From Methylomonas sp. (GTDB lineage Bacteria; Pseudomonadota; Gammaproteobacteria; Methylococcales; Methylomonadaceae), in NCBI GenBank assembly GCA_002928965.1, contig PERU01000001.1, positions 372,001-436,000 of the forward strand: 64,000 bases of DNA, given 5' to 3'. This document shows positions 1 to 64,000 of this stretch, piece after piece. The translations under genes were made by a program, and so were the position numbers. Positions within the stretch are counted from its first letter, which is position 1. Each line of letters opens with the position of its first letter. The notes below the pieces were generated by a model. The model saw only the letters and a program-made list of their open reading frames with translations. It did no database searches and was not told the origin of the DNA.

Positions 1-1
1 C

Positions 2-271
2 GGCGGTATCTTGGGCGGTATTTCCACGGGTCAGGAGATTGTGGCGAGAATTGCCTTGAAACCCACTTCCAGTTTGCGTTTGCCGGGTCGCAGTATCAAC
101 AGTAAAGGCGAGTCAATTGAGGTTATTACCGAAGGGCGTCACGATCCCTGTGTGGGCATTCGTGCCACACCGATTGCCGAAGCCATGACCGCGATTGTAT
201 TGATGGATCATTTGCTAAGACATCGCGGCCAAAACATGCACGTCGATTCGGGTTTACCTGTGTTGCGTTGA
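2..271 (+). CDS. aroC: Chorismate synthase, C-terminal part (gene cut by window edge)
   Basis: This is the last ~89 residues of chorismate synthase, the FMN-dependent enzyme that converts 5-enolpyruvylshikimate-3-phosphate to chorismate, the last step of the common aromatic pathway in the cytoplasm. The visible part starts at the conserved glycine-rich [11 protein letters not shown] segment and includes [15 protein letters not shown], both signatures of the family. The frame is open to the left edge, so the start lies outside the window. The stop codon TGA overlaps the ATG of the next gene by one base, suggesting translational coupling. Identification is firm. Confidence 0.96.
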
Positions 272-1425
272 TGAGACTGCCTTACTGGCGCTTATCCGGT
301 TTTTACTTCTGTTATTTTGCAACGCTGGGGGCGTTTTTACCGTTTTGGAGTTTGTATCTCAAGCAAATCGGTTTTGCAGCCCAAGAGATAGGTGAACTCA
401 CCGCCATGCTGGTGGCCACCAAAGTGGTGGCGCCGCACGTATGGAGTTGGCTGGCAGACAAACGCGGCCGCTGTATGGGGCTGATTCGCATCACGGCCTT
501 ATTGTCCATGCTGATTTTTGGCGGATTTTTAGTGCGACATGATTATCAATGGGTGGCGATAGTCACCGTGGCCTTCAGTTTTTTTTGGAACGCCACGCTG
601 CCGCAATTTGAAGCCGCGACATTGTTGCATTTAAAAGCCGAACCGCAACGCTATAGTCGGATTCGGTTGTGGGGTTCGGTGGGGTTTATCCTTGCGGTAT
701 TGGGCATTGGCCGGTTTCTGGATGATTTCAGTATTGAATGGTTGCCCTGGATCATCACCGGTTTGTTAGTCATCAATTGGCTGATGGCGTTGATTACCCC
801 GGAAGTGATTCAGTCGCAACAGCCAGCAGCAGTCGGCAGCGTGTTTGCGGTATTGTTCAAACCGGAAATTCTGGCTTTTTTTGCCGTTTACATGTTGCTG
901 CAAGTCGCGCATGGCCCGTATTACGTATTCTATTCTGTGTATCTACAGCAAAATGGTTACTCAGCGACCTTCACCGGCATGCTTTGGGCTTTGGGCGTGT
1001 GCGCGGAAATTGGCGTGTTTTACTGGATGTTTGGGTTGTTAAAATGGTTTAGTTTGCGCGGTTTATTGTTGGCCAGTTTGGCTTTGAGTATGCTGCGCTG
1101 GTTAATGATTGCCTATGGCACCCAGTCGCTGACCATCATTGTGGTCGCACAATTGTTGCACGCGGCCAGCTTCGGTTTGGCGCACGTGGTGGCCATCCAA
1201 TTATTGCATCGATATTTTGGCGAAGCTCATCAAAGCAAAGCGCAGGGCTTGTATAGCAGCATCAGTTTTGGTTTGGGTGGCATGTTAGGCAGTTTTTATA
1301 GCGGCTATTGCTGGGACAAAATAGGCGGCGATTTGGTATTCGTGATTGCATCGCTGGCCTGTGGCTTGGCATTGATCATTGCCTTTATCGGTGTAGCGCG
1401 GCAAAAGCCTGTTACATTGGGTTAA
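271..1425 (+). CDS. MFS transporter, HcaT/phenylpropionate-permease-like
   Basis: The protein has 384 residues and about 12 hydrophobic segments, as expected for a major facilitator superfamily permease of the inner membrane. The N-terminus (PYWRLSGFYFCYFATLGAF) and the spacing of segments resemble the MFS_1-like group that includes E. coli HcaT and nucleoside/H+ symporter-like proteins. The substrate cannot be read from sequence. The ATG at 271 is chosen over a TTG three bases upstream because it overlaps the aroC stop as TGATG. A permease coupled to aroC is common in gammaproteobacteria, but its role in aromatic metabolism is not established. Confidence 0.85.
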   Translation: MRLPYWRLSGFYFCYFATLGAFLPFWSLYLKQIGFAAQEIGELTAMLVATKVVAPHVWSWLADKRGRCMGLIRITALLSMLIFGGFLVRHDYQWVAIVTVAFSFFWNATLPQFEAATLLHLKAEPQRYSRIRLWGSVGFILAVLGIGRFLDDFSIEWLPWIITGLLVINWLMALITPEVIQSQQPAAVGSVFAVLFKPEILAFFAVYMLLQVAHGPYYVFYSVYLQQNGYSATFTGMLWALGVCAEIGVFYWMFGLLKWFSLRGLLLASLALSMLRWLMIAYGTQSLTIIVVAQLLHAASFGLAHVVAIQLLHRYFGEAHQSKAQGLYSSISFGLGGMLGSFYSGYCWDKIGGDLVFVIASLACGLALIIAFIGVARQKPVTLG

Positions 1426-1458
1426 AATTGCCATAATTTATTCATGAGGAACTGCTAG

Positions 1459-2073
1459 GTGTTTGAAATCATTAAAAGCGGCGGCTGGATGATGTTGCCG
1501 ATTATTTTATGTTCGATTGCTGCCATGGCAATTATCGGCGAGCGATTCTGGTCATTACAGCGTAAACGCATTATTCCTGCCGAACTGGTGCCGTATATCT
1601 GGCAACTACATCGGGATAACAAACTGGATGATGCCGGGATACGCCGCATCAAACTCAGTTCACCGTTGGGTCGGGTGTTAGCTGCAGGTTTGATCAATCG
1701 CAAGCATGGCCGCGAAATCATGAAATCCAGTATCGAAGAAGTGGGGCGACAAGTGGCGCACGAACTGGAACGCTATCTGAATGCGCTGGGCAGTATAGCC
1801 ACCGTAACACCGTTGCTGGGTTTGCTGGGTACGGTAGGCGGCATCATTCGAGTGTTTTCAGATATTGCCGTCAGCGGTATGGGTGATCCGGGTGTGTTAA
1901 GTGCCGGGATTTCAGAAGCTTTGATCTGTACTGCATCAGGTCTGACGGTGGCGATTCCGAGTTTGTTTTTTCACCGTTACTTTGAACGTTTGGTGGATGA
2001 TCATGTGGTGCATCTGGAAGAGGAAGCGCTGCGGCTGGTCGACATTATGCAAGGCAACCGAGAGAACGCCTGA
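1459..2073 (+). CDS. exbB: MotA/TolQ/ExbB proton-channel family protein
   Basis: The 204-residue protein has one N-terminal membrane helix (about 10-30) and a pair of helices near residues 110-180. The stretch LNALGSIATVTPLLGLLGTV is the classic TolQ/ExbB signature. With ExbD it forms an inner-membrane proton channel that energises TonB-type transport. The start is a GTG preceded by GAGGA eight bases upstream. It overlaps the next gene by one base, and lipid A and Kdo genes follow, a gene order typical of gammaproteobacteria. A role in LPS-linked outer-membrane processes rather than iron uptake is possible. No tonB is nearby. Confidence 0.9.
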   Translation: MFEIIKSGGWMMLPIILCSIAAMAIIGERFWSLQRKRIIPAELVPYIWQLHRDNKLDDAGIRRIKLSSPLGRVLAAGLINRKHGREIMKSSIEEVGRQVAHELERYLNALGSIATVTPLLGLLGTVGGIIRVFSDIAVSGMGDPGVLSAGISEALICTASGLTVAIPSLFFHRYFERLVDDHVVHLEEEALRLVDIMQGNRENA

Positions 2074-2504
2074 TGGAGTTTCGCCGCAAAAAACGTGCAC
2101 CAGTGGAAATCGGTCTGATTCCGATGATCGACGTATTGTTGGTGCTGTTGTTCTTTTTTATGGTGGCCACCACCTTCCGGCATCACACGAATTTGAAAAT
2201 CAATTTGCCGGAAGCCAGTGGTGAAGAGATTGACCAAGCCAAAAAGGCCATCAATTTGTTCATCGATGCCGAAGGCAAATATGCAATAGCTGGCGAGGAT
2301 GGCAAACCCAAGCCGTTGGTTGAGCAAAATCTGACTAGTTTGAAAATGGCTTTATCGGAACTTTCTATAGATGCCAAACAACTGCCGTTTATCATCAACG
2401 CCGATGGAAAAACCCCGCATCAAGCCGTGGTGAGTGCGCTGGATGTGGCCAATCAGCTGGGTTTTCATCATGTCACCTTTGCTATCAATCCACCGGAGAA
2501 ATAA
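2073..2504 (+). CDS. exbD: ExbD/TolR-family biopolymer transport protein
   Basis: The 143-residue protein has a short basic cytoplasmic tail, one membrane helix at about residues 13-33 containing the proton-conducting aspartate in IGLIPMIDVLLVLL, and a periplasmic domain of about 100 residues. This is the standard ExbD/TolR layout and length. It partners the upstream ExbB homologue (one-base overlap TGATG) and directly abuts lpxK. Family and role are secure; which TonB-like protein it energises is unknown. Confidence 0.9.
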   Translation: MEFRRKKRAPVEIGLIPMIDVLLVLLFFFMVATTFRHHTNLKINLPEASGEEIDQAKKAINLFIDAEGKYAIAGEDGKPKPLVEQNLTSLKMALSELSIDAKQLPFIINADGKTPHQAVVSALDVANQLGFHHVTFAINPPEK

Positions 2505-3518
2505 ATGAAAGCTGCTTTGATACGTTGGTTGGAAGATCATTGGTACAAGGAAATGTATATTTCCGCTTGGTTGATGCCGCTGTCGATGCTGTATCTGGAT
2601 GCCATTCGCTTTCGGCGCTTTTTATATAAGGTTGGCTTCAAAAAAATTCATCGCTTGCCGGTGCCGGTGATCGTGGTGGGAAATATCACGGTCGGCGGTA
2701 CGGGGAAAACTCCGCTGGTGATCTGGCTGGTTGATTTATTGAAACAGCAAGGCTATAACCCAGGTGTGATCAGTCGTGGCTATGCCGGCAATGCAGAGGA
2801 TGGCTTGCATGTGGTGAGGCCGGAGAGCGATGCGACCAAATTGGGCGATGAACCGGTATTGATTGCCCGACGCGCGGCATGCCCTGTGATGGTGGGTGCT
2901 GATCGCCCCGCTGCAGCACGTAAACTGCTGGCCGAGTTTGATTGCGACATCATCATTTCCGATGATGGCTTGCAGCATCATGCCTTGCAACGCGATATTG
3001 AAATTGTGGTCATTGACGGTGAGCGCCGCTTCGGCAACGGTTATTGCCTGCCGGTTGGTCCGCTACGTGAACCACCGGAGCGGGTTAAAAGCGTGGATTT
3101 GGTGGTGGTCAATACCCCTAAAGAACTGCTGGAAGGCGAATACGCCATGCAATGTCAGGGTGATTATCTGATCAATCTGCTTAGCGGCGAACGTCAACCC
3201 TTATCGGCATTGGCGGGTAAAGCCTGTCATGCTATTGCCGGCATTGGCAACCCCAAACGCTTCTTCGATCAGTTGGGTAAAGCCGGTTTGGTTTGCCAAA
3301 ACCATGCCTTCCCGGATCATCACGCTTTTACCGCTGCCGATTTACACTTCAAAGACAGCTTACCGTTGATCATGACCGAAAAAGACGCTGTTAAATGTGC
3401 CGGTTTTGCCCTGACAGATGCTTGGTATCTGCCTATTGCAGCCGCGCTACAGGATACTTTTGCCGCCCAATTCCTTACACTACTCAAAGATAAAACTCAT
3501 GGACAAAAAACTGCTTGA
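2505..3518 (+). CDS. lpxK: Tetraacyldisaccharide 4'-kinase
   Basis: LpxK phosphorylates the 4' position of the tetraacyldisaccharide-1-phosphate precursor of lipid A at the inner membrane. The 337-residue protein has the expected N-terminal membrane-associated helix followed by a Walker A motif, [14 protein letters not shown] (about residues 57-70), and the conserved SDDGLQHH stretch. The ATG follows the exbD stop directly, with GGAG ten bases upstream. The 3' end overlaps the start of the Trm112-family gene by 20 bases. Length and motifs match the family. Confidence 0.96.
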
Positions 3519-3690
3519 TATTCTGGCCTGCCCATTATGCAAAAGTTCGTTGATTTACGACAAAGATGCCCAGGAACTGATTTGTAAAGCCGATAACCTG
3601 GCTTTCCCGATTCGGGATGATATTCCGGTGATGCTGGAAGACGAAGCCCGCCAACTTAGTTTTGAAGAAGCCGAAGCCCTGCGTAAATGA
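3499..3690 (+). CDS. ycaR: Trm112/YcaR-family small zinc-ribbon-like protein
   Basis: A 63-residue protein beginning [18 protein letters not shown]. It has the CPLC pair and overall fold length of Trm112/YcaR (UPF0434) proteins; the second cysteine pair of the canonical zinc ribbon is absent, as in many proteobacterial members. The chosen ATG lies inside the lpxK 3' end. The position between lpxK and kdsB is conserved in gammaproteobacteria. Eukaryotic Trm112 activates methyltransferases; the bacterial role is not established. The stop overlaps the kdsB ATG by four bases. Confidence 0.88.
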
Positions 3691-4457
3691 GCGGATTTAA
3701 AGTCGTTATTCCTGCGCGATATGGCTCCACCCGCTTGCCCGGTAAACCCTTGCTGGACATCGCCGGCAAACCGATGATCGTGCATGTATGCCAGCGGGCT
3801 TTGGAAGCTCAAGCCGAACAGGTGGTGGTGGCAACTGACGATCAACGGATTTTCGATACCGTTTCCGGATTGGGCATGCAAGTGGTGATGACCGACCCCA
3901 ATCATCAATCCGGCACTGAACGTATCGCGGAAGTGGCTGACAAACTGGGTTGGCATGCTGACGACATCGTGGTCAATCTGCAAGGCGATGAGCCGTTGAT
4001 TCCCCCGGCGTATATTCGCGAGGTGGCTGAAGCTTTGGCCGGACAACAGCAAGCCGGTATCGCCACTCTGGCCGCCAATATTCAGGATGCTGACGAAATC
4101 TTTAACCCGAATGCGGTTAAAGTGGTACTGGATAAAAACGGCTATGCCTTGTATTTCAGCCGTGCACCGATACCTTGGAACCGTGCCAGTTTTCCTGAAA
4201 AAAATAACACCATTCAAACCGGCCTAGCGCATCTGCGGCATATTGGCATGTATTGCTATACGGTGGATTTTTTGCAACGTTATTGCAGTTGGTCGGCATC
4301 GCCCTTGGAAAGCATTGAATCGTTGGAACAATTGCGGATTCTATGGCACGGTGAGAAAGTGTTGGTGAAGGTGGTCGAGAAAACACCGGAAGCCGGAGTG
4401 GATACTGAGGAAGATTTGAGGCGGGTAGCGTTGAAGTTGGCTGGGCCAGAGTTTTAG
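3687..4457 (+). CDS. kdsB: 3-deoxy-manno-octulosonate cytidylyltransferase
   Basis: KdsB activates Kdo to CMP-Kdo in the cytoplasm for LPS inner-core synthesis. The 256-residue protein opens with the nucleotidyltransferase signature [15 protein letters not shown] and contains the NLQGDEPLI motif, both diagnostic. It overlaps the Trm112-like gene by four bases (ATGA) and is the last gene of the ExbBD-LpxK-YcaR-KdsB operon. Length is typical. Confidence 0.96.
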
Positions 4458-4485
4458 ACGTACTATTTTGATCAGGAGTGAAATC

Positions 4486-4713
4486 ATGACTATCAATTAT
4501 CGAAACATTATTACGCTTGAATCTGGAAAACGGGGCGGTAAACCCTGTATTCGTGGTTTGCGCATTACTGTTTATGACGTGTTGGCCTGGATGGCAGAGG
4601 GTATGACTGAGGCTGAAATCATTGAAGACTATCCAGAGCTCAACAGTGATGATATTCGCGCTTGCTTGGCATTTGCGGCTGATCGTGAGCATCATGTGTC
4701 TGCAATTATTTGA
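4486..4713 (+). CDS. DUF433 domain protein, antitoxin-like
   Basis: A 75-residue DUF433 protein with the pattern GKPCIRGLRITVYDVL followed by a short helix-turn-helix-like segment (AEIIEDYPELNSDDIRACLA). DUF433 genes usually sit immediately upstream of DUF5615 PIN-like genes in toxin-antitoxin-like pairs, and that arrangement occurs here. The ATG at 4486 is preceded by AGGAG at 4474-4478, which makes it the likely start. The partner gene begins five bases after the stop but is interrupted. Function as an antitoxin is inferred from family context only. Confidence 0.82.
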   Translation: MTINYRNIITLESGKRGGKPCIRGLRITVYDVLAWMAEGMTEAEIIEDYPELNSDDIRACLAFAADREHHVSAII

Positions 4714-4718
4714 CGCAG

Positions 4719-5054
4719 ATGAAGCTATTACTGGATGAAAATCTGTCTCGTCGTTTGGTGGCGTTTTTAACAGATATATTCCCTGATACTTCACAGGTTG
4801 CATTGTGAGATTTGGAATCTGCCGATGATAAACATAGTTGGCGTTATGCCAAAGACAACTATTACATCATCGTTACAAAAGACGCTGATTTTTATGAACT
4901 TTCCAGCATCTATGGTCAGCCACCCAAAATCATCTGGCTAAAAATCGGCCATCAATCTAAAGCAGCCACGATTAACGCATTGGTCAGCAATAGAGACGCT
5001 ATTCAAAAAGCCTTGATTCTGGATAACAAAGCCTGTTTGCAAGTTTATCGATGA
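4719..5054 (+). pseudogene. DUF5615 PIN-like toxin-type protein, interrupted by an in-frame TGA
   Basis: Reading from ATG 4719 gives MKLLLDENLSRRLVAFL, the usual start of DUF5615 PIN-like proteins with the first acidic residues (D6, E7). After 29 codons there is an in-frame TGA at 4806-4808. The same frame then continues without shift through the second conserved block (IIVTKDADFYELS) to 5054, where it overlaps the next gene by four bases. A single nonsense change therefore splits an otherwise full-length gene of about 111 codons. The downstream part could restart at TTG 4812 but would lack the first catalytic acid residues. The pair with the DUF433 gene is probably inactive. Confidence 0.8.
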
Positions 5055-5545
5055 ACTCCTCGATCATTCTAAATTTATCCCAAGAATCTCAACACATCCC
5101 AACCCTGGCAGCATGGCATCACCAGGAATGGGCGCATTTGAACCCGGGGGGCACACTGGAAAAGCGCATTGCCAAAATGCAGACTTATCTGGATGTTGCG
5201 CTGGTTCCAAGTACTTATATTTACAAACAGGATGATCAATTGGCTGGCTCCGCTGCCCTGATTGCGTGCGATATGGATACCCGACCTGAATTGACCCCCT
5301 GGTTGGCGAGCGTGTTTGTTTCACCGCCGTTTCGTCGGCAGGGCATCGGCAGTGCACTGGTACGTTATGCGATGCTGCAGGCCAAACTGGCCGGATTGGA
5401 TACGTTATATTTGTTTACGCCGGATCAGGCTGGTTTTTATGCGAAATTGGGTTGGCAAACCCTGTCAGAAGAAAGCTATCGAGGGTGCGATATAACTTTA
5501 ATGCATGTGCATTTGGCTGACTGGACCGCTAGGAGCTTTTCCTAA
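5051..5545 (+). CDS. GNAT-family N-acetyltransferase
   Basis: The 164-residue protein has the GNAT acetyl-CoA binding motif A in VFVSPPFRRQGIGSALVRYA (about residues 92-111), with the R/Q-x-x-G-x-G/A core, followed by the C-terminal LGWQ segment near residue 137. GNAT enzymes transfer an acetyl group from acetyl-CoA to an amine; the substrate here is not predictable. The start overlaps the end of the broken DUF5615 gene. Length is normal for a single-domain GNAT. Confidence 0.85.
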   Translation: MNSSIILNLSQESQHIPTLAAWHHQEWAHLNPGGTLEKRIAKMQTYLDVALVPSTYIYKQDDQLAGSAALIACDMDTRPELTPWLASVFVSPPFRRQGIGSALVRYAMLQAKLAGLDTLYLFTPDQAGFYAKLGWQTLSEESYRGCDITLMHVHLADWTARSFS

Positions 5546-5800
5546 CGACGATTCCTATTTTCGGACAGGCTCCTAGTTAGGATTTCATCAAAAACAACGT
5601 CCCGAACAACTATTCCTGCCAAACCGTTCGTGCTGAGCAGGGTCGAAGCATAAACGGTTTGGTGCGGCGAGAGCCGGTATTTCCGCGTCCACCTTCGACA
5701 GGGTCAGGACGAACGGGAAGTCCTTCCCAACCGAAACGCGGAATTTATTTACACCCATATCCCTTAGGATAAGGTCATAAATAACGTCCCTGAATTCGGC
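5546..5800. repeat. Dispersed MITE-like intergenic repeat, copy A
   Basis: This gene-free stretch contains GGATTTCATCAAAAACAACG near 5580 and ATAAATAACGTCCC near 5785 as related outer sequences. Internally, CCAAACCGT and ACGGTTTGG form a hairpin around TTCGTGCTGAGCAGGGTCG, followed by CCTTCGACAGGGTCAGGACG. Near-identical internal sequence recurs at 34,868-35,047, and the left part (CGATTCCTATT then CGGA..GGC) recurs at 22,717-22,855. No gene is seen here. It looks like a non-autonomous palindromic element, but its exact boundaries are uncertain. Confidence 0.7.
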
Positions 5801-5917
5801 TTGTTCGGATTCACTCGATTATTCCCTTTTATAATCAAAGAAGGGTTGTGGGATATTGTTTAATAAATCTCCCTGGATCCCTCTTGGTCAAAGGGGGGGG
5901 TATGGGTAGCGATTTAT

Positions 5918-6514
5918 TTAACGACGAAGAATTAACCTCGCAGTCAATAACACCGTTAGTATGCCGGCGAAAATCAACGGTATGGTGAGGTCTTTTTTGA
6001 CCAGCCAGATAAAATGAATCACGCCGGCAATGGCAATCGGGTATATCAAGCTATGCAACCGTCGCCAGTTTTTGCCGCCGATTTTGCGGGTGATTTTGTC
6101 ATTGGAGGTTACTGCCAGCGGCAGCAAGCAGACCAACGCCGTAAAGCCAATCGTAATGTATGGCCGTTTGGCAATGTCGGCCCAGATGGCTGACCAATCG
6201 AAAAACTGATCCAGGATCAAATACGTCAAAAAATGCAGGCAAGCGTAAAAAAACACGAATAAACCCAGCATACGCCGCACTCGAATGGGCCAGAACCAGC
6301 CGCTCAGTTTGCGCAGTGGGGTGGCGGTTAAACAGATCAGTAGAAACGTTAAAGTCCAAAAACCGGTGACATGGGTGATTTTTTCGATCGGGTTGGCGCC
6401 CAAATTGTCCTGCAACGCATTCAGCAACAGTTTCGCTAATGGCAGTAACGCCATTATGAACACTGCTGATTTCGTGCCTACCAAACCTTGGGTTTGATTG
6501 GATTGTTGTCCCAT
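5918..6514 (-). CDS. msrQ: Protein-methionine-sulfoxide reductase heme-binding subunit MsrQ
   Basis: MsrQ (formerly YedZ) is the inner-membrane b-haem subunit that passes quinol electrons to the periplasmic molybdoenzyme MsrP. The 198-residue protein has about six hydrophobic helices. Histidines in FFYACLHFLTYL and RRLHSLIYPIAIAGVIHF fit the haem-ligand positions of the ferric-reductase-like fold. It starts four bases after the msrP stop on the same strand, forming the standard msrPQ operon. About 120 bases between the repeat at 5,800 and its stop hold no visible gene. Confidence 0.94.
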   Translation of the reverse strand: MGQQSNQTQGLVGTKSAVFIMALLPLAKLLLNALQDNLGANPIEKITHVTGFWTLTFLLICLTATPLRKLSGWFWPIRVRRMLGLFVFFYACLHFLTYLILDQFFDWSAIWADIAKRPYITIGFTALVCLLPLAVTSNDKITRKIGGKNWRRLHSLIYPIAIAGVIHFIWLVKKDLTIPLIFAGILTVLLTARLILRR

Positions 6515-6518
6515 ATCA

Positions 6519-7448
6519 TTAAAAATAGTGTTTCAAATCCATGCCGGCATACAAACTGGAAACCTGTTCAGCGTAGCCGTTGAAGGGCAGGGTAGGGCGT
6601 TTCAGAAATTCGCCGATGCGACGTTCTTTGGCTTGGCTCCAGCGAGGATGATCGACTTCGGGATTGACGTTGGCATAAAATCCATACTCGCTGGGTCCAG
6701 CCTGCATCCAACTGCTGACGGGTTGTTCTTTAAGCAAGCGAATTTTGACGATCGATTTGGCGCTCTTGAAACCGTATTTCCACGGAAGTACCATTCTTAC
6801 CGGCGCACCGTTTTGGTTGGGGAGTAATTCGCCGTACAGGCCAAAGGTCAGTAATGCCAAAGGATGCATGGCTTCATCGAGGCGTAAACCTTCCCGATAA
6901 GGCCATTGTAAAACCGGACTGCGTTGACCGGGCATTTGCTCCATATCATGCAGACTGACGAATTCCACATATTTTGCGGAGCCGGTGGGTTGGGCCTGTT
7001 TAAGCAACGCTGCCAGCGGATATCCCAGCCAGGGTATCACCATTGACCAAGCCTCGACGCAACGTAAGCGATAAACACGCTCTTCAATAGGTGCCAGTTT
7101 GAGCAATTGATCGATATCGAAAACCTGTGGTTTATGCACTTCGCCTTCTACGGCGATAGTCCAAGGCCGGGTTTTCAGGCTGCCGGCACGTCTGGATGGC
7201 GCTTCTTTATCTGTGCCGAATTCGTAAAAATTATTGTAATGGGTGACATCCTTGCGTGGGGTTAATGCGTCGGTCAGACCGTAACTGGCTGTCGATGTAA
7301 ATGCCAGTTTTTCTGCAGCCCATAGTGGTGCAGTCATGAGTGCTGCAGATAGCCCGCCTGCATGTTTGAGAAAGCGTCGGCGTTGGTCGAAAACGGTTTT
7401 TGAGGTGATTTCGGAGGGCGCAATAGCTGGGATAGTTGATTGGGTCAT
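6519..7448 (-). CDS. msrP: Protein-methionine-sulfoxide reductase catalytic subunit MsrP
   Basis: MsrP (formerly YedY) reduces oxidised methionines in periplasmic proteins using a molybdopterin cofactor. The 309-residue protein has a twin-arginine signal ([12 protein letters not shown] near residue 24) and the molybdenum-ligand cysteine in [15 protein letters not shown]. The ATG at 7448 is preferred to an in-frame codon 10 positions upstream because it gives the usual N-terminal length. It is co-directional with msrQ. Repair of oxidised envelope proteins is known for the family. Confidence 0.95.
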
Positions 7449-7645
7449 GCTGCATGCCTGTTGAAGGTAAAAAAACACCAGTTTATGAGTAATTCTTCTG
7501 ATGAAAAGAAGGGCTGTTTGTTCCTTTAAGCCTGACTATTTTCGTAAATTTCAGGCTCTCAATCAGGAAAGTTAGTGTTGAGCCAAGACATAACCCCAAT
7601 AGTAAGGCTAGAATTACCGTTTGTTTATTGACGCGCAATAGCCCT

Positions 7646-9277
7646 ATGAAGCCTATTTTAGTCGGCAAATCTATTTTGATCGTCGAAGATTATCCCGCTA
7701 TGCGTAACGCTATTCGCAATATGCTGTATACCTTGGATGCCGATAACATTTCCGAAGCCGATAATGGCCTGAATGCTCTCGTCGCCATGAGCAGAACCAA
7801 TTTCGATATTGTATTGTGTGATTATAATTTGGGCACCGGAAAAAACGGTCAGCAAGTTTTGGAGGAGGCACGCATACAAAAACTGCTTAGTCCGAATTGT
7901 GTGTTTGTGATCCTCTCAGGTGAACAAAGCACCAGTATGGTGCTGGGAGCCATGGATAGCAAACCTGACGAATATCTGGCCAAGCCTTTTAATGCCCAAC
8001 AATTATTTGTGCGATTGGAGCGAAATCTGACCCGCAAAGCCTTGTTACAATCCGTTGAAAAAGAGATCGAGCGCGGTCATCTCGCTCAGGCCATCCAGCA
8101 ATGCGATAAACTTCTGGCTGAAAACCACAAAAAAATCCGTACCCACTTGTTAAAAATTCGGGCTGAATTGGCAGCCCTGGTGGGCGATTTTGAGGCTGGG
8201 AAGCGGATTTATAGCGAAATTCTGCATGAACGCGATTTACCCTGGGCACGACTGGGTTTGGGAATTATTGAATTTCAACAAGGCAATTTTTCCCAAGCTG
8301 GTCAGCAATTTGAAGATTTGCTTAGAGTGCATCCAATGTTTTTGGAAGGGTATGACTGGCTGTCCAAAGTCTATGAAGCTGAAGACAAGCTCAAGGAAGT
8401 GCAGGATATAATCAATCAGGCCGTCGATTTGTCACCGCAATCGATTCTAAGACAAAAAAAACTTGCCGAGACAGCCGATAAAATCGGTAATGTCGATGTC
8501 GCCGAAAAAGCCTATAAAGCTGCGGTCTCGTTGGGTAAGTATTCCATTTACAAGTCCAGTAGCGACTTTACCAATTTGGCCAAGTTGTATTCAAAAACCC
8601 GTTCGCCGGAAAAGGCATTGGAAACATTGTCCAATATGCGTCAGGAATTTCGTAACGATCCCGTAGCCGAGTTGCGGGCAGTGACACTGGAAACGGAATT
8701 ACATAAAAATGCGGGCAATGATGAGCAAGCCAGTGCTTGTTTGCAGAAGGCATTGGCGTTGAATAGGCAACTTGGTAGCAAAACCCCCAAAGATTTGCAG
8801 TTGGATATTGCCAAAACCTGCTTTTTGCAAAATCAGCACGAAGATGCAGAAGCGATTATGGGCAGTTTGATTAAAAATCATATCGATGACGAGCAGTTTT
8901 TAAACGACCTGAGGCGCATGCAGTCCGGTATCGGCATGGATAATCATTCGGAAGAGTTGATTCAAAAAACCAAACGCGCCTTGGTGGCAACCAACAATCA
9001 AGGTGTAACGCTTTATAAACAAGGTAAATTCTCAGAAGCCATGGCCTTATTCGAAAAGGCCATAGCCAGTATGCCTGAAAACCAAACCATTGTGATCAAT
9101 ACCCTAAAAATCATCCTGCACGATTTAAAGGCAAGCGGCATTGATGAAGAGAAACTGGTTCGGGCACAGGCTTTACTTAAAAAAGCCCGGCAGATTGGCG
9201 TAGACAGACATAAATTGGGTATTTTGCAAATGGAGTTTTCCAACCTGCTGCGCCAATATAACGAGGCAAAATCATGA
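7646..9277 (+). CDS. Response regulator with CheY-like receiver and TPR repeats
   Basis: The 543-residue protein begins with a CheY-like receiver domain (about residues 8-125): acidic pair in ILIVEDYPAMRN, phospho-acceptor aspartate in IVLCDYNLG, and the conserved lysine in DEYLAKPFNAQQL. The rest is helical with tetratricopeptide-like units, for example GIIEFQQGNFSQAGQQFEDL and ALYKQGKFSEAMALFEKAI-type repeats, a protein-binding scaffold. No DNA-binding output domain is seen. ATG 7646 is chosen; a TTG six codons upstream is possible and neither has a strong ribosome site. It overlaps the next kinase gene by four bases, so the two likely form one signalling pair. Confidence 0.85.
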   Translation: MKPILVGKSILIVEDYPAMRNAIRNMLYTLDADNISEADNGLNALVAMSRTNFDIVLCDYNLGTGKNGQQVLEEARIQKLLSPNCVFVILSGEQSTSMVLGAMDSKPDEYLAKPFNAQQLFVRLERNLTRKALLQSVEKEIERGHLAQAIQQCDKLLAENHKKIRTHLLKIRAELAALVGDFEAGKRIYSEILHERDLPWARLGLGIIEFQQGNFSQAGQQFEDLLRVHPMFLEGYDWLSKVYEAEDKLKEVQDIINQAVDLSPQSILRQKKLAETADKIGNVDVAEKAYKAAVSLGKYSIYKSSSDFTNLAKLYSKTRSPEKALETLSNMRQEFRNDPVAELRAVTLETELHKNAGNDEQASACLQKALALNRQLGSKTPKDLQLDIAKTCFLQNQHEDAEAIMGSLIKNHIDDEQFLNDLRRMQSGIGMDNHSEELIQKTKRALVATNNQGVTLYKQGKFSEAMALFEKAIASMPENQTIVINTLKIILHDLKASGIDEEKLVRAQALLKKARQIGVDRHKLGILQMEFSNLLRQYNEAKS

Positions 9278-9960
9278 ACACTGAGGCAAAAGACAACGCG
9301 CTGTTTCCGGTAATACTGGGTTCGACAGTGCATGATATAAAAAACTCATTGGGTACATTGTTGGGATTGATTCAGCAACTATCCGGCAAGCAATCACCTG
9401 ATCAGGTAGATGATTTTCGGCAACTCGAATTTGAGGCCAATCGTATCAATCACAGTTTGATGCAGTTATTGGTGATGTACAAAATTGACAGCAATACATT
9501 CGGTTTAATCGAAGATGAATATGCGGCGCTGGATTTACTGAATGAAGCCAAAGCACAACAGGACAGGTTGTCGCAATTGCAAAATATTCAAGTGAGTATC
9601 GAATGTAGCGATGACGTATTATGCTATTGCGATTTTCAGCACGTCAGTAATGCGTTGGGTACTATCTTGAATAACGCTCAACGCTACAGTCGAAAAAAGG
9701 TTGTTATCTCCGCTAGCGAAGTGGAGGGTTATCTACTATTTTCTATTGAAGATGATGGCGAGGGTTATCCGCAACATCTGCTGAACGCTGATTTAAGCAA
9801 TCAATCGAATCTGGACTGGGTAACGGGCAATACCGGGTTGGGCTTGTATTTTGTCGCCGCAATTGCCGGTTTTCATAAAAACCGCGACAAATCCGGTTTT
9901 GTCAAAATCGATAATAACAGTCGCTTGGGTGGTGCTAGATTCAGTTTGTATTTGCCGTGA
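9274..9960 (+). CDS. Small cytosolic sensor histidine kinase
   Basis: A 228-residue kinase without membrane segments or an N-terminal sensor domain. The H box is STVHDIKNSLGTLLGL (about residues 15-30), followed by the N box (LNNAQRYSR), G1 (IEDDGEGYP) and G2 (GNTGLGLYFVAA) motifs of a HATPase_c domain. It starts inside the stop of the receiver/TPR gene (ATGA), so both are probably made together and act as partners. Lack of a sensor domain means its input may come through the TPR scaffold. The pair precedes the rhamnose genes, but a control link is not shown. Confidence 0.85.
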   Translation: MNTEAKDNALFPVILGSTVHDIKNSLGTLLGLIQQLSGKQSPDQVDDFRQLEFEANRINHSLMQLLVMYKIDSNTFGLIEDEYAALDLLNEAKAQQDRLSQLQNIQVSIECSDDVLCYCDFQHVSNALGTILNNAQRYSRKKVVISASEVEGYLLFSIEDDGEGYPQHLLNADLSNQSNLDWVTGNTGLGLYFVAAIAGFHKNRDKSGFVKIDNNSRLGGARFSLYLP

Positions 9961-10056
9961 GGATGTAGATTTTATCAACAGAATTTCGCCACTAGCTTAA
10001 AATTAGCAGCCTAAAAAATTTGATCTTTTTGTACTTTAAATAAACTCCATACTTTT

Positions 10057-11127
10057 ATGACCATTTTAGTCACCGGCGGTGCCGGATTTATCGGCAGTAA
10101 CTTTGTTTTGGATTGGCTGGCAGGCAGCGATGAGACGGTTGTAAACATCGATAAACTTACCTACGCCGGCAATCTGCAAAATCTGGTTTCGCTGCAAAAT
10201 GATGCACGGCATGTGTTTGTGAAAGCGGATATTGCCGATTACGATACCATTGTGAAACTGCTTAACGATTATCAAATCCGAGCGGTCATCAATTTTGCCG
10301 CAGAATCACATGTAGACCGATCTATCCATGGTCCGGAAGATTTTATTCAAACCAATATCGTGGGTAGTTTCAGGCTGCTGGAAGCGGTGCGCTGCTATTG
10401 GAATACTTTGGAGCCACAAGCCAAGCAAGATTTTCGTCTATTGCATGTCTCGACTGATGAGGTATATGGTTCGCTGGAGAAAACCGACCCGCCTTTCGCC
10501 GAGTCCAACCAATATCAACCCAACAGTCCTTATTCCGCAAGCAAAGCAGCCAGTGATCATTTGGTTCGCGCTTATCATCACACCTATGGTTTGCCGGTAT
10601 TAACCACCAATTGCTCAAACAATTACGGTCCGTATCACTTTCCTGAAAAGCTGATCCCGTTGTGCATCCAAAATGCATTAACAGGCAAACCCCTACCCAT
10701 TTATGGCGATGGTCAACAGATTCGCGACTGGCTGTATGTCAAGGATCATTGCAGCGCCATACGCAAGGTTTTGGCCTCAGGACAATTGGGCGAGGTTTAC
10801 AACGTCGGTGGCTGGAACGAAAAAGCCAATCTGGATGTGGTACACACCTTATGCGCCATTCTGGATGAATTACAACCGCGCTACGATGGGAAATTGTATG
10901 CTGAACAAATCACTTATGTGACAGACAGGCCGGGCCACGACAGACGCTATGCAATTGACGCCGGCAAACTGGAAAGGGAATTAGGCTGGAAACCGGCCGA
11001 AACTTTTGAAACCGGAATCCGCAAAACGGTTCAATGGTATCTGCAGCATCAGGATTGGGTGAACAATGTGTTATCCGGTGATTATCAATCCTGGCTGGAC
11101 AAAAATTATGCTGATCGTAACCAATAA
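10057..11127 (+). CDS. rmlB: dTDP-glucose 4,6-dehydratase
   Basis: RmlB (RfbB) converts dTDP-glucose to dTDP-4-keto-6-deoxyglucose, the second step of dTDP-L-rhamnose synthesis in the cytoplasm. The 356-residue protein has the Rossmann motif TGGAGFIGSNF at the N-terminus, the catalytic YSASKAASD (Tyr-x-x-x-Lys) and NCSNNYGPYHFPEKLIP. It is the first gene of an rml cluster running rmlB-rmlD-rmlA-(MNT-HEPN)-rmlC. The ATG is preceded by an AT-rich leader with no strong ribosome site. Confidence 0.97.
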   Translation: MTILVTGGAGFIGSNFVLDWLAGSDETVVNIDKLTYAGNLQNLVSLQNDARHVFVKADIADYDTIVKLLNDYQIRAVINFAAESHVDRSIHGPEDFIQTNIVGSFRLLEAVRCYWNTLEPQAKQDFRLLHVSTDEVYGSLEKTDPPFAESNQYQPNSPYSASKAASDHLVRAYHHTYGLPVLTTNCSNNYGPYHFPEKLIPLCIQNALTGKPLPIYGDGQQIRDWLYVKDHCSAIRKVLASGQLGEVYNVGGWNEKANLDVVHTLCAILDELQPRYDGKLYAEQITYVTDRPGHDRRYAIDAGKLERELGWKPAETFETGIRKTVQWYLQHQDWVNNVLSGDYQSWLDKNYADRNQ

Positions 11128-11139
11128 CAGCGTGTGAAA

Positions 11140-12036
11140 ATGAAGATTTTGTTATTCGGTAAAAACGGTCAGGTGGGCTGGGAATTACAGCGCAGTCTGG
11201 CGTCGCTGGGGCAATTGGTGGCTTTGGATAGACACAGTCAAGCCTATTGCGGCGACTTAACTGATTCAACGGGCATTGCCAAAACTGTGAACGCTGTTCA
11301 GCCGGATGTGATTGTCAATGCGGCAGCGTATACCGCCGTTGATAAAGCCGAAACTGATATAGCACAGGCCGAATTGATCAACTACAAAGCACCGGAAGCT
11401 TTAGCCAATGCCGCCAAAGATTGTGGCGCTTGGCTGGTGCATTATTCAACGGACTATGTATTTGATGGCAGTGGCAACGCTGCTTGGCACGAAGCCGATC
11501 CTGTCAATCCGTTGAGCGTTTATGGCAAAACCAAACTGCAGGGTGAGCAGGCAATCCAGGATGCCGGTTGTTACCATCTGATTTTTCGCACCAGTTGGGT
11601 CTATGCGGCCCGAGGGCAAAATTTTGCCAAAACCATGATTCGACTGGCTCAAGAACGAGAGCAGCTATCAGTCATCAACGATCAATACGGTGCGCCAACC
11701 GGAGCTGAATTATTGGCTGATGTCACAGCTCATGCCATTCGGCTAGCCAGTCAACGACAGGATGTTAGCGGCCTGTATCATCTGGTGGCTGTCGGTGAAA
11801 CCAGCTGGTTCGATTATGCCTCTTATGTGTTGGATTTTGCCCGTCAGGCCGGCCTGACACTAAAGCTGTCTGAAAACGCTTTACAAGCCATTCCAACCAG
11901 TCAGTATCCAACCCCGGCTGAAAGGCCGTTAAACTCACGATTGAACACCGATAAACTCAAAACCACTTTCGATCTTGATTTGCCCGACTGGCGAATGGGT
12001 GTCGAACGCATGTTGATGGAAATTCATGGAAAATAA
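11140..12036 (+). CDS. rmlD: dTDP-4-dehydrorhamnose reductase
   Basis: RmlD (RfbD) performs the NAD(P)H-dependent last step giving dTDP-L-rhamnose. The 298-residue protein starts [17 protein letters not shown], with the cofactor-binding glycine motif, and has the catalytic YGKTKLQGE (Tyr-x-x-x-Lys). The ATG at 11140 matches the family N-terminus; a GTG two codons upstream is an alternative. It lies 12 bases after rmlB and two bases before rmlA, consistent with one operon. Confidence 0.96.
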
Positions 12037-12038
12037 CG

Positions 12039-12923
12039 ATGACACAACGTAAAGGCATTATTCTCGCCGGCGGCTCAGGTACCCGGTTGTACCCCGTCAC
12101 CAAAGCGGTATCCAAACAACTGCTACCTATTTACGACAAACCCATGATCTATTATCCGCTCAGTACCTTATTACTGGCGGGTATCCGGGATATTTTGATC
12201 ATTTCCACGCCTCAAGATACGCCGTTGTTTCAACAACTATTGGGGGATGGCAGTGATTGGGGCATTAATCTTTCTTATGCCGTACAACCTAGCCCCGATG
12301 GTTTGGCACAGGCTTTTATCATCGGAAAGGATTTCGTAGGTAATCATTCCAGTGCCTTGGTATTGGGCGATAATATTTTTTATGGTCATGATTTACAGGC
12401 TCAGCTACAAAATGCGGATAGCCAGCAAATTGGAGCGACAGTCTTTGCCTACCATGTCAAAGATCCTGAGCGTTATGGCGTGGTCAGTTTTGACGAACAG
12501 GGGCAGGCAACTTCGCTGGAAGAAAAGCCGGCAAAGCCTAAAAGTTACTACGCTGTCACGGGCTTATATTTTTATGACAACCAAGTTTTAGACATTGCCG
12601 CCAATTTAAAGCCTTCGTCGCGCGGAGAATTGGAAATCACCGATGTGAACAAAACCTACCTTGCTCAACAGCAACTCAGTGTAGAAATCATGGGACGGGG
12701 CTATGCGTGGCTGGATACCGGCACCCATGCCAGTTTGATCGAAGCCAGTAATTTCATCGAAACCATCGAAACCCGCCAAGGCTTAAAAGTCGCTTGTCCG
12801 GAAGAAATCGCCTGGCGCAGTGGCTGGATCGATAATGAAAAAATCGAAAAATTAGCCCAGCCGCTTGCCAAAAATGGATACGGTCAGTATCTTTTGTCCC
12901 TCCTGAATCAGCAAGTCTTTTAA
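12039..12923 (+). CDS. rmlA: Glucose-1-phosphate thymidylyltransferase
   Basis: RmlA (RfbA) makes dTDP-glucose from glucose-1-phosphate and dTTP, the first and feedback-controlled step of the pathway. The 294-residue protein carries the nucleotidyltransferase signature [20 protein letters not shown] and the [14 protein letters not shown] and LDTGTHASL motifs typical of RmlA. Two bases separate it from rmlD upstream and two from the MNT-type gene downstream, so the toxin-antitoxin-like pair is probably read through from this operon. Confidence 0.97.
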
Positions 12924-12925
12924 GA

Positions 12926-13228
12926 GTGCGTTTAAACAGTAATCAGATACGCTTTATTATGGAAAGCGTTTGCCAATATATAGGTCCGGAAACGGAAATT
13001 TATTTATTCGGCTCCAGAATCAATGACAACGCTAAAGGCGGCGATGTTGATCTGCTTATTGAAACCCCAGCGGCAGTGCCTTTACTTCAACAGGCTCAAA
13101 TAAAAATGCAGTTGGAGTCGTTTTTGGGCTTGCCTGTTGACCTGGTTTATAAAACGAAAGCTCGGGAAGCAACCGCATTTCAAACCATTGCTCGGAATCA
13201 TGCAGTAAGATTAAGCATTGAATCATGA
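12926..13228 (+). CDS. MNT-type minimal nucleotidyltransferase (MntA-like)
   Basis: The 100-residue protein has the minimal nucleotidyltransferase motif GSRINDNAKGGDVDLLIE (GS followed by a DxD-type pair). Such proteins are antitoxins that AMPylate or otherwise modify a HEPN partner in MNT/HEPN pairs. The start is a GTG two bases after the rmlA stop, chosen because RLNSNQIRFI matches the family N-terminus. It overlaps the HEPN-like gene by four bases. The location inside the rml operon is unusual; function is inferred from the family. Confidence 0.85.
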   Translation: MRLNSNQIRFIMESVCQYIGPETEIYLFGSRINDNAKGGDVDLLIETPAAVPLLQQAQIKMQLESFLGLPVDLVYKTKAREATAFQTIARNHAVRLSIES

Positions 13229-13746
13229 ATCTCAACGCCGAAAAGAATCATCTTGCTGACCTGCTTGAAGCAATACAACGATGTGTTTATTTTTTAAACG
13301 CCTCCAGCCAAAAAATCACATGGCCATTAACCGCCGAGTTTTTAGAAAACGAAAGAAAAAATATTGGCTTATTTGAAACGCTGGCGGCTATTAACGAACG
13401 ATTTGCCAAATTGCAAGACACTTTAGCGTCTGCCATGCGCCATGCCTGCATGCTCTCCGGTGAGCCCTGTGAGCGTTTTCTTAAAGTACTGAGTTTTTTT
13501 GAGAAGACTGGCGTTATAAGTACAGTGGAAAATTGGCAACTATGTCGTGCAACACGAAACTTGGCGGCACACGATTATGAAACAGATTATGCCGAAATTG
13601 CTGAACATTTTAATGCTTTGAGTGAGCTATCACCGGAACTTTTAAAAACTTCGGCCAGATTTTTAATCTATTGCCAAGAAAGCCTATCGATTTGTCCAAA
13701 ACAAAACGATTTTTCCGCCGAGTTTCTGGCAATCACCACTCTTTGA
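13225..13746 (+). CDS. HEPN-domain protein, HepT-like toxin partner
   Basis: The 173-residue helical protein contains ATRNLAAHDYETDYAEI near residue 110, the R-x4-H-x-Y RNase motif of HepT-type HEPN toxins. It is coupled to the upstream MNT gene (ATGA overlap), the standard antitoxin-toxin arrangement. It is longer than the typical 110-140-residue HepT and resembles the HepT-like group that is fused to a larger helical scaffold. RNase activity is inferred from the intact motif. Confidence 0.8.
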   Translation: MNLNAEKNHLADLLEAIQRCVYFLNASSQKITWPLTAEFLENERKNIGLFETLAAINERFAKLQDTLASAMRHACMLSGEPCERFLKVLSFFEKTGVISTVENWQLCRATRNLAAHDYETDYAEIAEHFNALSELSPELLKTSARFLIYCQESLSICPKQNDFSAEFLAITTL

Positions 13747-13774
13747 TTTTGTTTTTCTAACTCAGGAAATTTTC

Positions 13775-14323
13775 ATGCAAGCAATCCGTCTGTCCATCCC
13801 AGATGTAATTCTATTGACGCCAAACGTATTCGGTGACGAGCGTGGATTTTTCTTTGAAAGTTTCAATCAACAACGCTTTGAAGCATTAACAGGCCTCAAA
13901 CGCGAATTTGTGCAGGATAACCATTCCAAATCTCAAAAGGGGGTTTTGAGGGGGCTGCATTATCAACTACCGCCCAAAGCACAAGGAAAGCTGGTCAGAG
14001 TCGTGCAAGGTGAAGTATTTGATGTGGCGGTGGATATACGCAAAAATTCACCGACATTCGGCAAATGGGTAGGACAGATTTTATCAGCAGAAAACAATCA
14101 GCAAATGTGGATACCGGAAGGTTTCGCTCATGGTTTCCTCACCTTGTCTGATACGGCAGAGTTTTTGTACAAAACCACAGATTATTACGATCCTGGCTTT
14201 GAGCGTTGTATTGCCTGGAATGATGCCATGATAGAGGTGCAATGGCCCTTGACGGACACTCCGGTGTTGTCGGGTAAAGATCAGCAAGGCTCTGCAATCA
14301 AAATTGCCGAGGTTTTTGATTAA
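13775..14323 (+). CDS. rmlC: dTDP-4-dehydrorhamnose 3,5-epimerase
   Basis: RmlC (RfbC) epimerises dTDP-4-keto-6-deoxyglucose at C3 and C5 before RmlD reduction. The 182-residue cupin has FFFESFNQQRFEALTG and the active-site histidine in GVLRGLHYQLPP, plus EGFAHGFLTLSD. It is separated from rmlA by the MNT/HEPN pair, which splits the usual rmlBDAC or rmlBADC order. It ends the operon before a convergent gene. Confidence 0.96.
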   Translation: MQAIRLSIPDVILLTPNVFGDERGFFFESFNQQRFEALTGLKREFVQDNHSKSQKGVLRGLHYQLPPKAQGKLVRVVQGEVFDVAVDIRKNSPTFGKWVGQILSAENNQQMWIPEGFAHGFLTLSDTAEFLYKTTDYYDPGFERCIAWNDAMIEVQWPLTDTPVLSGKDQQGSAIKIAEVFD

Positions 14324-14420
14324 GGAAAATTCAACCTCTCACTGAGCGACTTGGTCGGCTGCTTGTCAATGCATCATGGAATGACCGAAGCCCATGATCA
14401 AACGCTCAGCTTGAAATGCA

Positions 14421-14455
14421 GCAGGTTTAATACGCTGTTATTACAACCTGCATTT
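14421..14455. terminator. Candidate terminator between rmlC and convergent ygjV-like gene
   Basis: GCAGGTT at 14421-14427 pairs with AACCTGC at 14445-14451 and is followed by ATTTTCTT. The stem is only seven pairs with a 17-base loop, so this is a modest candidate for the end of the rml operon. Confidence 0.4.
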
Positions 14456-14457
14456 TC

Positions 14458-14961
14458 TTAAAGTTTGCGTATGGTTCTGATATTTATCCCCACTGCCACC
14501 ACTTCGGCAAACAGTGCGGGCCAAGCTTGCCAATAGATATCATTGTTTATCCAGGCGAAACTGGAAGCAATTAAAGAGATGCGCATGTTGCGATTGTCAA
14601 AATAAACCAAGGCTAGGGTGGTGTTGATGACGGCAAACGCCGGCAACAAGGAAATAGCGCCTTGCCAGGACAGCCAGGTTAAACCGGCAAATATAAGTAT
14701 AAATCCACTTGCAGCAACATGTTTGCTGCCACTGCTGGTTAAACCTCCTGATAACAGCGTTCTCAAGGCTGTCACCGCCATGGTCAGGCCGGCAGTCCAG
14801 GCCGTCAGCAGTAAATATTGAATCGCCCAAAATCCTGCGCCGATAGCAGACCACCGGCGAAAATCGTGTTGGTGATGCAGATGATACGATCGCCATTCGA
14901 CCAATACGCCGATACCGCCAACCAGATAAGCCAGCTGTGTATAGCTCAAAGACGCTGCCAA
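14458..14961 (-). CDS. YgjV-family inner membrane protein
   Basis: The 167-residue protein consists almost entirely of about five hydrophobic helices and resembles the Imp-YgjV family (AYLVGGIGVLVEWRSYHLHH at the N-terminus, then WSAIGAGFWAIQYLLLTAWT). No function is established for this family. It starts six bases after the stop of the methyltransferase gene on the same strand, so the two may be cotranscribed. Confidence 0.7.
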   Translation of the reverse strand: MAASLSYTQLAYLVGGIGVLVEWRSYHLHHQHDFRRWSAIGAGFWAIQYLLLTAWTAGLTMAVTALRTLLSGGLTSSGSKHVAASGFILIFAGLTWLSWQGAISLLPAFAVINTTLALVYFDNRNMRISLIASSFAWINNDIYWQAWPALFAEVVAVGINIRTIRKL

Positions 14962-14967
14962 TGAAAG

Positions 14968-15891
14968 TTATGCCGATTTTACGGCGGTAAAAATTAAATA
15001 CTCGGTGAGCTTTTCCGTAAATAACTGATGTTGTGCCAGCCCCACCAGATAATTGGCGGTTTGTGCCTTAGTGCGCAACCCTAGCCATTGGCTGATTTTT
15101 TGGACGGGTTGCAGGCGTTTGGCGACTTTGTACATATAGTCTGCTGAGGGCAGGGTTTGCGCAGTGATGTCGTGGCAATGGATGTTGCTAAATCCCTGTT
15201 GCTGTAACAGCTGAGTAAACTCATCGCGTGCGCATAAATTGGGCACTGCCCAGCCGTTCAGGCAGGTCACCACCGCTTGCCATTGTTGTTCGTTGAACTG
15301 GCGTTGCAGTAAAAAGCCGTCACAGACGACTAAGCGGCCACCGGGCTTTAAGACCCGAAACGCTTCGCGCAAAAAATCGCCTTTATTCAAGGCATGGCAA
15401 CTGCTTTCCAAAGCCCAAACCACATCAAACGAGGCATCAGCAAACGGGGTTTTGCAAAAATCGCACACTTCAAAATTCACCAAATCGGCAACGCCATGGC
15501 GTTGCGCATGTTGGCGGGCATACTCTGCCTGTTTGGCGCTGATGGTGATGCCGGTAACCCGATTACCCTGTTGTTTGCCCATCCAGATGCTGCTGCCGCC
15601 AATACCACATCCGGCATCCAGCACTTTGTCGCCGGCCTGGATGCCGGCTTTTTCATACAGCACCTGATTTTTATTCAATAGCGCTTGATGTTGTTGATAG
15701 GGGCTGGTTTCATCCCAATAGCCATAATGCAGTGCCAGATTATCGCTGTTGCACCAGGCAAACAGATAGTCGCGATAGCACTCGTCGTAATGCTGAGTGG
15801 CATCGGCTTTGAGTTCGGCGCTGGACAGCTCGGTATTGGGCCGCAGGCTTTGATCGCGGTAATCCTGGTTAGGTTCTATGCTGTAAATCAT
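14968..15891 (-). CDS. SAM-dependent methyltransferase (class I)
   Basis: The 307-residue protein contains the class I SAM-binding motif VLDAGCGIGGSSIWMG (about residues 94-109) and a downstream VVWALESSCH and LKPGGRLVVCDG. The layout resembles methyltransferases of the tocopherol/sarcosine-dimethylglycine/cyclopropane synthase-like group that act on small amines or lipids. No substrate can be named. It is transcribed with the ygjV-like gene. Confidence 0.8.
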   Translation of the reverse strand: MIYSIEPNQDYRDQSLRPNTELSSAELKADATQHYDECYRDYLFAWCNSDNLALHYGYWDETSPYQQHQALLNKNQVLYEKAGIQAGDKVLDAGCGIGGSSIWMGKQQGNRVTGITISAKQAEYARQHAQRHGVADLVNFEVCDFCKTPFADASFDVVWALESSCHALNKGDFLREAFRVLKPGGRLVVCDGFLLQRQFNEQQWQAVVTCLNGWAVPNLCARDEFTQLLQQQGFSNIHCHDITAQTLPSADYMYKVAKRLQPVQKISQWLGLRTKAQTANYLVGLAQHQLFTEKLTEYLIFTAVKSA

Positions 15892-15937
15892 CAGTTGAAT
15901 GCGTGAGGCGGCGTTGTCAGCCGGTTAGTCGTTTAAG

Positions 15938-16339
15938 TTATTGAACGGGTTGGCCATTATATGTTAGTTCCAGCATGTTCTTCATGTCGGCGGAAGGTCG
16001 CTCGAATTTGGGGTGCTGGATTTTCAGTGATTTGATCAGCTGCGCAAGCGGTTGTAGATGGATGTTTTCCGGATCGAAACCGTAGCGGACTTTAAACAGG
16101 CTGCGCTGTTTGCCGACCGGTAAACCGGCCAAAATATCCGCTACACGTTGATCGATCAGCTGCCGGGCCAGCAACAAATCGGGATTTTGCTTGGATTTAT
16201 CGCTAGCTTGAGGTTGGGCCGATGCGGGTGCCGCGTCGTTATGCAAGTTCAGGCTTTTATTGCGCATGTCCATTAGACGACTGCTTTTGCCGGAGCTCAA
16301 TAGGTTAGTGCTGGTGGAACTGGGTTTGAATTCACTCAT
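15938..16339 (-). CDS. Conserved hypothetical protein with disordered N-terminus
   Basis: The 133-residue protein has a low-complexity Ser/Asn/Ala/Gln-rich first half and a more ordered second half with DLLLARQLIDQRVADILAGL and SLFKVRYGFDPENIHLQPL. I do not recognise the family. The ATG at 16339 overlaps the tcdA stop by eight bases, so it is coupled to tcdA. No signal peptide or membrane segment is seen. Confidence 0.65.
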   Translation of the reverse strand: MSEFKPSSTSTNLLSSGKSSRLMDMRNKSLNLHNDAAPASAQPQASDKSKQNPDLLLARQLIDQRVADILAGLPVGKQRSLFKVRYGFDPENIHLQPLAQLIKSLKIQHPKFERPSADMKNMLELTYNGQPVQ

Positions 16340-17093
16340 GTTCTGTGGCCTGCGGTTCAATGTGATGAGCGGCTTCGTGGATTAAATTGCGGATGACTAC
16401 CGAGGCACAAACGCCACCAAAGGCCGCCGGTAAATAGGAAATGGTGCCGTAAGCGGATTTTTTGTAATTGCTGCCATCGGTAAACATCAACGAATCCTTG
16501 TTGACCACTTCCGGCGAAAACACCACTTTTACGCCGCGACTGATGCCATGTTTGCGCAAACGGATGCGGATAAATTGTGCAAACGGGCAGTTATAGGTTT
16601 TGGAAATATCGACTACCTTGAGATGCGTCGGGTCCATTTTGCCGCCAGCCCCCATGGAGCTGACGATCTTCATTTTCCGCGATTTGGCCGCGCGGATTAA
16701 ATGAATTTTGGGGGTCAGGCTGTCGATGGCATCCACCACGTAATCGTAATGCGTATCCAGCAATTCGGCAGCAGTATCCGGGGTGATGAACTCGTGGCGG
16801 ATATGCAGTTTTAAGTCCGGGTTGATCGCCAACAAACGCTCGCCCATGATGTCTGCCTTGGATTGGCCGTGGGTGGTGGCCAATGCCGGCAATTGCCGAT
16901 TGCGATTGCTGGGGTCGACCACGTCACCATCAACAATGGTCATTTCACCGACACCGGCTCGGCAGATAAATTCGGCCGCGAACGAACCTACCCCGCCCAT
17001 GCCGACCACCAGCACGTGCGATTGTTGTAATTTATCCAGTTTGGGCTTGCCGATCAGTAATTCGGTGCGGGAAAGCCAGCTTAAATCAGTCAT
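16332..17093 (-). CDS. tcdA: tRNA threonylcarbamoyladenosine dehydratase
   Basis: TcdA (CsdL/YgdL) is an E1-like enzyme that cyclises t6A37 of tRNAs to ct6A using ATP. The 253-residue protein has the nucleotide-binding motif VLVVGMGGVGSFAAEFICRA followed by the conserved VDPSNRNRQLPAL stretch, and VVDAIDSLTPKIHLI. ATG 17093 is chosen because MTDLSWLSRTELLIG is the family N-terminus. It overlaps the tatD-like gene upstream and the hypothetical gene downstream by eight bases each, indicating an operon. Confidence 0.93.
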   Translation of the reverse strand: MTDLSWLSRTELLIGKPKLDKLQQSHVLVVGMGGVGSFAAEFICRAGVGEMTIVDGDVVDPSNRNRQLPALATTHGQSKADIMGERLLAINPDLKLHIRHEFITPDTAAELLDTHYDYVVDAIDSLTPKIHLIRAAKSRKMKIVSSMGAGGKMDPTHLKVVDISKTYNCPFAQFIRIRLRKHGISRGVKVVFSPEVVNKDSLMFTDGSNYKKSAYGTISYLPAAFGGVCASVVIRNLIHEAAHHIEPQATEHE

Positions 17094-17778
17094 GCGCAAA
17101 CACTCTTTCAAAATTGGCCACGATTTGGCGTTGCAGGATAGTCAGGTCTAATCCAAGGATTTTAGCCGCAGCGGCGTAGATTTCGCTAATTTCGTATGCG
17201 GAATCGTCCGTTTCCAGAAACAGCTGTTCAAGTGGAACGGCTTGCAGCGCATGGCTAGCCGGACTGCGCTCATTCAGCAAAGCCTTGCCAAAACACAGAT
17301 AAACTCCGTGTTTTGCAAGTTGTCCAGCCAGTTCCGCTTTGCCTGAAAAGCCATGCACGAGCCACGGCTGGGTGGGACGCAACTGTTTATATAACTGCAG
17401 CAGTTCGTTAAACGCTCGGACGCAATGCACGATTAGGGGTTTTTCCAAGCGTTCCGCGAGTTCCGCTTGATACCTAAATACCTGAATTTGTAAGGTCAGA
17501 TCAGTGCTTATGCTTTTATCCAAACCGCATTCACCCACGGCTACAATAATCCTGTCATTGAAAAGGCTTTGCATGTTTTGCAAGGATTGAGCGATTGTTT
17601 CGGGCTCGATGTACCAGGGATGTATGCCGATACTGAGCATATGTTGTAGATCCGCTTGGCAGGTCAGTAAATCCGGATTTGCGGTTATTTGGCTAAGGTC
17701 CAGGCTACGCAATTGCACTCCAGAGTCTGGTTTTATGTGGTGACAATGGATATCGATATACCTCGAATCGGCGGGCAT
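17086..17778 (-). CDS. TatD-family metal-dependent hydrolase
   Basis: The 230-residue protein follows the TatD layout: N-terminal metal motif YIDIHCHHI, SIGIHPWYI, the glutamate in VAVGECGLD, PLIVHCVRAF, LVHGFSG, and the terminal ETDDSAYE. TatD proteins are metal-dependent nucleases/hydrolases linked to DNA repair and oxidative damage. It is shorter than TatD proper (about 260), similar to YjjV-like members. The ATG at 17778 overlaps the recC stop by one base, so it is coupled to recC. Confidence 0.87.
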   Translation of the reverse strand: MPADSRYIDIHCHHIKPDSGVQLRSLDLSQITANPDLLTCQADLQHMLSIGIHPWYIEPETIAQSLQNMQSLFNDRIIVAVGECGLDKSISTDLTLQIQVFRYQAELAERLEKPLIVHCVRAFNELLQLYKQLRPTQPWLVHGFSGKAELAGQLAKHGVYLCFGKALLNERSPASHALQAVPLEQLFLETDDSAYEISEIYAAAAKILGLDLTILQRQIVANFERVFAHD

Positions 17779-20700
17779 CACGTTTGCTTCAGAAGATGCC
17801 GATACAGCGGTTGGTACAATCTGCTGGCCCACGTTTCAAAATTAGCATTATCGGTTTGATACAAACTTTCGAAAGTGGGAAAAAATCTGGCCAGATACGC
17901 ATCGTAATTCACTTCGCCCGAGTTCCAGTCATCGCCTTCATATTGCAATTTTGCTGCCTCCATAGCTGTTTCGGCTGCGGCACTCAACCAGACAAAAGCG
18001 GTACGACTCGCAACCGGTAACGGCAAATGCAAGCCCGTATTCCAGGCATCCAGCAGGTTTTGCAAGTATGTTAAAGCGTGTGTCTGAGTGAGTGATTCCA
18101 TGGTTATCACGCCATCGGCACCGACAACCAAACTCTGCACAGCCAGATCGTCAGCACAGGCTGCCAGGTGTTGTAGCCAAGGGAAAATCAGGCTGTGATA
18201 TTGGATCCGGTCTTTTTTGTTCAGAGTTTGTGCAGTCAGAGTGATCAGGCAAGTGGCTGCGTTATCTTGACTTCGGCGCAAGCCGTTCAGGTCTGCACTA
18301 AACTGCACAGCGATATCATCCGCAAGGGTAACCTTTAATTCGATAGATCTTGGTTTAAGTGCATGCGGCCATTCGGTCAACATGTGTTGATAGTGCTGCC
18401 ATGCGCGACTGACGGGTAAGGCTAGGCTGGAAAAGGCGGGTTGGGCAAATCCCGCCAAAGGCAATTTTCCTTGTCCGGTCAGTGTCGTTAATTGCTGTTT
18501 GAAAAAACCTTCCACATCAGCAGGTTGCTGGCTTTGCAATGCATCCAGCAATGCTTGGCTGTGTTGATGGGCTTGCAGGCGATCGAAACCAAACGGTTCA
18601 TTATCGTCACTGGTTACATCGTTTGGGTCAAAACTGAATTTTAAACGCTGTTGACAGTAGGTTTTGACCGGCGCCCGCAGAAACCGGGCCAGGGCTTCGG
18701 CGTTCAGATGATGGTTCTTGTCTTCCGTGCCGGGTGTGATTATGGTTAACTGTGGATCTGTTTTGGCGGATTCGAACCATTCACTGGCGTAGGTGAATAA
18801 TCGCGGGTCGCGCTGGCTTTGCAGATACGCTGGACTGAACGGTTGCAGCGGGTGTTCGAGGGTTAATTTGGATAACAGGCTGTCATCGTCAGTCAAACGC
18901 CAGCTCTGTTCGATAAAATCACGAAGCTGCGCAATCAGCACTGATGGCGGGCGTTCGCTGTTATCGCGGATGCTGCGACCCACCCAGCTGATGTAAAGTT
19001 GTTCGCGAGCCGATAACAGAGCTTCCAGGAATAAATATTGATCATCCTGACGGCGCGAGCGGTCACCGGGTCGGTATTGGCCGCGCTGATTCATCAAATC
19101 AAAACCGTGTGGGTATTGGCTGCGCGGATAGTCGCCGTCGTTCATGCCCAGGACACAAATCACCCGAAACGGAATCGCTCGCATCGGCATCAGCGTGCAA
19201 AAATTCACTCGTCCGCTGAGAAAGCGTTGCTGTAGAGTCGGTTCGTCAATGGCTGTTAACCAAGCTTCTCGTACTACCTGCAGCGGCAAAAGATCGGTTT
19301 CAGTCATGCCACCTTGCAAGCAGGCCTGTTGCCAGCTCAACAGGGTTCGATGCAAGCTTTCGATGGTTTTGCGATCACGCTCGGAGTCAGCAAGAAAACA
19401 ATCATCCAGCAGTTGGTTGAAGCGGTTTAACCAACCATCGCAGTTTTGCGGCTGACTTAATTCTGCTGTGTAGCGTTCCAATGTATCCAGCAAATGGCAT
19501 AGCTGTCCCAACCATTGGGCTTCCAACCCGCCAATTTCCGGATAGGGTTCGATAGCCTGGAAGGCGTCGCCGTCGCCAACCGCATAACCCAGTAACATAC
19601 GCCGTAGACCAAATTGCCAGGTGTTGGCTGTTAAATCATCCGGCAAGTCGACGCTACGCGTGCGTTGTTTCGCGTTTAAACCCCAGCGTATGCCGGCTTG
19701 TTCCAGCCATTGATGAATGTTGGGGATGGCAATTTCGGCTATACCAAATCGATCGCGTAATGCGGGGGTTTCCAGTAGCCCCAGACATTCACTGACAGTG
19801 AAACGCGCGTCAGGTAAATTCAGCAAGACTTCCAAAGCGACCAGTAGTGGGTTCTCGCCGCGTTGTTGTTGATCAGCCAGACTGTATGGAATGTAACGCG
19901 GATCGTCGTTTTGCACCTGACCGAACACCGCCCGAATATGCGGGGCATAGTGGTTAATGTCCGGCACCATTACAATCACATCCCTTGGCGATAGGGGGTG
20001 GCCGGATTGTTCGGCCTCGTTGAAGCGGGCCAGCAACTGATCGTGCAAAATTTCCACTTCCCGTTGCGGACTGTGTGCAACATGAAAAACCACGGAATCA
20101 TCGCATTGAGCCAACGCTGCCGGTTGTACCGGCACGGGTTCCAGGTCAAGCACGGATTGCTGGATAAGCTGCAATAAGCTGCGCTGTCCGCTTATGCCAA
20201 AGTCCTGAAACAGATCAATTTTTTGTTCCGGCCATTCCCACCCGGCATAGGTTTTGATGTCGTCGACATGGTCCAGCAAGCGGATATAATCCCGCCCCTG
20301 TTTACCCCAGGCCGCCAACAAGGGATTGGCGTGCAGATGTAACTGCTCGGGGTTTAACTGTTCTGTCATGCCGGACTTATAGCCTTGTCGGCGGCGTTCA
20401 GCTTTTAATAGTTCCTTGTCTTCAATAATGTCAGCCCAGTAGTGCTGGCAAGGATTGAGTACGAACAGAACGATTTGACAAAACTGTCCGAGCTTGGCTA
20501 ACACTTCCAACGATTGCTGCGGTAATGACGACAAGCCAAACAATACAATGCGACGTGGGATGCCAGCTGGTGGCTGGCTCAGGCTGTCGATGCTCTCCAT
20601 GAATTGGCTATGTACCGAAGCTCTGCTGGCAAAGGTGTTGTAATCAGCCCCCAAGTCAGCTAATACCGCTCGCCATAATTGTGCCTGCCAAGCGTGCTGT

Positions 20701-21242
20701 TCGGGTAATTCCAGAGTCTGGCCATGACCATTCCGCAGTTGATCAAGGCCTGCGGCCCAGTAGCTCATCCAGTCGGAACGATAGACTTGGTATTGGTCAA
20801 ACAGATCAGCCAATTGCTCTGCCAACTGGAAGCGCTTTCTGTTATTCAGGTCGGGTTGGACAAAATGCGCCAGACTTTCAAAACCGGGTTGTTCGATCAG
20901 ATTAGGCAATAGTCGGAACAAACGCCAGCTTAGAGGTGTTTTGGCCAGGGGTTGTTCTTTGGGGATTTGTTGGCCAAGTATTGCCCGGTAAATGCCCCAG
21001 ATAAACAAAGAAGGTAATTGAACTTGCACGGCGGCGGCCACACCGAGCGCGCTGTTGTATGCCAGCGATTGTTTCAACCATTGGCCCATGCCGTTGCTCT
21101 GCACCAGAAATATGTCGTTTTCCAGAGGTGCCAGTGGATGCTGTCGCAGCCAATATTCCAGTACATCGCGCAAAGCATCCAGTTGATTGGAATGAATGAC
21201 TGCGATGCCGTTATCCAATGAGGGGTGCGGCTGTTCCGTCAT
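17778..21242 (-). CDS. recC: Exodeoxyribonuclease V gamma subunit (RecC)
   Basis: RecC is the Chi-recognising subunit of RecBCD, which processes double-strand breaks and degrades foreign linear DNA. The 1154-residue length matches the family (E. coli about 1120). Diagnostic stretches include the N-terminal HSNQLDALRDVLEYWLRQHP, LFGLSSLPQQSLEVLAKLG, and the CVLGMNDGDYPR and GDRSRRQDDQYLFLEALLSA region. ATG 21242 is preferred to the TTG one codon upstream. recB and recD, usually adjacent, are not in this window; tatD-like and tcdA follow instead. Confidence 0.95.
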   Translation of the reverse strand: MTEQPHPSLDNGIAVIHSNQLDALRDVLEYWLRQHPLAPLENDIFLVQSNGMGQWLKQSLAYNSALGVAAAVQVQLPSLFIWGIYRAILGQQIPKEQPLAKTPLSWRLFRLLPNLIEQPGFESLAHFVQPDLNNRKRFQLAEQLADLFDQYQVYRSDWMSYWAAGLDQLRNGHGQTLELPEQHAWQAQLWRAVLADLGADYNTFASRASVHSQFMESIDSLSQPPAGIPRRIVLFGLSSLPQQSLEVLAKLGQFCQIVLFVLNPCQHYWADIIEDKELLKAERRRQGYKSGMTEQLNPEQLHLHANPLLAAWGKQGRDYIRLLDHVDDIKTYAGWEWPEQKIDLFQDFGISGQRSLLQLIQQSVLDLEPVPVQPAALAQCDDSVVFHVAHSPQREVEILHDQLLARFNEAEQSGHPLSPRDVIVMVPDINHYAPHIRAVFGQVQNDDPRYIPYSLADQQQRGENPLLVALEVLLNLPDARFTVSECLGLLETPALRDRFGIAEIAIPNIHQWLEQAGIRWGLNAKQRTRSVDLPDDLTANTWQFGLRRMLLGYAVGDGDAFQAIEPYPEIGGLEAQWLGQLCHLLDTLERYTAELSQPQNCDGWLNRFNQLLDDCFLADSERDRKTIESLHRTLLSWQQACLQGGMTETDLLPLQVVREAWLTAIDEPTLQQRFLSGRVNFCTLMPMRAIPFRVICVLGMNDGDYPRSQYPHGFDLMNQRGQYRPGDRSRRQDDQYLFLEALLSAREQLYISWVGRSIRDNSERPPSVLIAQLRDFIEQSWRLTDDDSLLSKLTLEHPLQPFSPAYLQSQRDPRLFTYASEWFESAKTDPQLTIITPGTEDKNHHLNAEALARFLRAPVKTYCQQRLKFSFDPNDVTSDDNEPFGFDRLQAHQHSQALLDALQSQQPADVEGFFKQQLTTLTGQGKLPLAGFAQPAFSSLALPVSRAWQHYQHMLTEWPHALKPRSIELKVTLADDIAVQFSADLNGLRRSQDNAATCLITLTAQTLNKKDRIQYHSLIFPWLQHLAACADDLAVQSLVVGADGVITMESLTQTHALTYLQNLLDAWNTGLHLPLPVASRTAFVWLSAAAETAMEAAKLQYEGDDWNSGEVNYDAYLARFFPTFESLYQTDNANFETWASRLYQPLYRHLLKQT

Positions 21243-21266
21243 CAAGTGCTTTAGCGTAAGGGGTGA

Positions 21267-21644
21267 TCATCGCGGCTTTTTGTCTGCCTGCATCAGCATG
21301 GTTTCCAGCTTGCGAATTTCCTGGTCGCACTCTTCGATACTGGATTGTACTTTGCGCTTAAAAAACAAGCCCATGGATTCGTGTTCCATTTCACGCTCGG
21401 CATATTCATTCAGTAAATGGCAGGCGTCGTTCATGGCATCTTCCGCATCTTCAAGCTCGTCGTTGTCGTCTGTATCATTGCGCATCATCAAACGGCTGAT
21501 CAAATCATTTTGATGCCGGAAAACCGATTCCGCATAGGCGGAAAAACTGTCATATTGCTTTGCTGCGGGAGGAAGCGTGGAGCAGGCTGTTGTGCTGAGC
21601 AGCACAGCAAACGAAAATATTTTGTAACCGGATAAAGCCATCAT
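21267..21644 (-). CDS. Small hypothetical lipoprotein
   Basis: The 125-residue protein has a lipoprotein signal ending in LLSTTACSTLPP, with cysteine at residue 21, followed by an acidic helical region (DDNDELEDAEDAMND). It is probably anchored to the outer membrane. Two ATG codons occur in tandem; the upstream one has AAGAG close by. It lies upstream of recC on the same strand. I do not recognise the family. Confidence 0.68.
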   Translation of the reverse strand: MMALSGYKIFSFAVLLSTTACSTLPPAAKQYDSFSAYAESVFRHQNDLISRLMMRNDTDDNDELEDAEDAMNDACHLLNEYAEREMEHESMGLFFKRKVQSSIEECDQEIRKLETMLMQADKKPR

Positions 21645-21834
21645 TCATCTCTTGTATGCTAAAGCAGCCAACCAGAAGTGCGTTTGTTCTATTGGCATGA
21701 GTTTCGGATTTAAGCCGACTCATGCTTGATCAGCAGTAATAACCACTGTGGAGGTATTTTAACTGTTCATTTGTCATTCGACATAACTTAGCACTGAAAA
21801 ACCTTGGATCGTGTCAGTAACAATAAGCCGGGAA

Positions 21835-22398
21835 TCAATTAAGTCTTTGTGTGGTAAAGCGTTTGGCGTTGACGGTTTTTGACCAGTAGCTGGCCGGCAA
21901 GCCGGCTTTTTGTTTTAAATGCTGCATAAATCGCATGGGGCTTGGCAGGTTATCCCAGTTTGAAGGTAAAAATGAGGCATGGTGCGAGCCGTCCTGTAAC
22001 ACCAGTCCATCCTGATTGGGCCTTAATTGCTCGATCAGATCGAGTTCAGAGCTGAACGTCAATTTTTCCAGGGGTGACAAAAGATCGATCTGAATATCCA
22101 ATTCTGCCAGTTCGGGTTCGGTTATGGCAGCATAATGTTGGTCGCAAAACGCTGCGGCAAACGCATTCTCGCAGACATCTTCTATCAGCGGTCGAATGGC
22201 TTCCAGGTTACCTATGCAACCACGCGGCTGATTTTGATATTTCAGCAATACGAAGGTTGCGCAAGGTTTAAGCAATTCAGCTGGATAGTCGGGGTTGTTG
22301 ATGCTGAGAGGCTTACCTGTTTTCAGTCCATGTGCTATGGATTGCCAAGCAACTGTTTTGAGTAAGTTTTGTTGAGGTGCAGTCAGTGAGATTGGCAC
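21835..22398 (-). CDS. AMMECR1-domain protein (AmmeMemoRadiSam system protein A type)
   Basis: The 187-residue protein matches the AMMECR1 fold, with the conserved LKYQNQPRGCIGNLEAIRPL segment and ENAFAAAFCDQHY following it. The family is widespread in bacteria and archaea and has no settled biochemical role; in some genomes it neighbours Memo-like and radical SAM proteins, which are not here. It stands alone on the minus strand between gene-free stretches. Confidence 0.88.
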   Translation of the reverse strand: MPISLTAPQQNLLKTVAWQSIAHGLKTGKPLSINNPDYPAELLKPCATFVLLKYQNQPRGCIGNLEAIRPLIEDVCENAFAAAFCDQHYAAITEPELAELDIQIDLLSPLEKLTFSSELDLIEQLRPNQDGLVLQDGSHHASFLPSNWDNLPSPMRFMQHLKQKAGLPASYWSKTVNAKRFTTQRLN

Positions 22399-22886
22399 GA
22401 TGATTCCTCAGTTGGTGGTAGTGAAGCGTGCTTTGCGTTTGATGATTTACCATTCAGTCTCAACACAAAAACAGGGCTGTGTTGCAGGTTAAGTGTAACC
22501 CAACTAAGGCTGGATGCGCTGGAGTCAGATTATTAGCGCCTACGCATTGGTCTTAATGCGCTGGTACCGTAAAATCCTGATAAGGGGCATGTCCGAGAAT
22601 AAAGAACCTGCTACTGAAAAGGTCCTTTTGGCCCGATTTTCCGCTCATTTTCGTTAAATAGCCTCACTATTCACCTTAAATGATCAAAAAATTTGACTGG
22701 ATATGACGTTCCCTCGCGATGATTCCTATTCACGGAAGGCCCTAATCCCTTAGGATTTCGCCAAAAATAACTTCCCCCTTTGAAAAAGAGGGGCGAGTAA
22801 ACCGTTATTTGGTAAGACCAGAATTTCTGGACGTTATTTGTAGCCAAATCCTTAAACCTCTAGTGTGTGCATGTGTTTAAATCGTG
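22399..22886. other. Gene-free intergenic region containing a repeat copy
   Basis: No credible coding sequence is seen between the AMMECR1 gene and rmuC. The right half holds the repeat element annotated separately; the left 300 bases show no feature I can name. Confidence 0.6.
22717..22855. repeat. Dispersed MITE-like intergenic repeat, copy B
   Basis: TTAGGATTTCGCCAAAAATA at about 22750 is matched on the opposite strand by the sequence at 22832-22853 (GTTATTTGTAGCCAAATCCT), giving imperfect inverted ends of about 21 bases. The preceding CGATGATTCCTATT..CGGAAGGCCCT parallels positions 5547-5572. The internal part (CCCCCTTTGAAAAAGAGGGG) differs from the other copies and forms its own short hairpin. 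Boundaries are approximate. Confidence 0.7.
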
Positions 22887-24506
22887 ATGACTGAACCTTT
22901 ATTGATGACTTTTATGAGCGGCGGGATGTTAATCGTTGCTGTTTTACTGATAGGGCTTTTGATTAAAGTCAATCGCCTGCTTAACAATAACGCAGAGGCG
23001 GCCTATCAGGAGTTTTTCCGCTTACTGCAGAATTCGGAAGCCAGAACTGATTTGGGTTTTGCCGAATCCCGCAAGGAACTGCGAGAGGTTAGTGCTGAAA
23101 ACAGACGGGAATATCAGGAAACCTTCAAAGATTTGCAAGACACTTTGATGAAACGCATTGCCGAAAACAATGCCCTGCAAATTTCGCAATTGCAAGATTT
23201 TAAAGCGGCGTTTAACGACTTGTCGGAAAAGCTGATCAACAATTCCAACGACTTCAAGCAAAGTGTTTCTCATTCTTTTCAGGTTAGCAGCGATGCTCTG
23301 ACCAAACGACAAGACGAGTTTCGCGATAAAACCCTGGACAGACTGAATGCGTTTGAAGCCACGCTGAAAACCGATGCCAAGAACAACCGAGATGAATTGA
23401 ATGTCAGTTTAAAATCGTTTGAAGACAAGTTTTCCGAAGGCATCAAAGATTTTAACGAGCAGTTGCGCAACAAATTTTTTGATTTGAACAAACAGCAGGC
23501 GGATGCTACCCAGCAAGCCAAAGCCAGTATTCTGGACATTCGCCAAACCATCGAAAACCAGTTAAAAGCCATTCGCGAGGACAACACGCAGCAATTGACC
23601 GAAATGCGTAAGACGGTCGATGAAAAGCTGCACGATAGTTTGGAAAAGCGTTTGGGTGAGTCATTCAAACAAGTCAGTGACCGCCTCGAGCAAGTGCATA
23701 AAGGCCTGGGAGAAATGCAAACCCTGGCGGTTGGAGTGGGGGATTTGAAAAAGGTATTATCCAATGTCAAAACCCGCGGCATTCTGGGAGAGTATCAACT
23801 AGGCAACATCCTGGAACAAATTTTGTCGCCGGAACAATATGCGATCAATGTGGCCACCAAACAGGGCAGTCGGGATAACGTCGAATTTGCCGTCAAACTG
23901 CCCGGCAAATCAGACGAAAAAATCGTCTGGCTACCGATCGATTCCAAATTTCCGCTGGAAAGTTATCAAGTCTTACTGAGCGCTTTGGAGGAGGGCAATG
24001 TCAGCACGATCGACGCTGCGGAGAAGTTGCTGCTAAAAACCATCGAAAGCTTTGCCAAAGACATCAGCAGCAAATACATAGACCCGCCCAATACCACGGA
24101 TTTTGCCATCATGTTTTTACCGGTGGAAAGTTTGTATGCGGAAGTACTCCGGCATCCGGAAATGTTCGAGCGCTTGCAACGCAACTATCGCATCACCATC
24201 ACCGGCCCCACTACGTTGTCTGCCTTGTTGAATAGCTTGAATATGGGCTTTAGAACCTTGGCGGTACAAAAACGCAGTAGCGAAGTCTGGAAGGTGCTGG
24301 CAGAAGTGAAAACAGAATTTATCAAATACTCCGAACAACTGGCTACTGTGCACAAACATCTCAACACAGCCACCAACTCCCTGGAAACACTGCAAACCAC
24401 GCGTACCAAGGCCATGGCGAGGCGATTGAAAAGTGTCGAAAGCATTGAGGTTGAGCTGGACGGCACACCCACATTACTGCCATCCACGCTACTTGAAGAC
24501 GATTAA
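22887..24506 (+). CDS. rmuC: DNA recombination protein RmuC
   Basis: RmuC restrains recombination between inverted repeats; it has an N-terminal membrane helix, a long coiled coil and a C-terminal nuclease-like domain. Here residues 5-25 are hydrophobic, about 40-280 are heptad-rich coiled coil (many K, E, Q, L), and the C-terminal region has TRGILGEYQLGNILEQIL and LPIDSKFPLESYQ, both family markers (PD-(D/E)xK-like). The 539-residue length is typical. A GTG one codon earlier is an alternative start. Confidence 0.93.
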   Translation: MTEPLLMTFMSGGMLIVAVLLIGLLIKVNRLLNNNAEAAYQEFFRLLQNSEARTDLGFAESRKELREVSAENRREYQETFKDLQDTLMKRIAENNALQISQLQDFKAAFNDLSEKLINNSNDFKQSVSHSFQVSSDALTKRQDEFRDKTLDRLNAFEATLKTDAKNNRDELNVSLKSFEDKFSEGIKDFNEQLRNKFFDLNKQQADATQQAKASILDIRQTIENQLKAIREDNTQQLTEMRKTVDEKLHDSLEKRLGESFKQVSDRLEQVHKGLGEMQTLAVGVGDLKKVLSNVKTRGILGEYQLGNILEQILSPEQYAINVATKQGSRDNVEFAVKLPGKSDEKIVWLPIDSKFPLESYQVLLSALEEGNVSTIDAAEKLLLKTIESFAKDISSKYIDPPNTTDFAIMFLPVESLYAEVLRHPEMFERLQRNYRITITGPTTLSALLNSLNMGFRTLAVQKRSSEVWKVLAEVKTEFIKYSEQLATVHKHLNTATNSLETLQTTRTKAMARRLKSVESIEVELDGTPTLLPSTLLEDD

Positions 24507-24568
24507 ATTATCCGAATTGAGACTGGTTGGCTCAGCGTGGATAAAAATTCTGCAGCGCAACCAAATGT

Positions 24569-24614
24569 CGTATTACAACCGTAGCAAGCAAAGGGATTCT
24601 AGGGCTGTAATACG
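24569..24614. repeat. Inverted repeat downstream of rmuC
   Basis: CGTATTACA (24569-24577) and TGTAATACG (24606-24614) are exact complements with a 28-base spacer, between rmuC and a convergent gene. There is no T tract, so it is not a standard terminator. It may be an operator or short palindromic element. Confidence 0.45.
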
Positions 24615-24649
24615 TTAATGGCTAAAATTCAGCTGGTGCAAACCTGCGA

Positions 24650-25018
24650 CTATTGAAATTTTGGAAGGTTTGCAAAGCCTTCTTTGGCTGCTTTCAGCTC
24701 TTGTTCTGCACCTGAGAAATCGGATTTTTTAGCTAATTCTCTGGCTTTTTTCAGCTTGAGCACAACTTTGTCGCGTTCGAACTCAAACTTGTAGTTGGCA
24801 CTCAGTTCACTGGCGCTTTCTGAGGCCGCTTTGATTAGCGTGCCAATTTCCTGAGAATCGGCAGCGGGTATGGCGTTTATCGCCGCTTGAACCTTCCCGT
24901 CTACATCTTTCAATATATCAGGAATGCTTTTGTGGGCTTCTTTGGCATAGGTTGCACCGGAGATGCTCAGCATCGAAACAAGCATTACGGAAGCAACAAT
25001 AATTTTCTTAAATGACAT
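24650..25018 (-). CDS. Small periplasmic helical protein
   Basis: The 122-residue protein has a clear signal peptide (basic start MSFKKIIV, hydrophobic core, cleavage after ATYA near residue 25). The mature part is helical and charged, with LKKARELAKKSDFSGAEQEL near the end. I do not recognise the family; the fold may resemble small four-helix periplasmic proteins. Its start lies 218 bases from the nearest proposed NikR operator. Confidence 0.68.
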   Translation of the reverse strand: MSFKKIIVASVMLVSMLSISGATYAKEAHKSIPDILKDVDGKVQAAINAIPAADSQEIGTLIKAASESASELSANYKFEFERDKVVLKLKKARELAKKSDFSGAEQELKAAKEGFANLPKFQ

Positions 25019-25235
25019 GGTTTTAACCTTTTTATAAGTTGTTGAATTAACGGCTATTATTTGAAAATGGCAATAGTTGTTGAGCTGTCAATTCCTTGTG
25101 ACAGCCTAAAAATACCTTTTCCTGATTGGCGTGACTTTTTACAAAGGTTGTGCGGTAAAAATGCACAAGCAGAGTGGGGAGTATGCCGGCCTGGTTTTTA
25201 ACGTTAAGCAATAATAGCCCCACGATTCTAGCAAA

Positions 25236-25262
25236 ATATGAACAATTTTCAAATATTCATAC
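25236..25262. promoter_or_regulatory. Proposed NikR operator 1 (ATATGA-N15-TCATAC)
   Basis: ATATGA at 25236-25241 and TCATAC at 25257-25262 are separated by exactly 15 bases, 11 of 12 positions fitting the GTATGA/TCATAC half-sites known for enterobacterial NikR (where the spacer is 16). The same 15-base spacing recurs at two other sites in the window, and nikR is at 34422. Binding is inferred. Confidence 0.55.
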
Positions 25263-25352
25263 TTTTTTGACCTGCTTTACAGCATTTCACTTGGTTTCTT
25301 TTCTTTAAATTAGCGGGTTATTGGTGGATAGACTTAAATAGCAGGTCATGGC

Positions 25353-25379
25353 GTATGATACAAAAAACATTATTCATAT
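25353..25379. promoter_or_regulatory. Proposed NikR operator 2 (GTATGA-N15-TCATAT)
   Basis: GTATGA at 25353-25358 and TCATAT at 25374-25379 are separated by 15 bases. The site ends about 61 bases before the ATG of the lipoprotein gene at 25441, a position that could overlap its promoter. Eleven of twelve half-site bases match the NikR palindrome. Confidence 0.6.
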
Positions 25380-25440
25380 AGTTATGCTACCATGGCGTCC
25401 ATCATAGGTTCAGATTCGAGTTCATCAATAGGTAAAAACA

Positions 25441-25872
25441 ATGAGGTTTACTGGTTTAATTTATATGTTGTTGATGTCTGTTTTGCTCGCAGCCTGCAGT
25501 AATTCGAACCAAATAAACGGTAAGAGCATGAAAACAGCGCATAAATCGGTAGCTTTTATCAAAGAACGTCTGCCATTGAATCAGCGAGTTGAATTTGAAG
25601 TCGCTTATTGGTCGCTCCGTAATAAACTCAGCAATGATGCTGAGTTTCTCAATTCCATCGATCATAAAACAGCTACAGATATTATTGATTTAGCTAAAGC
25701 CCACTTTGCAAAAGATAAAGCAGATGGAGTCAAACAGCTTGCTCATTATGAAAATTGGGAGCAGATGATTGCGCGGCAAATTGAGCAGCGCGGCGAACAG
25801 GACCAAACTGCTGCAGATCCAAAAGATAAGAAAGGCTATCCCAGGGTGGATTACAAAATGCACGCAATGTAA
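25441..25872 (+). CDS. Hypothetical lipoprotein upstream of a two-component system
   Basis: The 143-residue protein has a lipoprotein signal with lipobox LLAAC (Cys at residue 19). The mature part is hydrophilic and helical with a charged C-terminus. I do not recognise the family. It is followed after 57 bases by a response-regulator gene and preceded by two NikR-like palindromes, so it may head a nickel-responsive transcription unit; this is inference. Confidence 0.7.
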   Translation: MRFTGLIYMLLMSVLLAACSNSNQINGKSMKTAHKSVAFIKERLPLNQRVEFEVAYWSLRNKLSNDAEFLNSIDHKTATDIIDLAKAHFAKDKADGVKQLAHYENWEQMIARQIEQRGEQDQTAADPKDKKGYPRVDYKMHAM

Positions 25873-25929
25873 TGCACTGAAAATAATAAAAATCCAAAAT
25901 TCGAAACTGCACTGAATCAGGATGGCATT

Positions 25930-26595
25930 TTGCGACTACTGTTGGTCGAAGACGACCTAATGTTATCTCAGGCGTTAACAACGGATTTGTTGGCGGCGGG
26001 CTATATCGTAGATACCGCAATGGACGGCGAACAAGGGGAATTTCTCGGCGCAACTGAACATTACGATGCTGCCATTTTGGATTTGGATTTGCCTAGGTTG
26101 TCCGGCATACAGGTGTTGCAACGCTGGCGCATGGCGAACAATAGCTTGCCCGTGATTGTTTTGACCGCCAAGGATGCTTGGCACGAAAAAGTCGATGGCT
26201 TCAAAGCCGGTGCGGACGATTATTTAGGTAAGCCTTTCCATTCGCAGGAACTGCTGGTGCGCCTGCAAGCCATTTTGAAACGTGTTCATCGCTGTAATCA
26301 AGTTACGCTGAAGGTATTGGGTGTCGAACTGGATGAAGATGAGCAAACCGCTACCGTCAATGGAGGGCAGGCTTATCCCCTGACGGCCATCGAATTCCGC
26401 TTGCTGCGTTATTTCATGCTGAATGCCGGTAAAGTGCTCAATAAACCGCAGCTTGGCGAACATATCTATAGCGAATCGGCGGAGCCGGACAGTAATGTCA
26501 TTGAGGTATATGTCAAACGCCTACGTCGCATCGTCGGCAATGAGTTGATTCAAACCCGCCGCGGCCAAGGCTACGTGTTTGGCGTAAAACCTTGA
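25930..26595 (+). CDS. OmpR/PhoP-family response regulator
   Basis: The 221-residue protein has a receiver domain (acidic residues in LLLVEDDLMLSQ, phospho-acceptor in AAILDLDLPRLSG, lysine in YLGKPFHSQE) and an OmpR-type winged helix (TAIEFRLLRYFMLNAGKVL, then NVIEVYVKRLRRIVG, and TRRGQGYVF). It starts with TTG 25930; no in-frame ATG gives the receiver N-terminus. It overlaps the kinase gene start by four bases. The target genes are not known, though the receptor gene downstream is a candidate. Confidence 0.9.
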   Translation: MRLLLVEDDLMLSQALTTDLLAAGYIVDTAMDGEQGEFLGATEHYDAAILDLDLPRLSGIQVLQRWRMANNSLPVIVLTAKDAWHEKVDGFKAGADDYLGKPFHSQELLVRLQAILKRVHRCNQVTLKVLGVELDEDEQTATVNGGQAYPLTAIEFRLLRYFMLNAGKVLNKPQLGEHIYSESAEPDSNVIEVYVKRLRRIVGNELIQTRRGQGYVFGVKP

Positions 26596-27914
26596 TCTCT
26601 TTACGCAAACGCTTGGGGCGTGGTTTAAGTTTAGTGCTGTGCATCATTTTTGTGATCCACTGGATTGCCGCCGACTGGGTGATCCGGGCGGTTGCGGAAA
26701 AGCAAATGGCCAACCGGCTGGCTGATGACGGTTATTCTTTGATGCAAACCCTAACGAGTCAGGATAGTGATCAAGTCGGTTTCAATGGTATGCACATCAG
26801 TAGTGTCTACAATCGGCCATTGTCCGGTCATTATTATCTGGTGAACGTGGATGCTCAAGCTTATCCTTCGCCTTCGTTGGCGCAATTCCCATTACAAGTA
26901 GAGCCTGTTGGTCCCGGTCAATACCGCATTTATCATCTGAATGGACCGGAGCAGCAGCCATTATTGGTATTGGGGCTGGGTTTGGTGAAGTTTGGGCATA
27001 GAATCAATATTAGTGTTGCCGAAGATTTATCCGCCGTTGACCACGATATTACCGCTATTCGTGTGGCTTATTTGGGGTTGACGCTACTGGTATTAGTGCT
27101 TGCGATTTTTTTGCTGAACGGAGATATAAAACGTTCTCTACGACCGGTGGTTTTGGTGGGGCGCGAGATTGAGCAGGTTTCCAGAGGCTATCAACAGCGC
27201 ATCGAATTGGATGTGCCCACCGAAATCAATCCTATGGTTTCTGAGATCAATCATTTATTGACGTTGGTGGTACGCCGTTTGCAGCAATCGCGCACAGCGG
27301 TCGGTAACTTGGCGCATGCTTTAAAACCTCCCATAGCGATCTTTTTCAGGATTGCAGAAGATCCCATCTTCAATCAACACCCCCATTTGCGCCAAGAATT
27401 GCAGACGCAAACCGACAGCATTCATCGGTATATCGAAAGAGAGCTCAAGCGGGCCAGGATTGCCGGTGATCAGCAAGCCGCCACGGTTTTCAATCTTAGG
27501 CAGGAACTTTTCTCTTTAAAGAAAACTTTGCGGGCAATGTATGCCGATAAAACCCTAGATATTCAAATCACCGCCCCAAATGAATTAGTGCATTTTGATC
27601 GTGAAGACCTGATGGAATTGTTGGGTAATCTGCTCGATAACGCCTGCAAGTGGGCAAGCCAACGCATTGATGTTGAGATAGAATTTGCCAAAACTTTGAT
27701 CATTCGTGTGGCTGACGATGGCCCAGGCTGTACCTCTGCGGAAGCGCAAAAGCTGACTCAGCGCGGGCTACGCTTGGATGAGTCGGTTCAAGGGCATGGC
27801 CTAGGTCTAAGTATAATTTCGGATATTGTCAATTCCTATCAAGGAAGTTTGGACATCGGCCGCAGCAAATCGCTAGGCGGCTTTCTGGCGACAGTCACCT
27901 TACCTCTACGTTAA
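26592..27914 (+). CDS. PhoQ-like membrane sensor histidine kinase
   Basis: The 440-residue kinase has a membrane helix at about residues 12-33, a periplasmic sensor segment of about 125 residues, a second helix near 155-178, a HAMP-like linker, an H box with NLAHALKPPIAIF, and a HATPase domain (LLGNLLDNACKWAS, VADDGPGC, GHGLGLSII). The H box has a proline in HALKPPIA where most relatives have threonine (HALKTPLA). It starts at TTG 26592, overlapping the regulator stop. Periplasmic signal is unknown; the context with a TonB-dependent receptor suggests metal sensing. Confidence 0.88.
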   Translation: MISLRKRLGRGLSLVLCIIFVIHWIAADWVIRAVAEKQMANRLADDGYSLMQTLTSQDSDQVGFNGMHISSVYNRPLSGHYYLVNVDAQAYPSPSLAQFPLQVEPVGPGQYRIYHLNGPEQQPLLVLGLGLVKFGHRINISVAEDLSAVDHDITAIRVAYLGLTLLVLVLAIFLLNGDIKRSLRPVVLVGREIEQVSRGYQQRIELDVPTEINPMVSEINHLLTLVVRRLQQSRTAVGNLAHALKPPIAIFFRIAEDPIFNQHPHLRQELQTQTDSIHRYIERELKRARIAGDQQAATVFNLRQELFSLKKTLRAMYADKTLDIQITAPNELVHFDREDLMELLGNLLDNACKWASQRIDVEIEFAKTLIIRVADDGPGCTSAEAQKLTQRGLRLDESVQGHGLGLSIISDIVNSYQGSLDIGRSKSLGGFLATVTLPLR

Positions 27915-28073
27915 TCATTCAGAACAATGCTGTTGATGACTGCTGAATAGCCCATTTTCAGTTTCGATTCAGCCAAGTTCGATAAATTGGTTTTACGTAT
28001 TCCAGCATTAAAGGGCAGCAGCCCTCAAAGCTGGGTACTTAAACAAATTTTCGAACACCATGAGGAGGGACGT

Positions 28074-30374
28074 ATGACCAACAAAAACGGTCTGTTAACT
28101 GCTTTATTGATGAGTATCATCGCGCAAAGTGCAGTGGCAGATAAGCAAAGTATCAAGCAAGTCAGCGCCGAAATGACTAATTCCGACGCGTTGCCCAGTG
28201 TCGAGGTAGCAGAAAGCGTTCATAAAGCTGAAACCTTTTCCGGTTCAACCTCGCTGATCGATAAGGAAACCCTGGAACGAGATCAGGTTTTCAGTGTCAA
28301 CGAAGCCTTGCGCAAGGCGCCGGGTGTTTACGTGCGGGACGAAGAAGGCTTGGGGTTGCGGCCGAACATTGCGTTTCGCGGTCAGAACCCGTTTCGCTCC
28401 ACCAAGGTGCTGTTCCTGGAGGACGGTATCCCGTTCAACTTCGCTCCCTACGGGGACAACGACATTTATTTCCACCCTCCCATCGAACGCTACGACGGCA
28501 TCGAGATTTACAAGGGCGCCGACCTGACCCAATTCGGCCCACAGACCATTAATGGCGCAGTCAATTATCTGACGCCTAGAGTGCCGGTCGAACCCAGCGG
28601 CTTTGTCAGTTTCATGGGCGGTAATCGCGACTTCCTGAGCGGGCATGCCCGTTACGGCGGCATGGTCAAGAATGTCCAGGGCATGGAGGCTGTCGGTGGT
28701 GTGGCCGATTTTCTGCACAAGGAGTCTATGGGTAATCGCGACAATACCTTTGCCACGGTCGACAACGCCAATCTGAAAGGTATCATTGATTTTGATGCTC
28801 GCAACCGCCTGACCCTGCGTGGGGATTTTTTTTACCAGGATGAACAAGGTGCAGCCTTCGGTTTGACCGATGCCGAATACCGTAAGCTTGGCGCGCGCTA
28901 CAATCCGGACAAGAATGCGCATAACATCAACGACCGCTGGGCAACCTCGGCTACTTGGGAGCACAGCTTCAACGACGATGTGACACTGGAAACCAGTTTT
29001 TACTGGCAGCAGTACGAGCGCAACTGGTGGCGGCAACAGAACCAATTTCCGACCGAAGACCAATGTGCCAGTCGAGGCATTCTCACCTATGTCAGCGATC
29101 GGGAAAACGGTGTTCCGGTGGATATGGATCAGTGTAATTACAACGTCGGCCGTTTGCGGCAGTATGAAACATGGGGCTTGGCGCCCACTCTGCACGCCAA
29201 GCATGACCTGTTCGGCATAGAAAGCCAACTCGATGTCGGCTTCCGCGCCCATTTCGAACGGCAGTATCGGCGTCGAATAGTCGTCAATTCACCTTATGCG
29301 AACGAATTTAGCAATGGCTCCATACTGCAAGAACATAACGAGCGCTATGCTGATGCCTACTCCGGTTTCTTTCAGAATAAGTTTATGTGGAACGACTGGA
29401 CATTCACACCGGGCGTCCGGGTCGAATCGGTCAGCTACGAAGAACGGAATGTATTACCCAACGGCAGGCAAGGTCAGAACGGTTTGACGGAAATTTTGCC
29501 GTCGTTCGCGATGACGTATACGCCGATCGACCAAGCGACCTTTTTCTTCGGTATCCATCGCGGTTTTGCGCCGCCGCGCGTCGAAGACACCATAAATCGT
29601 AGCACCGGGGCGCCAGTTAGTTTGGGTCCTGAACTGAGCTGGAATACCGAGTTTGGCGTCAGAACTCGGCCGATGCGAGGTGTGAGAGCGGACTTGACAT
29701 ACTTCCACAATGATTTCGACAGTCTGACGGCATTAGGCACCATCGGTGGGGTCGATACGCCGGTGGCGCAGGGCAAAGCCTTGTACGAAGGTATTGAGTT
29801 GATGACGCGTGCCGACTTTGGTCAGATATTCGATTCCGATCACAATCCCTACGCGCAAGTGGCATACCAATGGCTACCAACGGCTGAAACCACGACGCCG
29901 TTCCGCTGTGTCGATGACAGCGGTCAGACAGCTGGCAGCCTGACCGCAACCTTCACCCGTTTCTGCCCCGGCGGCAACGTGTTTGGCTCAGAGGCGGGCA
30001 AGCGTGCGCCCTATACGCCGGAAAGTCTGTTGACCGCGACCTTGGGTTACGCGCATGCTAATGGTTTCGATGCTCATTTGGAAGCCGTTTTTACCCGTGA
30101 GCAATATGCTGATTTCATGAATCTGGAAAACGCCAACGATATGCCTGTCATCGCCGGTTCGGATCGCGAAGCACTGATCAAATCCGGCCAGTTCGGTAAA
30201 ATCAACGACTACGTGGTGCTCAACTTCGCTACCTCATACAAAGTACACAATGATTTGACGCTGTTTTTCAATTTGAAAAATATGCTGGATAACACGTACA
30301 TCGTTGATCGGGTTAGAGGTATACAGCCGGGAATGCCGAGACTGGTGCAGGCTGGATTCAAGTATGAATTTTAA
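28074..30374 (+). CDS. FecA-like TonB-dependent outer membrane receptor
   Basis: The 766-residue protein has a signal peptide (cleavage after AVADK-like site near residue 22), a TonB-box-like DALPSVEVAES, a plug domain (VNEALRKAPGVYVRD, then NIAFRGQNPFRSTKVLFLED and YKGADLTQFGPQTINGAVNY) and a beta barrel ending in a terminal phenylalanine (AGFKYEF). It lacks the extra N-terminal signalling domain of FecA proper. ATG 28074 has GAGGAGG upstream. It follows the two-component genes and precedes hupE, so nickel or another metal chelate is a plausible substrate; iron citrate cannot be excluded. Confidence 0.9.
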   Translation: MTNKNGLLTALLMSIIAQSAVADKQSIKQVSAEMTNSDALPSVEVAESVHKAETFSGSTSLIDKETLERDQVFSVNEALRKAPGVYVRDEEGLGLRPNIAFRGQNPFRSTKVLFLEDGIPFNFAPYGDNDIYFHPPIERYDGIEIYKGADLTQFGPQTINGAVNYLTPRVPVEPSGFVSFMGGNRDFLSGHARYGGMVKNVQGMEAVGGVADFLHKESMGNRDNTFATVDNANLKGIIDFDARNRLTLRGDFFYQDEQGAAFGLTDAEYRKLGARYNPDKNAHNINDRWATSATWEHSFNDDVTLETSFYWQQYERNWWRQQNQFPTEDQCASRGILTYVSDRENGVPVDMDQCNYNVGRLRQYETWGLAPTLHAKHDLFGIESQLDVGFRAHFERQYRRRIVVNSPYANEFSNGSILQEHNERYADAYSGFFQNKFMWNDWTFTPGVRVESVSYEERNVLPNGRQGQNGLTEILPSFAMTYTPIDQATFFFGIHRGFAPPRVEDTINRSTGAPVSLGPELSWNTEFGVRTRPMRGVRADLTYFHNDFDSLTALGTIGGVDTPVAQGKALYEGIELMTRADFGQIFDSDHNPYAQVAYQWLPTAETTTPFRCVDDSGQTAGSLTATFTRFCPGGNVFGSEAGKRAPYTPESLLTATLGYAHANGFDAHLEAVFTREQYADFMNLENANDMPVIAGSDREALIKSGQFGKINDYVVLNFATSYKVHNDLTLFFNLKNMLDNTYIVDRVRGIQPGMPRLVQAGFKYEF

Positions 30375-30375
30375 T

Positions 30376-30402
30376 GTATGAACTATTTTATTATCATCAT
30401 AC
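30376..30402. promoter_or_regulatory. Proposed NikR operator 3 (perfect GTATGA-N15-TCATAC) upstream of hupE
   Basis: GTATGA at 30376-30381 and TCATAC at 30397-30402 form a perfect palindrome of NikR half-sites with a 15-base spacer, one less than the E. coli operator. It sits immediately after the receptor stop and 240 bases before hupE. Confidence 0.65.
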
Positions 30403-30439
30403 TAATGTTATCATTGCCCAGCCTTATTAAATAAGGTTT

Positions 30440-30472
30440 AAGACGGATCGCTAACTCTACGTCTTGGCTTTT
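30440..30472 (+). terminator. Candidate terminator after the TonB-dependent receptor
   Basis: AAGACG (30440-30445) pairs with CGTCTT (30460-30465), with AGCC/GGCT able to extend the stem across an internal loop, and the hairpin is followed by GGCTTTTG. It may end the receptor transcript or be part of a structured hupE leader. Confidence 0.4.
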
Positions 30473-30540
30473 GTAATAAGACAATGCTGTAATTTATATA
30501 TCCAATTAGTTAGGGATGTTATTTAAATCCCAATGCTTGG

Positions 30541-30585
30541 CACTACTGAATGCATTATTTCTATCAGTAGTGTCCAGGCTTTTTT
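30541..30585 (+). terminator. Hairpin with T tract upstream of hupE
   Basis: CACTACTGA (30541-30549) pairs with TCAGTAGTG (30564-30572), followed after a few bases by TTTTTT. It lies between the NikR-like site and hupE, so if the hupE promoter is at that site this would be an attenuator-like structure. Confidence 0.5.
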
Positions 30586-30642
30586 ATATGTCTATGGCTA
30601 TTAACAATAAGGTTTAAGCTAATATTCAATATAGGTGTCACT

Positions 30643-31209
30643 ATGCGAATTCTGCGCAAAGATTATCAAATTATATTTTTAGCTTTGCTTATGTTGCCAG
30701 TGGCAAGCGAGGCTCATCCATTTAATTTGGCAACTGAATCGGAGGGCTTGATTGGGGGCTTGACTCATCCTTTGACTAACTCAGATCATATTTTAACCAT
30801 GCTGGCTGTCGGCCTCTGGGTTTCCCAGGCAACCAGGTACTGGGCATATAGTCTGCCTGTGGTGTTTGTGTCTTTAATGTTAACAGACGGTATGTTGCCA
30901 CTGTTGGCAATCGAAATTCCCTTTGCTAAATATATGATGTATATCAGTGTGATAGCTTTAGGCATGATGTTGGCTGGTGCTTATAAGACACCTCAGGCAG
31001 TGGGAGGGCTAATTGTGGCAGCAGTGGCGTTTTTTCATGGCTATGTACATGTCTATGACATGATGCTGGATATTGGAGGCCCAAACTATATGACTGGCTT
31101 TGCCATAACCACCATGTTGTTGATTGTCGCCGGTGTAATATCGAGATCCCTGATAAATTATATTTTTCTCAAAATTAATGGCGGTTTTTTGAGGGATGAG
31201 TCTGAGTAA
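30643..31209 (+). CDS. hupE: HupE/UreJ-family metal (nickel/cobalt) permease
   Basis: The 188-residue protein has a signal-like N-terminus ending in SEAHPFNL and about six hydrophobic helices. The HP..xDH motif of HupE/UreJ proteins is present in GLTHPLTNSDHILTMLAVG (Asn replaces the usual Gly), and FFHGYVHVYDM carries further histidines. HupE proteins import Ni2+ across the inner membrane for hydrogenase or urease. The upstream NikR-like palindrome and the presence of nikR nearby support a nickel role. The gene is about 190 residues, the family length. Confidence 0.88.
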   Translation: MRILRKDYQIIFLALLMLPVASEAHPFNLATESEGLIGGLTHPLTNSDHILTMLAVGLWVSQATRYWAYSLPVVFVSLMLTDGMLPLLAIEIPFAKYMMYISVIALGMMLAGAYKTPQAVGGLIVAAVAFFHGYVHVYDMMLDIGGPNYMTGFAITTMLLIVAGVISRSLINYIFLKINGGFLRDESE

Positions 31210-31272
31210 CCCCTCAAGTTAACATCCATGTCATTGTATTCCAGAATCAATTAAAACTTAATAAGCGGATCA

Positions 31273-31395
31273 TCATTTTAAGTTGATTTGCGCAGAGCTG
31301 TGCAGTTTGCCGCTAGACTTGTCAGGATCGTCCATACAGCCAGCCAAGCTAAATACCAATGCCAATAATGCTAAAGTCGAAAGCGTTTTATTCAT
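31273..31395 (-). CDS. Tiny lipoprotein (40 residues)
   Basis: The minus strand encodes MNKTLSTLALLALVFSLAGC then 20 polar residues. The lipobox LAGC (Cys at residue 20) and GGAGA eight bases before the ATG support a real small lipoprotein gene. About 100 bases upstream on its strand is GTATGA-N15-TCTTAT (31496-31522), half of which is a perfect NikR half-site. I do not recognise the family. Confidence 0.7.
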   Translation of the reverse strand: MNKTLSTLALLALVFSLAGCMDDPDKSSGKLHSSAQINLK

Positions 31396-31614
31396 AAAAT
31401 TTCTCCAAAAAATGATGTAGATAATTATTATTGTGTCCTTGATACTCGATAATAAAAGTTACTAATTTCTTAAAATTAGAAGTTTAATATTAAAGATAAG
31501 AACGTTTATAAATTTATCATACATAAGACCTCGACTCAATTATTTTCTCAAGATTACTGTGCTAAACCGATAGGATTCTGATGGCGAATTTGCCTGTCAT
31601 GCTTCTGCTTTATT

Positions 31615-32097
31615 TCAATGGTTAAGATCAAATTTTTGGTTTGCAAACGGATTAAACAGAGGTGTGGTGACTTGGTTAAATCCAAACTCGGTTGATTGAT
31701 GGCATGCGTTGCAAGCAGCAGTCAGGCTGTCGAAATTTTTATTGAATGCGTGCAGATTTTGGTCTTTTACGGATTGTTCCAGCGCGGCAAGCGGCTTATT
31801 CATAAAGTTGCCTATCAATTCCGGAATCGGCTGTTTGATGTGTTTATGGGTGGGGTGATATTGGGCAGCATCTTCAAAACCTTCATGCAATTCATCAATT
31901 TCGTAAGCGGCTAGAGCCCAATTTTGAGATTGTCCGGCAAACCATAATTTAGCGTGCCTGACAGCGCTCTGCGCCATGATTTCTCCGAGACCGGGAACGT
32001 ACTGCGCGGGTTGCTGTGTTGGGTGTTGATTCGCGCAACCGGCCAATATAATTGCAAGACAGATTGAGCTGCCATAACTTAAAACAGGTGGTTTCAT
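31615..32097 (-). CDS. Lipoprotein with a C-terminal haem-c motif
   Basis: The 160-residue protein has a lipobox ending LAGC (Cys at about residue 21), a helical middle segment and the haem-attachment motif CNACH near residue 133. The single CxxCH near the C-terminus of a helical domain fits a cytochrome c'-like fold, in which haem binds close to the end of helix 4. It is therefore a candidate membrane-anchored monohaem cytochrome. Partner proteins are not identified. Confidence 0.75.
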   Translation of the reverse strand: MKPPVLSYGSSICLAIILAGCANQHPTQQPAQYVPGLGEIMAQSAVRHAKLWFAGQSQNWALAAYEIDELHEGFEDAAQYHPTHKHIKQPIPELIGNFMNKPLAALEQSVKDQNLHAFNKNFDSLTAACNACHQSTEFGFNQVTTPLFNPFANQKFDLNH

Positions 32098-32164
32098 AGT
32101 CGGTCACAGGGTGTAAACGTTAGGAAGAAAATTACTGGAATATGCATTATCAAATCGCAACCGG

Positions 32165-32773
32165 TTAGATATTTTCAACGGGTTTTGGCTTAAGCTGGCG
32201 AGGTAAGTAATAAGCTGACAGGCTGACAATGACGCCGATAGCCCCCAACAAAATCAACAAGCCATCGCCCGTGCCGGATACTTCGGCAACCAGTGCCACG
32301 GTCAACGGCATATGCAGTGCCGTGACCTCCAGTGGCATACGCAAATCGCTGTCTTCTACAGTCAGTATGGCTTGGTATTTGCCAGGCGCTTTGAAATCCA
32401 CTGTTGTCGATAACACGCCTTGTTTGACTACGGACATGGGCAATTCGGCCAGGGTTTTACCCTCTTCGCTGATAATCTTCAGGGCCACGGGTTTTTTGCG
32501 TATATCCATATCCAGTAAATCTATGGAAATTTGAGTCTTGCCGATGCCGGGTAGATCGACACATTCAGCCTGCGGTATATTTTTGGCGTCTTTGGTTTGA
32601 GTTGGGTCGAACTGGTAGGCGGCAAAATTGACCACATAATAATCATTGCTCAACATACAGCCATACATATCGTAACTGCCGTCAGCACCTTTGCGGTTGC
32701 CGCCCAGAGGAACCGATGCGCTGGCGGTACAGGTCGATAGCGCTAACATCAGAAAAACGCGGAAGATTTTCAT
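32165..32773 (-). CDS. Periplasmic protein with C-terminal membrane anchor, CopC operon
   Basis: The 202-residue protein has a signal peptide, a beta-rich periplasmic domain (EECVD-like VDLPGIGKTQISIDLLDMD, ALKIISEEGKTL) and one C-terminal membrane helix (LLILLGAIGVIVSLSAYYL). I do not recognise the family. It overlaps the CopC-like gene by four bases as the last gene of a four-gene minus-strand unit (34170 to 32165). Confidence 0.7.
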   Translation of the reverse strand: MKIFRVFLMLALSTCTASASVPLGGNRKGADGSYDMYGCMLSNDYYVVNFAAYQFDPTQTKDAKNIPQAECVDLPGIGKTQISIDLLDMDIRKKPVALKIISEEGKTLAELPMSVVKQGVLSTTVDFKAPGKYQAILTVEDSDLRMPLEVTALHMPLTVALVAEVSGTGDGLLILLGAIGVIVSLSAYYLPRQLKPKPVENI

Positions 32774-33165
32774 GGTTTTGCCTCCGTAGCAGCGGGTTTG
32801 TTGTCGATTATGGAAAATTTCAACACACCACTGACGATCAATCCGTCTTCGGTAACCACACGGTATCGTGTCACATAAGGTCCGGGTGTTAATGGCTTGG
32901 TGGTGGCTGTCAATCGATGACGTTCACCTAAAACCAAGCGGGTATCGCTGTTGTCAACCCTGTTGCCACTTCCGTCTACCACCACAACGGACGGCGCACG
33001 TTCACCGACATTGCCGCTAAACCAAAGTTTGACTGTGCCATCGAATTGAGACACCTCAGCATTATTTTTGGGTTCTGATTTTAAAAGCACGCCTTCGGCA
33101 ATACTAACGGTACTTATGCAGGCAAATAGGACAGCCAAGGCCGTATTGATAACTGATTTTTTCAT
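32770..33165 (-). CDS. CopC-like periplasmic protein lacking copper-ligand histidines
   Basis: The 131-residue protein has a signal peptide and a CopC-type beta sandwich (VLLKSEPKNNAEV, TVKLWFSG, PGPYVTRYRVVTEDGLIVSG, then FSI). In canonical CopC the mature protein begins with a histidine and a second histidine occurs in a DGHPVSG motif near the C-terminus; here the mature start is EGVLL and the motif reads DGLIVSG, so both copper(II) ligands are missing. It may have another role or bind a different partner. It lies in the middle of a four-gene unit. Confidence 0.82.
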   Translation of the reverse strand: MKKSVINTALAVLFACISTVSIAEGVLLKSEPKNNAEVSQFDGTVKLWFSGNVGERAPSVVVVDGSGNRVDNSDTRLVLGERHRLTATTKPLTPGPYVTRYRVVTEDGLIVSGVLKFSIIDNKPAATEAKP

Positions 33166-33174
33166 GATAAATGG

Positions 33175-33579
33175 TTAAGGTAATCCGAAAAATCCGGCTA
33201 TGAAAAGAACAATAGGGTCGGATAAGGGATGGAAAAATCCCAGTGTAATCGCGACCAAACTGATGATGAAAATGCGCGTCCAGATCTGCAGAGACAATTC
33301 CTGCTTGCGCCACAGCACATGAAAAATAAGCCAACTGCCAAGCCAGACGGTAATGGCTAGCGTCTCCTTGCCGGAATATGAACCGATACTGCCATCGGGA
33401 CCTTTACCCGTTGAGCCGGGAATCCAGTACCCGTATGAATGGATGAGCTTGTCCAACCCGGGTGATAATCGGGAAATATGATGGGTAATCAATAAGGTCA
33501 AAAATGCCAAGAGCAATGACAAGCTGGCCGCAACCACCGGGCCGGTAAAAAATGATTGAGGTTGGGGTGGTTTTTGCAT
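33175..33579 (-). CDS. Small membrane protein of the CopC-like operon
   Basis: The 134-residue protein has three to four hydrophobic helices (SLLLAFLTLLITHHI, LAITVWLGSWLIFHVLW, IIFSLVAITLGFF-type) with several histidines. ATG 33579 is chosen because GGAGA lies eight bases upstream. It is 12 bases from the preceding membrane gene and nine from the CopC-like gene. Family not recognised; histidine-containing helices would permit haem or metal binding. Confidence 0.7.
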   Translation of the reverse strand: MQKPPQPQSFFTGPVVAASLSLLLAFLTLLITHHISRLSPGLDKLIHSYGYWIPGSTGKGPDGSIGSYSGKETLAITVWLGSWLIFHVLWRKQELSLQIWTRIFIISLVAITLGFFHPLSDPIVLFIAGFFGLP

Positions 33580-33591
33580 TAGGTTCTCCAA

Positions 33592-34170
33592 TTAAACAAA
33601 ACGCAATTTGGCCAATATCAAGCCGACCACAAAGCCCAGCATCAAGAAACTCCATGAAACTAAAATGGTGATGCCGACAAAACGGGTAATATCGCGGCGA
33701 TGTTGAACCGGCAGCCCATAAAAGTAGAGCATCGCAGTAGCCGACAGCATTAATGGAAACGGAAACAGTGACACAAACTCCTTAAATTCCATCAATACAT
33801 TATGGAAGCCGGGCACGTGGGCTAATATCCAGTCTCGCGGTCCGTCTTGGCCGCGATAACGCATGTAAATCCAGTTACCGCTGATTGCTCCGGCTAGATT
33901 CAAAACCGTGGCAACCAGCAACCAACGGCGCAGGGATTCCAGTTTTACCTGTACGCCTTTGATCAAGGGAATAGCGCGATGCGTGAGGTAGGTGCCGAGG
34001 ATGATCGCCAGAATCGCGGTGACGCCATGAATACCCGCCTTGAGATTGTAATTGGTCGGATAGAAAAAATTTGCAGCGGGCAGCATCAGTAGCAGTACCA
34101 ATGCTATGCCGATCTGGCTGCGGATAACCATTTTGCTGAAAGGGTCGTGTATATATTCGCCAGCTGACAT
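33592..34170 (-). CDS. Four-helix membrane protein heading the CopC-like operon
   Basis: The 192-residue protein has about four hydrophobic helices with histidines in GIHGVTAILAIILGTYLTHR and HVPGFHNVLMEF, positions compatible with a b-type haem. I do not recognise the family with certainty. It is the first gene of the unit 34170 to 32165, with 12 bases to the next gene. Context with the CopC-like protein suggests an envelope redox or metal function, as inference. Confidence 0.68.
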   Translation of the reverse strand: MSAGEYIHDPFSKMVIRSQIGIALVLLLMLPAANFFYPTNYNLKAGIHGVTAILAIILGTYLTHRAIPLIKGVQVKLESLRRWLLVATVLNLAGAISGNWIYMRYRGQDGPRDWILAHVPGFHNVLMEFKEFVSLFPFPLMLSATAMLYFYGLPVQHRRDITRFVGITILVSWSFLMLGFVVGLILAKLRFV

Positions 34171-34222
34171 GAGGCTCCCCCGAATTTAAATGCCACAAAA
34201 ACGTATTGATTATTTACAGTCA

Positions 34223-34365
34223 TCGCACTTCCAATTTCGGTTTTTGTGTCCTCACCCTTGCCTTCTTATGAAAGGCGAGGGAATAGAAGCGCCGAAATGT
34301 AAAGTGCGAAAGGAATATCCATCACAAGCATCAAACTTGCTGCAGCCCGCTTGAGCGGGCTTTTT
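34223..34365 (+). ncRNA. Candidate structured small RNA upstream of nikR
   Basis: TCGCACTT (34223-34230) pairs with AAGTGCGA (34302-34309); ATTTCGG (34234-34240) pairs with CCGAAAT (34292-34298); and an inner stem CCCTTGCCTT (34255-34264) pairs with AAGGCGAGGG (34272-34281). A rho-independent terminator at 34344-34365 follows on the plus strand with no plus-strand gene upstream. This could be a small RNA or a palindromic element with an unrelated terminator. Confidence 0.4.
34344..34365 (+). terminator. Rho-independent terminator upstream of nikR
   Basis: AGCCCGC (34344-34350), a TTGA loop and GCGGGCT (34355-34361) are followed by TTTTT. It is a textbook terminator acting on the plus strand, yet no plus-strand gene precedes it, which implies a non-coding transcript. 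Confidence 0.8.
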
Positions 34366-34421
34366 AAAGCCATAGGTTATAATCAGTCATTACAATAACA
34401 ATATATAAACTGGAGTCGACT

Positions 34422-34871
34422 TTGGAGCGTTTTACAATTTCTCTCAGTGACGAATTGGCAGCAGATTTTGATCAATGGATAGAAGCACGTGGTTATTCCA
34501 ATCGATCAGAAGCTGTGCGTGATCTGCTTCGTAAAGAGGTTGAGACCAAGCGTCTAAACCAGGATCAAACCATTTACAGCGTGGCCACCTTTTCATTCGT
34601 TTACAATCATCACGAGCGTAACTTGGCAGAGCGGGTAACCGGCCATCAACACCAAGCACACGACCTGGTTGTTTCCACAATGCATGTGCATCTCGATCAC
34701 GATGATTGTCTGGAAACGCTGTTTCTGCGCGGTTTAACTCAGCAAATACGTGACTTTGCAGACAAACTGTCTGCTGAAACCGGTGTGAGGCATAGCGCAC
34801 TTAACTTAATCCCGGTAAAAGTCGCGGCACTTCATTACGCCCATCACGCTCATTTTCATCCTCATAGCTAA
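34422..34871 (+). CDS. nikR: Nickel-responsive transcriptional regulator NikR
   Basis: The 149-residue protein has an N-terminal ribbon-helix-helix DNA-binding domain (FTISLSDELAADFDQWIEARGY, then NRSEAVRDLLRKEV) and a C-terminal ACT-like nickel domain with the ligand pattern H..x..MHVHLDHDDC, equivalent to His87, His89 and Cys95 of E. coli NikR, and an upstream histidine in TGHQHQAHD. NikR represses nickel uptake when nickel is sufficient. TTG 34422 with GGAG six bases upstream is the start; the extended C-terminal histidine tail (HYAHHAHFHPH) could also bind nickel. Confidence 0.92.
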   Translation: MERFTISLSDELAADFDQWIEARGYSNRSEAVRDLLRKEVETKRLNQDQTIYSVATFSFVYNHHERNLAERVTGHQHQAHDLVVSTMHVHLDHDDCLETLFLRGLTQQIRDFADKLSAETGVRHSALNLIPVKVAALHYAHHAHFHPHS

Positions 34872-35047
34872 GGGTTTCGTCAAAAATAACCTCCCAAACA
34901 ACTGTTCCCGCCAAACCGTTCGTCCTGAGCACAGTCGAAGCATGGACGGTTTGGTGCGGCGAGGGTCCGTGTTTCCAGGACCATCCTTCGACAGGACGAA
35001 GGGGAAAATCTTTAGCAGCCGAAACCGGGAAGTTATTTACACGCATA
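34868..35047. repeat. Dispersed MITE-like intergenic repeat, copy C
   Basis: The stretch begins with GGGTTTCGTCAAAAATAACC and ends with GGGAAGTTATTTACACGCAT, related as inverted ends. The interior has CCAAACCGT...ACGGTTTGG around TCCTGAGCACAGTCG and then CCTTCGACAGGACGAAGGGG, nearly identical to copy A near 5,600-5,750. It starts within or directly after the nikR stop. Confidence 0.7.
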
Positions 35048-35353
35048 TAATTGATTGCTTGCGAGGTTACATACCGCTGTTAAGTAAGAATATAATTATA
35101 ATTTTCATACGAATTGTTTGTATTGTCCAGGCCGATTTTCAAGTACTGGTCTGTTGCTTTGACGGAAATAGTCAAGTGTTTCGAGTTTTGGGGTGTGATG
35201 CAGCTGTTTGACAGCCGTCTGGCTTGATTTATGAAAGCGTTTTTGAGTTGTCTTAAACGTCAGAATTTACGATGACACGCACTGATTGGCTTCCTTTCGA
35301 TCGACTGACAGCGTTAAACGCTGAAAGATAGCCAATACCAGACAGTCCGCCCG
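35048..35353. other. Gene-free spacer
   Basis: No credible gene is seen between repeat copy C and the permease gene. A short palindrome CAGCGTTAAACGCTG lies near 35310, close to the stop of the permease gene, and might help end that minus-strand transcript, but it has no T tract. Confidence 0.5.
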
Positions 35354-36646
35354 TCAGGTACTACTTTTCCAGCGTTTAAAGGTAACGTGTACTATAAAAA
35401 TCACCTGTAAGGCTGAACTCGAGACTGCGCCGATCGTTGAGTCCGCCCATAGCGGAAAGAACCAGGCTGCCAATTGATTCTGACCAATAGCGGTGAAAAT
35501 CCCCGGCATCACCCCATACAACAATACGCCGGTCAGCAGAGTCAAACTCATGGCCCGTTGTGGATTTTTTCCGTAAGCAAAATATAAATAAATGCTGCAG
35601 TCCCGCAATAAAATCAGCAAAACAGCCAAAGGATAGATATGGAAGGACGCACCGAACTGGGTAATCGGGTTATCGGAGAAACTTAAAATCATTGCTGCAG
35701 GGATACACAGCAAGTAGCTCAGCCACCAAAGTGGGATTTCCTCGCCGCAACGCCGCCAGTTGCCTGCAATAAAATAGCTTGTCAGGCGTTTGATGCGCAT
35801 GGCGTCTTGACGTTCCACCAGCATACCCAGATAGGTTAGCGCACTGAAAACGCTAAAAGCCGCCAGCGACATTGAAAAAAATCCGCTGGGAATAAAGCCG
35901 CCCAGGTAAATCATCAAAAACAGGCAGAAACACAGCCAAACCCATGGCAGGGTTCTGATGCCGAGTTCCTGAGTCATCAGCCTGTAATTGCCGATACCCC
36001 CCCAAAACAACGCCAACAGCAAGCTGATTTGATGAAACTGATGACTGTTCAATTGCATGCCATACCAGTTCTGGTTGGTATATTGCAGGCTGTATGGCGT
36101 GATATTGGCTATACCCATTAACCATGGCGTAACAGCCAAAAGAGCTATCACAACGATCACAAACAGTGAGTTACTGTTGGTTTGATCTTGATCGCGTTGC
36201 ACAGCCAGTAAGCCCATCAATAAACCTATGCTTTGTACCAGCAAGGCTGCGCAAACACTGTAAAAAATCAACGCCGATAATGCAGCGGAATCATCTTTTG
36301 CCAAGCAGTACATCATTAGACACAAGGCCCCGGCATACCAGACCATGCTGGTGCTGCCGAATAATTTCCCCCAAACCATTTCCCAAGGGCCTAAGGCTGA
36401 AAGACGCTGGGTATCCCAAGTGCGTTCGCGGTACTCCTCCAGAATACTGTCTATGGTCTGTCGTGCGCCCCATAACAAACTGATTAACATGAACAACACC
36501 ATGGCTGTGTTTGCAGTGGCAGTACCCAGTCTGTGGTCATCAAGAAAAAAACTCAGGGTAAACATGATACCCAGCACCATTGGGATGCCGAGCAGGCGGG
36601 CAGGGGAATATTCCAGATACAGTTGGCGTTGAAATTCCGGATTCAT
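35354..36646 (-). CDS. ABC-2 type transporter permease
   Basis: The 430-residue protein has about ten to twelve hydrophobic segments and a cytoplasmic N-terminal region (MNPEFQRQLYLEYSPARLLG) typical of ABC-2 permeases associated with export. It starts two bases after the stop of the ATPase gene on the same strand, so the pair forms an exporter. ATG 36646 is used; a longer in-frame start would overlap the ATPase coding sequence. Substrate unknown. Confidence 0.8.
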   Translation of the reverse strand: MNPEFQRQLYLEYSPARLLGIPMVLGIMFTLSFFLDDHRLGTATANTAMVLFMLISLLWGARQTIDSILEEYRERTWDTQRLSALGPWEMVWGKLFGSTSMVWYAGALCLMMYCLAKDDSAALSALIFYSVCAALLVQSIGLLMGLLAVQRDQDQTNSNSLFVIVVIALLAVTPWLMGIANITPYSLQYTNQNWYGMQLNSHQFHQISLLLALFWGGIGNYRLMTQELGIRTLPWVWLCFCLFLMIYLGGFIPSGFFSMSLAAFSVFSALTYLGMLVERQDAMRIKRLTSYFIAGNWRRCGEEIPLWWLSYLLCIPAAMILSFSDNPITQFGASFHIYPLAVLLILLRDCSIYLYFAYGKNPQRAMSLTLLTGVLLYGVMPGIFTAIGQNQLAAWFFPLWADSTIGAVSSSALQVIFIVHVTFKRWKSST

Positions 36647-36648
36647 GT

Positions 36649-37563
36649 TTACGGACCTTCCTGGATGGATTGCAGATACGCGTCTTGCAGATTGTGGGCG
36701 GCTGGGGCAAACTCGCATACAGGTAAATTGAGTGCCAGCAGGGATTTTAGTATTTGGTGTTGCTGCAGGTTATTCTCAGGTATTTTTAGTAGCGCCAGAC
36801 TATTCCCTTCGATTTTTACAGTGTCAATTTCCGGGATCTGTTTTAGTAATTCGGCCAGATTTGGCACCGGTTGCGCCAGCAGCAATTTGAAAGGTTTGTG
36901 TTGCTGAATAGATTTAACGCTCACTTGCTCGACGATTTTGCCTTGCCGCAATACCAACATATCGGTGCTGTAGGCTTCCAGTTCAGCCAGAATATGGGAT
37001 GACACCAGTAAAGTCATGCCCTGGCGTTGCAACGCCAAAAACAGTTCGGCTAGTTCGTGGCGAGCTTCCGGATCCAGGCCTGAAGCTGGTTCATCCAGCA
37101 AGATCAGTTTGGGTCTGTGAATGATGGCTTGAGCAATGGCGAGCCGTTGCCGCAGGCCGCGGGACAATTCGCCGGGTCGCATGTTCAATCGATCGGCAAT
37201 CCCCAAATGTTTGCACACGTTGCTTATGGCGGCTTCGCAATCGGCGTCCGCAATACCTTGCGCACGTGCCACATAATGCAGGCATTGCCTTACAGTCAAG
37301 CGCTGATAGAGTCCAAAAAAATCGGATAGATAACCCATTACCCGATGGGATTCGCGCGGTTGTTCCAACACATCAATATCATCGATCGTGATACGTCCAC
37401 TGACGGGTTGTTCCAATGCGGCCATACAGCGGAGCAGGGTGGTTTTGCCCGCGCCGTTGGGACCGACCAAGGCGGTGATGCTGCCTTGATTAATCTGAAA
37501 GGACACATCATCCAGGGCTCGCAGGCCGGGATATTCAAAAACCAGATGTTCGACGGCAATCAT
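36649..37563 (-). CDS. ABC transporter ATP-binding protein
   Basis: The 304-residue ATPase has Walker A (GPNGAGKTTLLRC, about residues 33-45), the signature LSRGLRQRLAIAQA, Walker B (LILLDEPASGLD) and the switch histidine in VSSHILAELEA. About 90 C-terminal residues after the core are typical of the ABC-2 exporter group. It is followed by the permease gene. The pair is probably an exporter of unknown substrate. Confidence 0.9.
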   Translation of the reverse strand: MIAVEHLVFEYPGLRALDDVSFQINQGSITALVGPNGAGKTTLLRCMAALEQPVSGRITIDDIDVLEQPRESHRVMGYLSDFFGLYQRLTVRQCLHYVARAQGIADADCEAAISNVCKHLGIADRLNMRPGELSRGLRQRLAIAQAIIHRPKLILLDEPASGLDPEARHELAELFLALQRQGMTLLVSSHILAELEAYSTDMLVLRQGKIVEQVSVKSIQQHKPFKLLLAQPVPNLAELLKQIPEIDTVKIEGNSLALLKIPENNLQQHQILKSLLALNLPVCEFAPAAHNLQDAYLQSIQEGP

Positions 37564-37943
37564 GGATATTTATAGGTTGCGGGTTGTGTTGCCATTGTAG
37601 TTAACAATTTTCGATTTCGCGCAATCTTGCACCATCATCTATATCAATCAAACCAATTTGGTGCGTACTGAAGGTTGATGGGCACGGATTAGGGCTTGCT
37701 GTGAAAGTCATCGTGGCGTGACGCGAGTCGCGAACCGAAGGTCATGGAATCGCCATTGGCGTCGCTCCAACTTGTATCGGCCGGGGTGAAGCTTAGCTTT
37801 CATGGTCGTTAAGTGGAGAGATTTTTATCGGTATGTAAATTGCTTTATAGTTTGACAGCTGGTAACAGACTCAAGCCTTGCGGCTGCTCGCAGACATGGA
37901 AACTGTTATCATTTAACTTTAAAAAACACCCAGGAGAGAGTGA
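37564..37943. other. Gene-free promoter region between ABC ATPase and icd genes
   Basis: The 380-base stretch contains no credible gene. GGAGAGAG just before the ATG at 37944 is a good ribosome site for the isocitrate dehydrogenase gene. GACGCGAGTCGCG near 37720 is a short palindrome of unknown use. Confidence 0.5.
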
Positions 37944-38954
37944 ATGCACAACGTCACGTTGATAAAAGGTGATGGTATCGGTCCTTCGATCATGGATGCC
38001 GCCGTTGCGGTCATCAATGCATCCGGCGCTAAAATTAACTGGATTGAAGCAGAAGCCGGCATGTCGGCCTATGAAAAAACCGGAACGCCTTTACCGGATG
38101 CCACCATGGAGTCCATCGACCAAACCCGCGTAGCGTTTAAGGGCCCATTGACCACCATGGTGGGCGAGGGTTTCCGCAGCATTAACGTAGAGTTGCGCAA
38201 GAAATACGATCTGTATGCCAACGTGCGTCCAGCCAAAAGCTGGCCTGGGGTAAAAACCCGATTCGATAATGTCGATATAGTCATCGTCCGTGAAAACACT
38301 CAAGGCTTATATGTCGGTTTAGAGCATTATCTGACACCCAAAAAAGATATTGCCGAAAGTCTGGCGGTGGTGACCAAAGAAAGCTCCGAACGTATCGTCG
38401 AGTATGCCTTCAAATACGCCATCGATAACAGCCGTAAAAAAGTCACGGTCTGCCATAAAGCCAATATCCTCAAATATACTCAAGGCCTGTTTTTAAACAC
38501 CGCACGGGAGGTCGCGAAAAAATACCCCGATATTGAATTTGACGAAAAAATCATCGATGCCGCCTGCATGCACATGGTGATGAAACCCGAACAATTCGAT
38601 GTGGTAGTCACCACCAATATGTTTGGCGACATTTTGTCCGATTTGACAGCCGGTCTGGTGGGTGGTTTGGGTTTGATTCCCGGTGCCAACATAGGCAGCG
38701 ATGCGGCTTTGTTTGAAGCGGTACATGGCAGCGCACCTGACATCGCCGGTAAAAACATTGCCAACCCAACGGCGGTGATGATGGCCGGGGTGATGATGCT
38801 GAATCATTTGGGCGAACACGACGCGGCAACCCGCATGTTAAATGCCATCCAGAAAGTGGTCAACGAAGGCGTTTATGTAACGCCGGATTTGAATCCAAAC
38901 AGTCAATGTGGCACTAAGGAAATGGGGCAGGCGATTGTGGATGCGATGAATTAA
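37944..38954 (+). CDS. Isocitrate dehydrogenase, NAD-type (short, IMDH-like family)
   Basis: The 336-residue protein belongs to the isocitrate/isopropylmalate dehydrogenase family: GDGIGPSIMDAAV at the N-terminus, RENTQGLYVGLEH, KANILKYTQGLF, FGDILSDLTAGLVGGLG and AVHGSAPDIAGKNIANP. The pattern fits the short NAD-dependent isocitrate dehydrogenases rather than LeuB. It oxidises isocitrate to 2-oxoglutarate in the TCA cycle. The neighbouring aconitase gene (acnB) supports this. Tartrate dehydrogenase-like activity is an alternative for the family. Confidence 0.87.
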   Translation: MHNVTLIKGDGIGPSIMDAAVAVINASGAKINWIEAEAGMSAYEKTGTPLPDATMESIDQTRVAFKGPLTTMVGEGFRSINVELRKKYDLYANVRPAKSWPGVKTRFDNVDIVIVRENTQGLYVGLEHYLTPKKDIAESLAVVTKESSERIVEYAFKYAIDNSRKKVTVCHKANILKYTQGLFLNTAREVAKKYPDIEFDEKIIDAACMHMVMKPEQFDVVVTTNMFGDILSDLTAGLVGGLGLIPGANIGSDAALFEAVHGSAPDIAGKNIANPTAVMMAGVMMLNHLGEHDAATRMLNAIQKVVNEGVYVTPDLNPNSQCGTKEMGQAIVDAMN

Positions 38955-38975
38955 TTGGGTTTAAAGGAGGCGGTC

Positions 38976-39602
38976 ATGAGCGCACAACCTCAATTCGAGC
39001 CGGGCTTTGTTTCCATTGAAGCGTATCTGGCCAGTGAAATGGTCAGTGAAATCAAGCACGAATATGTGGACGGACAGATGTATGCCATGTCCGGTGCCAG
39101 TCGCAATCATGACCGTATTGCCTTGAATCTTGGGGCTGAGTTGCGTACTCATTTGCGAGGCAAGCCTTGTGAGCCTTTTACTTCAGACGTTAAAGTCAAG
39201 GTGGGCAAACATTTCTTTTACCCGGATAGTATGGTGGTCTGCGACGAGACTGATCCGCACCAATACTACAGCGAAACCCCAGTGCTGATTGTCGAAGTAT
39301 TGTCCAAATCTACCCGCCGTCGCGATGAAACCCTTAAACGTCGCCTATATCAAACCATTCCGACCTTGCAAGAATACGTTCTGATCGAACAGGACATCGT
39401 TGATGTCGAGGTTTGTCGCCGTAGCGAAGGTTGGGTGTCCAATCATTATTTTCTTGGCGACGATGTGCCGTTGTATTCAGTTGACATGGCTGTCAGCGTA
39501 GCTGATATTTACGAACGGGTTGAAAATGAGGACATGCAAACCTATCTGATCGAAATACAACAGCAAACCCTGAAAAATCAACCTGCTGTGCCCACTACTT
39601 AG
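38976..39602 (+). CDS. Uma2-family (DUF820) putative endonuclease
   Basis: The 208-residue protein has the Uma2/DUF820 pattern: SEIKHEYVDGQMYAMSG, then the PD-(D/E)xK-like FYPDSMVVCDE and LIVEVLSKSTRRRD (the E-x-L/K region) with residue Asp in the first block. This family is frequent in cyanobacteria and methanotrophs and is classed as restriction-like nucleases of unknown target. A consensus AAGGAGG precedes ATG 38976. It lies between icd and acnB, three bases from the latter, so it is probably read with both TCA genes. Confidence 0.82.
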   Translation: MSAQPQFEPGFVSIEAYLASEMVSEIKHEYVDGQMYAMSGASRNHDRIALNLGAELRTHLRGKPCEPFTSDVKVKVGKHFFYPDSMVVCDETDPHQYYSETPVLIVEVLSKSTRRRDETLKRRLYQTIPTLQEYVLIEQDIVDVEVCRRSEGWVSNHYFLGDDVPLYSVDMAVSVADIYERVENEDMQTYLIEIQQQTLKNQPAVPTT

Positions 39603-39611
39603 AGAATGACT

Positions 39612-42170
39612 ATGCTAGAACAATACCGTATACATGTCGCCGAACGCGCTGCCGAAGGCATCGTTCCCAAACCGCTGGATGCCGAGCAAGTTTCGGCATT
39701 GGTGGAGTTATTGAAGCAGCCGCCTGCGGGTGAGGAAGATTTCATTCTGGATTTATTAACCCACCGCATTCCGGCAGGCGTCGATGAAGCAGCCTATGTC
39801 AAAGCAGCCTTCTTGGCGGATGTGGCAAAAGGCTCAGCGATATCGCCCATTGTTTCTCCGGAAAAAGCCACCGAATTGCTGGGTACCATGCTGGGTGGTT
39901 ACAACATCGCCCCCTTGGTCGAGTTGCTGGACAACCCAACACTGGCGGCCACTTCAGCAAAGGCCTTGTCACATATTCTGCTGATTTTCGATGCTTTTCA
40001 TGATGTACAGGAAAAAGCCGAGGCGGGTAATGCCTATGCCAAGCAGGTACTGCAATCCTGGGCCGATGCGGAATGGTTTACTGCCAAACCGGAACTGCCG
40101 GAAAAACTCACTGTAGCGGTATTCAAAGTCAGCGGCGAAACCAATACCGATGATTTATCACCTGCACCGGATGCCTGGTCCAGGCCGGACATTCCACTGC
40201 ATGCCAAAGCCATGTTGAAAATGCCGCGCGAGGGAATAACCAACGCCGAGCAGCAAATCAACGCACTGAAAGACCATGGCTTCCCGGTCGCTTATGTGGG
40301 CGACGTGGTCGGCACCGGCTCTTCGCGCAAATCCGCCACCAATTCAGTGTTGTGGTTTATGGGCGATGATATTCCGTTTATTCCCAATAAGCGCGCTGGC
40401 GGCGTCTGTATTGGTGGTAAGATTGCGCCCATTTTCTTCAATACCATGGAAGACTCCGGTGCCTTGCCAATCGAGTGTGATGTCAGCACCCTGCAGATGG
40501 GCGATTTGATTGATATTTATCCTTATCAAGGTGTGATCAAACGGCATGTTACCGATGACGTGGTGTGTGAATTTGCCTTAAAAACCGATGTGATACTGGA
40601 TGAAGTCCGCGCTGGTGGGCGAATTCCATTGATCATTGGTCGCGGTTTGACCGAGCGAGCCCGCAAAGCCTTAAGTTTGCCAGTTTCGACAGTATTCAAA
40701 AAACTGGCTGCAGTGGCTGACACCGGTAAAGGCTATACCCTTGCGCAAAAAATGGTCGGCAAAGCCTGTGGCTTGCCGGGCGTGCGTCCAGGCAGTTATT
40801 GCGAGCCGCAAATGACTACTGTGGGCTCGCAAGACACCACCGGACCGATGACACGCGACGAGTTGAAAGACTTGGCCTGCCTGGGTTTTTCTGCGGATTT
40901 GGTGATGCAGTCGTTCTGTCACACCGCAGCTTATCCGAAACCGGTCGATGTAAAAATGCAGCATACCTTGCCGGACTTCATCATGACTCGCGGCGGCGTT
41001 AGCTTGCGTCCCGGTGATGGCGTGATTCACTCCTGGTTGAATCGTATGTTGCTGCCGGATACGGTTGGTACAGGCGGCGATTCGCATACCCGTTTCCCAA
41101 TCGGCATTTCCTTTCCGGCCGGATCGGGTCTGGTGGCGTTTGCAGCTGCCACCGGTGTGATGCCGCTAGACATGCCTGAGTCAGTTTTGGTGCGCTTTAG
41201 TGGCAAAATGCAGCCCGGTATTACCTTACGGGACTTGGTAAATGCGATTCCTTATGCGGCGTTGAAAAATGGTTCGTTGACCGTGGCCAAACAAGGTAAG
41301 AAAAACGTGTTTTCCGGTCGCATTCTGGAAATCGAAGGCTTGCCGGATTTGAAAGTTGAACAGGCATTTGAATTGTCCGATGCGTCTGCCGAACGTTCAG
41401 CGGGTGGTTGCACCATCAAACTCAACGAAGCACCGATTCGGGAATATCTCAATTCCAATGTAACTTTGTTGAAATGGATGATTAGCGAAGGCTATGGCGA
41501 TGTGCGCACCATTCAACGCCGTATCAAAGCCATGCAGGACTGGCTGGCGAATCCGGTATTGATGGAAGCGGATCAAGACGCGGAATACGCGGAAATCATC
41601 GAAATCGACATGAACCAGATTACCGAGCCCTTGCTGGCTTGTCCGAATGATCCGGACGACATCAAACCGCTTTCGGAGGTTGCCAACACCAAAATAGACG
41701 AAGTGTTTATCGGTTCCTGCATGACCAACATCGGTCATTTTCGCGCGGCGGGTAAATTGCTGGAAAAAGCCAGTGCCTTGCCGACCCGCCTGTGGGTTGC
41801 GCCACCCACCAAAATGGATCAAAGCCAATTGGTGGAAGAGGGCTATTACGGCACTTTTGGCAAAGTCGGGGCACGCACTGAGATGCCGGGTTGCTCGTTG
41901 TGCATGGGCAATCAGGCGCGGGTGGCGGATAATGCGACCGTGGTGTCGACATCAACCCGTAATTTCCCGAATCGGTTAGGAAATGGTGCCAATGTTTATC
42001 TGGCATCGGCTGAGTTGGCCGCGGTATGTTCTTTATTGGGCAAAATCCCTACTATTGATGAATACATGCAGTATGCGGCTACCTTGGATGAAACCAGTGC
42101 CGACACCTATCGCTATCTGAATTTCAATCAACTTGACAGCTATCAGCGCAAGGCCGACGTGGTTGCCTGA
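39612..42170 (+). CDS. acnB: Aconitate hydratase B
   Basis: AcnB interconverts citrate and isocitrate using a [4Fe-4S] cluster. The 852-residue protein starts [20 protein letters not shown], the family N-terminus, and has [18 protein letters not shown] (swivelling domain), [19 protein letters not shown], and the cluster cysteines in [10 protein letters not shown] and [16 protein letters not shown] 39612 is favoured over one two codons upstream. It is in a run with NAD-isocitrate dehydrogenase, so two successive TCA enzymes are made together. Confidence 0.96.
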
Positions 42171-42179
42171 TCAATAATC

Positions 42180-42216
42180 ATGCTCACTTCCATGCAAGGT
42201 GGACGTGAGCATTTTT
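42180..42216 (+). terminator. Rho-independent terminator of acnB
   Basis: ATGCTCAC (42180-42187) pairs with GTGAGCAT (42205-42212), directly followed by a run of five T. It lies ten bases after the acnB stop. Confidence 0.8.
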
Positions 42217-42266
42217 CGCAAAGGCTGCTAATCTTACCCAATCATTATTCTCAATGAGATTTACCC

Positions 42267-43394
42267 TTGGAAGAAGATATCAGCATTGATTTACGCATTT
42301 TGCAGAGTCATCTGGATGGCATGCTTAGTCGGGTAAAACATAACAGCCTCACCTTAAAACGTCTGCAAGCGTTTGAAATGCGCCTGCTGGCACTCAGTTC
42401 CCTGACTGAAATGATTGACTTCATTTTGGATGAAACCAAGTTGTTGTTTGATCTGGAGATTGTCAGTCTGTATTTGTTCGACCCTACCAATGACATCGCC
42501 TGTTACCTGGAAAGCGACCATTATCCCTATAAGGATCGGCAGGGCTTTATGCTGGTTGAAAGCGATGCACTGTTCAAAAAGTTTTTTGATTATTCACACA
42601 AACCGCTGCTGGGTATCTATCACCCTGAAAACTATGAACAGTTTTTCCTGGACGGCGATCAAATACCCTCATCCGTGATTCTGGCACCGTTGATACGGCG
42701 TGGAAAATATATAGGCTCTTTGAATTTAGGCAGCCATCGTTCAGATCGGTTTATTCATACGATGGCAACCGATTTCATCGAGCATCTGGCTTCGGTGTTA
42801 AGCATTTCGCTGGAAAATACCCTGAATTTTGAAACCATGCGCCGCACCAGCCTGTTCGACCCATTGACGGGTGTGAATAATCGGCGGTTTTTGGAGCAGC
42901 GCATCAATGAAGAGTTGGACCGAAGCCTGAGAACGCACCAACCTTTGTCCTGTCTGTTTCTGGATATAGACTACTTCAAATGCATTAACGATACGCACGG
43001 TCATCAAGCGGGCGATCAGGTGTTGTCTCAGGTGGCTGGCGCTATAAAAAAACAACTGCGCAGCAACGATGTTTTGTCGCGCTACGGTGGTGAAGAATTT
43101 GTTGCCTTGCTATCCGGCAGTGACGAATCGATTGCTCTGGAAATTGCCGAGAGAATTCGTAGCAGTATCGAAGCGCTGCTGATTCAATTTGGCGGCCAGG
43201 AGATTGCTGTGACCATTTCAATTGGCGCGGCCACGTTTATCCCTGGCTTAAACGCCACAAAAAGTGTTGCCGATACCGCGCGAGAATTGATCAATACCGC
43301 AGATGCCGCCTTATACCAAGCTAAAAACAAGGGCAGAAACAGAGTTGAAAATCGCAGTGGCATTCTCTCAACCCTGGATTTGCAAAAAGCTTGA
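42267..43394 (+). CDS. GGDEF-domain diguanylate cyclase with N-terminal GAF/DUF484-like sensor
   Basis: The 375-residue protein has a coiled N-terminal helix, a GAF/DUF484-like domain at about residues 50-190, and a GGDEF domain: SLFDPLTGVNNRRFLEQ, FLDIDYFKCINDTHGHQAGD and the active-site motif RYGGEEF. It should make cyclic di-GMP. No membrane helices are visible, so the signal is probably cytoplasmic. It starts with TTG 42267 and lies alone. Confidence 0.88.
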   Translation: MEEDISIDLRILQSHLDGMLSRVKHNSLTLKRLQAFEMRLLALSSLTEMIDFILDETKLLFDLEIVSLYLFDPTNDIACYLESDHYPYKDRQGFMLVESDALFKKFFDYSHKPLLGIYHPENYEQFFLDGDQIPSSVILAPLIRRGKYIGSLNLGSHRSDRFIHTMATDFIEHLASVLSISLENTLNFETMRRTSLFDPLTGVNNRRFLEQRINEELDRSLRTHQPLSCLFLDIDYFKCINDTHGHQAGDQVLSQVAGAIKKQLRSNDVLSRYGGEEFVALLSGSDESIALEIAERIRSSIEALLIQFGGQEIAVTISIGAATFIPGLNATKSVADTARELINTADAALYQAKNKGRNRVENRSGILSTLDLQKA

Positions 43395-43623
43395 TAGGTC
43401 TTTGAAGATCTAGGCCGTTCGACAATTTTCAAATCCATTTCGTAAGATAAAAAGCCATCAGACTGGGTATTTTGGGTGTGCAATAGCCATCAGAAATAAC
43501 CGCTCTCAGGTATGATCTTGGACACTCCCAAGCTTATTCGGCCCATTCTGGTCATGGTACTATTCGCCGTTTGATTGACCATCAGCCACCCGCTCTGCCA
43601 TTGCCAGCGATAGCAAGGACACT

Positions 43624-45999
43624 ATGACACAAACACCCAACAACCTAGCTGCCTACATCTGGTCCTTAGCCGACTTGTTACGCGGTGACTTTAAGCAAAG
43701 TCAGTACGGTCGTATCATCTTGCCGTTTACTTTGTTACGCCGCCTTGAATGCGTATTGGCAGACAGCAAAGAAGCGGTGTTAGCGCAGGTTGAAAAAGTA
43801 CAAGCCATGAACGTGTCAGAAGAGGCACAAGAAAAGCTGCTGCTTCGAGCAACCAACGGTTTGTCGTTTTACAGCACCTCCAAAATGGACCTGTCCAAAC
43901 TGGGTGAAGCCGATATCGCCACTAATCTTGAATCTTACATTCAAAGCTTTTCAAAAGACGCGCGGGAGATTTTTGAGCATTTTAAGTTTGTAGAATTTAT
44001 TGGCCAACTCAACGATGCCAATCTGCTCTATAAGATTGTCCAAAAGGTCCGGCAAACGGATTTGAGTCCCAAGGCCATTTCAAATCATGACATGGGCTTG
44101 GTGTTTGAAGAGCTGATTCGACGTTTTGCAGAAAGCTCAAATGAAACCGCTGGCGAACACTTTACCCCGCGCGACATTATCCGCCTCACCACCTCGCTGG
44201 TGTTCATGGAAGATGATGACGCACTGACCAAACCCGGCATTATTCGCACGCTCTATGATGCAACCGGCGGCACCGGTGGCTTTCTCTCCGCAGGCATGGA
44301 ATATGTTCACGAACTCAATCCACACGCCGTGATACGCGCTTACGGCCAAGAACTCAATCCGGAAAGTTATGCCATCTGCAAAGCGGACATGCTGATCAAA
44401 GGACAGGAAGTTAAAAACATCAAGCTCGGCAATACCCTGTCCAATGACCAACTGTATGCCGACAAATTTGACTACATGCTGTGCAATCCGCCCTTTGGTG
44501 TGGACTGGAAAAAGATTGAAACCGACATCAAAGACGAACACACGCTAAAAGGCTTTGACGGTCGTTTTGGGCCCGGTTTACCGCGTGTATCGGACGGTTC
44601 ATTGCTGTTCTTATTGCACCTGATCAGCAAGCTAAGACCGAATGACGGTGACGTACAGGGACGTACTAATGTCGCGGGAGGCTCGACGCCGGGAGCGACC
44701 GGTTCTCGCATCGGCATTATTCTCAACGGCTCACCGCTGTTCACCGGTGGTGCGGGTTCTGGCGAATCGGAAATCCGTCGTTACATCCTGGAAGCGGATT
44801 TATTGGAAGCCATTGTCGCGTTGCCAACCGACATGTTTTACAACACCGGTATCTCGACGTATATCTGGATACTCTCCAATAAAAAACCCGCCCAACGCAA
44901 AGGCAAAGTGCAGTTGATCAACGGCGTCAATTTATACGGCAAAATGCGCAAGTCATTGGGCAGCAAGCGCAACGTCATGGACGATGAAGACATTGCGACT
45001 ATCACCCGCTGCTTTGGTGCTTTTGAAGTGGTGGATACGCGTGAACTGGACAAACCCGCCGAGCAAAAAAGCAATCGCGGCAGACAATCATCAAACCCAA
45101 AATCCGAAGCGGTAAAAACCTTTGCCAGCAAAATTTTTCATACCTACCAATTTGGCTATCGCCGCATCACGATAGAACGCCCCTTGCGCGAGTCGTACCA
45201 ATTTAGCGATGAACGGATAGACAGCTTGCGTTTTGATAGCGGCGCGTTAAACGCTGCCATGCAATGGATTTACGCCGACTATGCGATTGACGACAACTGG
45301 TCGGATGCGCCGGATTGTGAACAGTACGGCGACTTGACCGCGCACCATGAAGCCATTCGCAAGCATTGCAAAACTCACTTTAGCGAACTCAAAGAAAAAC
45401 AGCTCAAAGACCTGTTGGATCGTAACCTGTGGCGGAATCAAAAACAGCTGCTGCTGAAAGCGCGGCAATTGCAGACAGTGATGGGTCTGGAACAGCATGA
45501 CGATATGAACCGGTTTGATGATGCTCTCAATGCGGCTGGTAAAAAAGCCGGTGTGGTTTTGGACGCGAAAGACAAAAAACAGATTAAAGCCGCTGTCAGC
45601 TGGAAAAATCCCGCGGCAGAAAAGGTCATTAAAAAAATCCATAGCGGTAAATTGAACCCCCTCTACGGCCTGTTTGCAGTGGATGGACGCATCATCGAAT
45701 ACCAAGTGGACAGCGATCTGCGTGACAATGAGAACGTGCCGCTTGATCCCAGTCAATCAGTCAGTGCCATTAACGAAGCCTACTTTCTCAAGGAAGTACA
45801 ACCGCATGTGCCGGATGCCTGGATCGATGCCAGCAAGAAAGACGATAAAGACCAGCAAATCGGCATAGTCGGTTATGAAATTCCGTTTAACCGGCATTTT
45901 TACCAATACCAACCACCTAGGGATTTAGTGGAGATCGATGCCGACTTGGATAAAGTCAGCGCCGAGATTATGGCGTTGTTGCGTGAGGTACATTCGTGA
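43624..45999 (+). CDS. hsdM: Type I restriction-modification methyltransferase subunit
   Basis: HsdM methylates adenine in the target sequence set by HsdS and is needed for restriction with HsdR. The 791-residue protein has an HsdM N-terminal helical domain, the SAM motif [14 protein letters not shown], the catalytic NPPFGVDW and a long C-terminal extension (about 280 residues) beyond the usual ~500. An HsdM subfamily of this length is known to accompany HsdR of about 1080 residues, as here. The 3' end is copied at 46717-46767. Confidence 0.93.
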
Positions 46000-46056
46000 A
46001 CAAACCTCTAGCCAAGCGTATGTTCATCCCTTTGAAAATCATCATAGAGGGATGAC

Positions 46057-46590
46057 ATGCACTATCGGCGACTTTATCAACCCGGTGCCCGTTACTTTTT
46101 TACCGCCGTGACCGAAAATAGAGAACCGCTGTTAATCGATCATATTGAACGATTGCGTGCCGCCTTTCGTTTGTGTTTATCACGTTACCCCTTTGAGATT
46201 GATGCAATAGTCGTGTTACCGGAGCATTTACATACGCTATGGCGATTACCGGAAAACGATGCCGATTTCTCTAAACGCTGGATGGTGATTAAACGTAAAT
46301 TTTCAGCAGGCTTGCCAAGCCGGGTTGTCAGTGATTCCAAGACCCAAAAGCGTGAAAAAGGCATTTGGCAGCGACGGTTTTGGGAGCATTACATTCGCGA
46401 TGAAGAGGATTGGCGCCGGCATGTGGATTACATTCATTTTAATCCGGTTAAACATGGATACGTTTCCAAACCGCAGGATTGGCCGCACAGCTCATTTAAC
46501 CAGGCTGTCCGCAAAGGATGGTATGAGCCGGGCATTGTGTTGGATGATCAATTGATCGGGTTAAATCATGAAAACATCGGCAATGAATAG
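46057..46590 (+). CDS. REP-associated tyrosine transposase (RAYT)
   Basis: The 177-residue Y1_Tnp-type protein has the metal-binding histidine pair in VVLPEHLHTLWRLPENDADF and the REP-transposase C-terminal pattern RRHVDYIHFNPVKHGYV. RAYTs are single-copy HUH-like enzymes that bind and cut REP sequences. It is immediately followed by a REP pair (46632-46709), and another is at 47869-47970. Its insertion separates hsdM from the nuclease gene. Confidence 0.9.
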   Translation: MHYRRLYQPGARYFFTAVTENREPLLIDHIERLRAAFRLCLSRYPFEIDAIVVLPEHLHTLWRLPENDADFSKRWMVIKRKFSAGLPSRVVSDSKTQKREKGIWQRRFWEHYIRDEEDWRRHVDYIHFNPVKHGYVSKPQDWPHSSFNQAVRKGWYEPGIVLDDQLIGLNHENIGNE

Positions 46591-46631
46591 AATAAGCAGG
46601 ATGAGCAAAGCACGTACGATGGGCAAAACCC

Positions 46632-46709
46632 GTAGGATGGGCAAAGCGACAGCGTGCCCATCATTTAAACGCCTTGATGGGCACGTCGTACCTCCTTTGC
46701 CCATCCTAC
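46632..46709. repeat. REP pair (BIME-like) after the RAYT gene
   Basis: GTAGGATGGGCAAAG (46632 on) and its complement ending at 46709 (CTTTGCCCATCCTAC) flank GCGTGCCCATCA and TGATGGGCACG, giving two REP units in opposite orientation. The same sequence recurs at 47869-47970 and as a single unit at 49367-49397. Confidence 0.88.
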
Positions 46710-46716
46710 AATGGCT

Positions 46717-46767
46717 GGATAAAGTCAATGCCGAGATTATGGCGCTATTGCGTGAGGTGCCTTGCTA
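46717..46767 (+). pseudogene. Displaced copy of the hsdM 3' end
   Basis: GGATAAAGTCAATGCCGAGA... to TAA 46767 is nearly the same as the last 51 bases of hsdM (45949-45999), including the [15 protein letters not shown] coding stretch. It sits after the RAYT/REP insertion and directly before the nuclease gene. It marks the original hsdM end or an earlier hsdM allele and is not translated as part of a functional protein. Confidence 0.85.
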
Positions 46768-47811
46768 ATGCAAAGCGGCGCGAATTTTATCCAAAACAGT
46801 GAATACAAAAAATGGCTGAAGGATCTTAAGCAAAAGGTATTACACACCCAACTTAAAGCCGCCGTTGCCGTCAATACCACACTAGTACAATTTTACTGGG
46901 AGATGGGTGAAGAGATTATCCGCAGACAAGCGCAATCCAACTGGGGTGATGGCTTTATCCAACAACTCAGCCAGGATTTAATGGCAGAATTTCCTGAAAT
47001 GAAAGGCTTTTCAGCGCGCAATCTCAAGTATATCCGCCAATGGGTTGGGTTTTATACCCGCGCTCCTGCAATTGGGCAACAAGCTGTTGCCCAATTAACC
47101 CAAATCCCTTGGGGCCACCATTTAAAGATAATCGCCCACTGCCAAAGTAGAGCCGAAGCCCTGTATTACGTGCAAAAAACCCAGGAACACGGCTGGAGCC
47201 GCAGCGTATTAACCCACCAAATGCAAAGTGGTTTATGGACTCGCGAAGGTAAAGCGATTACTAACTTTACCGCGACTTTACCCAGTCCCCAATCTGATCT
47301 GGCGCAACAAACCTTAAAAGACTCGTATATTTTTGATTTTCTCACCCTCAGCAAGCAACACAGCCAACGGGAACTAGAACAAGGCTTGATTGAGCATATC
47401 ACCCATTTCCTATTAGAACTGGGCGCGGGTTTTGCCTATATGGGTAAACAGTATCCGGTGCAAGTGGGCGAGCGCGAATTCTTTATCGACTTACTGTTTT
47501 ATCACACCCAACTGCATTGCCATGTGGTGATCGAACTCAAAATCGGCGACTTTGAGCCGGAACATGCCGGTAAACTGAATTTTTACATCAAAGTAATTGA
47601 TGAACAATTACGCGGCGCAGCGGATCAACCCACTATCGGCATACTGCTGTGTAAACACAAAGACAAGCTAGTAGCCGAATATGCGTTGAGTGATATTCAA
47701 AAACCGATTGGTGTCTCGGAATATCAGCTAACCCAATCACTGCCTAAAGACCTGCAATCCAAATTGCCCAGTATTGAAGACATTGAAAATGAATTGAGCG
47801 GTGAGTTATGA
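46768..47811 (+). CDS. DUF1016/YhcG-type PDDEXK nuclease-family protein
   Basis: The 347-residue protein has an N-terminal helical DUF1016 domain (LVQFYWEMGEEIIRRQAQ, GFSARNLKYIRQWVGFY) and a C-terminal PD-(D/E)xK nuclease domain (FIDLLFYHTQLHCHVVIELK with D and ExK). YhcG-like genes often accompany type I restriction loci and are thought to be nucleases. The ATG directly follows the copied hsdM stop. It overlaps the hsdS fragment by four bases. Confidence 0.85.
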   Translation: MQSGANFIQNSEYKKWLKDLKQKVLHTQLKAAVAVNTTLVQFYWEMGEEIIRRQAQSNWGDGFIQQLSQDLMAEFPEMKGFSARNLKYIRQWVGFYTRAPAIGQQAVAQLTQIPWGHHLKIIAHCQSRAEALYYVQKTQEHGWSRSVLTHQMQSGLWTREGKAITNFTATLPSPQSDLAQQTLKDSYIFDFLTLSKQHSQRELEQGLIEHITHFLLELGAGFAYMGKQYPVQVGEREFFIDLLFYHTQLHCHVVIELKIGDFEPEHAGKLNFYIKVIDEQLRGAADQPTIGILLCKHKDKLVAEYALSDIQKPIGVSEYQLTQSLPKDLQSKLPSIEDIENELSGEL

Positions 47812-47860
47812 AATATCAGGCTTATCTTGAATATAAAGACTCTGGGGTTGAATGGTTGGG
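47808..47860 (+). pseudogene. Truncated copy of the hsdS 5' end
   Basis: ATGAAATATCAGGCTTATCT... encodes KYQAYLEYKDSGVEWL and matches the start of hsdS at 48026-48075 with few differences, then runs into REP sequence (GGGCAAAGCACGTAGG). It is an hsdS start cut by the REP insertion; hsdS itself begins again at 48017. Confidence 0.85.
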
Positions 47861-47868
47861 CAAAGCAC

Positions 47869-47970
47869 GTAGGATGGGCAAAGCGGCAGCGTGCCCATCA
47901 ATTATGCGCATAGGCGTTGATGTCACGTCGAACATTGATGGGCACGTCGTACCTCCTTTGCCCATCCTAC
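47869..47970. repeat. Second REP pair, between truncated and complete hsdS starts
   Basis: GTAGGATGGGCAAAG at 47869 and CTTTGCCCATCCTAC ending 47970 are inverted copies of the same REP as at 46632-46709, with TGATGGGCACG and CGTGCCCATCA inside. The central sequence differs from the first pair. Confidence 0.87.
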
Positions 47971-48016
47971 ATCTGGTTTTTTCGTTGGGCGTAACTTTAG
48001 AAAAGGTGTGGCGGTG

Positions 48017-49363
48017 ATGGCGGGAAAATATCAGGCTTATCCTGAATATAAGGATTCTGGGGTTGAGTGGATTGGAGAAATACCAAGCGATTGGGACATG
48101 TGGAAAATTGCCCATGCCTGCCCATATATTGCAAGTGGCACAACCCCAACCTCAGATAGTGATAAGTATTATGGAGGTGAGTATCTATGGGTGACTACAG
48201 GAGAATTACGGGAAAATATTATTTTTGATACCCAGAAAAAAGTTACCGGTAAGGCATTAGTTGATATGCCTACATTGCGATTGCATCCTAAAGGTTCTGT
48301 TTCAATTGCCATGTATGGCGCAACAATAGGTCGCCTTGGGATTTTTGGTAAAGAGGCCACAACCAATCAAGCCTGTTGTGTAATGCCGCCGTCAAAGGTA
48401 CTACATAATAAATACCTGTTTTATTGGCTTTATGCCACTCGAAATGAAATTATTAACTTATCGTCCGGCGGTGGCCAGCCCAATGTAAATCAAGAAAAAA
48501 TCGCTTCTCTTAAAATTAGTGCTCCACATTATGAATTGCAAATAAAAATCGTCAACTTCCTCGACCACGAAACCGCCAAAATAGACACCCTGATTGAAAA
48601 ACAACAACAGCTCATCCAACTGTTAAAAGAAAAACGTCAGGCAGTGATTAGTCATGCTGTGACCAAAGGTTTAAATCCTGATGTGCCTATGCGGGATTCT
48701 GGGGTTGAGTGGCTGGGTGAAGTGCCTGCGCATTGGGAAGTTAAACGAATCAAACACTTTGGGAAAATTATCGGTGGATATGCTTTTAAAAGTAATGATT
48801 TTTGTGATTCTGGAATTAAAGCCATAAAAATATCAAACGTATCGCATCTCTTTTTTGAATGGAGTGATAGTTCATTTCTACCTGAAAACTTTTTATTTGA
48901 GAAAAGAGAATATGTTCCTCCAAAAGATTCTTTGATATTTGCTATGACAAGACCAATTATTAGCGGTGGCGTTAAAGTTGCGAAATTTGACTTGGATGAA
49001 GAATGTTTAGTTAATCAAAGAGTGGGGTTTCTAAAGCCATCACATAAGATTAATCAAGATTATTTAATGTATGTTGCTCAATCAAACAGTTTTTTCTGTG
49101 CTTTTGACAACAATATAACAGCCACAAATCAACCAAATATATCTTCAGAAGGTATTGAAGATATAAGATTTTCTTGTCCTAATTTATCAGAACAGGCAGA
49201 AATCGTGGGTTACATTAGTGCTATTTCAAAGTTGTTTGAAAATACTCTCAACAAGGTAAATGAACAAATTGAACTCATGCAAGAACGTCGCACCGCCCTA
49301 ATTTCCGCCGCCGTCACCGGCAAAATCGATGTCAGAAACTGGGTCGCTCCTGCGCATCCCTAG
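48017..49363 (+). CDS. hsdS: Type I restriction-modification specificity subunit
   Basis: HsdS recognises the bipartite DNA target of the complex. The 448-residue protein has two target-recognition domains (about residues 15-170 and 230-390), each followed by a conserved helical repeat (LDHETAKIDTLIEKQQQLIQ and INEQIELMQERRTALISAA-type). The segments VEWIGEIPSDW and VEWLGEVPAHW start each half. ATG 48017 is chosen because KYQAYPEYKDSG is the family start. A REP unit follows the stop. Confidence 0.92.
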   Translation: MAGKYQAYPEYKDSGVEWIGEIPSDWDMWKIAHACPYIASGTTPTSDSDKYYGGEYLWVTTGELRENIIFDTQKKVTGKALVDMPTLRLHPKGSVSIAMYGATIGRLGIFGKEATTNQACCVMPPSKVLHNKYLFYWLYATRNEIINLSSGGGQPNVNQEKIASLKISAPHYELQIKIVNFLDHETAKIDTLIEKQQQLIQLLKEKRQAVISHAVTKGLNPDVPMRDSGVEWLGEVPAHWEVKRIKHFGKIIGGYAFKSNDFCDSGIKAIKISNVSHLFFEWSDSSFLPENFLFEKREYVPPKDSLIFAMTRPIISGGVKVAKFDLDEECLVNQRVGFLKPSHKINQDYLMYVAQSNSFFCAFDNNITATNQPNISSEGIEDIRFSCPNLSEQAEIVGYISAISKLFENTLNKVNEQIELMQERRTALISAAVTGKIDVRNWVAPAHP

Positions 49364-49366
49364 CTG

Positions 49367-49397
49367 GTAGGATGGGCAAAGCACAGCGTGCCCATCA
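49367..49397. repeat. Single REP unit after hsdS
   Basis: GTAGGATGGGCAAAGCACAG followed by CGTGCCCATCA is the same REP as in the two upstream pairs. The following ~100 bases to 49495 form an open frame (LKGKRAKFAKQVIEHLANAK) in phase with hsdS but without a start, possibly the end of a lost gene. Confidence 0.8.
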
Positions 49398-49500
49398 AAC
49401 TGAAGGGCAAACGGGCGAAATTTGCTAAGCAGGTAATAGAGCATCTGGCAAATGCCAAGCTTCGTATGGACAATAAAAATGAGTTAGGACAATAGACGCT

Positions 49501-49791
49501 ATGAATCGTCAACAAGCACTAGAAACGCTAAGTAAGCTTAAACCTCAATTAGTGGAACGCTTTGGAGTCACCCGATTGGCTCTGTTTGGTTCGACGGTAC
49601 GCGATGAGGCAAAACCGGGCAGCGATATTGATGTTGTGGTGGCTTTTGATAGCCCCGCCACCTCTGCAAAATACTTTGGCGTGCAATTCTATTTAGAAGA
49701 TGAACTGGGTGCGCCGGTTGATCTGGTGACCGAAAATGCCATTCGCCCAGAGTTGCGAACATTTATAGAACAGGAAGCGATTAATGTATGA
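49501..49791 (+). CDS. MNT-type nucleotidyltransferase inside the hsd operon
   Basis: The 96-residue protein has the motif ALFGSTVRDEAKPGSDIDVV, the GSx-DxD pattern of minimal nucleotidyltransferases. Unlike the pair at 12926 there is no HEPN partner next to it. It overlaps the hsdR start by eight bases and so is translated with the restriction subunit. An antitoxin-like or regulatory role is possible; unknown. Confidence 0.83.
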   Translation: MNRQQALETLSKLKPQLVERFGVTRLALFGSTVRDEAKPGSDIDVVVAFDSPATSAKYFGVQFYLEDELGAPVDLVTENAIRPELRTFIEQEAINV

Positions 49792-52700
49792 ACGGGAAAG
49801 CGTCTTTCAAAACGACATGATTCAGCAGTTGCTCGCTAACGGCTGGCTGTTGGGTAAATCTGAACACTACAACCGCGAACTGGCGTTATATCCGGACGAT
49901 TTGCTGGGTTTTGTCAAAGAAACCCAAGATACCCAATGGCAAAAATTCTGTTCGCTTTACCCGAACAATCCAGAGCACAAGTTTTTGGAACGTGTTGCCA
50001 GTCAGTTGAATAAATCCGATCCCAATGCTGCCAATAAAGAAATGCGCACTTTTGGCACCTTGGGCGTGTTACGTCATGAACTGCGCGATAGAGGCACGCG
50101 CTTCAGCTTGTGTCAGTTTAAGCCTGAGCATGATTTAAACCCGGAGACCTTGGCGCGTTATCAAAAAAATCGGTGTCGTGTCGTACCTGAGTTGGTGTAC
50201 AGCCCTTGGGCTTCTGCACAGCAATGTGCGGAAACAGGCTCAAAAGCCAAAGCCTGGCGGATTGACGTGGTGTTATTTGTCAACGGTCTGCCAGTCGCGA
50301 CCTTAGAGCTAAAGTCCGAATTCAAACAAGCGGTACACAACGCGATTAAGCAATACAAAACCACCCGTCATGCGGTTGATCCCATCACCAAGAAGCCAGA
50401 GCCTTTATTAACCTTTAAGCGCGGTGCATTGGTTCACTTTGCCGTGAGTCAATATGAAGTCTACATGGCCACCCGCCTGGAAGGTGCCAATACGGTTTTT
50501 CTGCCGTTTAACAAAGGTACAAAAGATGGCGGTGCGGGTAACGATAGCCCAGACGATGTCAATCAATATGCGACCGATTACTTGTGGAATGAGGTGTTAG
50601 TACCGGCCAATTTGTTAAACATTTTGGCGCGTTTTGTTCATTTGCAGATTGAGGAGAAAGAGGACTGGGAAGGCCGTAAGTACAAGAAAGAAGCGCTGAT
50701 CTTTCCGCGTTATCACCAGTGGGATGTGGTCAACAAACTGCTGTCTGCGGCGCGTAGTGAAGGCTCAGGCCACAAATACCTGATTCAACACAGCGCCGGT
50801 TCCGGTAAATCCAATTCCATTGCCTGGACGGCGCATCAACTCTCGTCGCTGTATGATGCCAACGGCCATAAACAGTTTGATTCCGTGATCATTGTGACCG
50901 ATAGAACCGTGCTGGATGATCAGTTGCAAGACACCATCTATCAGTTTGAACATGTGGATGGCGTGGTCGGTCGCATCAACAACAAAGAAGGCGATGGTTC
51001 AAAGTCTGAAAAATTGGCGGCTGCGCTGGAAAAATCGCAACCCATTATCATCGTGACGATTCAGACTTTTCCGTATGTGTTGCGCGCAATCGAAAACAGC
51101 GTCAGTTTAAAAGAGCGTTGTTATGCCATCATCGCCGATGAAGCACATTCGTCGCAAAGCGGCTCTACCGCGCGGCAACTCAAAGAAGTGCTGATGATCG
51201 AGGCGGCGGAAGAGTGCGAAGAAGAAGTGACGACCGAGGATATTTTGGATGCGGCCATAGCGTCGCGTCGCGCATCCAAAAACGTCAGTTATTTTGCGTT
51301 TACCGCCACGCCCAAAACCAAAACCTTAGAGCTGTTTGGTCGCTGTCCTGATCCAAACCAAGCCCCTTCAAAAGACAATCTGCCTGCTGCCTATCATGTC
51401 TACAGCATGCGTCAGGCGATTGAAGAAGGCTTTATTCTGGATGTGTTGAAGAACTATACCAATTACAAGGTCGCTTATAACTTGGCGTTAAAAATCCAAG
51501 GCACTGATCAGGAAGTTGAAAGCAAAAAAGCCAAGGTCAAACTCAATCAATGGGTGCGATTACACGACTACAACATTTCGCAAAAAGTGCAGATTATTGT
51601 TGAGCACTTTAAAGATAATATCATGGGCTTATTGGGTGGACAGGCCAAGGCCATGGTTGTCACCCGTTCGCGCAAAGAGGCGGTGCGCTATAAGCTGTGC
51701 TTTGATAAATATATTAAGGATAAAGGTTACCAAAACATTCATGCGCTGGTCGCGTTTTCAGGTGAGGTGGAATTTAACAATAAAGACCCGAACACCGATG
51801 GCTTGATAGGTGAAAAGTTTAGCGAAAGCGCCATGAACCCCAATCTCAAAGGCCGCGATATGCGCAAAGCCTTTGATACCGATGATTATCAGGTCATGCT
51901 GGTCGCCAACAAATTCCAGACCGGATTTGATCAACCCAAACTGTGCGCCATGTACGTGGATAAAAAACTGGGTGGTGTGGAATGTGTGCAGACCTTGTCA
52001 CGACTGAATCGGAACTATCCCGGCAAAGCGGAAACCGGCACGTTTATTTTGGACTTTTTTAACGATCCGGACAATATTCTGCAAGCGTTTCAGCCGTATT
52101 ACCAAACGGCTGAACTGGCTGATGTATCGGATCCTGACTTAATCTTTGATCTTTACGACAAGCTGCGAGCCGCGAATGTCTTTACCTGGCAGGAAGTGGA
52201 ACAGTTTTGTGACGCGTTTTTTGTGAAAAGCAAAAGCAATGCGGCACTGGCCAATATTTGCAAACCGGCGGTTGATCGCTGGCAAAAGCGTTATAAATCG
52301 GCGGTTGATGCGTTCAAGCAAGCCAAAGACATGTTTGACCGCACCAAGAAGACCGCCGACCCGGTATTGATCGCCAATGCGGAAAACTGCTTCAAACAAT
52401 GCAAGCATGAAAAAGATGCCCTGGAAATTTTTAAAAAGGATTTAGGTTCGTTCGTGCGGTTTTATGAGTTTATGTCGCAGATTGTAGATTATGACGATAA
52501 GGCACTGGAAAAACTCAGTCTCTATGCCCGCAACCTTCGTCCGCTGCTGCGCGAAACCTTTATGGAAGAAGACAGCATCGATTTGGATAACGTGACCTTG
52601 AGTCATTACCGCCTGTCCATCATCCGGAAGCAAGACCTGAAACTCAAAGAAGATGCACCGGACTATAAGCTGGTGCCTGGGGATGATTTAGGAACAGCAA

Positions 52701-53029
52701 AACCAAGAGACAGAAAAGAAGAACGCCTGTCGCAGATTATTAGCCGCTTGAACGAGCTGTTTATTACCGACAACCTGACAGAGAAAGACCTGGTCAATTA
52801 CGCTTACACCATCAGGGACAAAGTCAGTGAAAACGCGGTTGTCATGAATCAGATTGCTAATAACAGCGCTGAGCAAGCGATGCTGGGCGATTTTGGCAAG
52901 GCGATTGACGATGCCATCATCGATAGCAGTGAAGCACACCAAAATCAGATGATGCAGCTTTTGTCCGATCCCGCTAAATCGGCGGCGTTTGCCAAGGTGG
53001 TGTTTGAGTTGTTGAAAGCGGATCAATAA
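49784..53029 (+). CDS. hsdR: Type I restriction endonuclease subunit
   Basis: HsdR translocates and cuts DNA bound by HsdMS. The 1081-residue protein has an N-terminal PD-(D/E)xK nuclease domain (WRIDVVLFVNGLPVATLELKS), a SF2 helicase with Walker A QHSAGSGKSNS, DEAH box IIADEAHSSQSG, TFTATPKTKT, and helicase motifs in KFQTGFDQPKLCAMYVDKK and QTLSRLNRNYPGK. The rest is the C-terminal coupling region. The locus (hsdM, hsdS, hsdR) appears complete. Confidence 0.93.
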   Translation: MYERESVFQNDMIQQLLANGWLLGKSEHYNRELALYPDDLLGFVKETQDTQWQKFCSLYPNNPEHKFLERVASQLNKSDPNAANKEMRTFGTLGVLRHELRDRGTRFSLCQFKPEHDLNPETLARYQKNRCRVVPELVYSPWASAQQCAETGSKAKAWRIDVVLFVNGLPVATLELKSEFKQAVHNAIKQYKTTRHAVDPITKKPEPLLTFKRGALVHFAVSQYEVYMATRLEGANTVFLPFNKGTKDGGAGNDSPDDVNQYATDYLWNEVLVPANLLNILARFVHLQIEEKEDWEGRKYKKEALIFPRYHQWDVVNKLLSAARSEGSGHKYLIQHSAGSGKSNSIAWTAHQLSSLYDANGHKQFDSVIIVTDRTVLDDQLQDTIYQFEHVDGVVGRINNKEGDGSKSEKLAAALEKSQPIIIVTIQTFPYVLRAIENSVSLKERCYAIIADEAHSSQSGSTARQLKEVLMIEAAEECEEEVTTEDILDAAIASRRASKNVSYFAFTATPKTKTLELFGRCPDPNQAPSKDNLPAAYHVYSMRQAIEEGFILDVLKNYTNYKVAYNLALKIQGTDQEVESKKAKVKLNQWVRLHDYNISQKVQIIVEHFKDNIMGLLGGQAKAMVVTRSRKEAVRYKLCFDKYIKDKGYQNIHALVAFSGEVEFNNKDPNTDGLIGEKFSESAMNPNLKGRDMRKAFDTDDYQVMLVANKFQTGFDQPKLCAMYVDKKLGGVECVQTLSRLNRNYPGKAETGTFILDFFNDPDNILQAFQPYYQTAELADVSDPDLIFDLYDKLRAANVFTWQEVEQFCDAFFVKSKSNAALANICKPAVDRWQKRYKSAVDAFKQAKDMFDRTKKTADPVLIANAENCFKQCKHEKDALEIFKKDLGSFVRFYEFMSQIVDYDDKALEKLSLYARNLRPLLRETFMEEDSIDLDNVTLSHYRLSIIRKQDLKLKEDAPDYKLVPGDDLGTAKPRDRKEERLSQIISRLNELFITDNLTEKDLVNYAYTIRDKVSENAVVMNQIANNSAEQAMLGDFGKAIDDAIIDSSEAHQNQMMQLLSDPAKSAAFAKVVFELLKADQ

Positions 53030-53347
53030 AAAGGTCATGGCATATCGACACATTACACGGGCAATCAAGTAATAAATGCCTACAAGATAGCGTTGGACGT
53101 TTAGATTCCGTGATGATAGTCATTCAGAGTTTTTGAACAGGCGAACACCAGATGCCATACCCATTAAGCTTATTGTTAACGTTGTAACCATGGGCTTGAA
53201 ACAATCAGTGTATTTCTGCAAGGTTTTCCCTGCTGTACCGTTCTGGAATGCCAGCAAATCTCTGATTGTCAGCAACAACTTGAGACAAAATGCAGCAACT
53301 GATTGCTCTAGGCCGAAGAAACTTATACAATTGCGCGCTTAACATTA
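53030..53347. other. Gene-free spacer between hsdR and the tRNA-like sequence
   Basis: No credible gene or repeat is recognised in this 318-base stretch. A 69-codon open frame at 53133-53342 has no ribosome site and no recognisable protein features. Confidence 0.5.
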
Positions 53348-53435
53348 GGAGAGATGGCCGAGCGGTCGAAGGCGCACGCCTGGAAAGTGTGTATACGGCA
53401 ACGTATCGAGGGCTCAGGCAGGCATCTCTCTTAAC
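53348..53435 (+). tRNA. tRNA-Ser(GGA)-like sequence with degenerate T arm (probably a pseudo-tRNA or altered attachment site)
   Basis: The acceptor GGAGAGA, D arm (GCCGAGCGGTCGAAGGC), anticodon arm (CACGCCTGGAAAGTGTG, anticodon GGA) and long variable arm (TATACGGCAACGTA) match gamma-proteobacterial tRNA-Ser(GGA). After GAGGG the expected T loop TTCGAAT and CCCTC are replaced by CTCAGGCAGGCA, although TCTCTCT can still pair with the acceptor. No CCA follows. The lack of a T arm should prevent normal function, and an integrase starts about 100 bases downstream. Confidence 0.75.
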
Positions 53436-53532
53436 GATTTTAAGCTGTTGATTTTAAATCACTTTCATATGTATCTTGCCAAACGCTTTATAATCTGGTA
53501 GGAATTTCTGTAACACAATAAGGCTATTTTTT

Positions 53533-54930
53533 GTGGGGAAAATACCCTACTTGTTTAGGCGAAACAACGTCTATTACTTTAGAATTCGCATACCCATTGA
53601 GCTTCAAGAGTCCCTTCAAGCAAAGGCGATCGTACGGAGCCTAAAAACGGAAAATCGTCACGAAGCCACACCTCTTGCACTTCAACTCGCTGCAAACTTT
53701 GCAGCTGCTCTCTACGATCTAAAGTCAGGCAGAAGTAATCAGATCAGCATGTCATCGCTGATTGCTCAAGTCCCTGAACAACGCGCCATCACCACTATTG
53801 CCTTTACCCAGCCCACTCCAATACTGCCTAAAGCGCCATTGCTATCGGTTGTAGTAGCTGACTTTTTACAACGATACGATCCTAAGAATAAAGCCACGCT
53901 GACCAAGCTAAAATCCACCTTACCGATATTTATTGAACTGGTCGGAGATAAGCCTATCACTAACATCCTGCAAGCAGATGTAAATAACTATTTTGATCAG
54001 GTTCAAAAGCTACCCATCAGGCATGATGCAAAAATGTTTCGTGGCATGTCCTTAAAAAAGATTATAGCCACTCATACTGGCCGTTGTATTGCGGAAGGTA
54101 CATTCAGAAGCACCTATCGTGCTAGCGTCAGCTTGTTGCTTAATTGGGCGTATGTACATTACAAAGATCAAGGATTTCCGAGTCTAAGCGTGAACGGAGC
54201 GGTCTATCGTGGTGATCGTTCTCACGGCATCAACAAGCAACGTGCCTTAACGCAAGACGAGATTAAATTGCTGTTTACTCATTCGCTGATGCGCAAGTAC
54301 GCTGCTGATGCGAGTAAAGCACATTATTGTTGGTTGCCGTTGATTGGTCTTTTTACCGGAGCACGAATTAACGAAGTCTGTCAGCTCAACCCTTTTACCG
54401 ACATTCAACAGGATCAAGCAACCAGCATTTGGTACTTCCATTTTACCGATGAAAACGAAGCAGCAGACGGCGTCTCAAAAAGCATCAAAACCAATTCATC
54501 GCATCGTATTGTCCCCATACACTCCAAGCTAATTGCCTTGGGCTTTTTAGATTACGTTGAACGGATCAAAGGCCAAAATGACAAGCATCTATTTCCAGCC
54601 TGGAAACCTAATCACGGCAAAGCCTCTGCGCGAGTATCAAAGTGGTTTATTCGGTATCTTGGCAAGATTGGCCTCAGAGATAAAACCGAAGGCGCACGCT
54701 TAAGCGGGTTTCATTGTTTCCGTCATACCTTCATCACCTATGGCATACAACACAAAATTGCCGGTACGTTTGCCATTACGGGTCACGAAACCGATGTAGT
54801 GGATGGACTAGGCAAAATATCATCCGTCGCCAAAGGTTACTGGACGCAAGCTATCACTGACAACATTGTTGAAAAGCAAGCAACGATTGAACGGTTTGAT
54901 TTTGGAGATTTTTTTGTTAGTCCTGTATAA
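53533..54930 (+). CDS. int: Tyrosine-type site-specific integrase
   Basis: The 465-residue protein has an N-terminal segment (PYLFRRNNVYYFRIRIPIEL) typical of phage-like integrases that use tRNA genes, a SAM-like middle domain, and the catalytic domain: R in FTGARINEVCQL, HxxR in GFHCFRHTFIT, GHE in AITGHETDVV and a C-terminal tyrosine in SVAKGYWTQA. Start GTG 53533. It lies downstream of and parallel to the tRNA-Ser-like sequence, consistent with integration at that tRNA. Confidence 0.9.
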   Translation: MGKIPYLFRRNNVYYFRIRIPIELQESLQAKAIVRSLKTENRHEATPLALQLAANFAAALYDLKSGRSNQISMSSLIAQVPEQRAITTIAFTQPTPILPKAPLLSVVVADFLQRYDPKNKATLTKLKSTLPIFIELVGDKPITNILQADVNNYFDQVQKLPIRHDAKMFRGMSLKKIIATHTGRCIAEGTFRSTYRASVSLLLNWAYVHYKDQGFPSLSVNGAVYRGDRSHGINKQRALTQDEIKLLFTHSLMRKYAADASKAHYCWLPLIGLFTGARINEVCQLNPFTDIQQDQATSIWYFHFTDENEAADGVSKSIKTNSSHRIVPIHSKLIALGFLDYVERIKGQNDKHLFPAWKPNHGKASARVSKWFIRYLGKIGLRDKTEGARLSGFHCFRHTFITYGIQHKIAGTFAITGHETDVVDGLGKISSVAKGYWTQAITDNIVEKQATIERFDFGDFFVSPV

Positions 54931-55021
54931 AAATATAAATACTGTGAGGCAAATATAAAATAATTTTAATAATGCATGAAATAATAATAGTTTATGTAAC
55001 GAAAAAGCACCAGGAATAACC

Positions 55022-58000
55022 ATGTCAACTAAAGTATATTTTACAAAGTATACTAGCTTTCAAAATCCAATATCAAAGTTCTATTCTATAAATAATGGGA
55101 GAATAGAAAAGGAATTCGGACTGCCTCTTTATAAAGGCAAAGCAGAGCGAGTAAGTATAAACTTTGAGGATTTCCCTGACGAATTAAATAGTGCAAAACG
55201 ACGTCAAGCATTTGGTTATGGACTTTACGATACAAAATTTCCAGATGAAGTTGATATTGTTGTTACTGGTAAAGAAGAGCCAGAACAAAACGTGATTTCA
55301 AGAAGCAGCAAATTTTTTAAATATCGTCAGCTACCCGGTATTCTGATGATAGATCACGATACTGACGAATATGGAAAGGTTTTCACACCAGATGAGTTAT
55401 TAGAATTATTAGTTAGCATAGATCCTGAAATAGCTCATTCCGCAAAGATTATCAGAGGGTCCGTATCTGCTGGCGTTCATCTTAAAAACAAAAAACCCAT
55501 AAAGGGATCAGGATTTCATATTTATATTCCTGTGAAGAATGCAAGCAACTTGAAGGAGTACGGAGAATTACTATATAAATATTTATGGCTTAAAGGGCAT
55601 GGTTATGTAAAACCATCTAGTAATGGCTCACCACTTTACCGAGCACCTATAGATGGTGTGGTTTTTAGAGGTGAACGTATAGATATTGTCGGAAAACCAT
55701 CACTGCTTAATAAAGATGACCTCGTATACAAACAACCAAAAATTAATCATTGTGTTGGTAAGTTTCTTGATACTAGCAAATTAAGGCCACTTTCAAAAGA
55801 AGAAAATGAAAGGCTAGAAGAAATAAGAGCATCAGCAAAAGAAAAAGTAAAACACATTCTGAGAAAAACTAGAGCTAAATGGAAGAAACAAAAAATTGAG
55901 GAGATAATGTATGAATTTGGCATCACAAAGGAACAAGCAAAAAAGTTAGTAGAAGATATTTTAAAACATGAAGGTACAATTCATGGTGAATGGCCACTCT
56001 ACTTTGATAACGGTAGTATTGTTTCAGTCGTAAAGTTATTAGAGAACCCTGAGAAATATGATGGTTTAACTTTAGCAGACCCCATTGACGGGTTAGCAGA
56101 TAGAAAAAGAGGTAAAGCAAAGTTTTGGTGGAATAATGGAAATCCAATAATCATAAGTCTATCTCATGGTATTGAGAAAATATACAATTTATCAAAAGAC
56201 AGAAAAAAGCAATACAAGGAAGGTGTGGAACCTTATTATGAGCGTCCTAAATATATTTCAAGGGAAGAAGCCCAGAAACAAATGAGAGAAGTTGTTTCTG
56301 AATGGATGAATAATTCAAATGACCATTTTGCAATTACCGCTCCAGCTGGCATTGGCAAAACTACAGCGATAGTTGAAGAGGTAGCAAAATATGCTGAACA
56401 TCATTTGGTTGAAATATATGTACCTAGACATGACTTAGCTAACGAAATTAGAGAAAACATTCTAAAAATAAATACAAACCTGAATGTGACGGTAATTCGC
56501 GGCAGAGCATATCGAGATGAAAAAAACCAAAACGACTTACCACTTTGTAAAAAACACGAGCTAATTGACTCTATTGCTGGATATGGATATAACATTTACG
56601 AAGATGTCTGTATGACATGTCCTTTTGTAAGTGGCGATATGCAATGTGATTATCTTAAGCAATATTCAAATAATTCCCAAGTCCGCATATATACCCATAC
56701 GCATTTAGCGCTCACTCGTAAGCTTGATACCGACCTTCCAAAAAAAGCAATAGTAGACGAACGATTCTTTACCGATTTGATTGAAGTAAATAAGACAAGA
56801 ATTCGTCACATTGAGCATTATGTTGACAACAAGTATGGACTTAAAGACGTCATTTGTAATGCTCTACAATACGATAAACCACTACTCAGCGAAATAAGAG
56901 AGCATTTCCCTGATAATCTAAATCTTGTTTTCAGCAGAGCCCAAAAAAAACTATCAGAGAACAAACTTCCAGATGTAGATAGTAATACAGATCCTGAAAC
57001 CATATTAACGCAGATTAAAAATAACAAGATCAGAACAACTCAGTTGTTATCTGTGATGCTTAACCAACTTCAGTCAGAAACTGATATGTTTCCAGAGCGG
57101 CAAAAATCTCTTACTGTCAGAAGCATTGAAGATGAAGTGGTCGTCGTTAATCGCAAAACCATAAACCGCTTCCATACAAAATATTCAAAAACTCCTGTGC
57201 TATGTATTGACGCAGACTATAGGCAGCAAATCGCAAAAATATTTTTTCATGGTATAAAGAATTTTAGAATAGATGTTGAGAGAAATGCGCACGTAACACA
57301 AATTTTAACCACAACGAATGCGAAATCACGCGGCATCCCTAGAAAGAATGCAAAAGATATTGAATCAGATAAACAAGCTAAAAAAAATTACATTAAAAAT
57401 CTAAATAAGATCATAGAAAATATATATACAGATTATGGTCCGTATTTGTTGATTAGCTACCAATACTTCGTTGGTAACAAAAAGAATGATATTCTGCCTC
57501 TTCTAAACACACATAAGGATTGTGAAAAAATTCATTTTGGTGGTCTGCGGGGCATAGATAAGTATAAACATTTTGATACTGTCATCGTCATTGGTAGAAA
57601 TCAAATACCTCTACATGAGGTTGAATCACAGGCAGCCGCACTATGGTGGGATAGTCAGAAGGAATTAGTATTAACTGGAAAGCCATTTTTTGAATGTCGT
57701 GGTCATCTCATTCGTGATGGAAAAAAATGGGGAGCAGACGTAATGATATGCAAGGACGCACGTGCCCAATTAGTCCAGGAATTACAACGAGAATGTGAAA
57801 CTTTACAAGGCATAGATCGTGTTAGACTAATTCATGCTAAAAACAAAAAAAATGTCTTCATATTATGCAATCTGCCCTTGGACATAACGGTTGATCATAT
57901 AACAACTCAAAAGGAGTTAATAAAATGGAAATCAGTTATTGAAAAGGCATTATTAAGTACCGATAATGGTGTACTGCCCCTAAGTGCGGAATATCTAGCG

Positions 58001-58408
58001 AAACACTTTAGTTATTTATTCAGTTCAGAAAGTAAAGTAAAACGTGAGATTGAACGTGAAAGTCTTTCCGAGACAATTGAATACCTAAAGGCTTCTAAAA
58101 AACATTTGGTATTCAACAATAAAGATTACTACCTATATACTTACAAACTGATAGATGCTGAAGGAAAAGGTAAACAGGGGAAACCTCTTAAAGCTTTAGC
58201 TCCGCAAAAAATGACGAGCAATCAAGTAAGGAAAAGTTTAGGCCGTATCTTTTCAATGGATATTGAGATTGTAGATTCCACAATGCTTGGTTTAATGGAT
58301 ATTAAGCCTAATATTTCAGAAACTGATGATTATCAGGAACAATACGACAGAAGTGATAAACACTACGACAGCCAACTTGATGTGTATTACATCACTTTAG
58401 AAGAATAA
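55022..58408 (+). CDS. Large protein with primase-polymerase-like and P-loop helicase-like regions (novel)
   Basis: The 1128-residue, AT-rich gene encodes an N-terminal region with archaeo-eukaryotic-primase-type motifs: hDhD in ILMIDHDTDE (Asp 111 and 113), SxH in GSGFHIYIPV (His 166) and a third acid in RIDIVG (Asp 221). A DPIDG...KAKFWW...SHG stretch (352-383) resembles phage primase-helicase linkers. A P-loop APAGIGKTTA (440-449), a Cys cluster (C509, C530, C533, C542) and VDERF (578-582, Walker B-like) suggest an SF2-type helicase. No known family is recognised as a whole. Probable replication protein of the integrative element. Confidence 0.7.
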   Translation: MSTKVYFTKYTSFQNPISKFYSINNGRIEKEFGLPLYKGKAERVSINFEDFPDELNSAKRRQAFGYGLYDTKFPDEVDIVVTGKEEPEQNVISRSSKFFKYRQLPGILMIDHDTDEYGKVFTPDELLELLVSIDPEIAHSAKIIRGSVSAGVHLKNKKPIKGSGFHIYIPVKNASNLKEYGELLYKYLWLKGHGYVKPSSNGSPLYRAPIDGVVFRGERIDIVGKPSLLNKDDLVYKQPKINHCVGKFLDTSKLRPLSKEENERLEEIRASAKEKVKHILRKTRAKWKKQKIEEIMYEFGITKEQAKKLVEDILKHEGTIHGEWPLYFDNGSIVSVVKLLENPEKYDGLTLADPIDGLADRKRGKAKFWWNNGNPIIISLSHGIEKIYNLSKDRKKQYKEGVEPYYERPKYISREEAQKQMREVVSEWMNNSNDHFAITAPAGIGKTTAIVEEVAKYAEHHLVEIYVPRHDLANEIRENILKINTNLNVTVIRGRAYRDEKNQNDLPLCKKHELIDSIAGYGYNIYEDVCMTCPFVSGDMQCDYLKQYSNNSQVRIYTHTHLALTRKLDTDLPKKAIVDERFFTDLIEVNKTRIRHIEHYVDNKYGLKDVICNALQYDKPLLSEIREHFPDNLNLVFSRAQKKLSENKLPDVDSNTDPETILTQIKNNKIRTTQLLSVMLNQLQSETDMFPERQKSLTVRSIEDEVVVVNRKTINRFHTKYSKTPVLCIDADYRQQIAKIFFHGIKNFRIDVERNAHVTQILTTTNAKSRGIPRKNAKDIESDKQAKKNYIKNLNKIIENIYTDYGPYLLISYQYFVGNKKNDILPLLNTHKDCEKIHFGGLRGIDKYKHFDTVIVIGRNQIPLHEVESQAAALWWDSQKELVLTGKPFFECRGHLIRDGKKWGADVMICKDARAQLVQELQRECETLQGIDRVRLIHAKNKKNVFILCNLPLDITVDHITTQKELIKWKSVIEKALLSTDNGVLPLSAEYLAKHFSYLFSSESKVKREIERESLSETIEYLKASKKHLVFNNKDYYLYTYKLIDAEGKGKQGKPLKALAPQKMTSNQVRKSLGRIFSMDIEIVDSTMLGLMDIKPNISETDDYQEQYDRSDKHYDSQLDVYYITLEE

Positions 58409-58773
58409 CTAAAATACTGCGCAACCCTATATTTATGCATCTTGATTATTAAGTTCAGAAAGCTATATAGAATCCTAATAGAAAAGTGAACTTAATAATT
58501 GCTTAGGTATAGGGTCACGCAAATAGTAGTGATTTACGAGTCTCGAGCTCGAGACTGCTAACAGTTAAAAGTTCCAGTCCAGATTGAAGTCTATGAGTAG
58601 TTGCCCATTTATATTATTTAGACTAGTAGCAAACTCACTAGCTTGGTGCTTCACTTGATAAGTAACATAATAGCATTGTGTTACTTACTATCTCCTTGAA
58701 TTTATTGACTAAATCACCTTAAAGCTATACCTTATGTAACAGATTTAACATATCACAAAATCAAGTTACATAT
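58409..58773. other. Gene-free region with multiple inverted repeats upstream of the short recombinase
   Basis: The AT-rich stretch contains ATTATTAAGTTCA (58445-58457) and its exact complement (58487-58499), the 18-base palindrome AGTCTCGAGCTCGAGACT (58539-58556), TAAGTAACA/TGTTACTTA (58659-58687), and TATGTAAC/GTTACATA (58733-58740 and 58765-58772) ending just before the recombinase ATG. Four GTTAC cores suggest binding sites for the recombinase or a regulator. No gene is seen. Confidence 0.65.
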
Positions 58774-59325
58774 ATGAACACAGTCAACGCTGCTAGCAAG
58801 TCAGAAATTGACTTGATCCACACGCTACTAGAGAACAAGTTTGGGCAAATCTATGCTGATATTTGGAAAGTCGGAGTCAATCTGTCGCTCAGGATTAGCG
58901 ATTTGCTCTCACTGCAATACTCACAGCTCAATATTCAAGACAGATCGTTACAACTCACTGAGCAGAAGATAGGCAAACAGAAGCTGATTCGTCTAAATTC
59001 TGCTGCAATCTCTGTTATTGAACGCAGACGACAAGAGCACCCTTCAGATTGTTGGTTGTTTCAAGTACACAGTCATAGAGCCAAGGACAAACCTATTAGT
59101 CGTGTGTCTGTTAGTCGCGTGTTCAAAGATGCTGGGGACATGGTCAATTTGACGATTAACACCCACTCTATGCGCAAGAGTCGCGGCATGGCAATGTACA
59201 AGGACGGGGTTCCTGTTGAGAAGATTGCTAAAGTGCTGAATCACAGCAACACGACTTCAACGCTTCGGTATCTCGGCATTACGAACGAAGAGGTTTTGCA
59301 GACCTACGACGATTACGAGTTATGA
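58774..59325 (+). CDS. Short tyrosine recombinase, catalytic domain only
   Basis: The 183-residue protein consists only of the catalytic domain of tyrosine recombinases: Arg40 in LSLRISDLLSL, HxxR at 131-134 (HSMRKSRG), His157 in VLNHSNTT and the nucleophile Tyr166 in STLRYLGIT. The size is similar to FimB/FimE-type invertases. It lacks a core-binding domain. A decayed copy of its last 29 codons lies at 60914-61000. It might invert or excise DNA in the element; this is inference. Confidence 0.88.
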   Translation: MNTVNAASKSEIDLIHTLLENKFGQIYADIWKVGVNLSLRISDLLSLQYSQLNIQDRSLQLTEQKIGKQKLIRLNSAAISVIERRRQEHPSDCWLFQVHSHRAKDKPISRVSVSRVFKDAGDMVNLTINTHSMRKSRGMAMYKDGVPVEKIAKVLNHSNTTSTLRYLGITNEEVLQTYDDYEL

Positions 59326-59348
59326 GTCTTTTTCAATATAAATTTAAT

Positions 59349-59963
59349 TTAATAGATAAATCCACTATCATCTTCGTATGGATAAGGGGAAGTTTCATTA
59401 TCTGCATCATCCCAATCGGCATATACTGATTTTGCCTTCGGCTTGACTTTGCCGCTGTTTTTATAAAAAAGACTAATTTCTTCTGTAACTGTCTTAAGTG
59501 CTGGGGCGGGATATGTCACCATTCTGGTTATATGGCTTCTTCTGCGCCACCTTGTGTGTTTTTTTTCTTTGTTCTTTAGCTCTTGAACTTTGGCGTCCTT
59601 TTTCATTTTTGCATGAGAGTAGATAGGCCCCCAATCTTCTTTGTGTGCTTTATTTTTTATCGCTAATAACACTTCAACACTCGGTTGGTCTGAGCTTATA
59701 TTTAAATACGATTCAACTAAAGCGGCGTTGACAAGATCGTTAATTAGACTCTTATTTAACTTTGTTTTAGCTCTTAGGTGCTTAAAAAATTCTTGTCTAG
59801 TTGTGTTCATAGCCCTATGGGCATTATGATGAACTAATTGAAAAATATCCGCTCTCAATTCGTAGAATCGGTTATCAAATATTTCTAACACATCTATCAC
59901 ATCATCCAAGAATTCAGATGCTTGTTCAAAACCCTTAGGCCCACCACGATAAATTGTAATCAT
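59349..59963 (-). CDS. Hypothetical protein with basic linker
   Basis: The 204-residue protein has a helical N-terminal part (ASEFLDDVIDVLEIFDNRFY), a lysine/arginine-rich linker (KNKEKKHTRWRRRSHITRM) and an acidic C-terminus (DWDDADNETSPYPYEDDS). I do not recognise the family. It lies 46 bases downstream of the TOPRIM-like gene on the same strand, so the two form a unit. A replication or regulatory role in the element is possible. Confidence 0.6.
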   Translation of the reverse strand: MITIYRGGPKGFEQASEFLDDVIDVLEIFDNRFYELRADIFQLVHHNAHRAMNTTRQEFFKHLRAKTKLNKSLINDLVNAALVESYLNISSDQPSVEVLLAIKNKAHKEDWGPIYSHAKMKKDAKVQELKNKEKKHTRWRRRSHITRMVTYPAPALKTVTEEISLFYKNSGKVKPKAKSVYADWDDADNETSPYPYEDDSGFIY

Positions 59964-60009
59964 TACTTTGTATTAAATAAGGCGTTTACTAAGTTCATAC
60001 AACAGGATT

Positions 60010-60756
60010 TCAATTATCTTCCTCATTAAAATCATCTGTAAATACCTCTGCGTCATTTAATAGATCGTTAATTACATTGGGTAACAACTTATCCGGATTA
60101 CTGTCCTTCAAGAATAAATCACGCTTCAAAAAGTCTGATACAGGCTTATTGCCTTCCCACAATCCTGGAAATGATTTTTGTAACCAATCTAATGGGTCAT
60201 CATAATCATTTAGGTCAGGTAAAGTAACAATTTTAAGCTTAGGTGGGTTTTGCATGCGGATGAGCCGAGTATAGACATCTTGAATAAATACCATTCCTTT
60301 TTCATCATTAGATGCAATTAAATAAACGACTTTTAAACCGTCTAATGGTGTCCAATCGGTATCCTCTACAAAATCAAAACCATAAACAGGTGAAACGCAA
60401 CATATTCCAAGTTTAGAAAATGCATTTGCTGATCGTTCGTTTTCAACAATGACCACGCGAATTGAGTCTTGTCGCGTTAGTAGTTTATTCAAACGATACA
60501 ACGGAAATTTTTTAAGTCGTATATCCTTTTTCGTATGCCACATTCCAGAATATTTTTTATCGTTGATATACGATTCATATTCAAAAAATAAAACCCTGCG
60601 ATTTTTTTCCAAGCTACCATAACACCCCACACAACCAACAATACCGTTATCCTTATTATAATAAGGATATGTTTTTAGCAGAGGCTTATTATTATATTCA
60701 TTAGGAATATCTTCGTGATTATCTGGAATGTTAATGTAATCTTCTGGTATTGTCAT
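60010..60756 (-). CDS. TOPRIM-like primase-associated protein
   Basis: The 248-residue protein has a TOPRIM-like core: conserved glutamate in IRVVIVENERSANAFSKLG, an acidic loop in VVYLIASNDEKGMVF (S-N-D-E-K-G in place of the usual D-x-D), and KIVTLPDLNDYDDPLDWLQ, the pattern of phage primase TOPRIM domains. An N-terminal zinc-ribbon-like pair (CVGCYGS) is also present. It could be a primase accessory for the element. The replaced DxD means activity is uncertain. Confidence 0.65.
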   Translation of the reverse strand: MTIPEDYINIPDNHEDIPNEYNNKPLLKTYPYYNKDNGIVGCVGCYGSLEKNRRVLFFEYESYINDKKYSGMWHTKKDIRLKKFPLYRLNKLLTRQDSIRVVIVENERSANAFSKLGICCVSPVYGFDFVEDTDWTPLDGLKVVYLIASNDEKGMVFIQDVYTRLIRMQNPPKLKIVTLPDLNDYDDPLDWLQKSFPGLWEGNKPVSDFLKRDLFLKDSNPDKLLPNVINDLLNDAEVFTDDFNEEDN

Positions 60757-60913
60757 CGTTGTTCTAAAATATACAATTTAGATATGAATCTAAAACAAAG
60801 CTTGCTATGCTTCAATTGAATAAAATAGGTTTTGCCAATCCAATCAAACTAATTGCACGATATTTTTGCTGAACAGCTCATTTTTGGTTCTGATTTCAAA
60901 TTTCCGTATGCCA

Positions 60914-61000
60914 AATCACAGCGACACGACTTCAACGCTACGTTGTATTGGCATTACCACAGAAGAAGTGCTAAAAACGTATGATGACTACATGTTGTAG
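60914..61000 (+). pseudogene. Decayed 3' end of a short tyrosine recombinase
   Basis: The frame NHSDTTSTLRCIGITTEEVL ends at TAG 61000 and matches the final 28 residues of the recombinase at 58774, with the nucleophile Tyr replaced by Cys. The upstream part is missing. DNA divergence is mostly at third positions, so it is an old paralogue, not a recent copy. It bounds the TOPRIM cassette on its right. Confidence 0.82.
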
Positions 61001-61079
61001 CGGTAAAAATAGTTGAGCTTTTTGCTCTGTAATAGGAACTTCATCTGACGATCAAAGTCTTATTTTCGGAGATAGTAAA

Positions 61080-61129
61080 ATGTCGGTGTGTCTGTAGCGT
61101 TAACATACAGTTGCACCGACATTTTTTTT
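61080..61129 (+). terminator. Strong rho-independent terminator
   Basis: ATGTCGGTG (61080-61088) pairs with CACCGACAT (61114-61122), with an inner CTGTA/TACAG stem, then eight T. It follows the recombinase remnant and may end a transcript from the element. Confidence 0.85.
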
Positions 61130-61193
61130 GCTCTTCGTTATTGTGCTTTCAATCTGAGAGCACTTTTTAGTCATTTTGCTTTTGGTGAGCTCT

Positions 61194-61505
61194 ATGTTTA
61201 AAGTCTACAAACGAACCATCCATATTGGTACTTCAGCGCAGCCGCAGCAGATTGAATATCAAGTTGAAACTAATGGTCGTTCAAAGATTTCCAAGTTCTT
61301 GGCGATTCCAGCCATGATTGCCGGTGCTGTCCTTGGCACTCTGGTGTTTTCCGTATTCTTTGCGGCGCTGTTAATTCCGCTAGGCTTTATTGGATTTAGA
61401 ACATGGCGACTGATCAAAACCGCGCAGCAACAGTCTGTCAGTCAAACTGAGGGTGAAAGCATCGCTGCTGAGTACACCGTGATTTCTGATAAAGAGCAGC
61501 AATAA
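61194..61505 (+). CDS. Small membrane protein
   Basis: The 103-residue protein has a polar N-terminal half (FKVYKRTIHIGTSAQPQQIE) and a hydrophobic segment of about 40 residues (AIPAMIAGAVLGTLVFSVFF, then LLIPLGFIGF), one or two membrane helices. ATG 61194 is preferred, with GGTGAG upstream. I do not recognise the family. It marks a return to less AT-rich sequence after the primase module. Confidence 0.65.
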   Translation: MFKVYKRTIHIGTSAQPQQIEYQVETNGRSKISKFLAIPAMIAGAVLGTLVFSVFFAALLIPLGFIGFRTWRLIKTAQQQSVSQTEGESIAAEYTVISDKEQQ

Positions 61506-61565
61506 GACAATCACCCATTAACAAAGCTATTTGAGCCTTGTCCTGTTGCTGCTTATAGCAAAAAG

Positions 61566-61703
61566 CTAATGGCTGGATTCTCTCGTTTCAGGCTTACCAG
61601 CTGCAAGTCTTTCCTGCTTATCTTTTGCAAACTCATGTTTCACAAAAAATAAGCCACCCATCAAACCCAACAGCATGACAATTTCCAATATTTCTCTCAT
61701 CAT
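61566..61703 (-). CDS. Very small membrane protein (45 residues)
   Basis: The minus strand encodes MMREILEIVMLLGLMGGLFF followed by a charged tail (VKHEFAKDKQERLAAGKPET). One membrane helix near the N-terminus is clear. GGTGAT precedes the tandem ATG codons. I do not recognise the family, and the gene is convergent with the membrane protein at 61194. Confidence 0.55.
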   Translation of the reverse strand: MMREILEIVMLLGLMGGLFFVKHEFAKDKQERLAAGKPETRESSH

Positions 61704-61955
61704 TCTAATCACCACTGATCAACAAAAAACGACTAACGCTTTTAAGGTGGGAGTACTAATGATTTCTTCTTGGATGCGCCATACAGACTGAGTTTTACAC
61801 CACTAGTCCCCCGACATCTCAAGGCTACCGTGTGAAGATGTTTAGTCAATTAATGGGTTTTAATTACCAGAATAATCAGAGTGCAATACCTCCTGCGACA
61901 AACTGCCGCACTTTTTGTAGACAGATGATTTTTATTACCCTAGAATGCGCAGACC

Positions 61956-61969
61956 TTGACTCAGGTCAA
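61956..61969. promoter_or_regulatory. FNR/DNR-like palindrome
   Basis: TTGAC and GTCAA are perfect complements with a four-base spacer (TCAG), the spacing of FNR-family boxes. No target gene start lies in the right position, so its use is uncertain. Confidence 0.35.
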
Positions 61970-62108
61970 TACGAGCTCAAAGCTTCGTATCTTTAAAGGG
62001 GGAGGAAAGCGACCGTGTATGCGGTACAACAATAATAAGAGCGCAAGCTATTAACCTATTGTCATTGACTCTAGGCGTCCACAAAACATAAAAATAACAC
62101 CGGACGAG

Positions 62109-62131
62109 GCCCACTACATGTGGGCTTTTTT
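62109..62131 (+). terminator. Rho-independent terminator
   Basis: GCCCAC (62109-62114), loop TACAT, GTGGGC (62120-62125) and six T form a strong terminator on the plus strand. The YceK-like gene lies on the opposite strand downstream. Confidence 0.82.
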
Positions 62132-62235
62132 ATGCCTGTCATTCTTTCAACCCATTGCCGCATAAAAGGCCGAAATGACCAACTTCCAGCTGAAGTGTTT
62201 CAGACTTGCAAAGATTACGTGCTCTTAAATCGCCA

Positions 62236-62514
62236 TCAGTGAAAAATCTCCGCACTAATCGCTAACGGGAAAAACACAGCATCCATTGCAAAACTGAAAG
62301 GCAGATCAACGAGCGGATAGCTCGGAGGTTCAGTCCTGAATTTTCGGATAGTCGCATTGTCGTTTTCTATCGCTGCCCAATCTAGCCTAGTTCCGCTGTA
62401 GACGAAGACGCGTTCATACAAGGGAACCTCGGCGTTTAAGCTTTTGAACGTTGCACATCCAGACAATCCGATGATGCAAATTGCACCATATAGGGCTTCC
62501 TTGAAAGTTTTCAT
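62236..62514 (-). CDS. YceK/YidQ-family lipoprotein
   Basis: The 92-residue protein has a lipobox LSGC (Cys near residue 20) and the family pattern YSGTRLDWAA, then PLVDLPFSFAMDAVFFPL, as in YceK/YidQ (DUF1375) proteins. Function of the family is unknown. ATG 62514 follows a GGGAT-type ribosome site. Between this gene and 62661 no gene is seen. Confidence 0.8.
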   Translation of the reverse strand: MKTFKEALYGAICIIGLSGCATFKSLNAEVPLYERVFVYSGTRLDWAAIENDNATIRKFRTEPPSYPLVDLPFSFAMDAVFFPLAISAEIFH

Positions 62515-62660
62515 ATTTTTATCCCTCAGTCTCAAGCCCGCTATGCTTACTAGAGTAAGATTTTCAATCGACTATAAACATTAAAATCGGGTTAAAATCA
62601 CGAGTCACCGACAACAGCGACTAGATACGCTTTCATCATACGCAAGGAATAGATAGCTTG

Positions 62661-64000
62661 ATGGATTACCCTAACCAAAATGCTGAACAACAAGCTCGTG
62701 ATCAAATCGACAAGAAGCTGATTCAAGCAGGCTGGGTAATTCAAGATAAAAAGCGATTGAATCTCTACGAGTCATTGGGTGTCGCGGTGCGTGAAATGGA
62801 TACCGATACTGGGCCTGCGGATTACATGCTGTTCATTGACGGTAAAGCCTGCGGTGTTTTGGAAGCCAAGCGCGAAGGTAAAAATCTCGGCGATGTTTAT
62901 CAACAAAGTCGTCGCTACACCCTTTCAAAAACAAAAAACCTCCAGCGTTGGAGTGATGTCCTACCTTTTACGTATGAAGCCACCAATATCGAAATACGGT
63001 TTTGCGATCAACGCGACCCTAGTCCTCGTTCTCGTTATGTCTTCCACTTCCATCAACCGCAAACATTGCTGAATTGGCTGGAATTAAAGGATACGTTACG
63101 AGCACGACTACAAAATCTCCCTACATTGCCTACTGAAGACTTACGCCTCTGTCAGATTGACGCAATTACTGGTTTAGAACAATCTTTCAAATTAGCCAAA
63201 CCTCGTGCGTTGCTGCAAATGGCGACAGGTGCCGGTAAAACGTTTACAGCGGTCACTGAATGTTATCGACTGGCAAAATATGCAAAAGCTAAACGCATCC
63301 TGTTTTTAGTGGATCGCGGCAATCTTGGCCGACAAGCCATCAAAGAATTCCAGCAATACACCGTACCTGATGATGGTCGAAAATTCACCAGTCTTTACAA
63401 TGTTCATCAACTGGGTACGGCTGGTATTGGCGACGAAATCAAAATCACTGTATCAACGATACAACGCCTGTATTCGCAACTATCCGGTAAAGAACTGGAT
63501 GATGATGCGGATGAGTTATCTTGCTATGAAATCGACAATAGCAGTTTAACTAAAGAACCACGTCTCGTTAGTTACAATCCGGCAATTCCTATCGAAAGCT
63601 TTGACTTTGTCATCATCGACGAATGCCACCGTTCCATCTACAACTTGTGGCGACAGGTGCTGGAATACTTTGATGCGTTTTTAATTGGACTCACCGCTAC
63701 ACCCACCAAAAAGACACTAGGCTATTTCAATCAAAACCTGGTTGCAGAATATACCCACGAAAACGCAGTCATCGACAAGGTGAATGTCGGTTATGACATC
63801 TACCGCATTAAAACCAAAAAATCAGAATCAGGTGATAGCATCGAAGCAGGCACTGCGGTACAGGTGCGCGATAAACTGACTAAAAAGCAGCGCTTGCAAG
63901 TGCTCGATGAAGATGAAGACTACAGCAAAACTGATCTTGATCGCAGCGTCATAGCCCCCAATCAAATCCGCACCATTATTCAAGCGTTCAAGGACTGCGC
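62661..64000 (+). CDS. hsdR: Second type I restriction endonuclease subunit (HsdR), N-terminal part, cut by window edge
   Basis: The frame from ATG 62661 is open to the window edge (about 446 codons). It has an N-terminal nuclease domain (GPADYMLFIDGKACGVLEAK with D and ExK), Walker A LLQMATGAGKTFTAV, the DEAH-type box VIIDECHRSIYN, and LIGLTATPTKKTLGYF. The layout matches the EcoAI/EcoEI-type HsdR rather than the 1081-residue HsdR at 49784, so it belongs to a second, separate type I system. The rest lies beyond the window. Confidence 0.88.
   Translation, partial: MDYPNQNAEQQARDQIDKKLIQAGWVIQDKKRLNLYESLGVAVREMDTDTGPADYMLFIDGKACGVLEAKREGKNLGDVYQQSRRYTLSKTKNLQRWSDVLPFTYEATNIEIRFCDQRDPSPRSRYVFHFHQPQTLLNWLELKDTLRARLQNLPTLPTEDLRLCQIDAITGLEQSFKLAKPRALLQMATGAGKTFTAVTECYRLAKYAKAKRILFLVDRGNLGRQAIKEFQQYTVPDDGRKFTSLYNVHQLGTAGIGDEIKITVSTIQRLYSQLSGKELDDDADELSCYEIDNSSLTKEPRLVSYNPAIPIESFDFVIIDECHRSIYNLWRQVLEYFDAFLIGLTATPTKKTLGYFNQNLVAEYTHENAVIDKVNVGYDIYRIKTKKSESGDSIEAGTAVQVRDKLTKKQRLQVLDEDEDYSKTDLDRSVIAPNQIRTIIQAFKDC

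Follow-up and report, generated by a model that had tools for sequence, protein, structure and literature searches.

Phage T7 gp4, a 5'→3' phage primase-helicase, joins TOPRIM to a hexameric RecA-type motor; like the protein reported here, it has a primase and a 5'→3' motor in one chain (a predicted polarity in our case), although the parts are unrelated. The plasmid proteins pRN1 ORF904 and pIT3 Rep differ from our protein in both AEP family and helicase class. What they have in common with ours, by the description in PMC4538821, is the layout of a plasmid replication protein with an N-terminal AEP domain and a C-terminal helicase. GP55 of lactococcal phage 1706 is described as a replication protein containing helicase and AEP domains which, unlike ours, has a family B DNA polymerase as well (PMC12205980). 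Mobile elements on which an AEP primase is joined to one or another helicase are already known from the description of PrimPol-PV1/All3500, the helicases including SF2-like ones related to UL9; both the AEP-helicase combination on mobile elements and the variety of partners recur in the present case, and neither DinG nor XPD occurs in the main text of that paper (PMC5862659). On the helicase side, XPD-family enzymes are described as moving 5'→3' (PMC6300356), and a review whose main text does not contain the word primase places both the CCCC segment and the Arch of Escherichia coli DinG within motor domain 1 as inserts (PMC11981726). Among the matches listed from the open-licence literature, we recognized none that describes the fusion of a primase with a helicase of DinG/XPD type.

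In the window (the whole 64-kb stretch of DNA analyzed here, from a probable methanotroph), computational analysis identified both of these domains in one gene, with the following features.

55022..58408, + strand: primase-helicase fusion gene, an ORF of 1128 aa with a 46% identical relative over residues 5-1126
55022..56206, + strand: AEP-type primase half, residues 1-395, with D111, D113, G164-F165-H166, and D211
56219..58405, + strand: XPD/DinG-like SF2 helicase half, residues 400-1128 (ResIII; AF2 model, VIA-align rows 1-24)
56342..56362, + strand: Walker A / motif I PAGIGKT (K446 in 22/22 rows)
56546..56647, + strand: four-cysteine segment C509, C530, C533, C542 between motifs Ia and II, a candidate [4Fe-4S] site
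56753..56767, + strand: Walker B / motif II VDERF (D579 and E580 in 22/22 rows)
56789..57181, + strand: largely helical insert, residues 590-720, separating motifs II and III where XPD/DinG helicases have their Arch domain
57209..57217, + strand: motif III-like DAD (D730 in 22/22 rows)
57806..57826, + strand: motif VI QxxxRxR (Q929 in 21/22, R933 in 22/22, and R935 in 21/22 rows)

The fusion ORF starts with ATG, has no internal stop, and its product has one match in its own genome (E 0.001). An earlier note on this DNA had read it as a candidate primase-helicase fusion with hDhD, SxH, and a third acidic motif followed by a P-loop, a Cys cluster, and a Walker B-like VDERF. These motifs were all found, and its D111 and K446 numbering is right. 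Their conservation was read from two 22-row alignments, one for each half. The first motif, ILMIDHD (D111, D113), agrees with AEP motif I (hhhDhD/E), and the third, D211 in RAPID, agrees with motif III (hD/E; I210-D211). Since D111, D113, and D211 are identical in 22/22 AEP rows that are 23-45% identical to the window protein, and since K446, D579, E580, D730, and R933 are constant in all 22 helicase rows, the motifs are more than chance. The SxH motif is present as SGFH, but its His is not a family constant: the column of residue 166 (alignment A10) has His in 12 and Arg in 10 of the 22 rows, while the three Asp residues never vary. This AEP set omits L062 and L069 (of 19 loci in one search), L018, and the loci of two other searches, some of which are the same contigs.

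The phrog_16593 DNA primase profile matched residues 4-359 (PHROG, E 9.8e-26, 91.3 bits), and the other half has an XPD-type motor fold. The fusion reading of the earlier note is supported. When the AEP profile was compared with the sequences of solved structures, the best match was C962R (E 1.5). The AEP motifs suggest that this half may lay primers.

ResIII was the one Pfam model over its cut-off for the helicase half (24.7 bits vs 22.5). In the fold comparison, XPD/DinG-type rows head the structural match list. Foldseek with the full-length model gave no PDB match below E 0.001 (top row AsfvPrimPol, E 0.032, probability 0.09). The likeness to XPD/DinG proteins (Rad3: EcDinG, YoaA, XPD, CasDinG) consists of the SF2 motor, the four-Cys segment between motifs Ia and II, and the insert between motifs II and III. 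The insert (~130 residues) is taken from AF2 secondary structure and has low pLDDT, mostly below 55. In contrast, curated DinG/XPD sequence models do not match the window protein (DEAD_2/Helicase_C_2 were not listed, and NF008729 reached 12.3 bits against a cut-off of 598); we therefore term the helicase XPD-like and do not file it as a family member. Among solved-structure sequences, phmmer with the whole protein retrieved two ribosomal LX chains only, and the helicase profile matched 119 (best E 0.00057), of which the 60 listed align around the P-loop and are for the most part P-loop enzymes, SF1/SF2 among them.

The cluster noted earlier comprises C509, C530, C533, and C542, which are Cys in 22, 22, 21, and 22 of the 22 helicase rows, respectively. 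L101 lacks C533 in the column but has a Cys a few residues off. Profile comparison aligned C530, C533, and C542 with the DinG-type cluster. Several relatives have CP-x4-C as the last Cys pair, exactly as in the DinG-type proteins compared here, whereas the window protein has CP-x7-C, and the Pro is present in only 14/22 rows. The segment would most likely hold a [4Fe-4S] cluster. In motif III, the D730 column is an invariant Asp within a DAD/DGT-like motif. XPD-type motif VI is QxxGRxIR, as in the same DinG-type proteins, compared with QxxxRxR here (L050 is the exception at Q929 and R935). The 22 helicase rows come from plasmids, genomes, and viral contigs. They are not all independent, L018 and L063 being 80% identical in the helicase part. 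The set omits L047 and L043 (truncated/split records), L106 (a fragment), L107 (the gene of L103 matched a second time), L070 (to the eye identical with the protein L049), and L149-L151, L161, and L162 (found later); by eye, L161 and L162 have the four cysteines.

We consider it probable that the fusion serves a mobile element as a single-protein replication module, composed of an N-terminal AEP primase and an XPD/DinG-type four-Cys SF2 helicase. The UL9 class had been considered first because in phage KB12-38 a relative of this AEP is joined to a Herpes_ori_bp helicase (L022, PF02399 E 1.2e-9). The motor would then be a UL9/origin-binding-protein-type SF2 helicase with a zinc-type Cys insert, unwinding 3'→5', which is the polarity of UL9. 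This assignment now seems unlikely to us: PF02399 was absent from the matches of the window protein up to E 10 and had no match in genome G000 (E 0.001), a profile comparison with six UL9-like sequences aligned 46-49 columns round the P-loop only (scores 47.5 and 52.2), and L022 lacks the four-Cys segment between motifs Ia and II. The class was demoted on the absence of PF02399, the short profile alignment, and the XPD/DinG-type rows that head the fold list. It remains our main rival reading, since motifs III and VI, by eye, look like those of KB12-38-type phage proteins. A Caudovirales "replication origin-binding protein" was also the fourth-best viral fold match (E 2.0e-27), which the AEP half may explain, and All3500 primases are described as carrying SF2-like domains partly related to UL9 (PMC5862659).

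Returning to the XPD-like reading, we analyzed the partners of each half. According to Pfam, the four-Cys helicase is combined with TOPRIM (L041, L019), Prim-Pol (L049, L102, and L160, the full protein of L105), and RepB_primase (L103), and occurs with a PriCT_2 protein (L100); L042, L045, and L048 had no primase match, and L044 and L104 no Pfam match whatever. Helicase relatives on viral contigs were represented by L108 and L109. Other partners of the AEP half include DUF3987 (L052), D5_N/DUF5906 (L054), DUF5906 (L056), VapE-like (L023), and Herpes_ori_bp (L022) domains; in one Pfam scan, 6 of 10 AEP-half proteins had no match. A 1202-aa protein of genome G933 (L161:887-4495) appears by eye to have two tandem AEP-like domains before the four-Cys helicase, and Pfam gave no primase match for it. 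In the AEP tree, a single clade of the four rows with a four-Cys helicase was rejected (p-AU 0.006). In the helicase tree, which has many long end branches, the window protein and L024 lie apart from L018, L063, and L064, and well-supported branches force two changes. These topologies suggest that AEP and four-Cys helicase were probably paired on two or more occasions, or that the pairing was reshuffled.

Whole-length matches were restricted to the own genome and G069 among 200 genomes. The helicase profile (E 1e-6, own genome counted) was found in 8/398 genomes of the phylum sample (one of the eight weak and partial) and in 4/369 of the class sample (two of the four weak and partial). Some part of the fusion protein matched 35 of 72,556 plasmid records (E 0.01) and 19 of 50,697 phage records, the latter mainly in the AEP half; in the 19 phage matches the aligned part lies within residues 3-391, save for KB12-38, which reaches 454. 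Plasmids thus carry relatives of both halves, and phages carry relatives of the AEP half, the part that is like phrog_16593. No relative came from scans of viral contigs with the whole protein, A1, A3, or L041; A4 retrieved one locus and A8 two. The TOPRIM plus four-Cys helicase protein L041:946-4170 is the sole listed gene of a 4170-bp plasmid record, which is possibly a very small primase-helicase replicon, and L020 is a 6547-bp plasmid with four listed genes.

The surroundings of the fusion gene look mobile, with three features flanking it.

53533..54930, + strand: tyrosine integrase whose N-terminal domain is DUF6538; 91 bp separate its end from the fusion gene
58409..58773, no strand: 365-bp stretch without listed ORF directly after the fusion gene, with inverted repeats
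58774..59325, + strand: small Xer-like tyrosine recombinase, 183 aa (Phage_integrase 78.3 bits vs cut-off 27.1)

The integrase matched PF20172 (62 bits vs cut-off 27) and PHROG 1 integrase (E 1.4e-20); its Phage_integrase score of 16.7 is below the cut-off of 27.1. The best plasmid relative of the Xer-like recombinase is 42.5% identical. Between this recombinase and the fusion gene, the ORF-free stretch has two inverted-repeat centres (58445-58457/58487-58499 and 58659-58671/58675-58687), a number reached in 1/200 dinucleotide shuffles; among same-length windows inside the fusion gene, 1/9 has one strong inverted repeat. This stretch is a candidate for an origin, a terminator, or a site of recombinase action. 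The 3' end of the recombinase gene (59234-59321) recurs about 1.7 kb on, at 60909-60996 (88 nt, 74%), outside any listed ORF, and may be left over from a second recombinase or be a trace of integration.

GC content is 34-39% at 55-61 kb compared with 41.5-53% in the other kilobases listed from 36-64 kb, the sole other low-GC kilobase there being 48-49 kb (39.7%). The same low-GC block contains a 204-aa ORF (59349-59963, - strand) with no Pfam/NCBIfam match over cut-off (best PHROG E 0.024). A 248-aa ORF (60010-60756, - strand) matches, by its residues 16-214, parts of ~714-769-aa frames in several relatives. It also matches TOPRIM-type primase families (PRK07078 E 3.1e-8, below its cut-off; phrog_239 E 7e-9) and is perhaps a truncated TOPRIM primase piece.

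Upstream, a type I restriction locus (43624-53029) comprises HsdM, a Y1-type transposase, a YhcG/DUF1016 nuclease, HsdS, an NTP_transf_2 nucleotidyltransferase, and HsdR. The synteny that blastn shows with the same-genus genome G014 stops just short of this locus, at 43369, and G014, G016, G008 (2.7 kb only), and G009 match the window up to that position at most (blastn rows >150 bp). Because nothing beyond 43369 is matched, no empty integration site was found in these four genomes. The 64-kb window has no tRNA, and no att-like repeat was recognized in 52.9-62.3 kb, where the longest direct repeat is the 88-nt one at 74%.

That the gene adjoins a type I restriction locus would also fit a repair or damage-tolerance primase-helicase, acting in stalled-fork restart, that rides a genomic island and is not the element's replication protein; characterized DinG-like relatives are described as acting in repair, fork rescue, and immunity (PMC11981726). 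We regard this as improbable, considering that plasmids, small few-gene records among them, carry relatives of both halves, that phages carry relatives of the AEP half, and that whole-length matches are so rare (own genome and G069 among 200). It is very hard to believe that the fusion survives on an old island only as a decayed or inactive remnant, as the repeated recombinase 3' end and the short TOPRIM-like ORF might suggest, given an open 1128-aa frame with its motifs present and an alignment with the 46% identical relative over nearly its full length.

The economical reading is a self-contained primase-helicase that replicates an excised element. The computations show what the two domains are, that the four cysteines are conserved, that primase and helicase change partners, and that the surroundings look mobile; excision, loading, priming, unwinding, and the FeS cluster are what we infer. 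First, the neighboring tyrosine recombinase(s) would excise the element. The protein would then load at the element's origin, which might conceivably be the inverted-repeat stretch just downstream. The helicase, whose 5'→3' polarity is predicted from its fold, would run on the lagging-strand template like XPD/DinG and open the duplex, and the primase on the same strand would lay primers for a host polymerase. If XPD-family polarity is valid here, the motor and its own primase would both be on the lagging-strand template. A broader proposal, possible but rather doubtful at present, is that mobile elements of Proteobacteria use undescribed XPD-FeS replicative helicases, repeatedly fused with AEP, TOPRIM, Prim-Pol, and RepB-type primases, and that these serve small replicons as the main 5'→3' fork helicase on the lagging strand, with redox control as a further possibility.

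The known roles of XPD/DinG helicases lie in repair, transcription, and CRISPR interference. A primase-wired version on plasmids and islands would turn this FeS motor into a replicative helicase, and a one-protein replication starter would be an unusual use of an XPD-like motor. The 4.2-kb one-gene plasmid record suggests a tiny test system for primase-helicase coupling and for gating of replication by the cluster, and the several primase types found on one helicase lineage form a natural experiment that bears on the needs of a minimal initiator.
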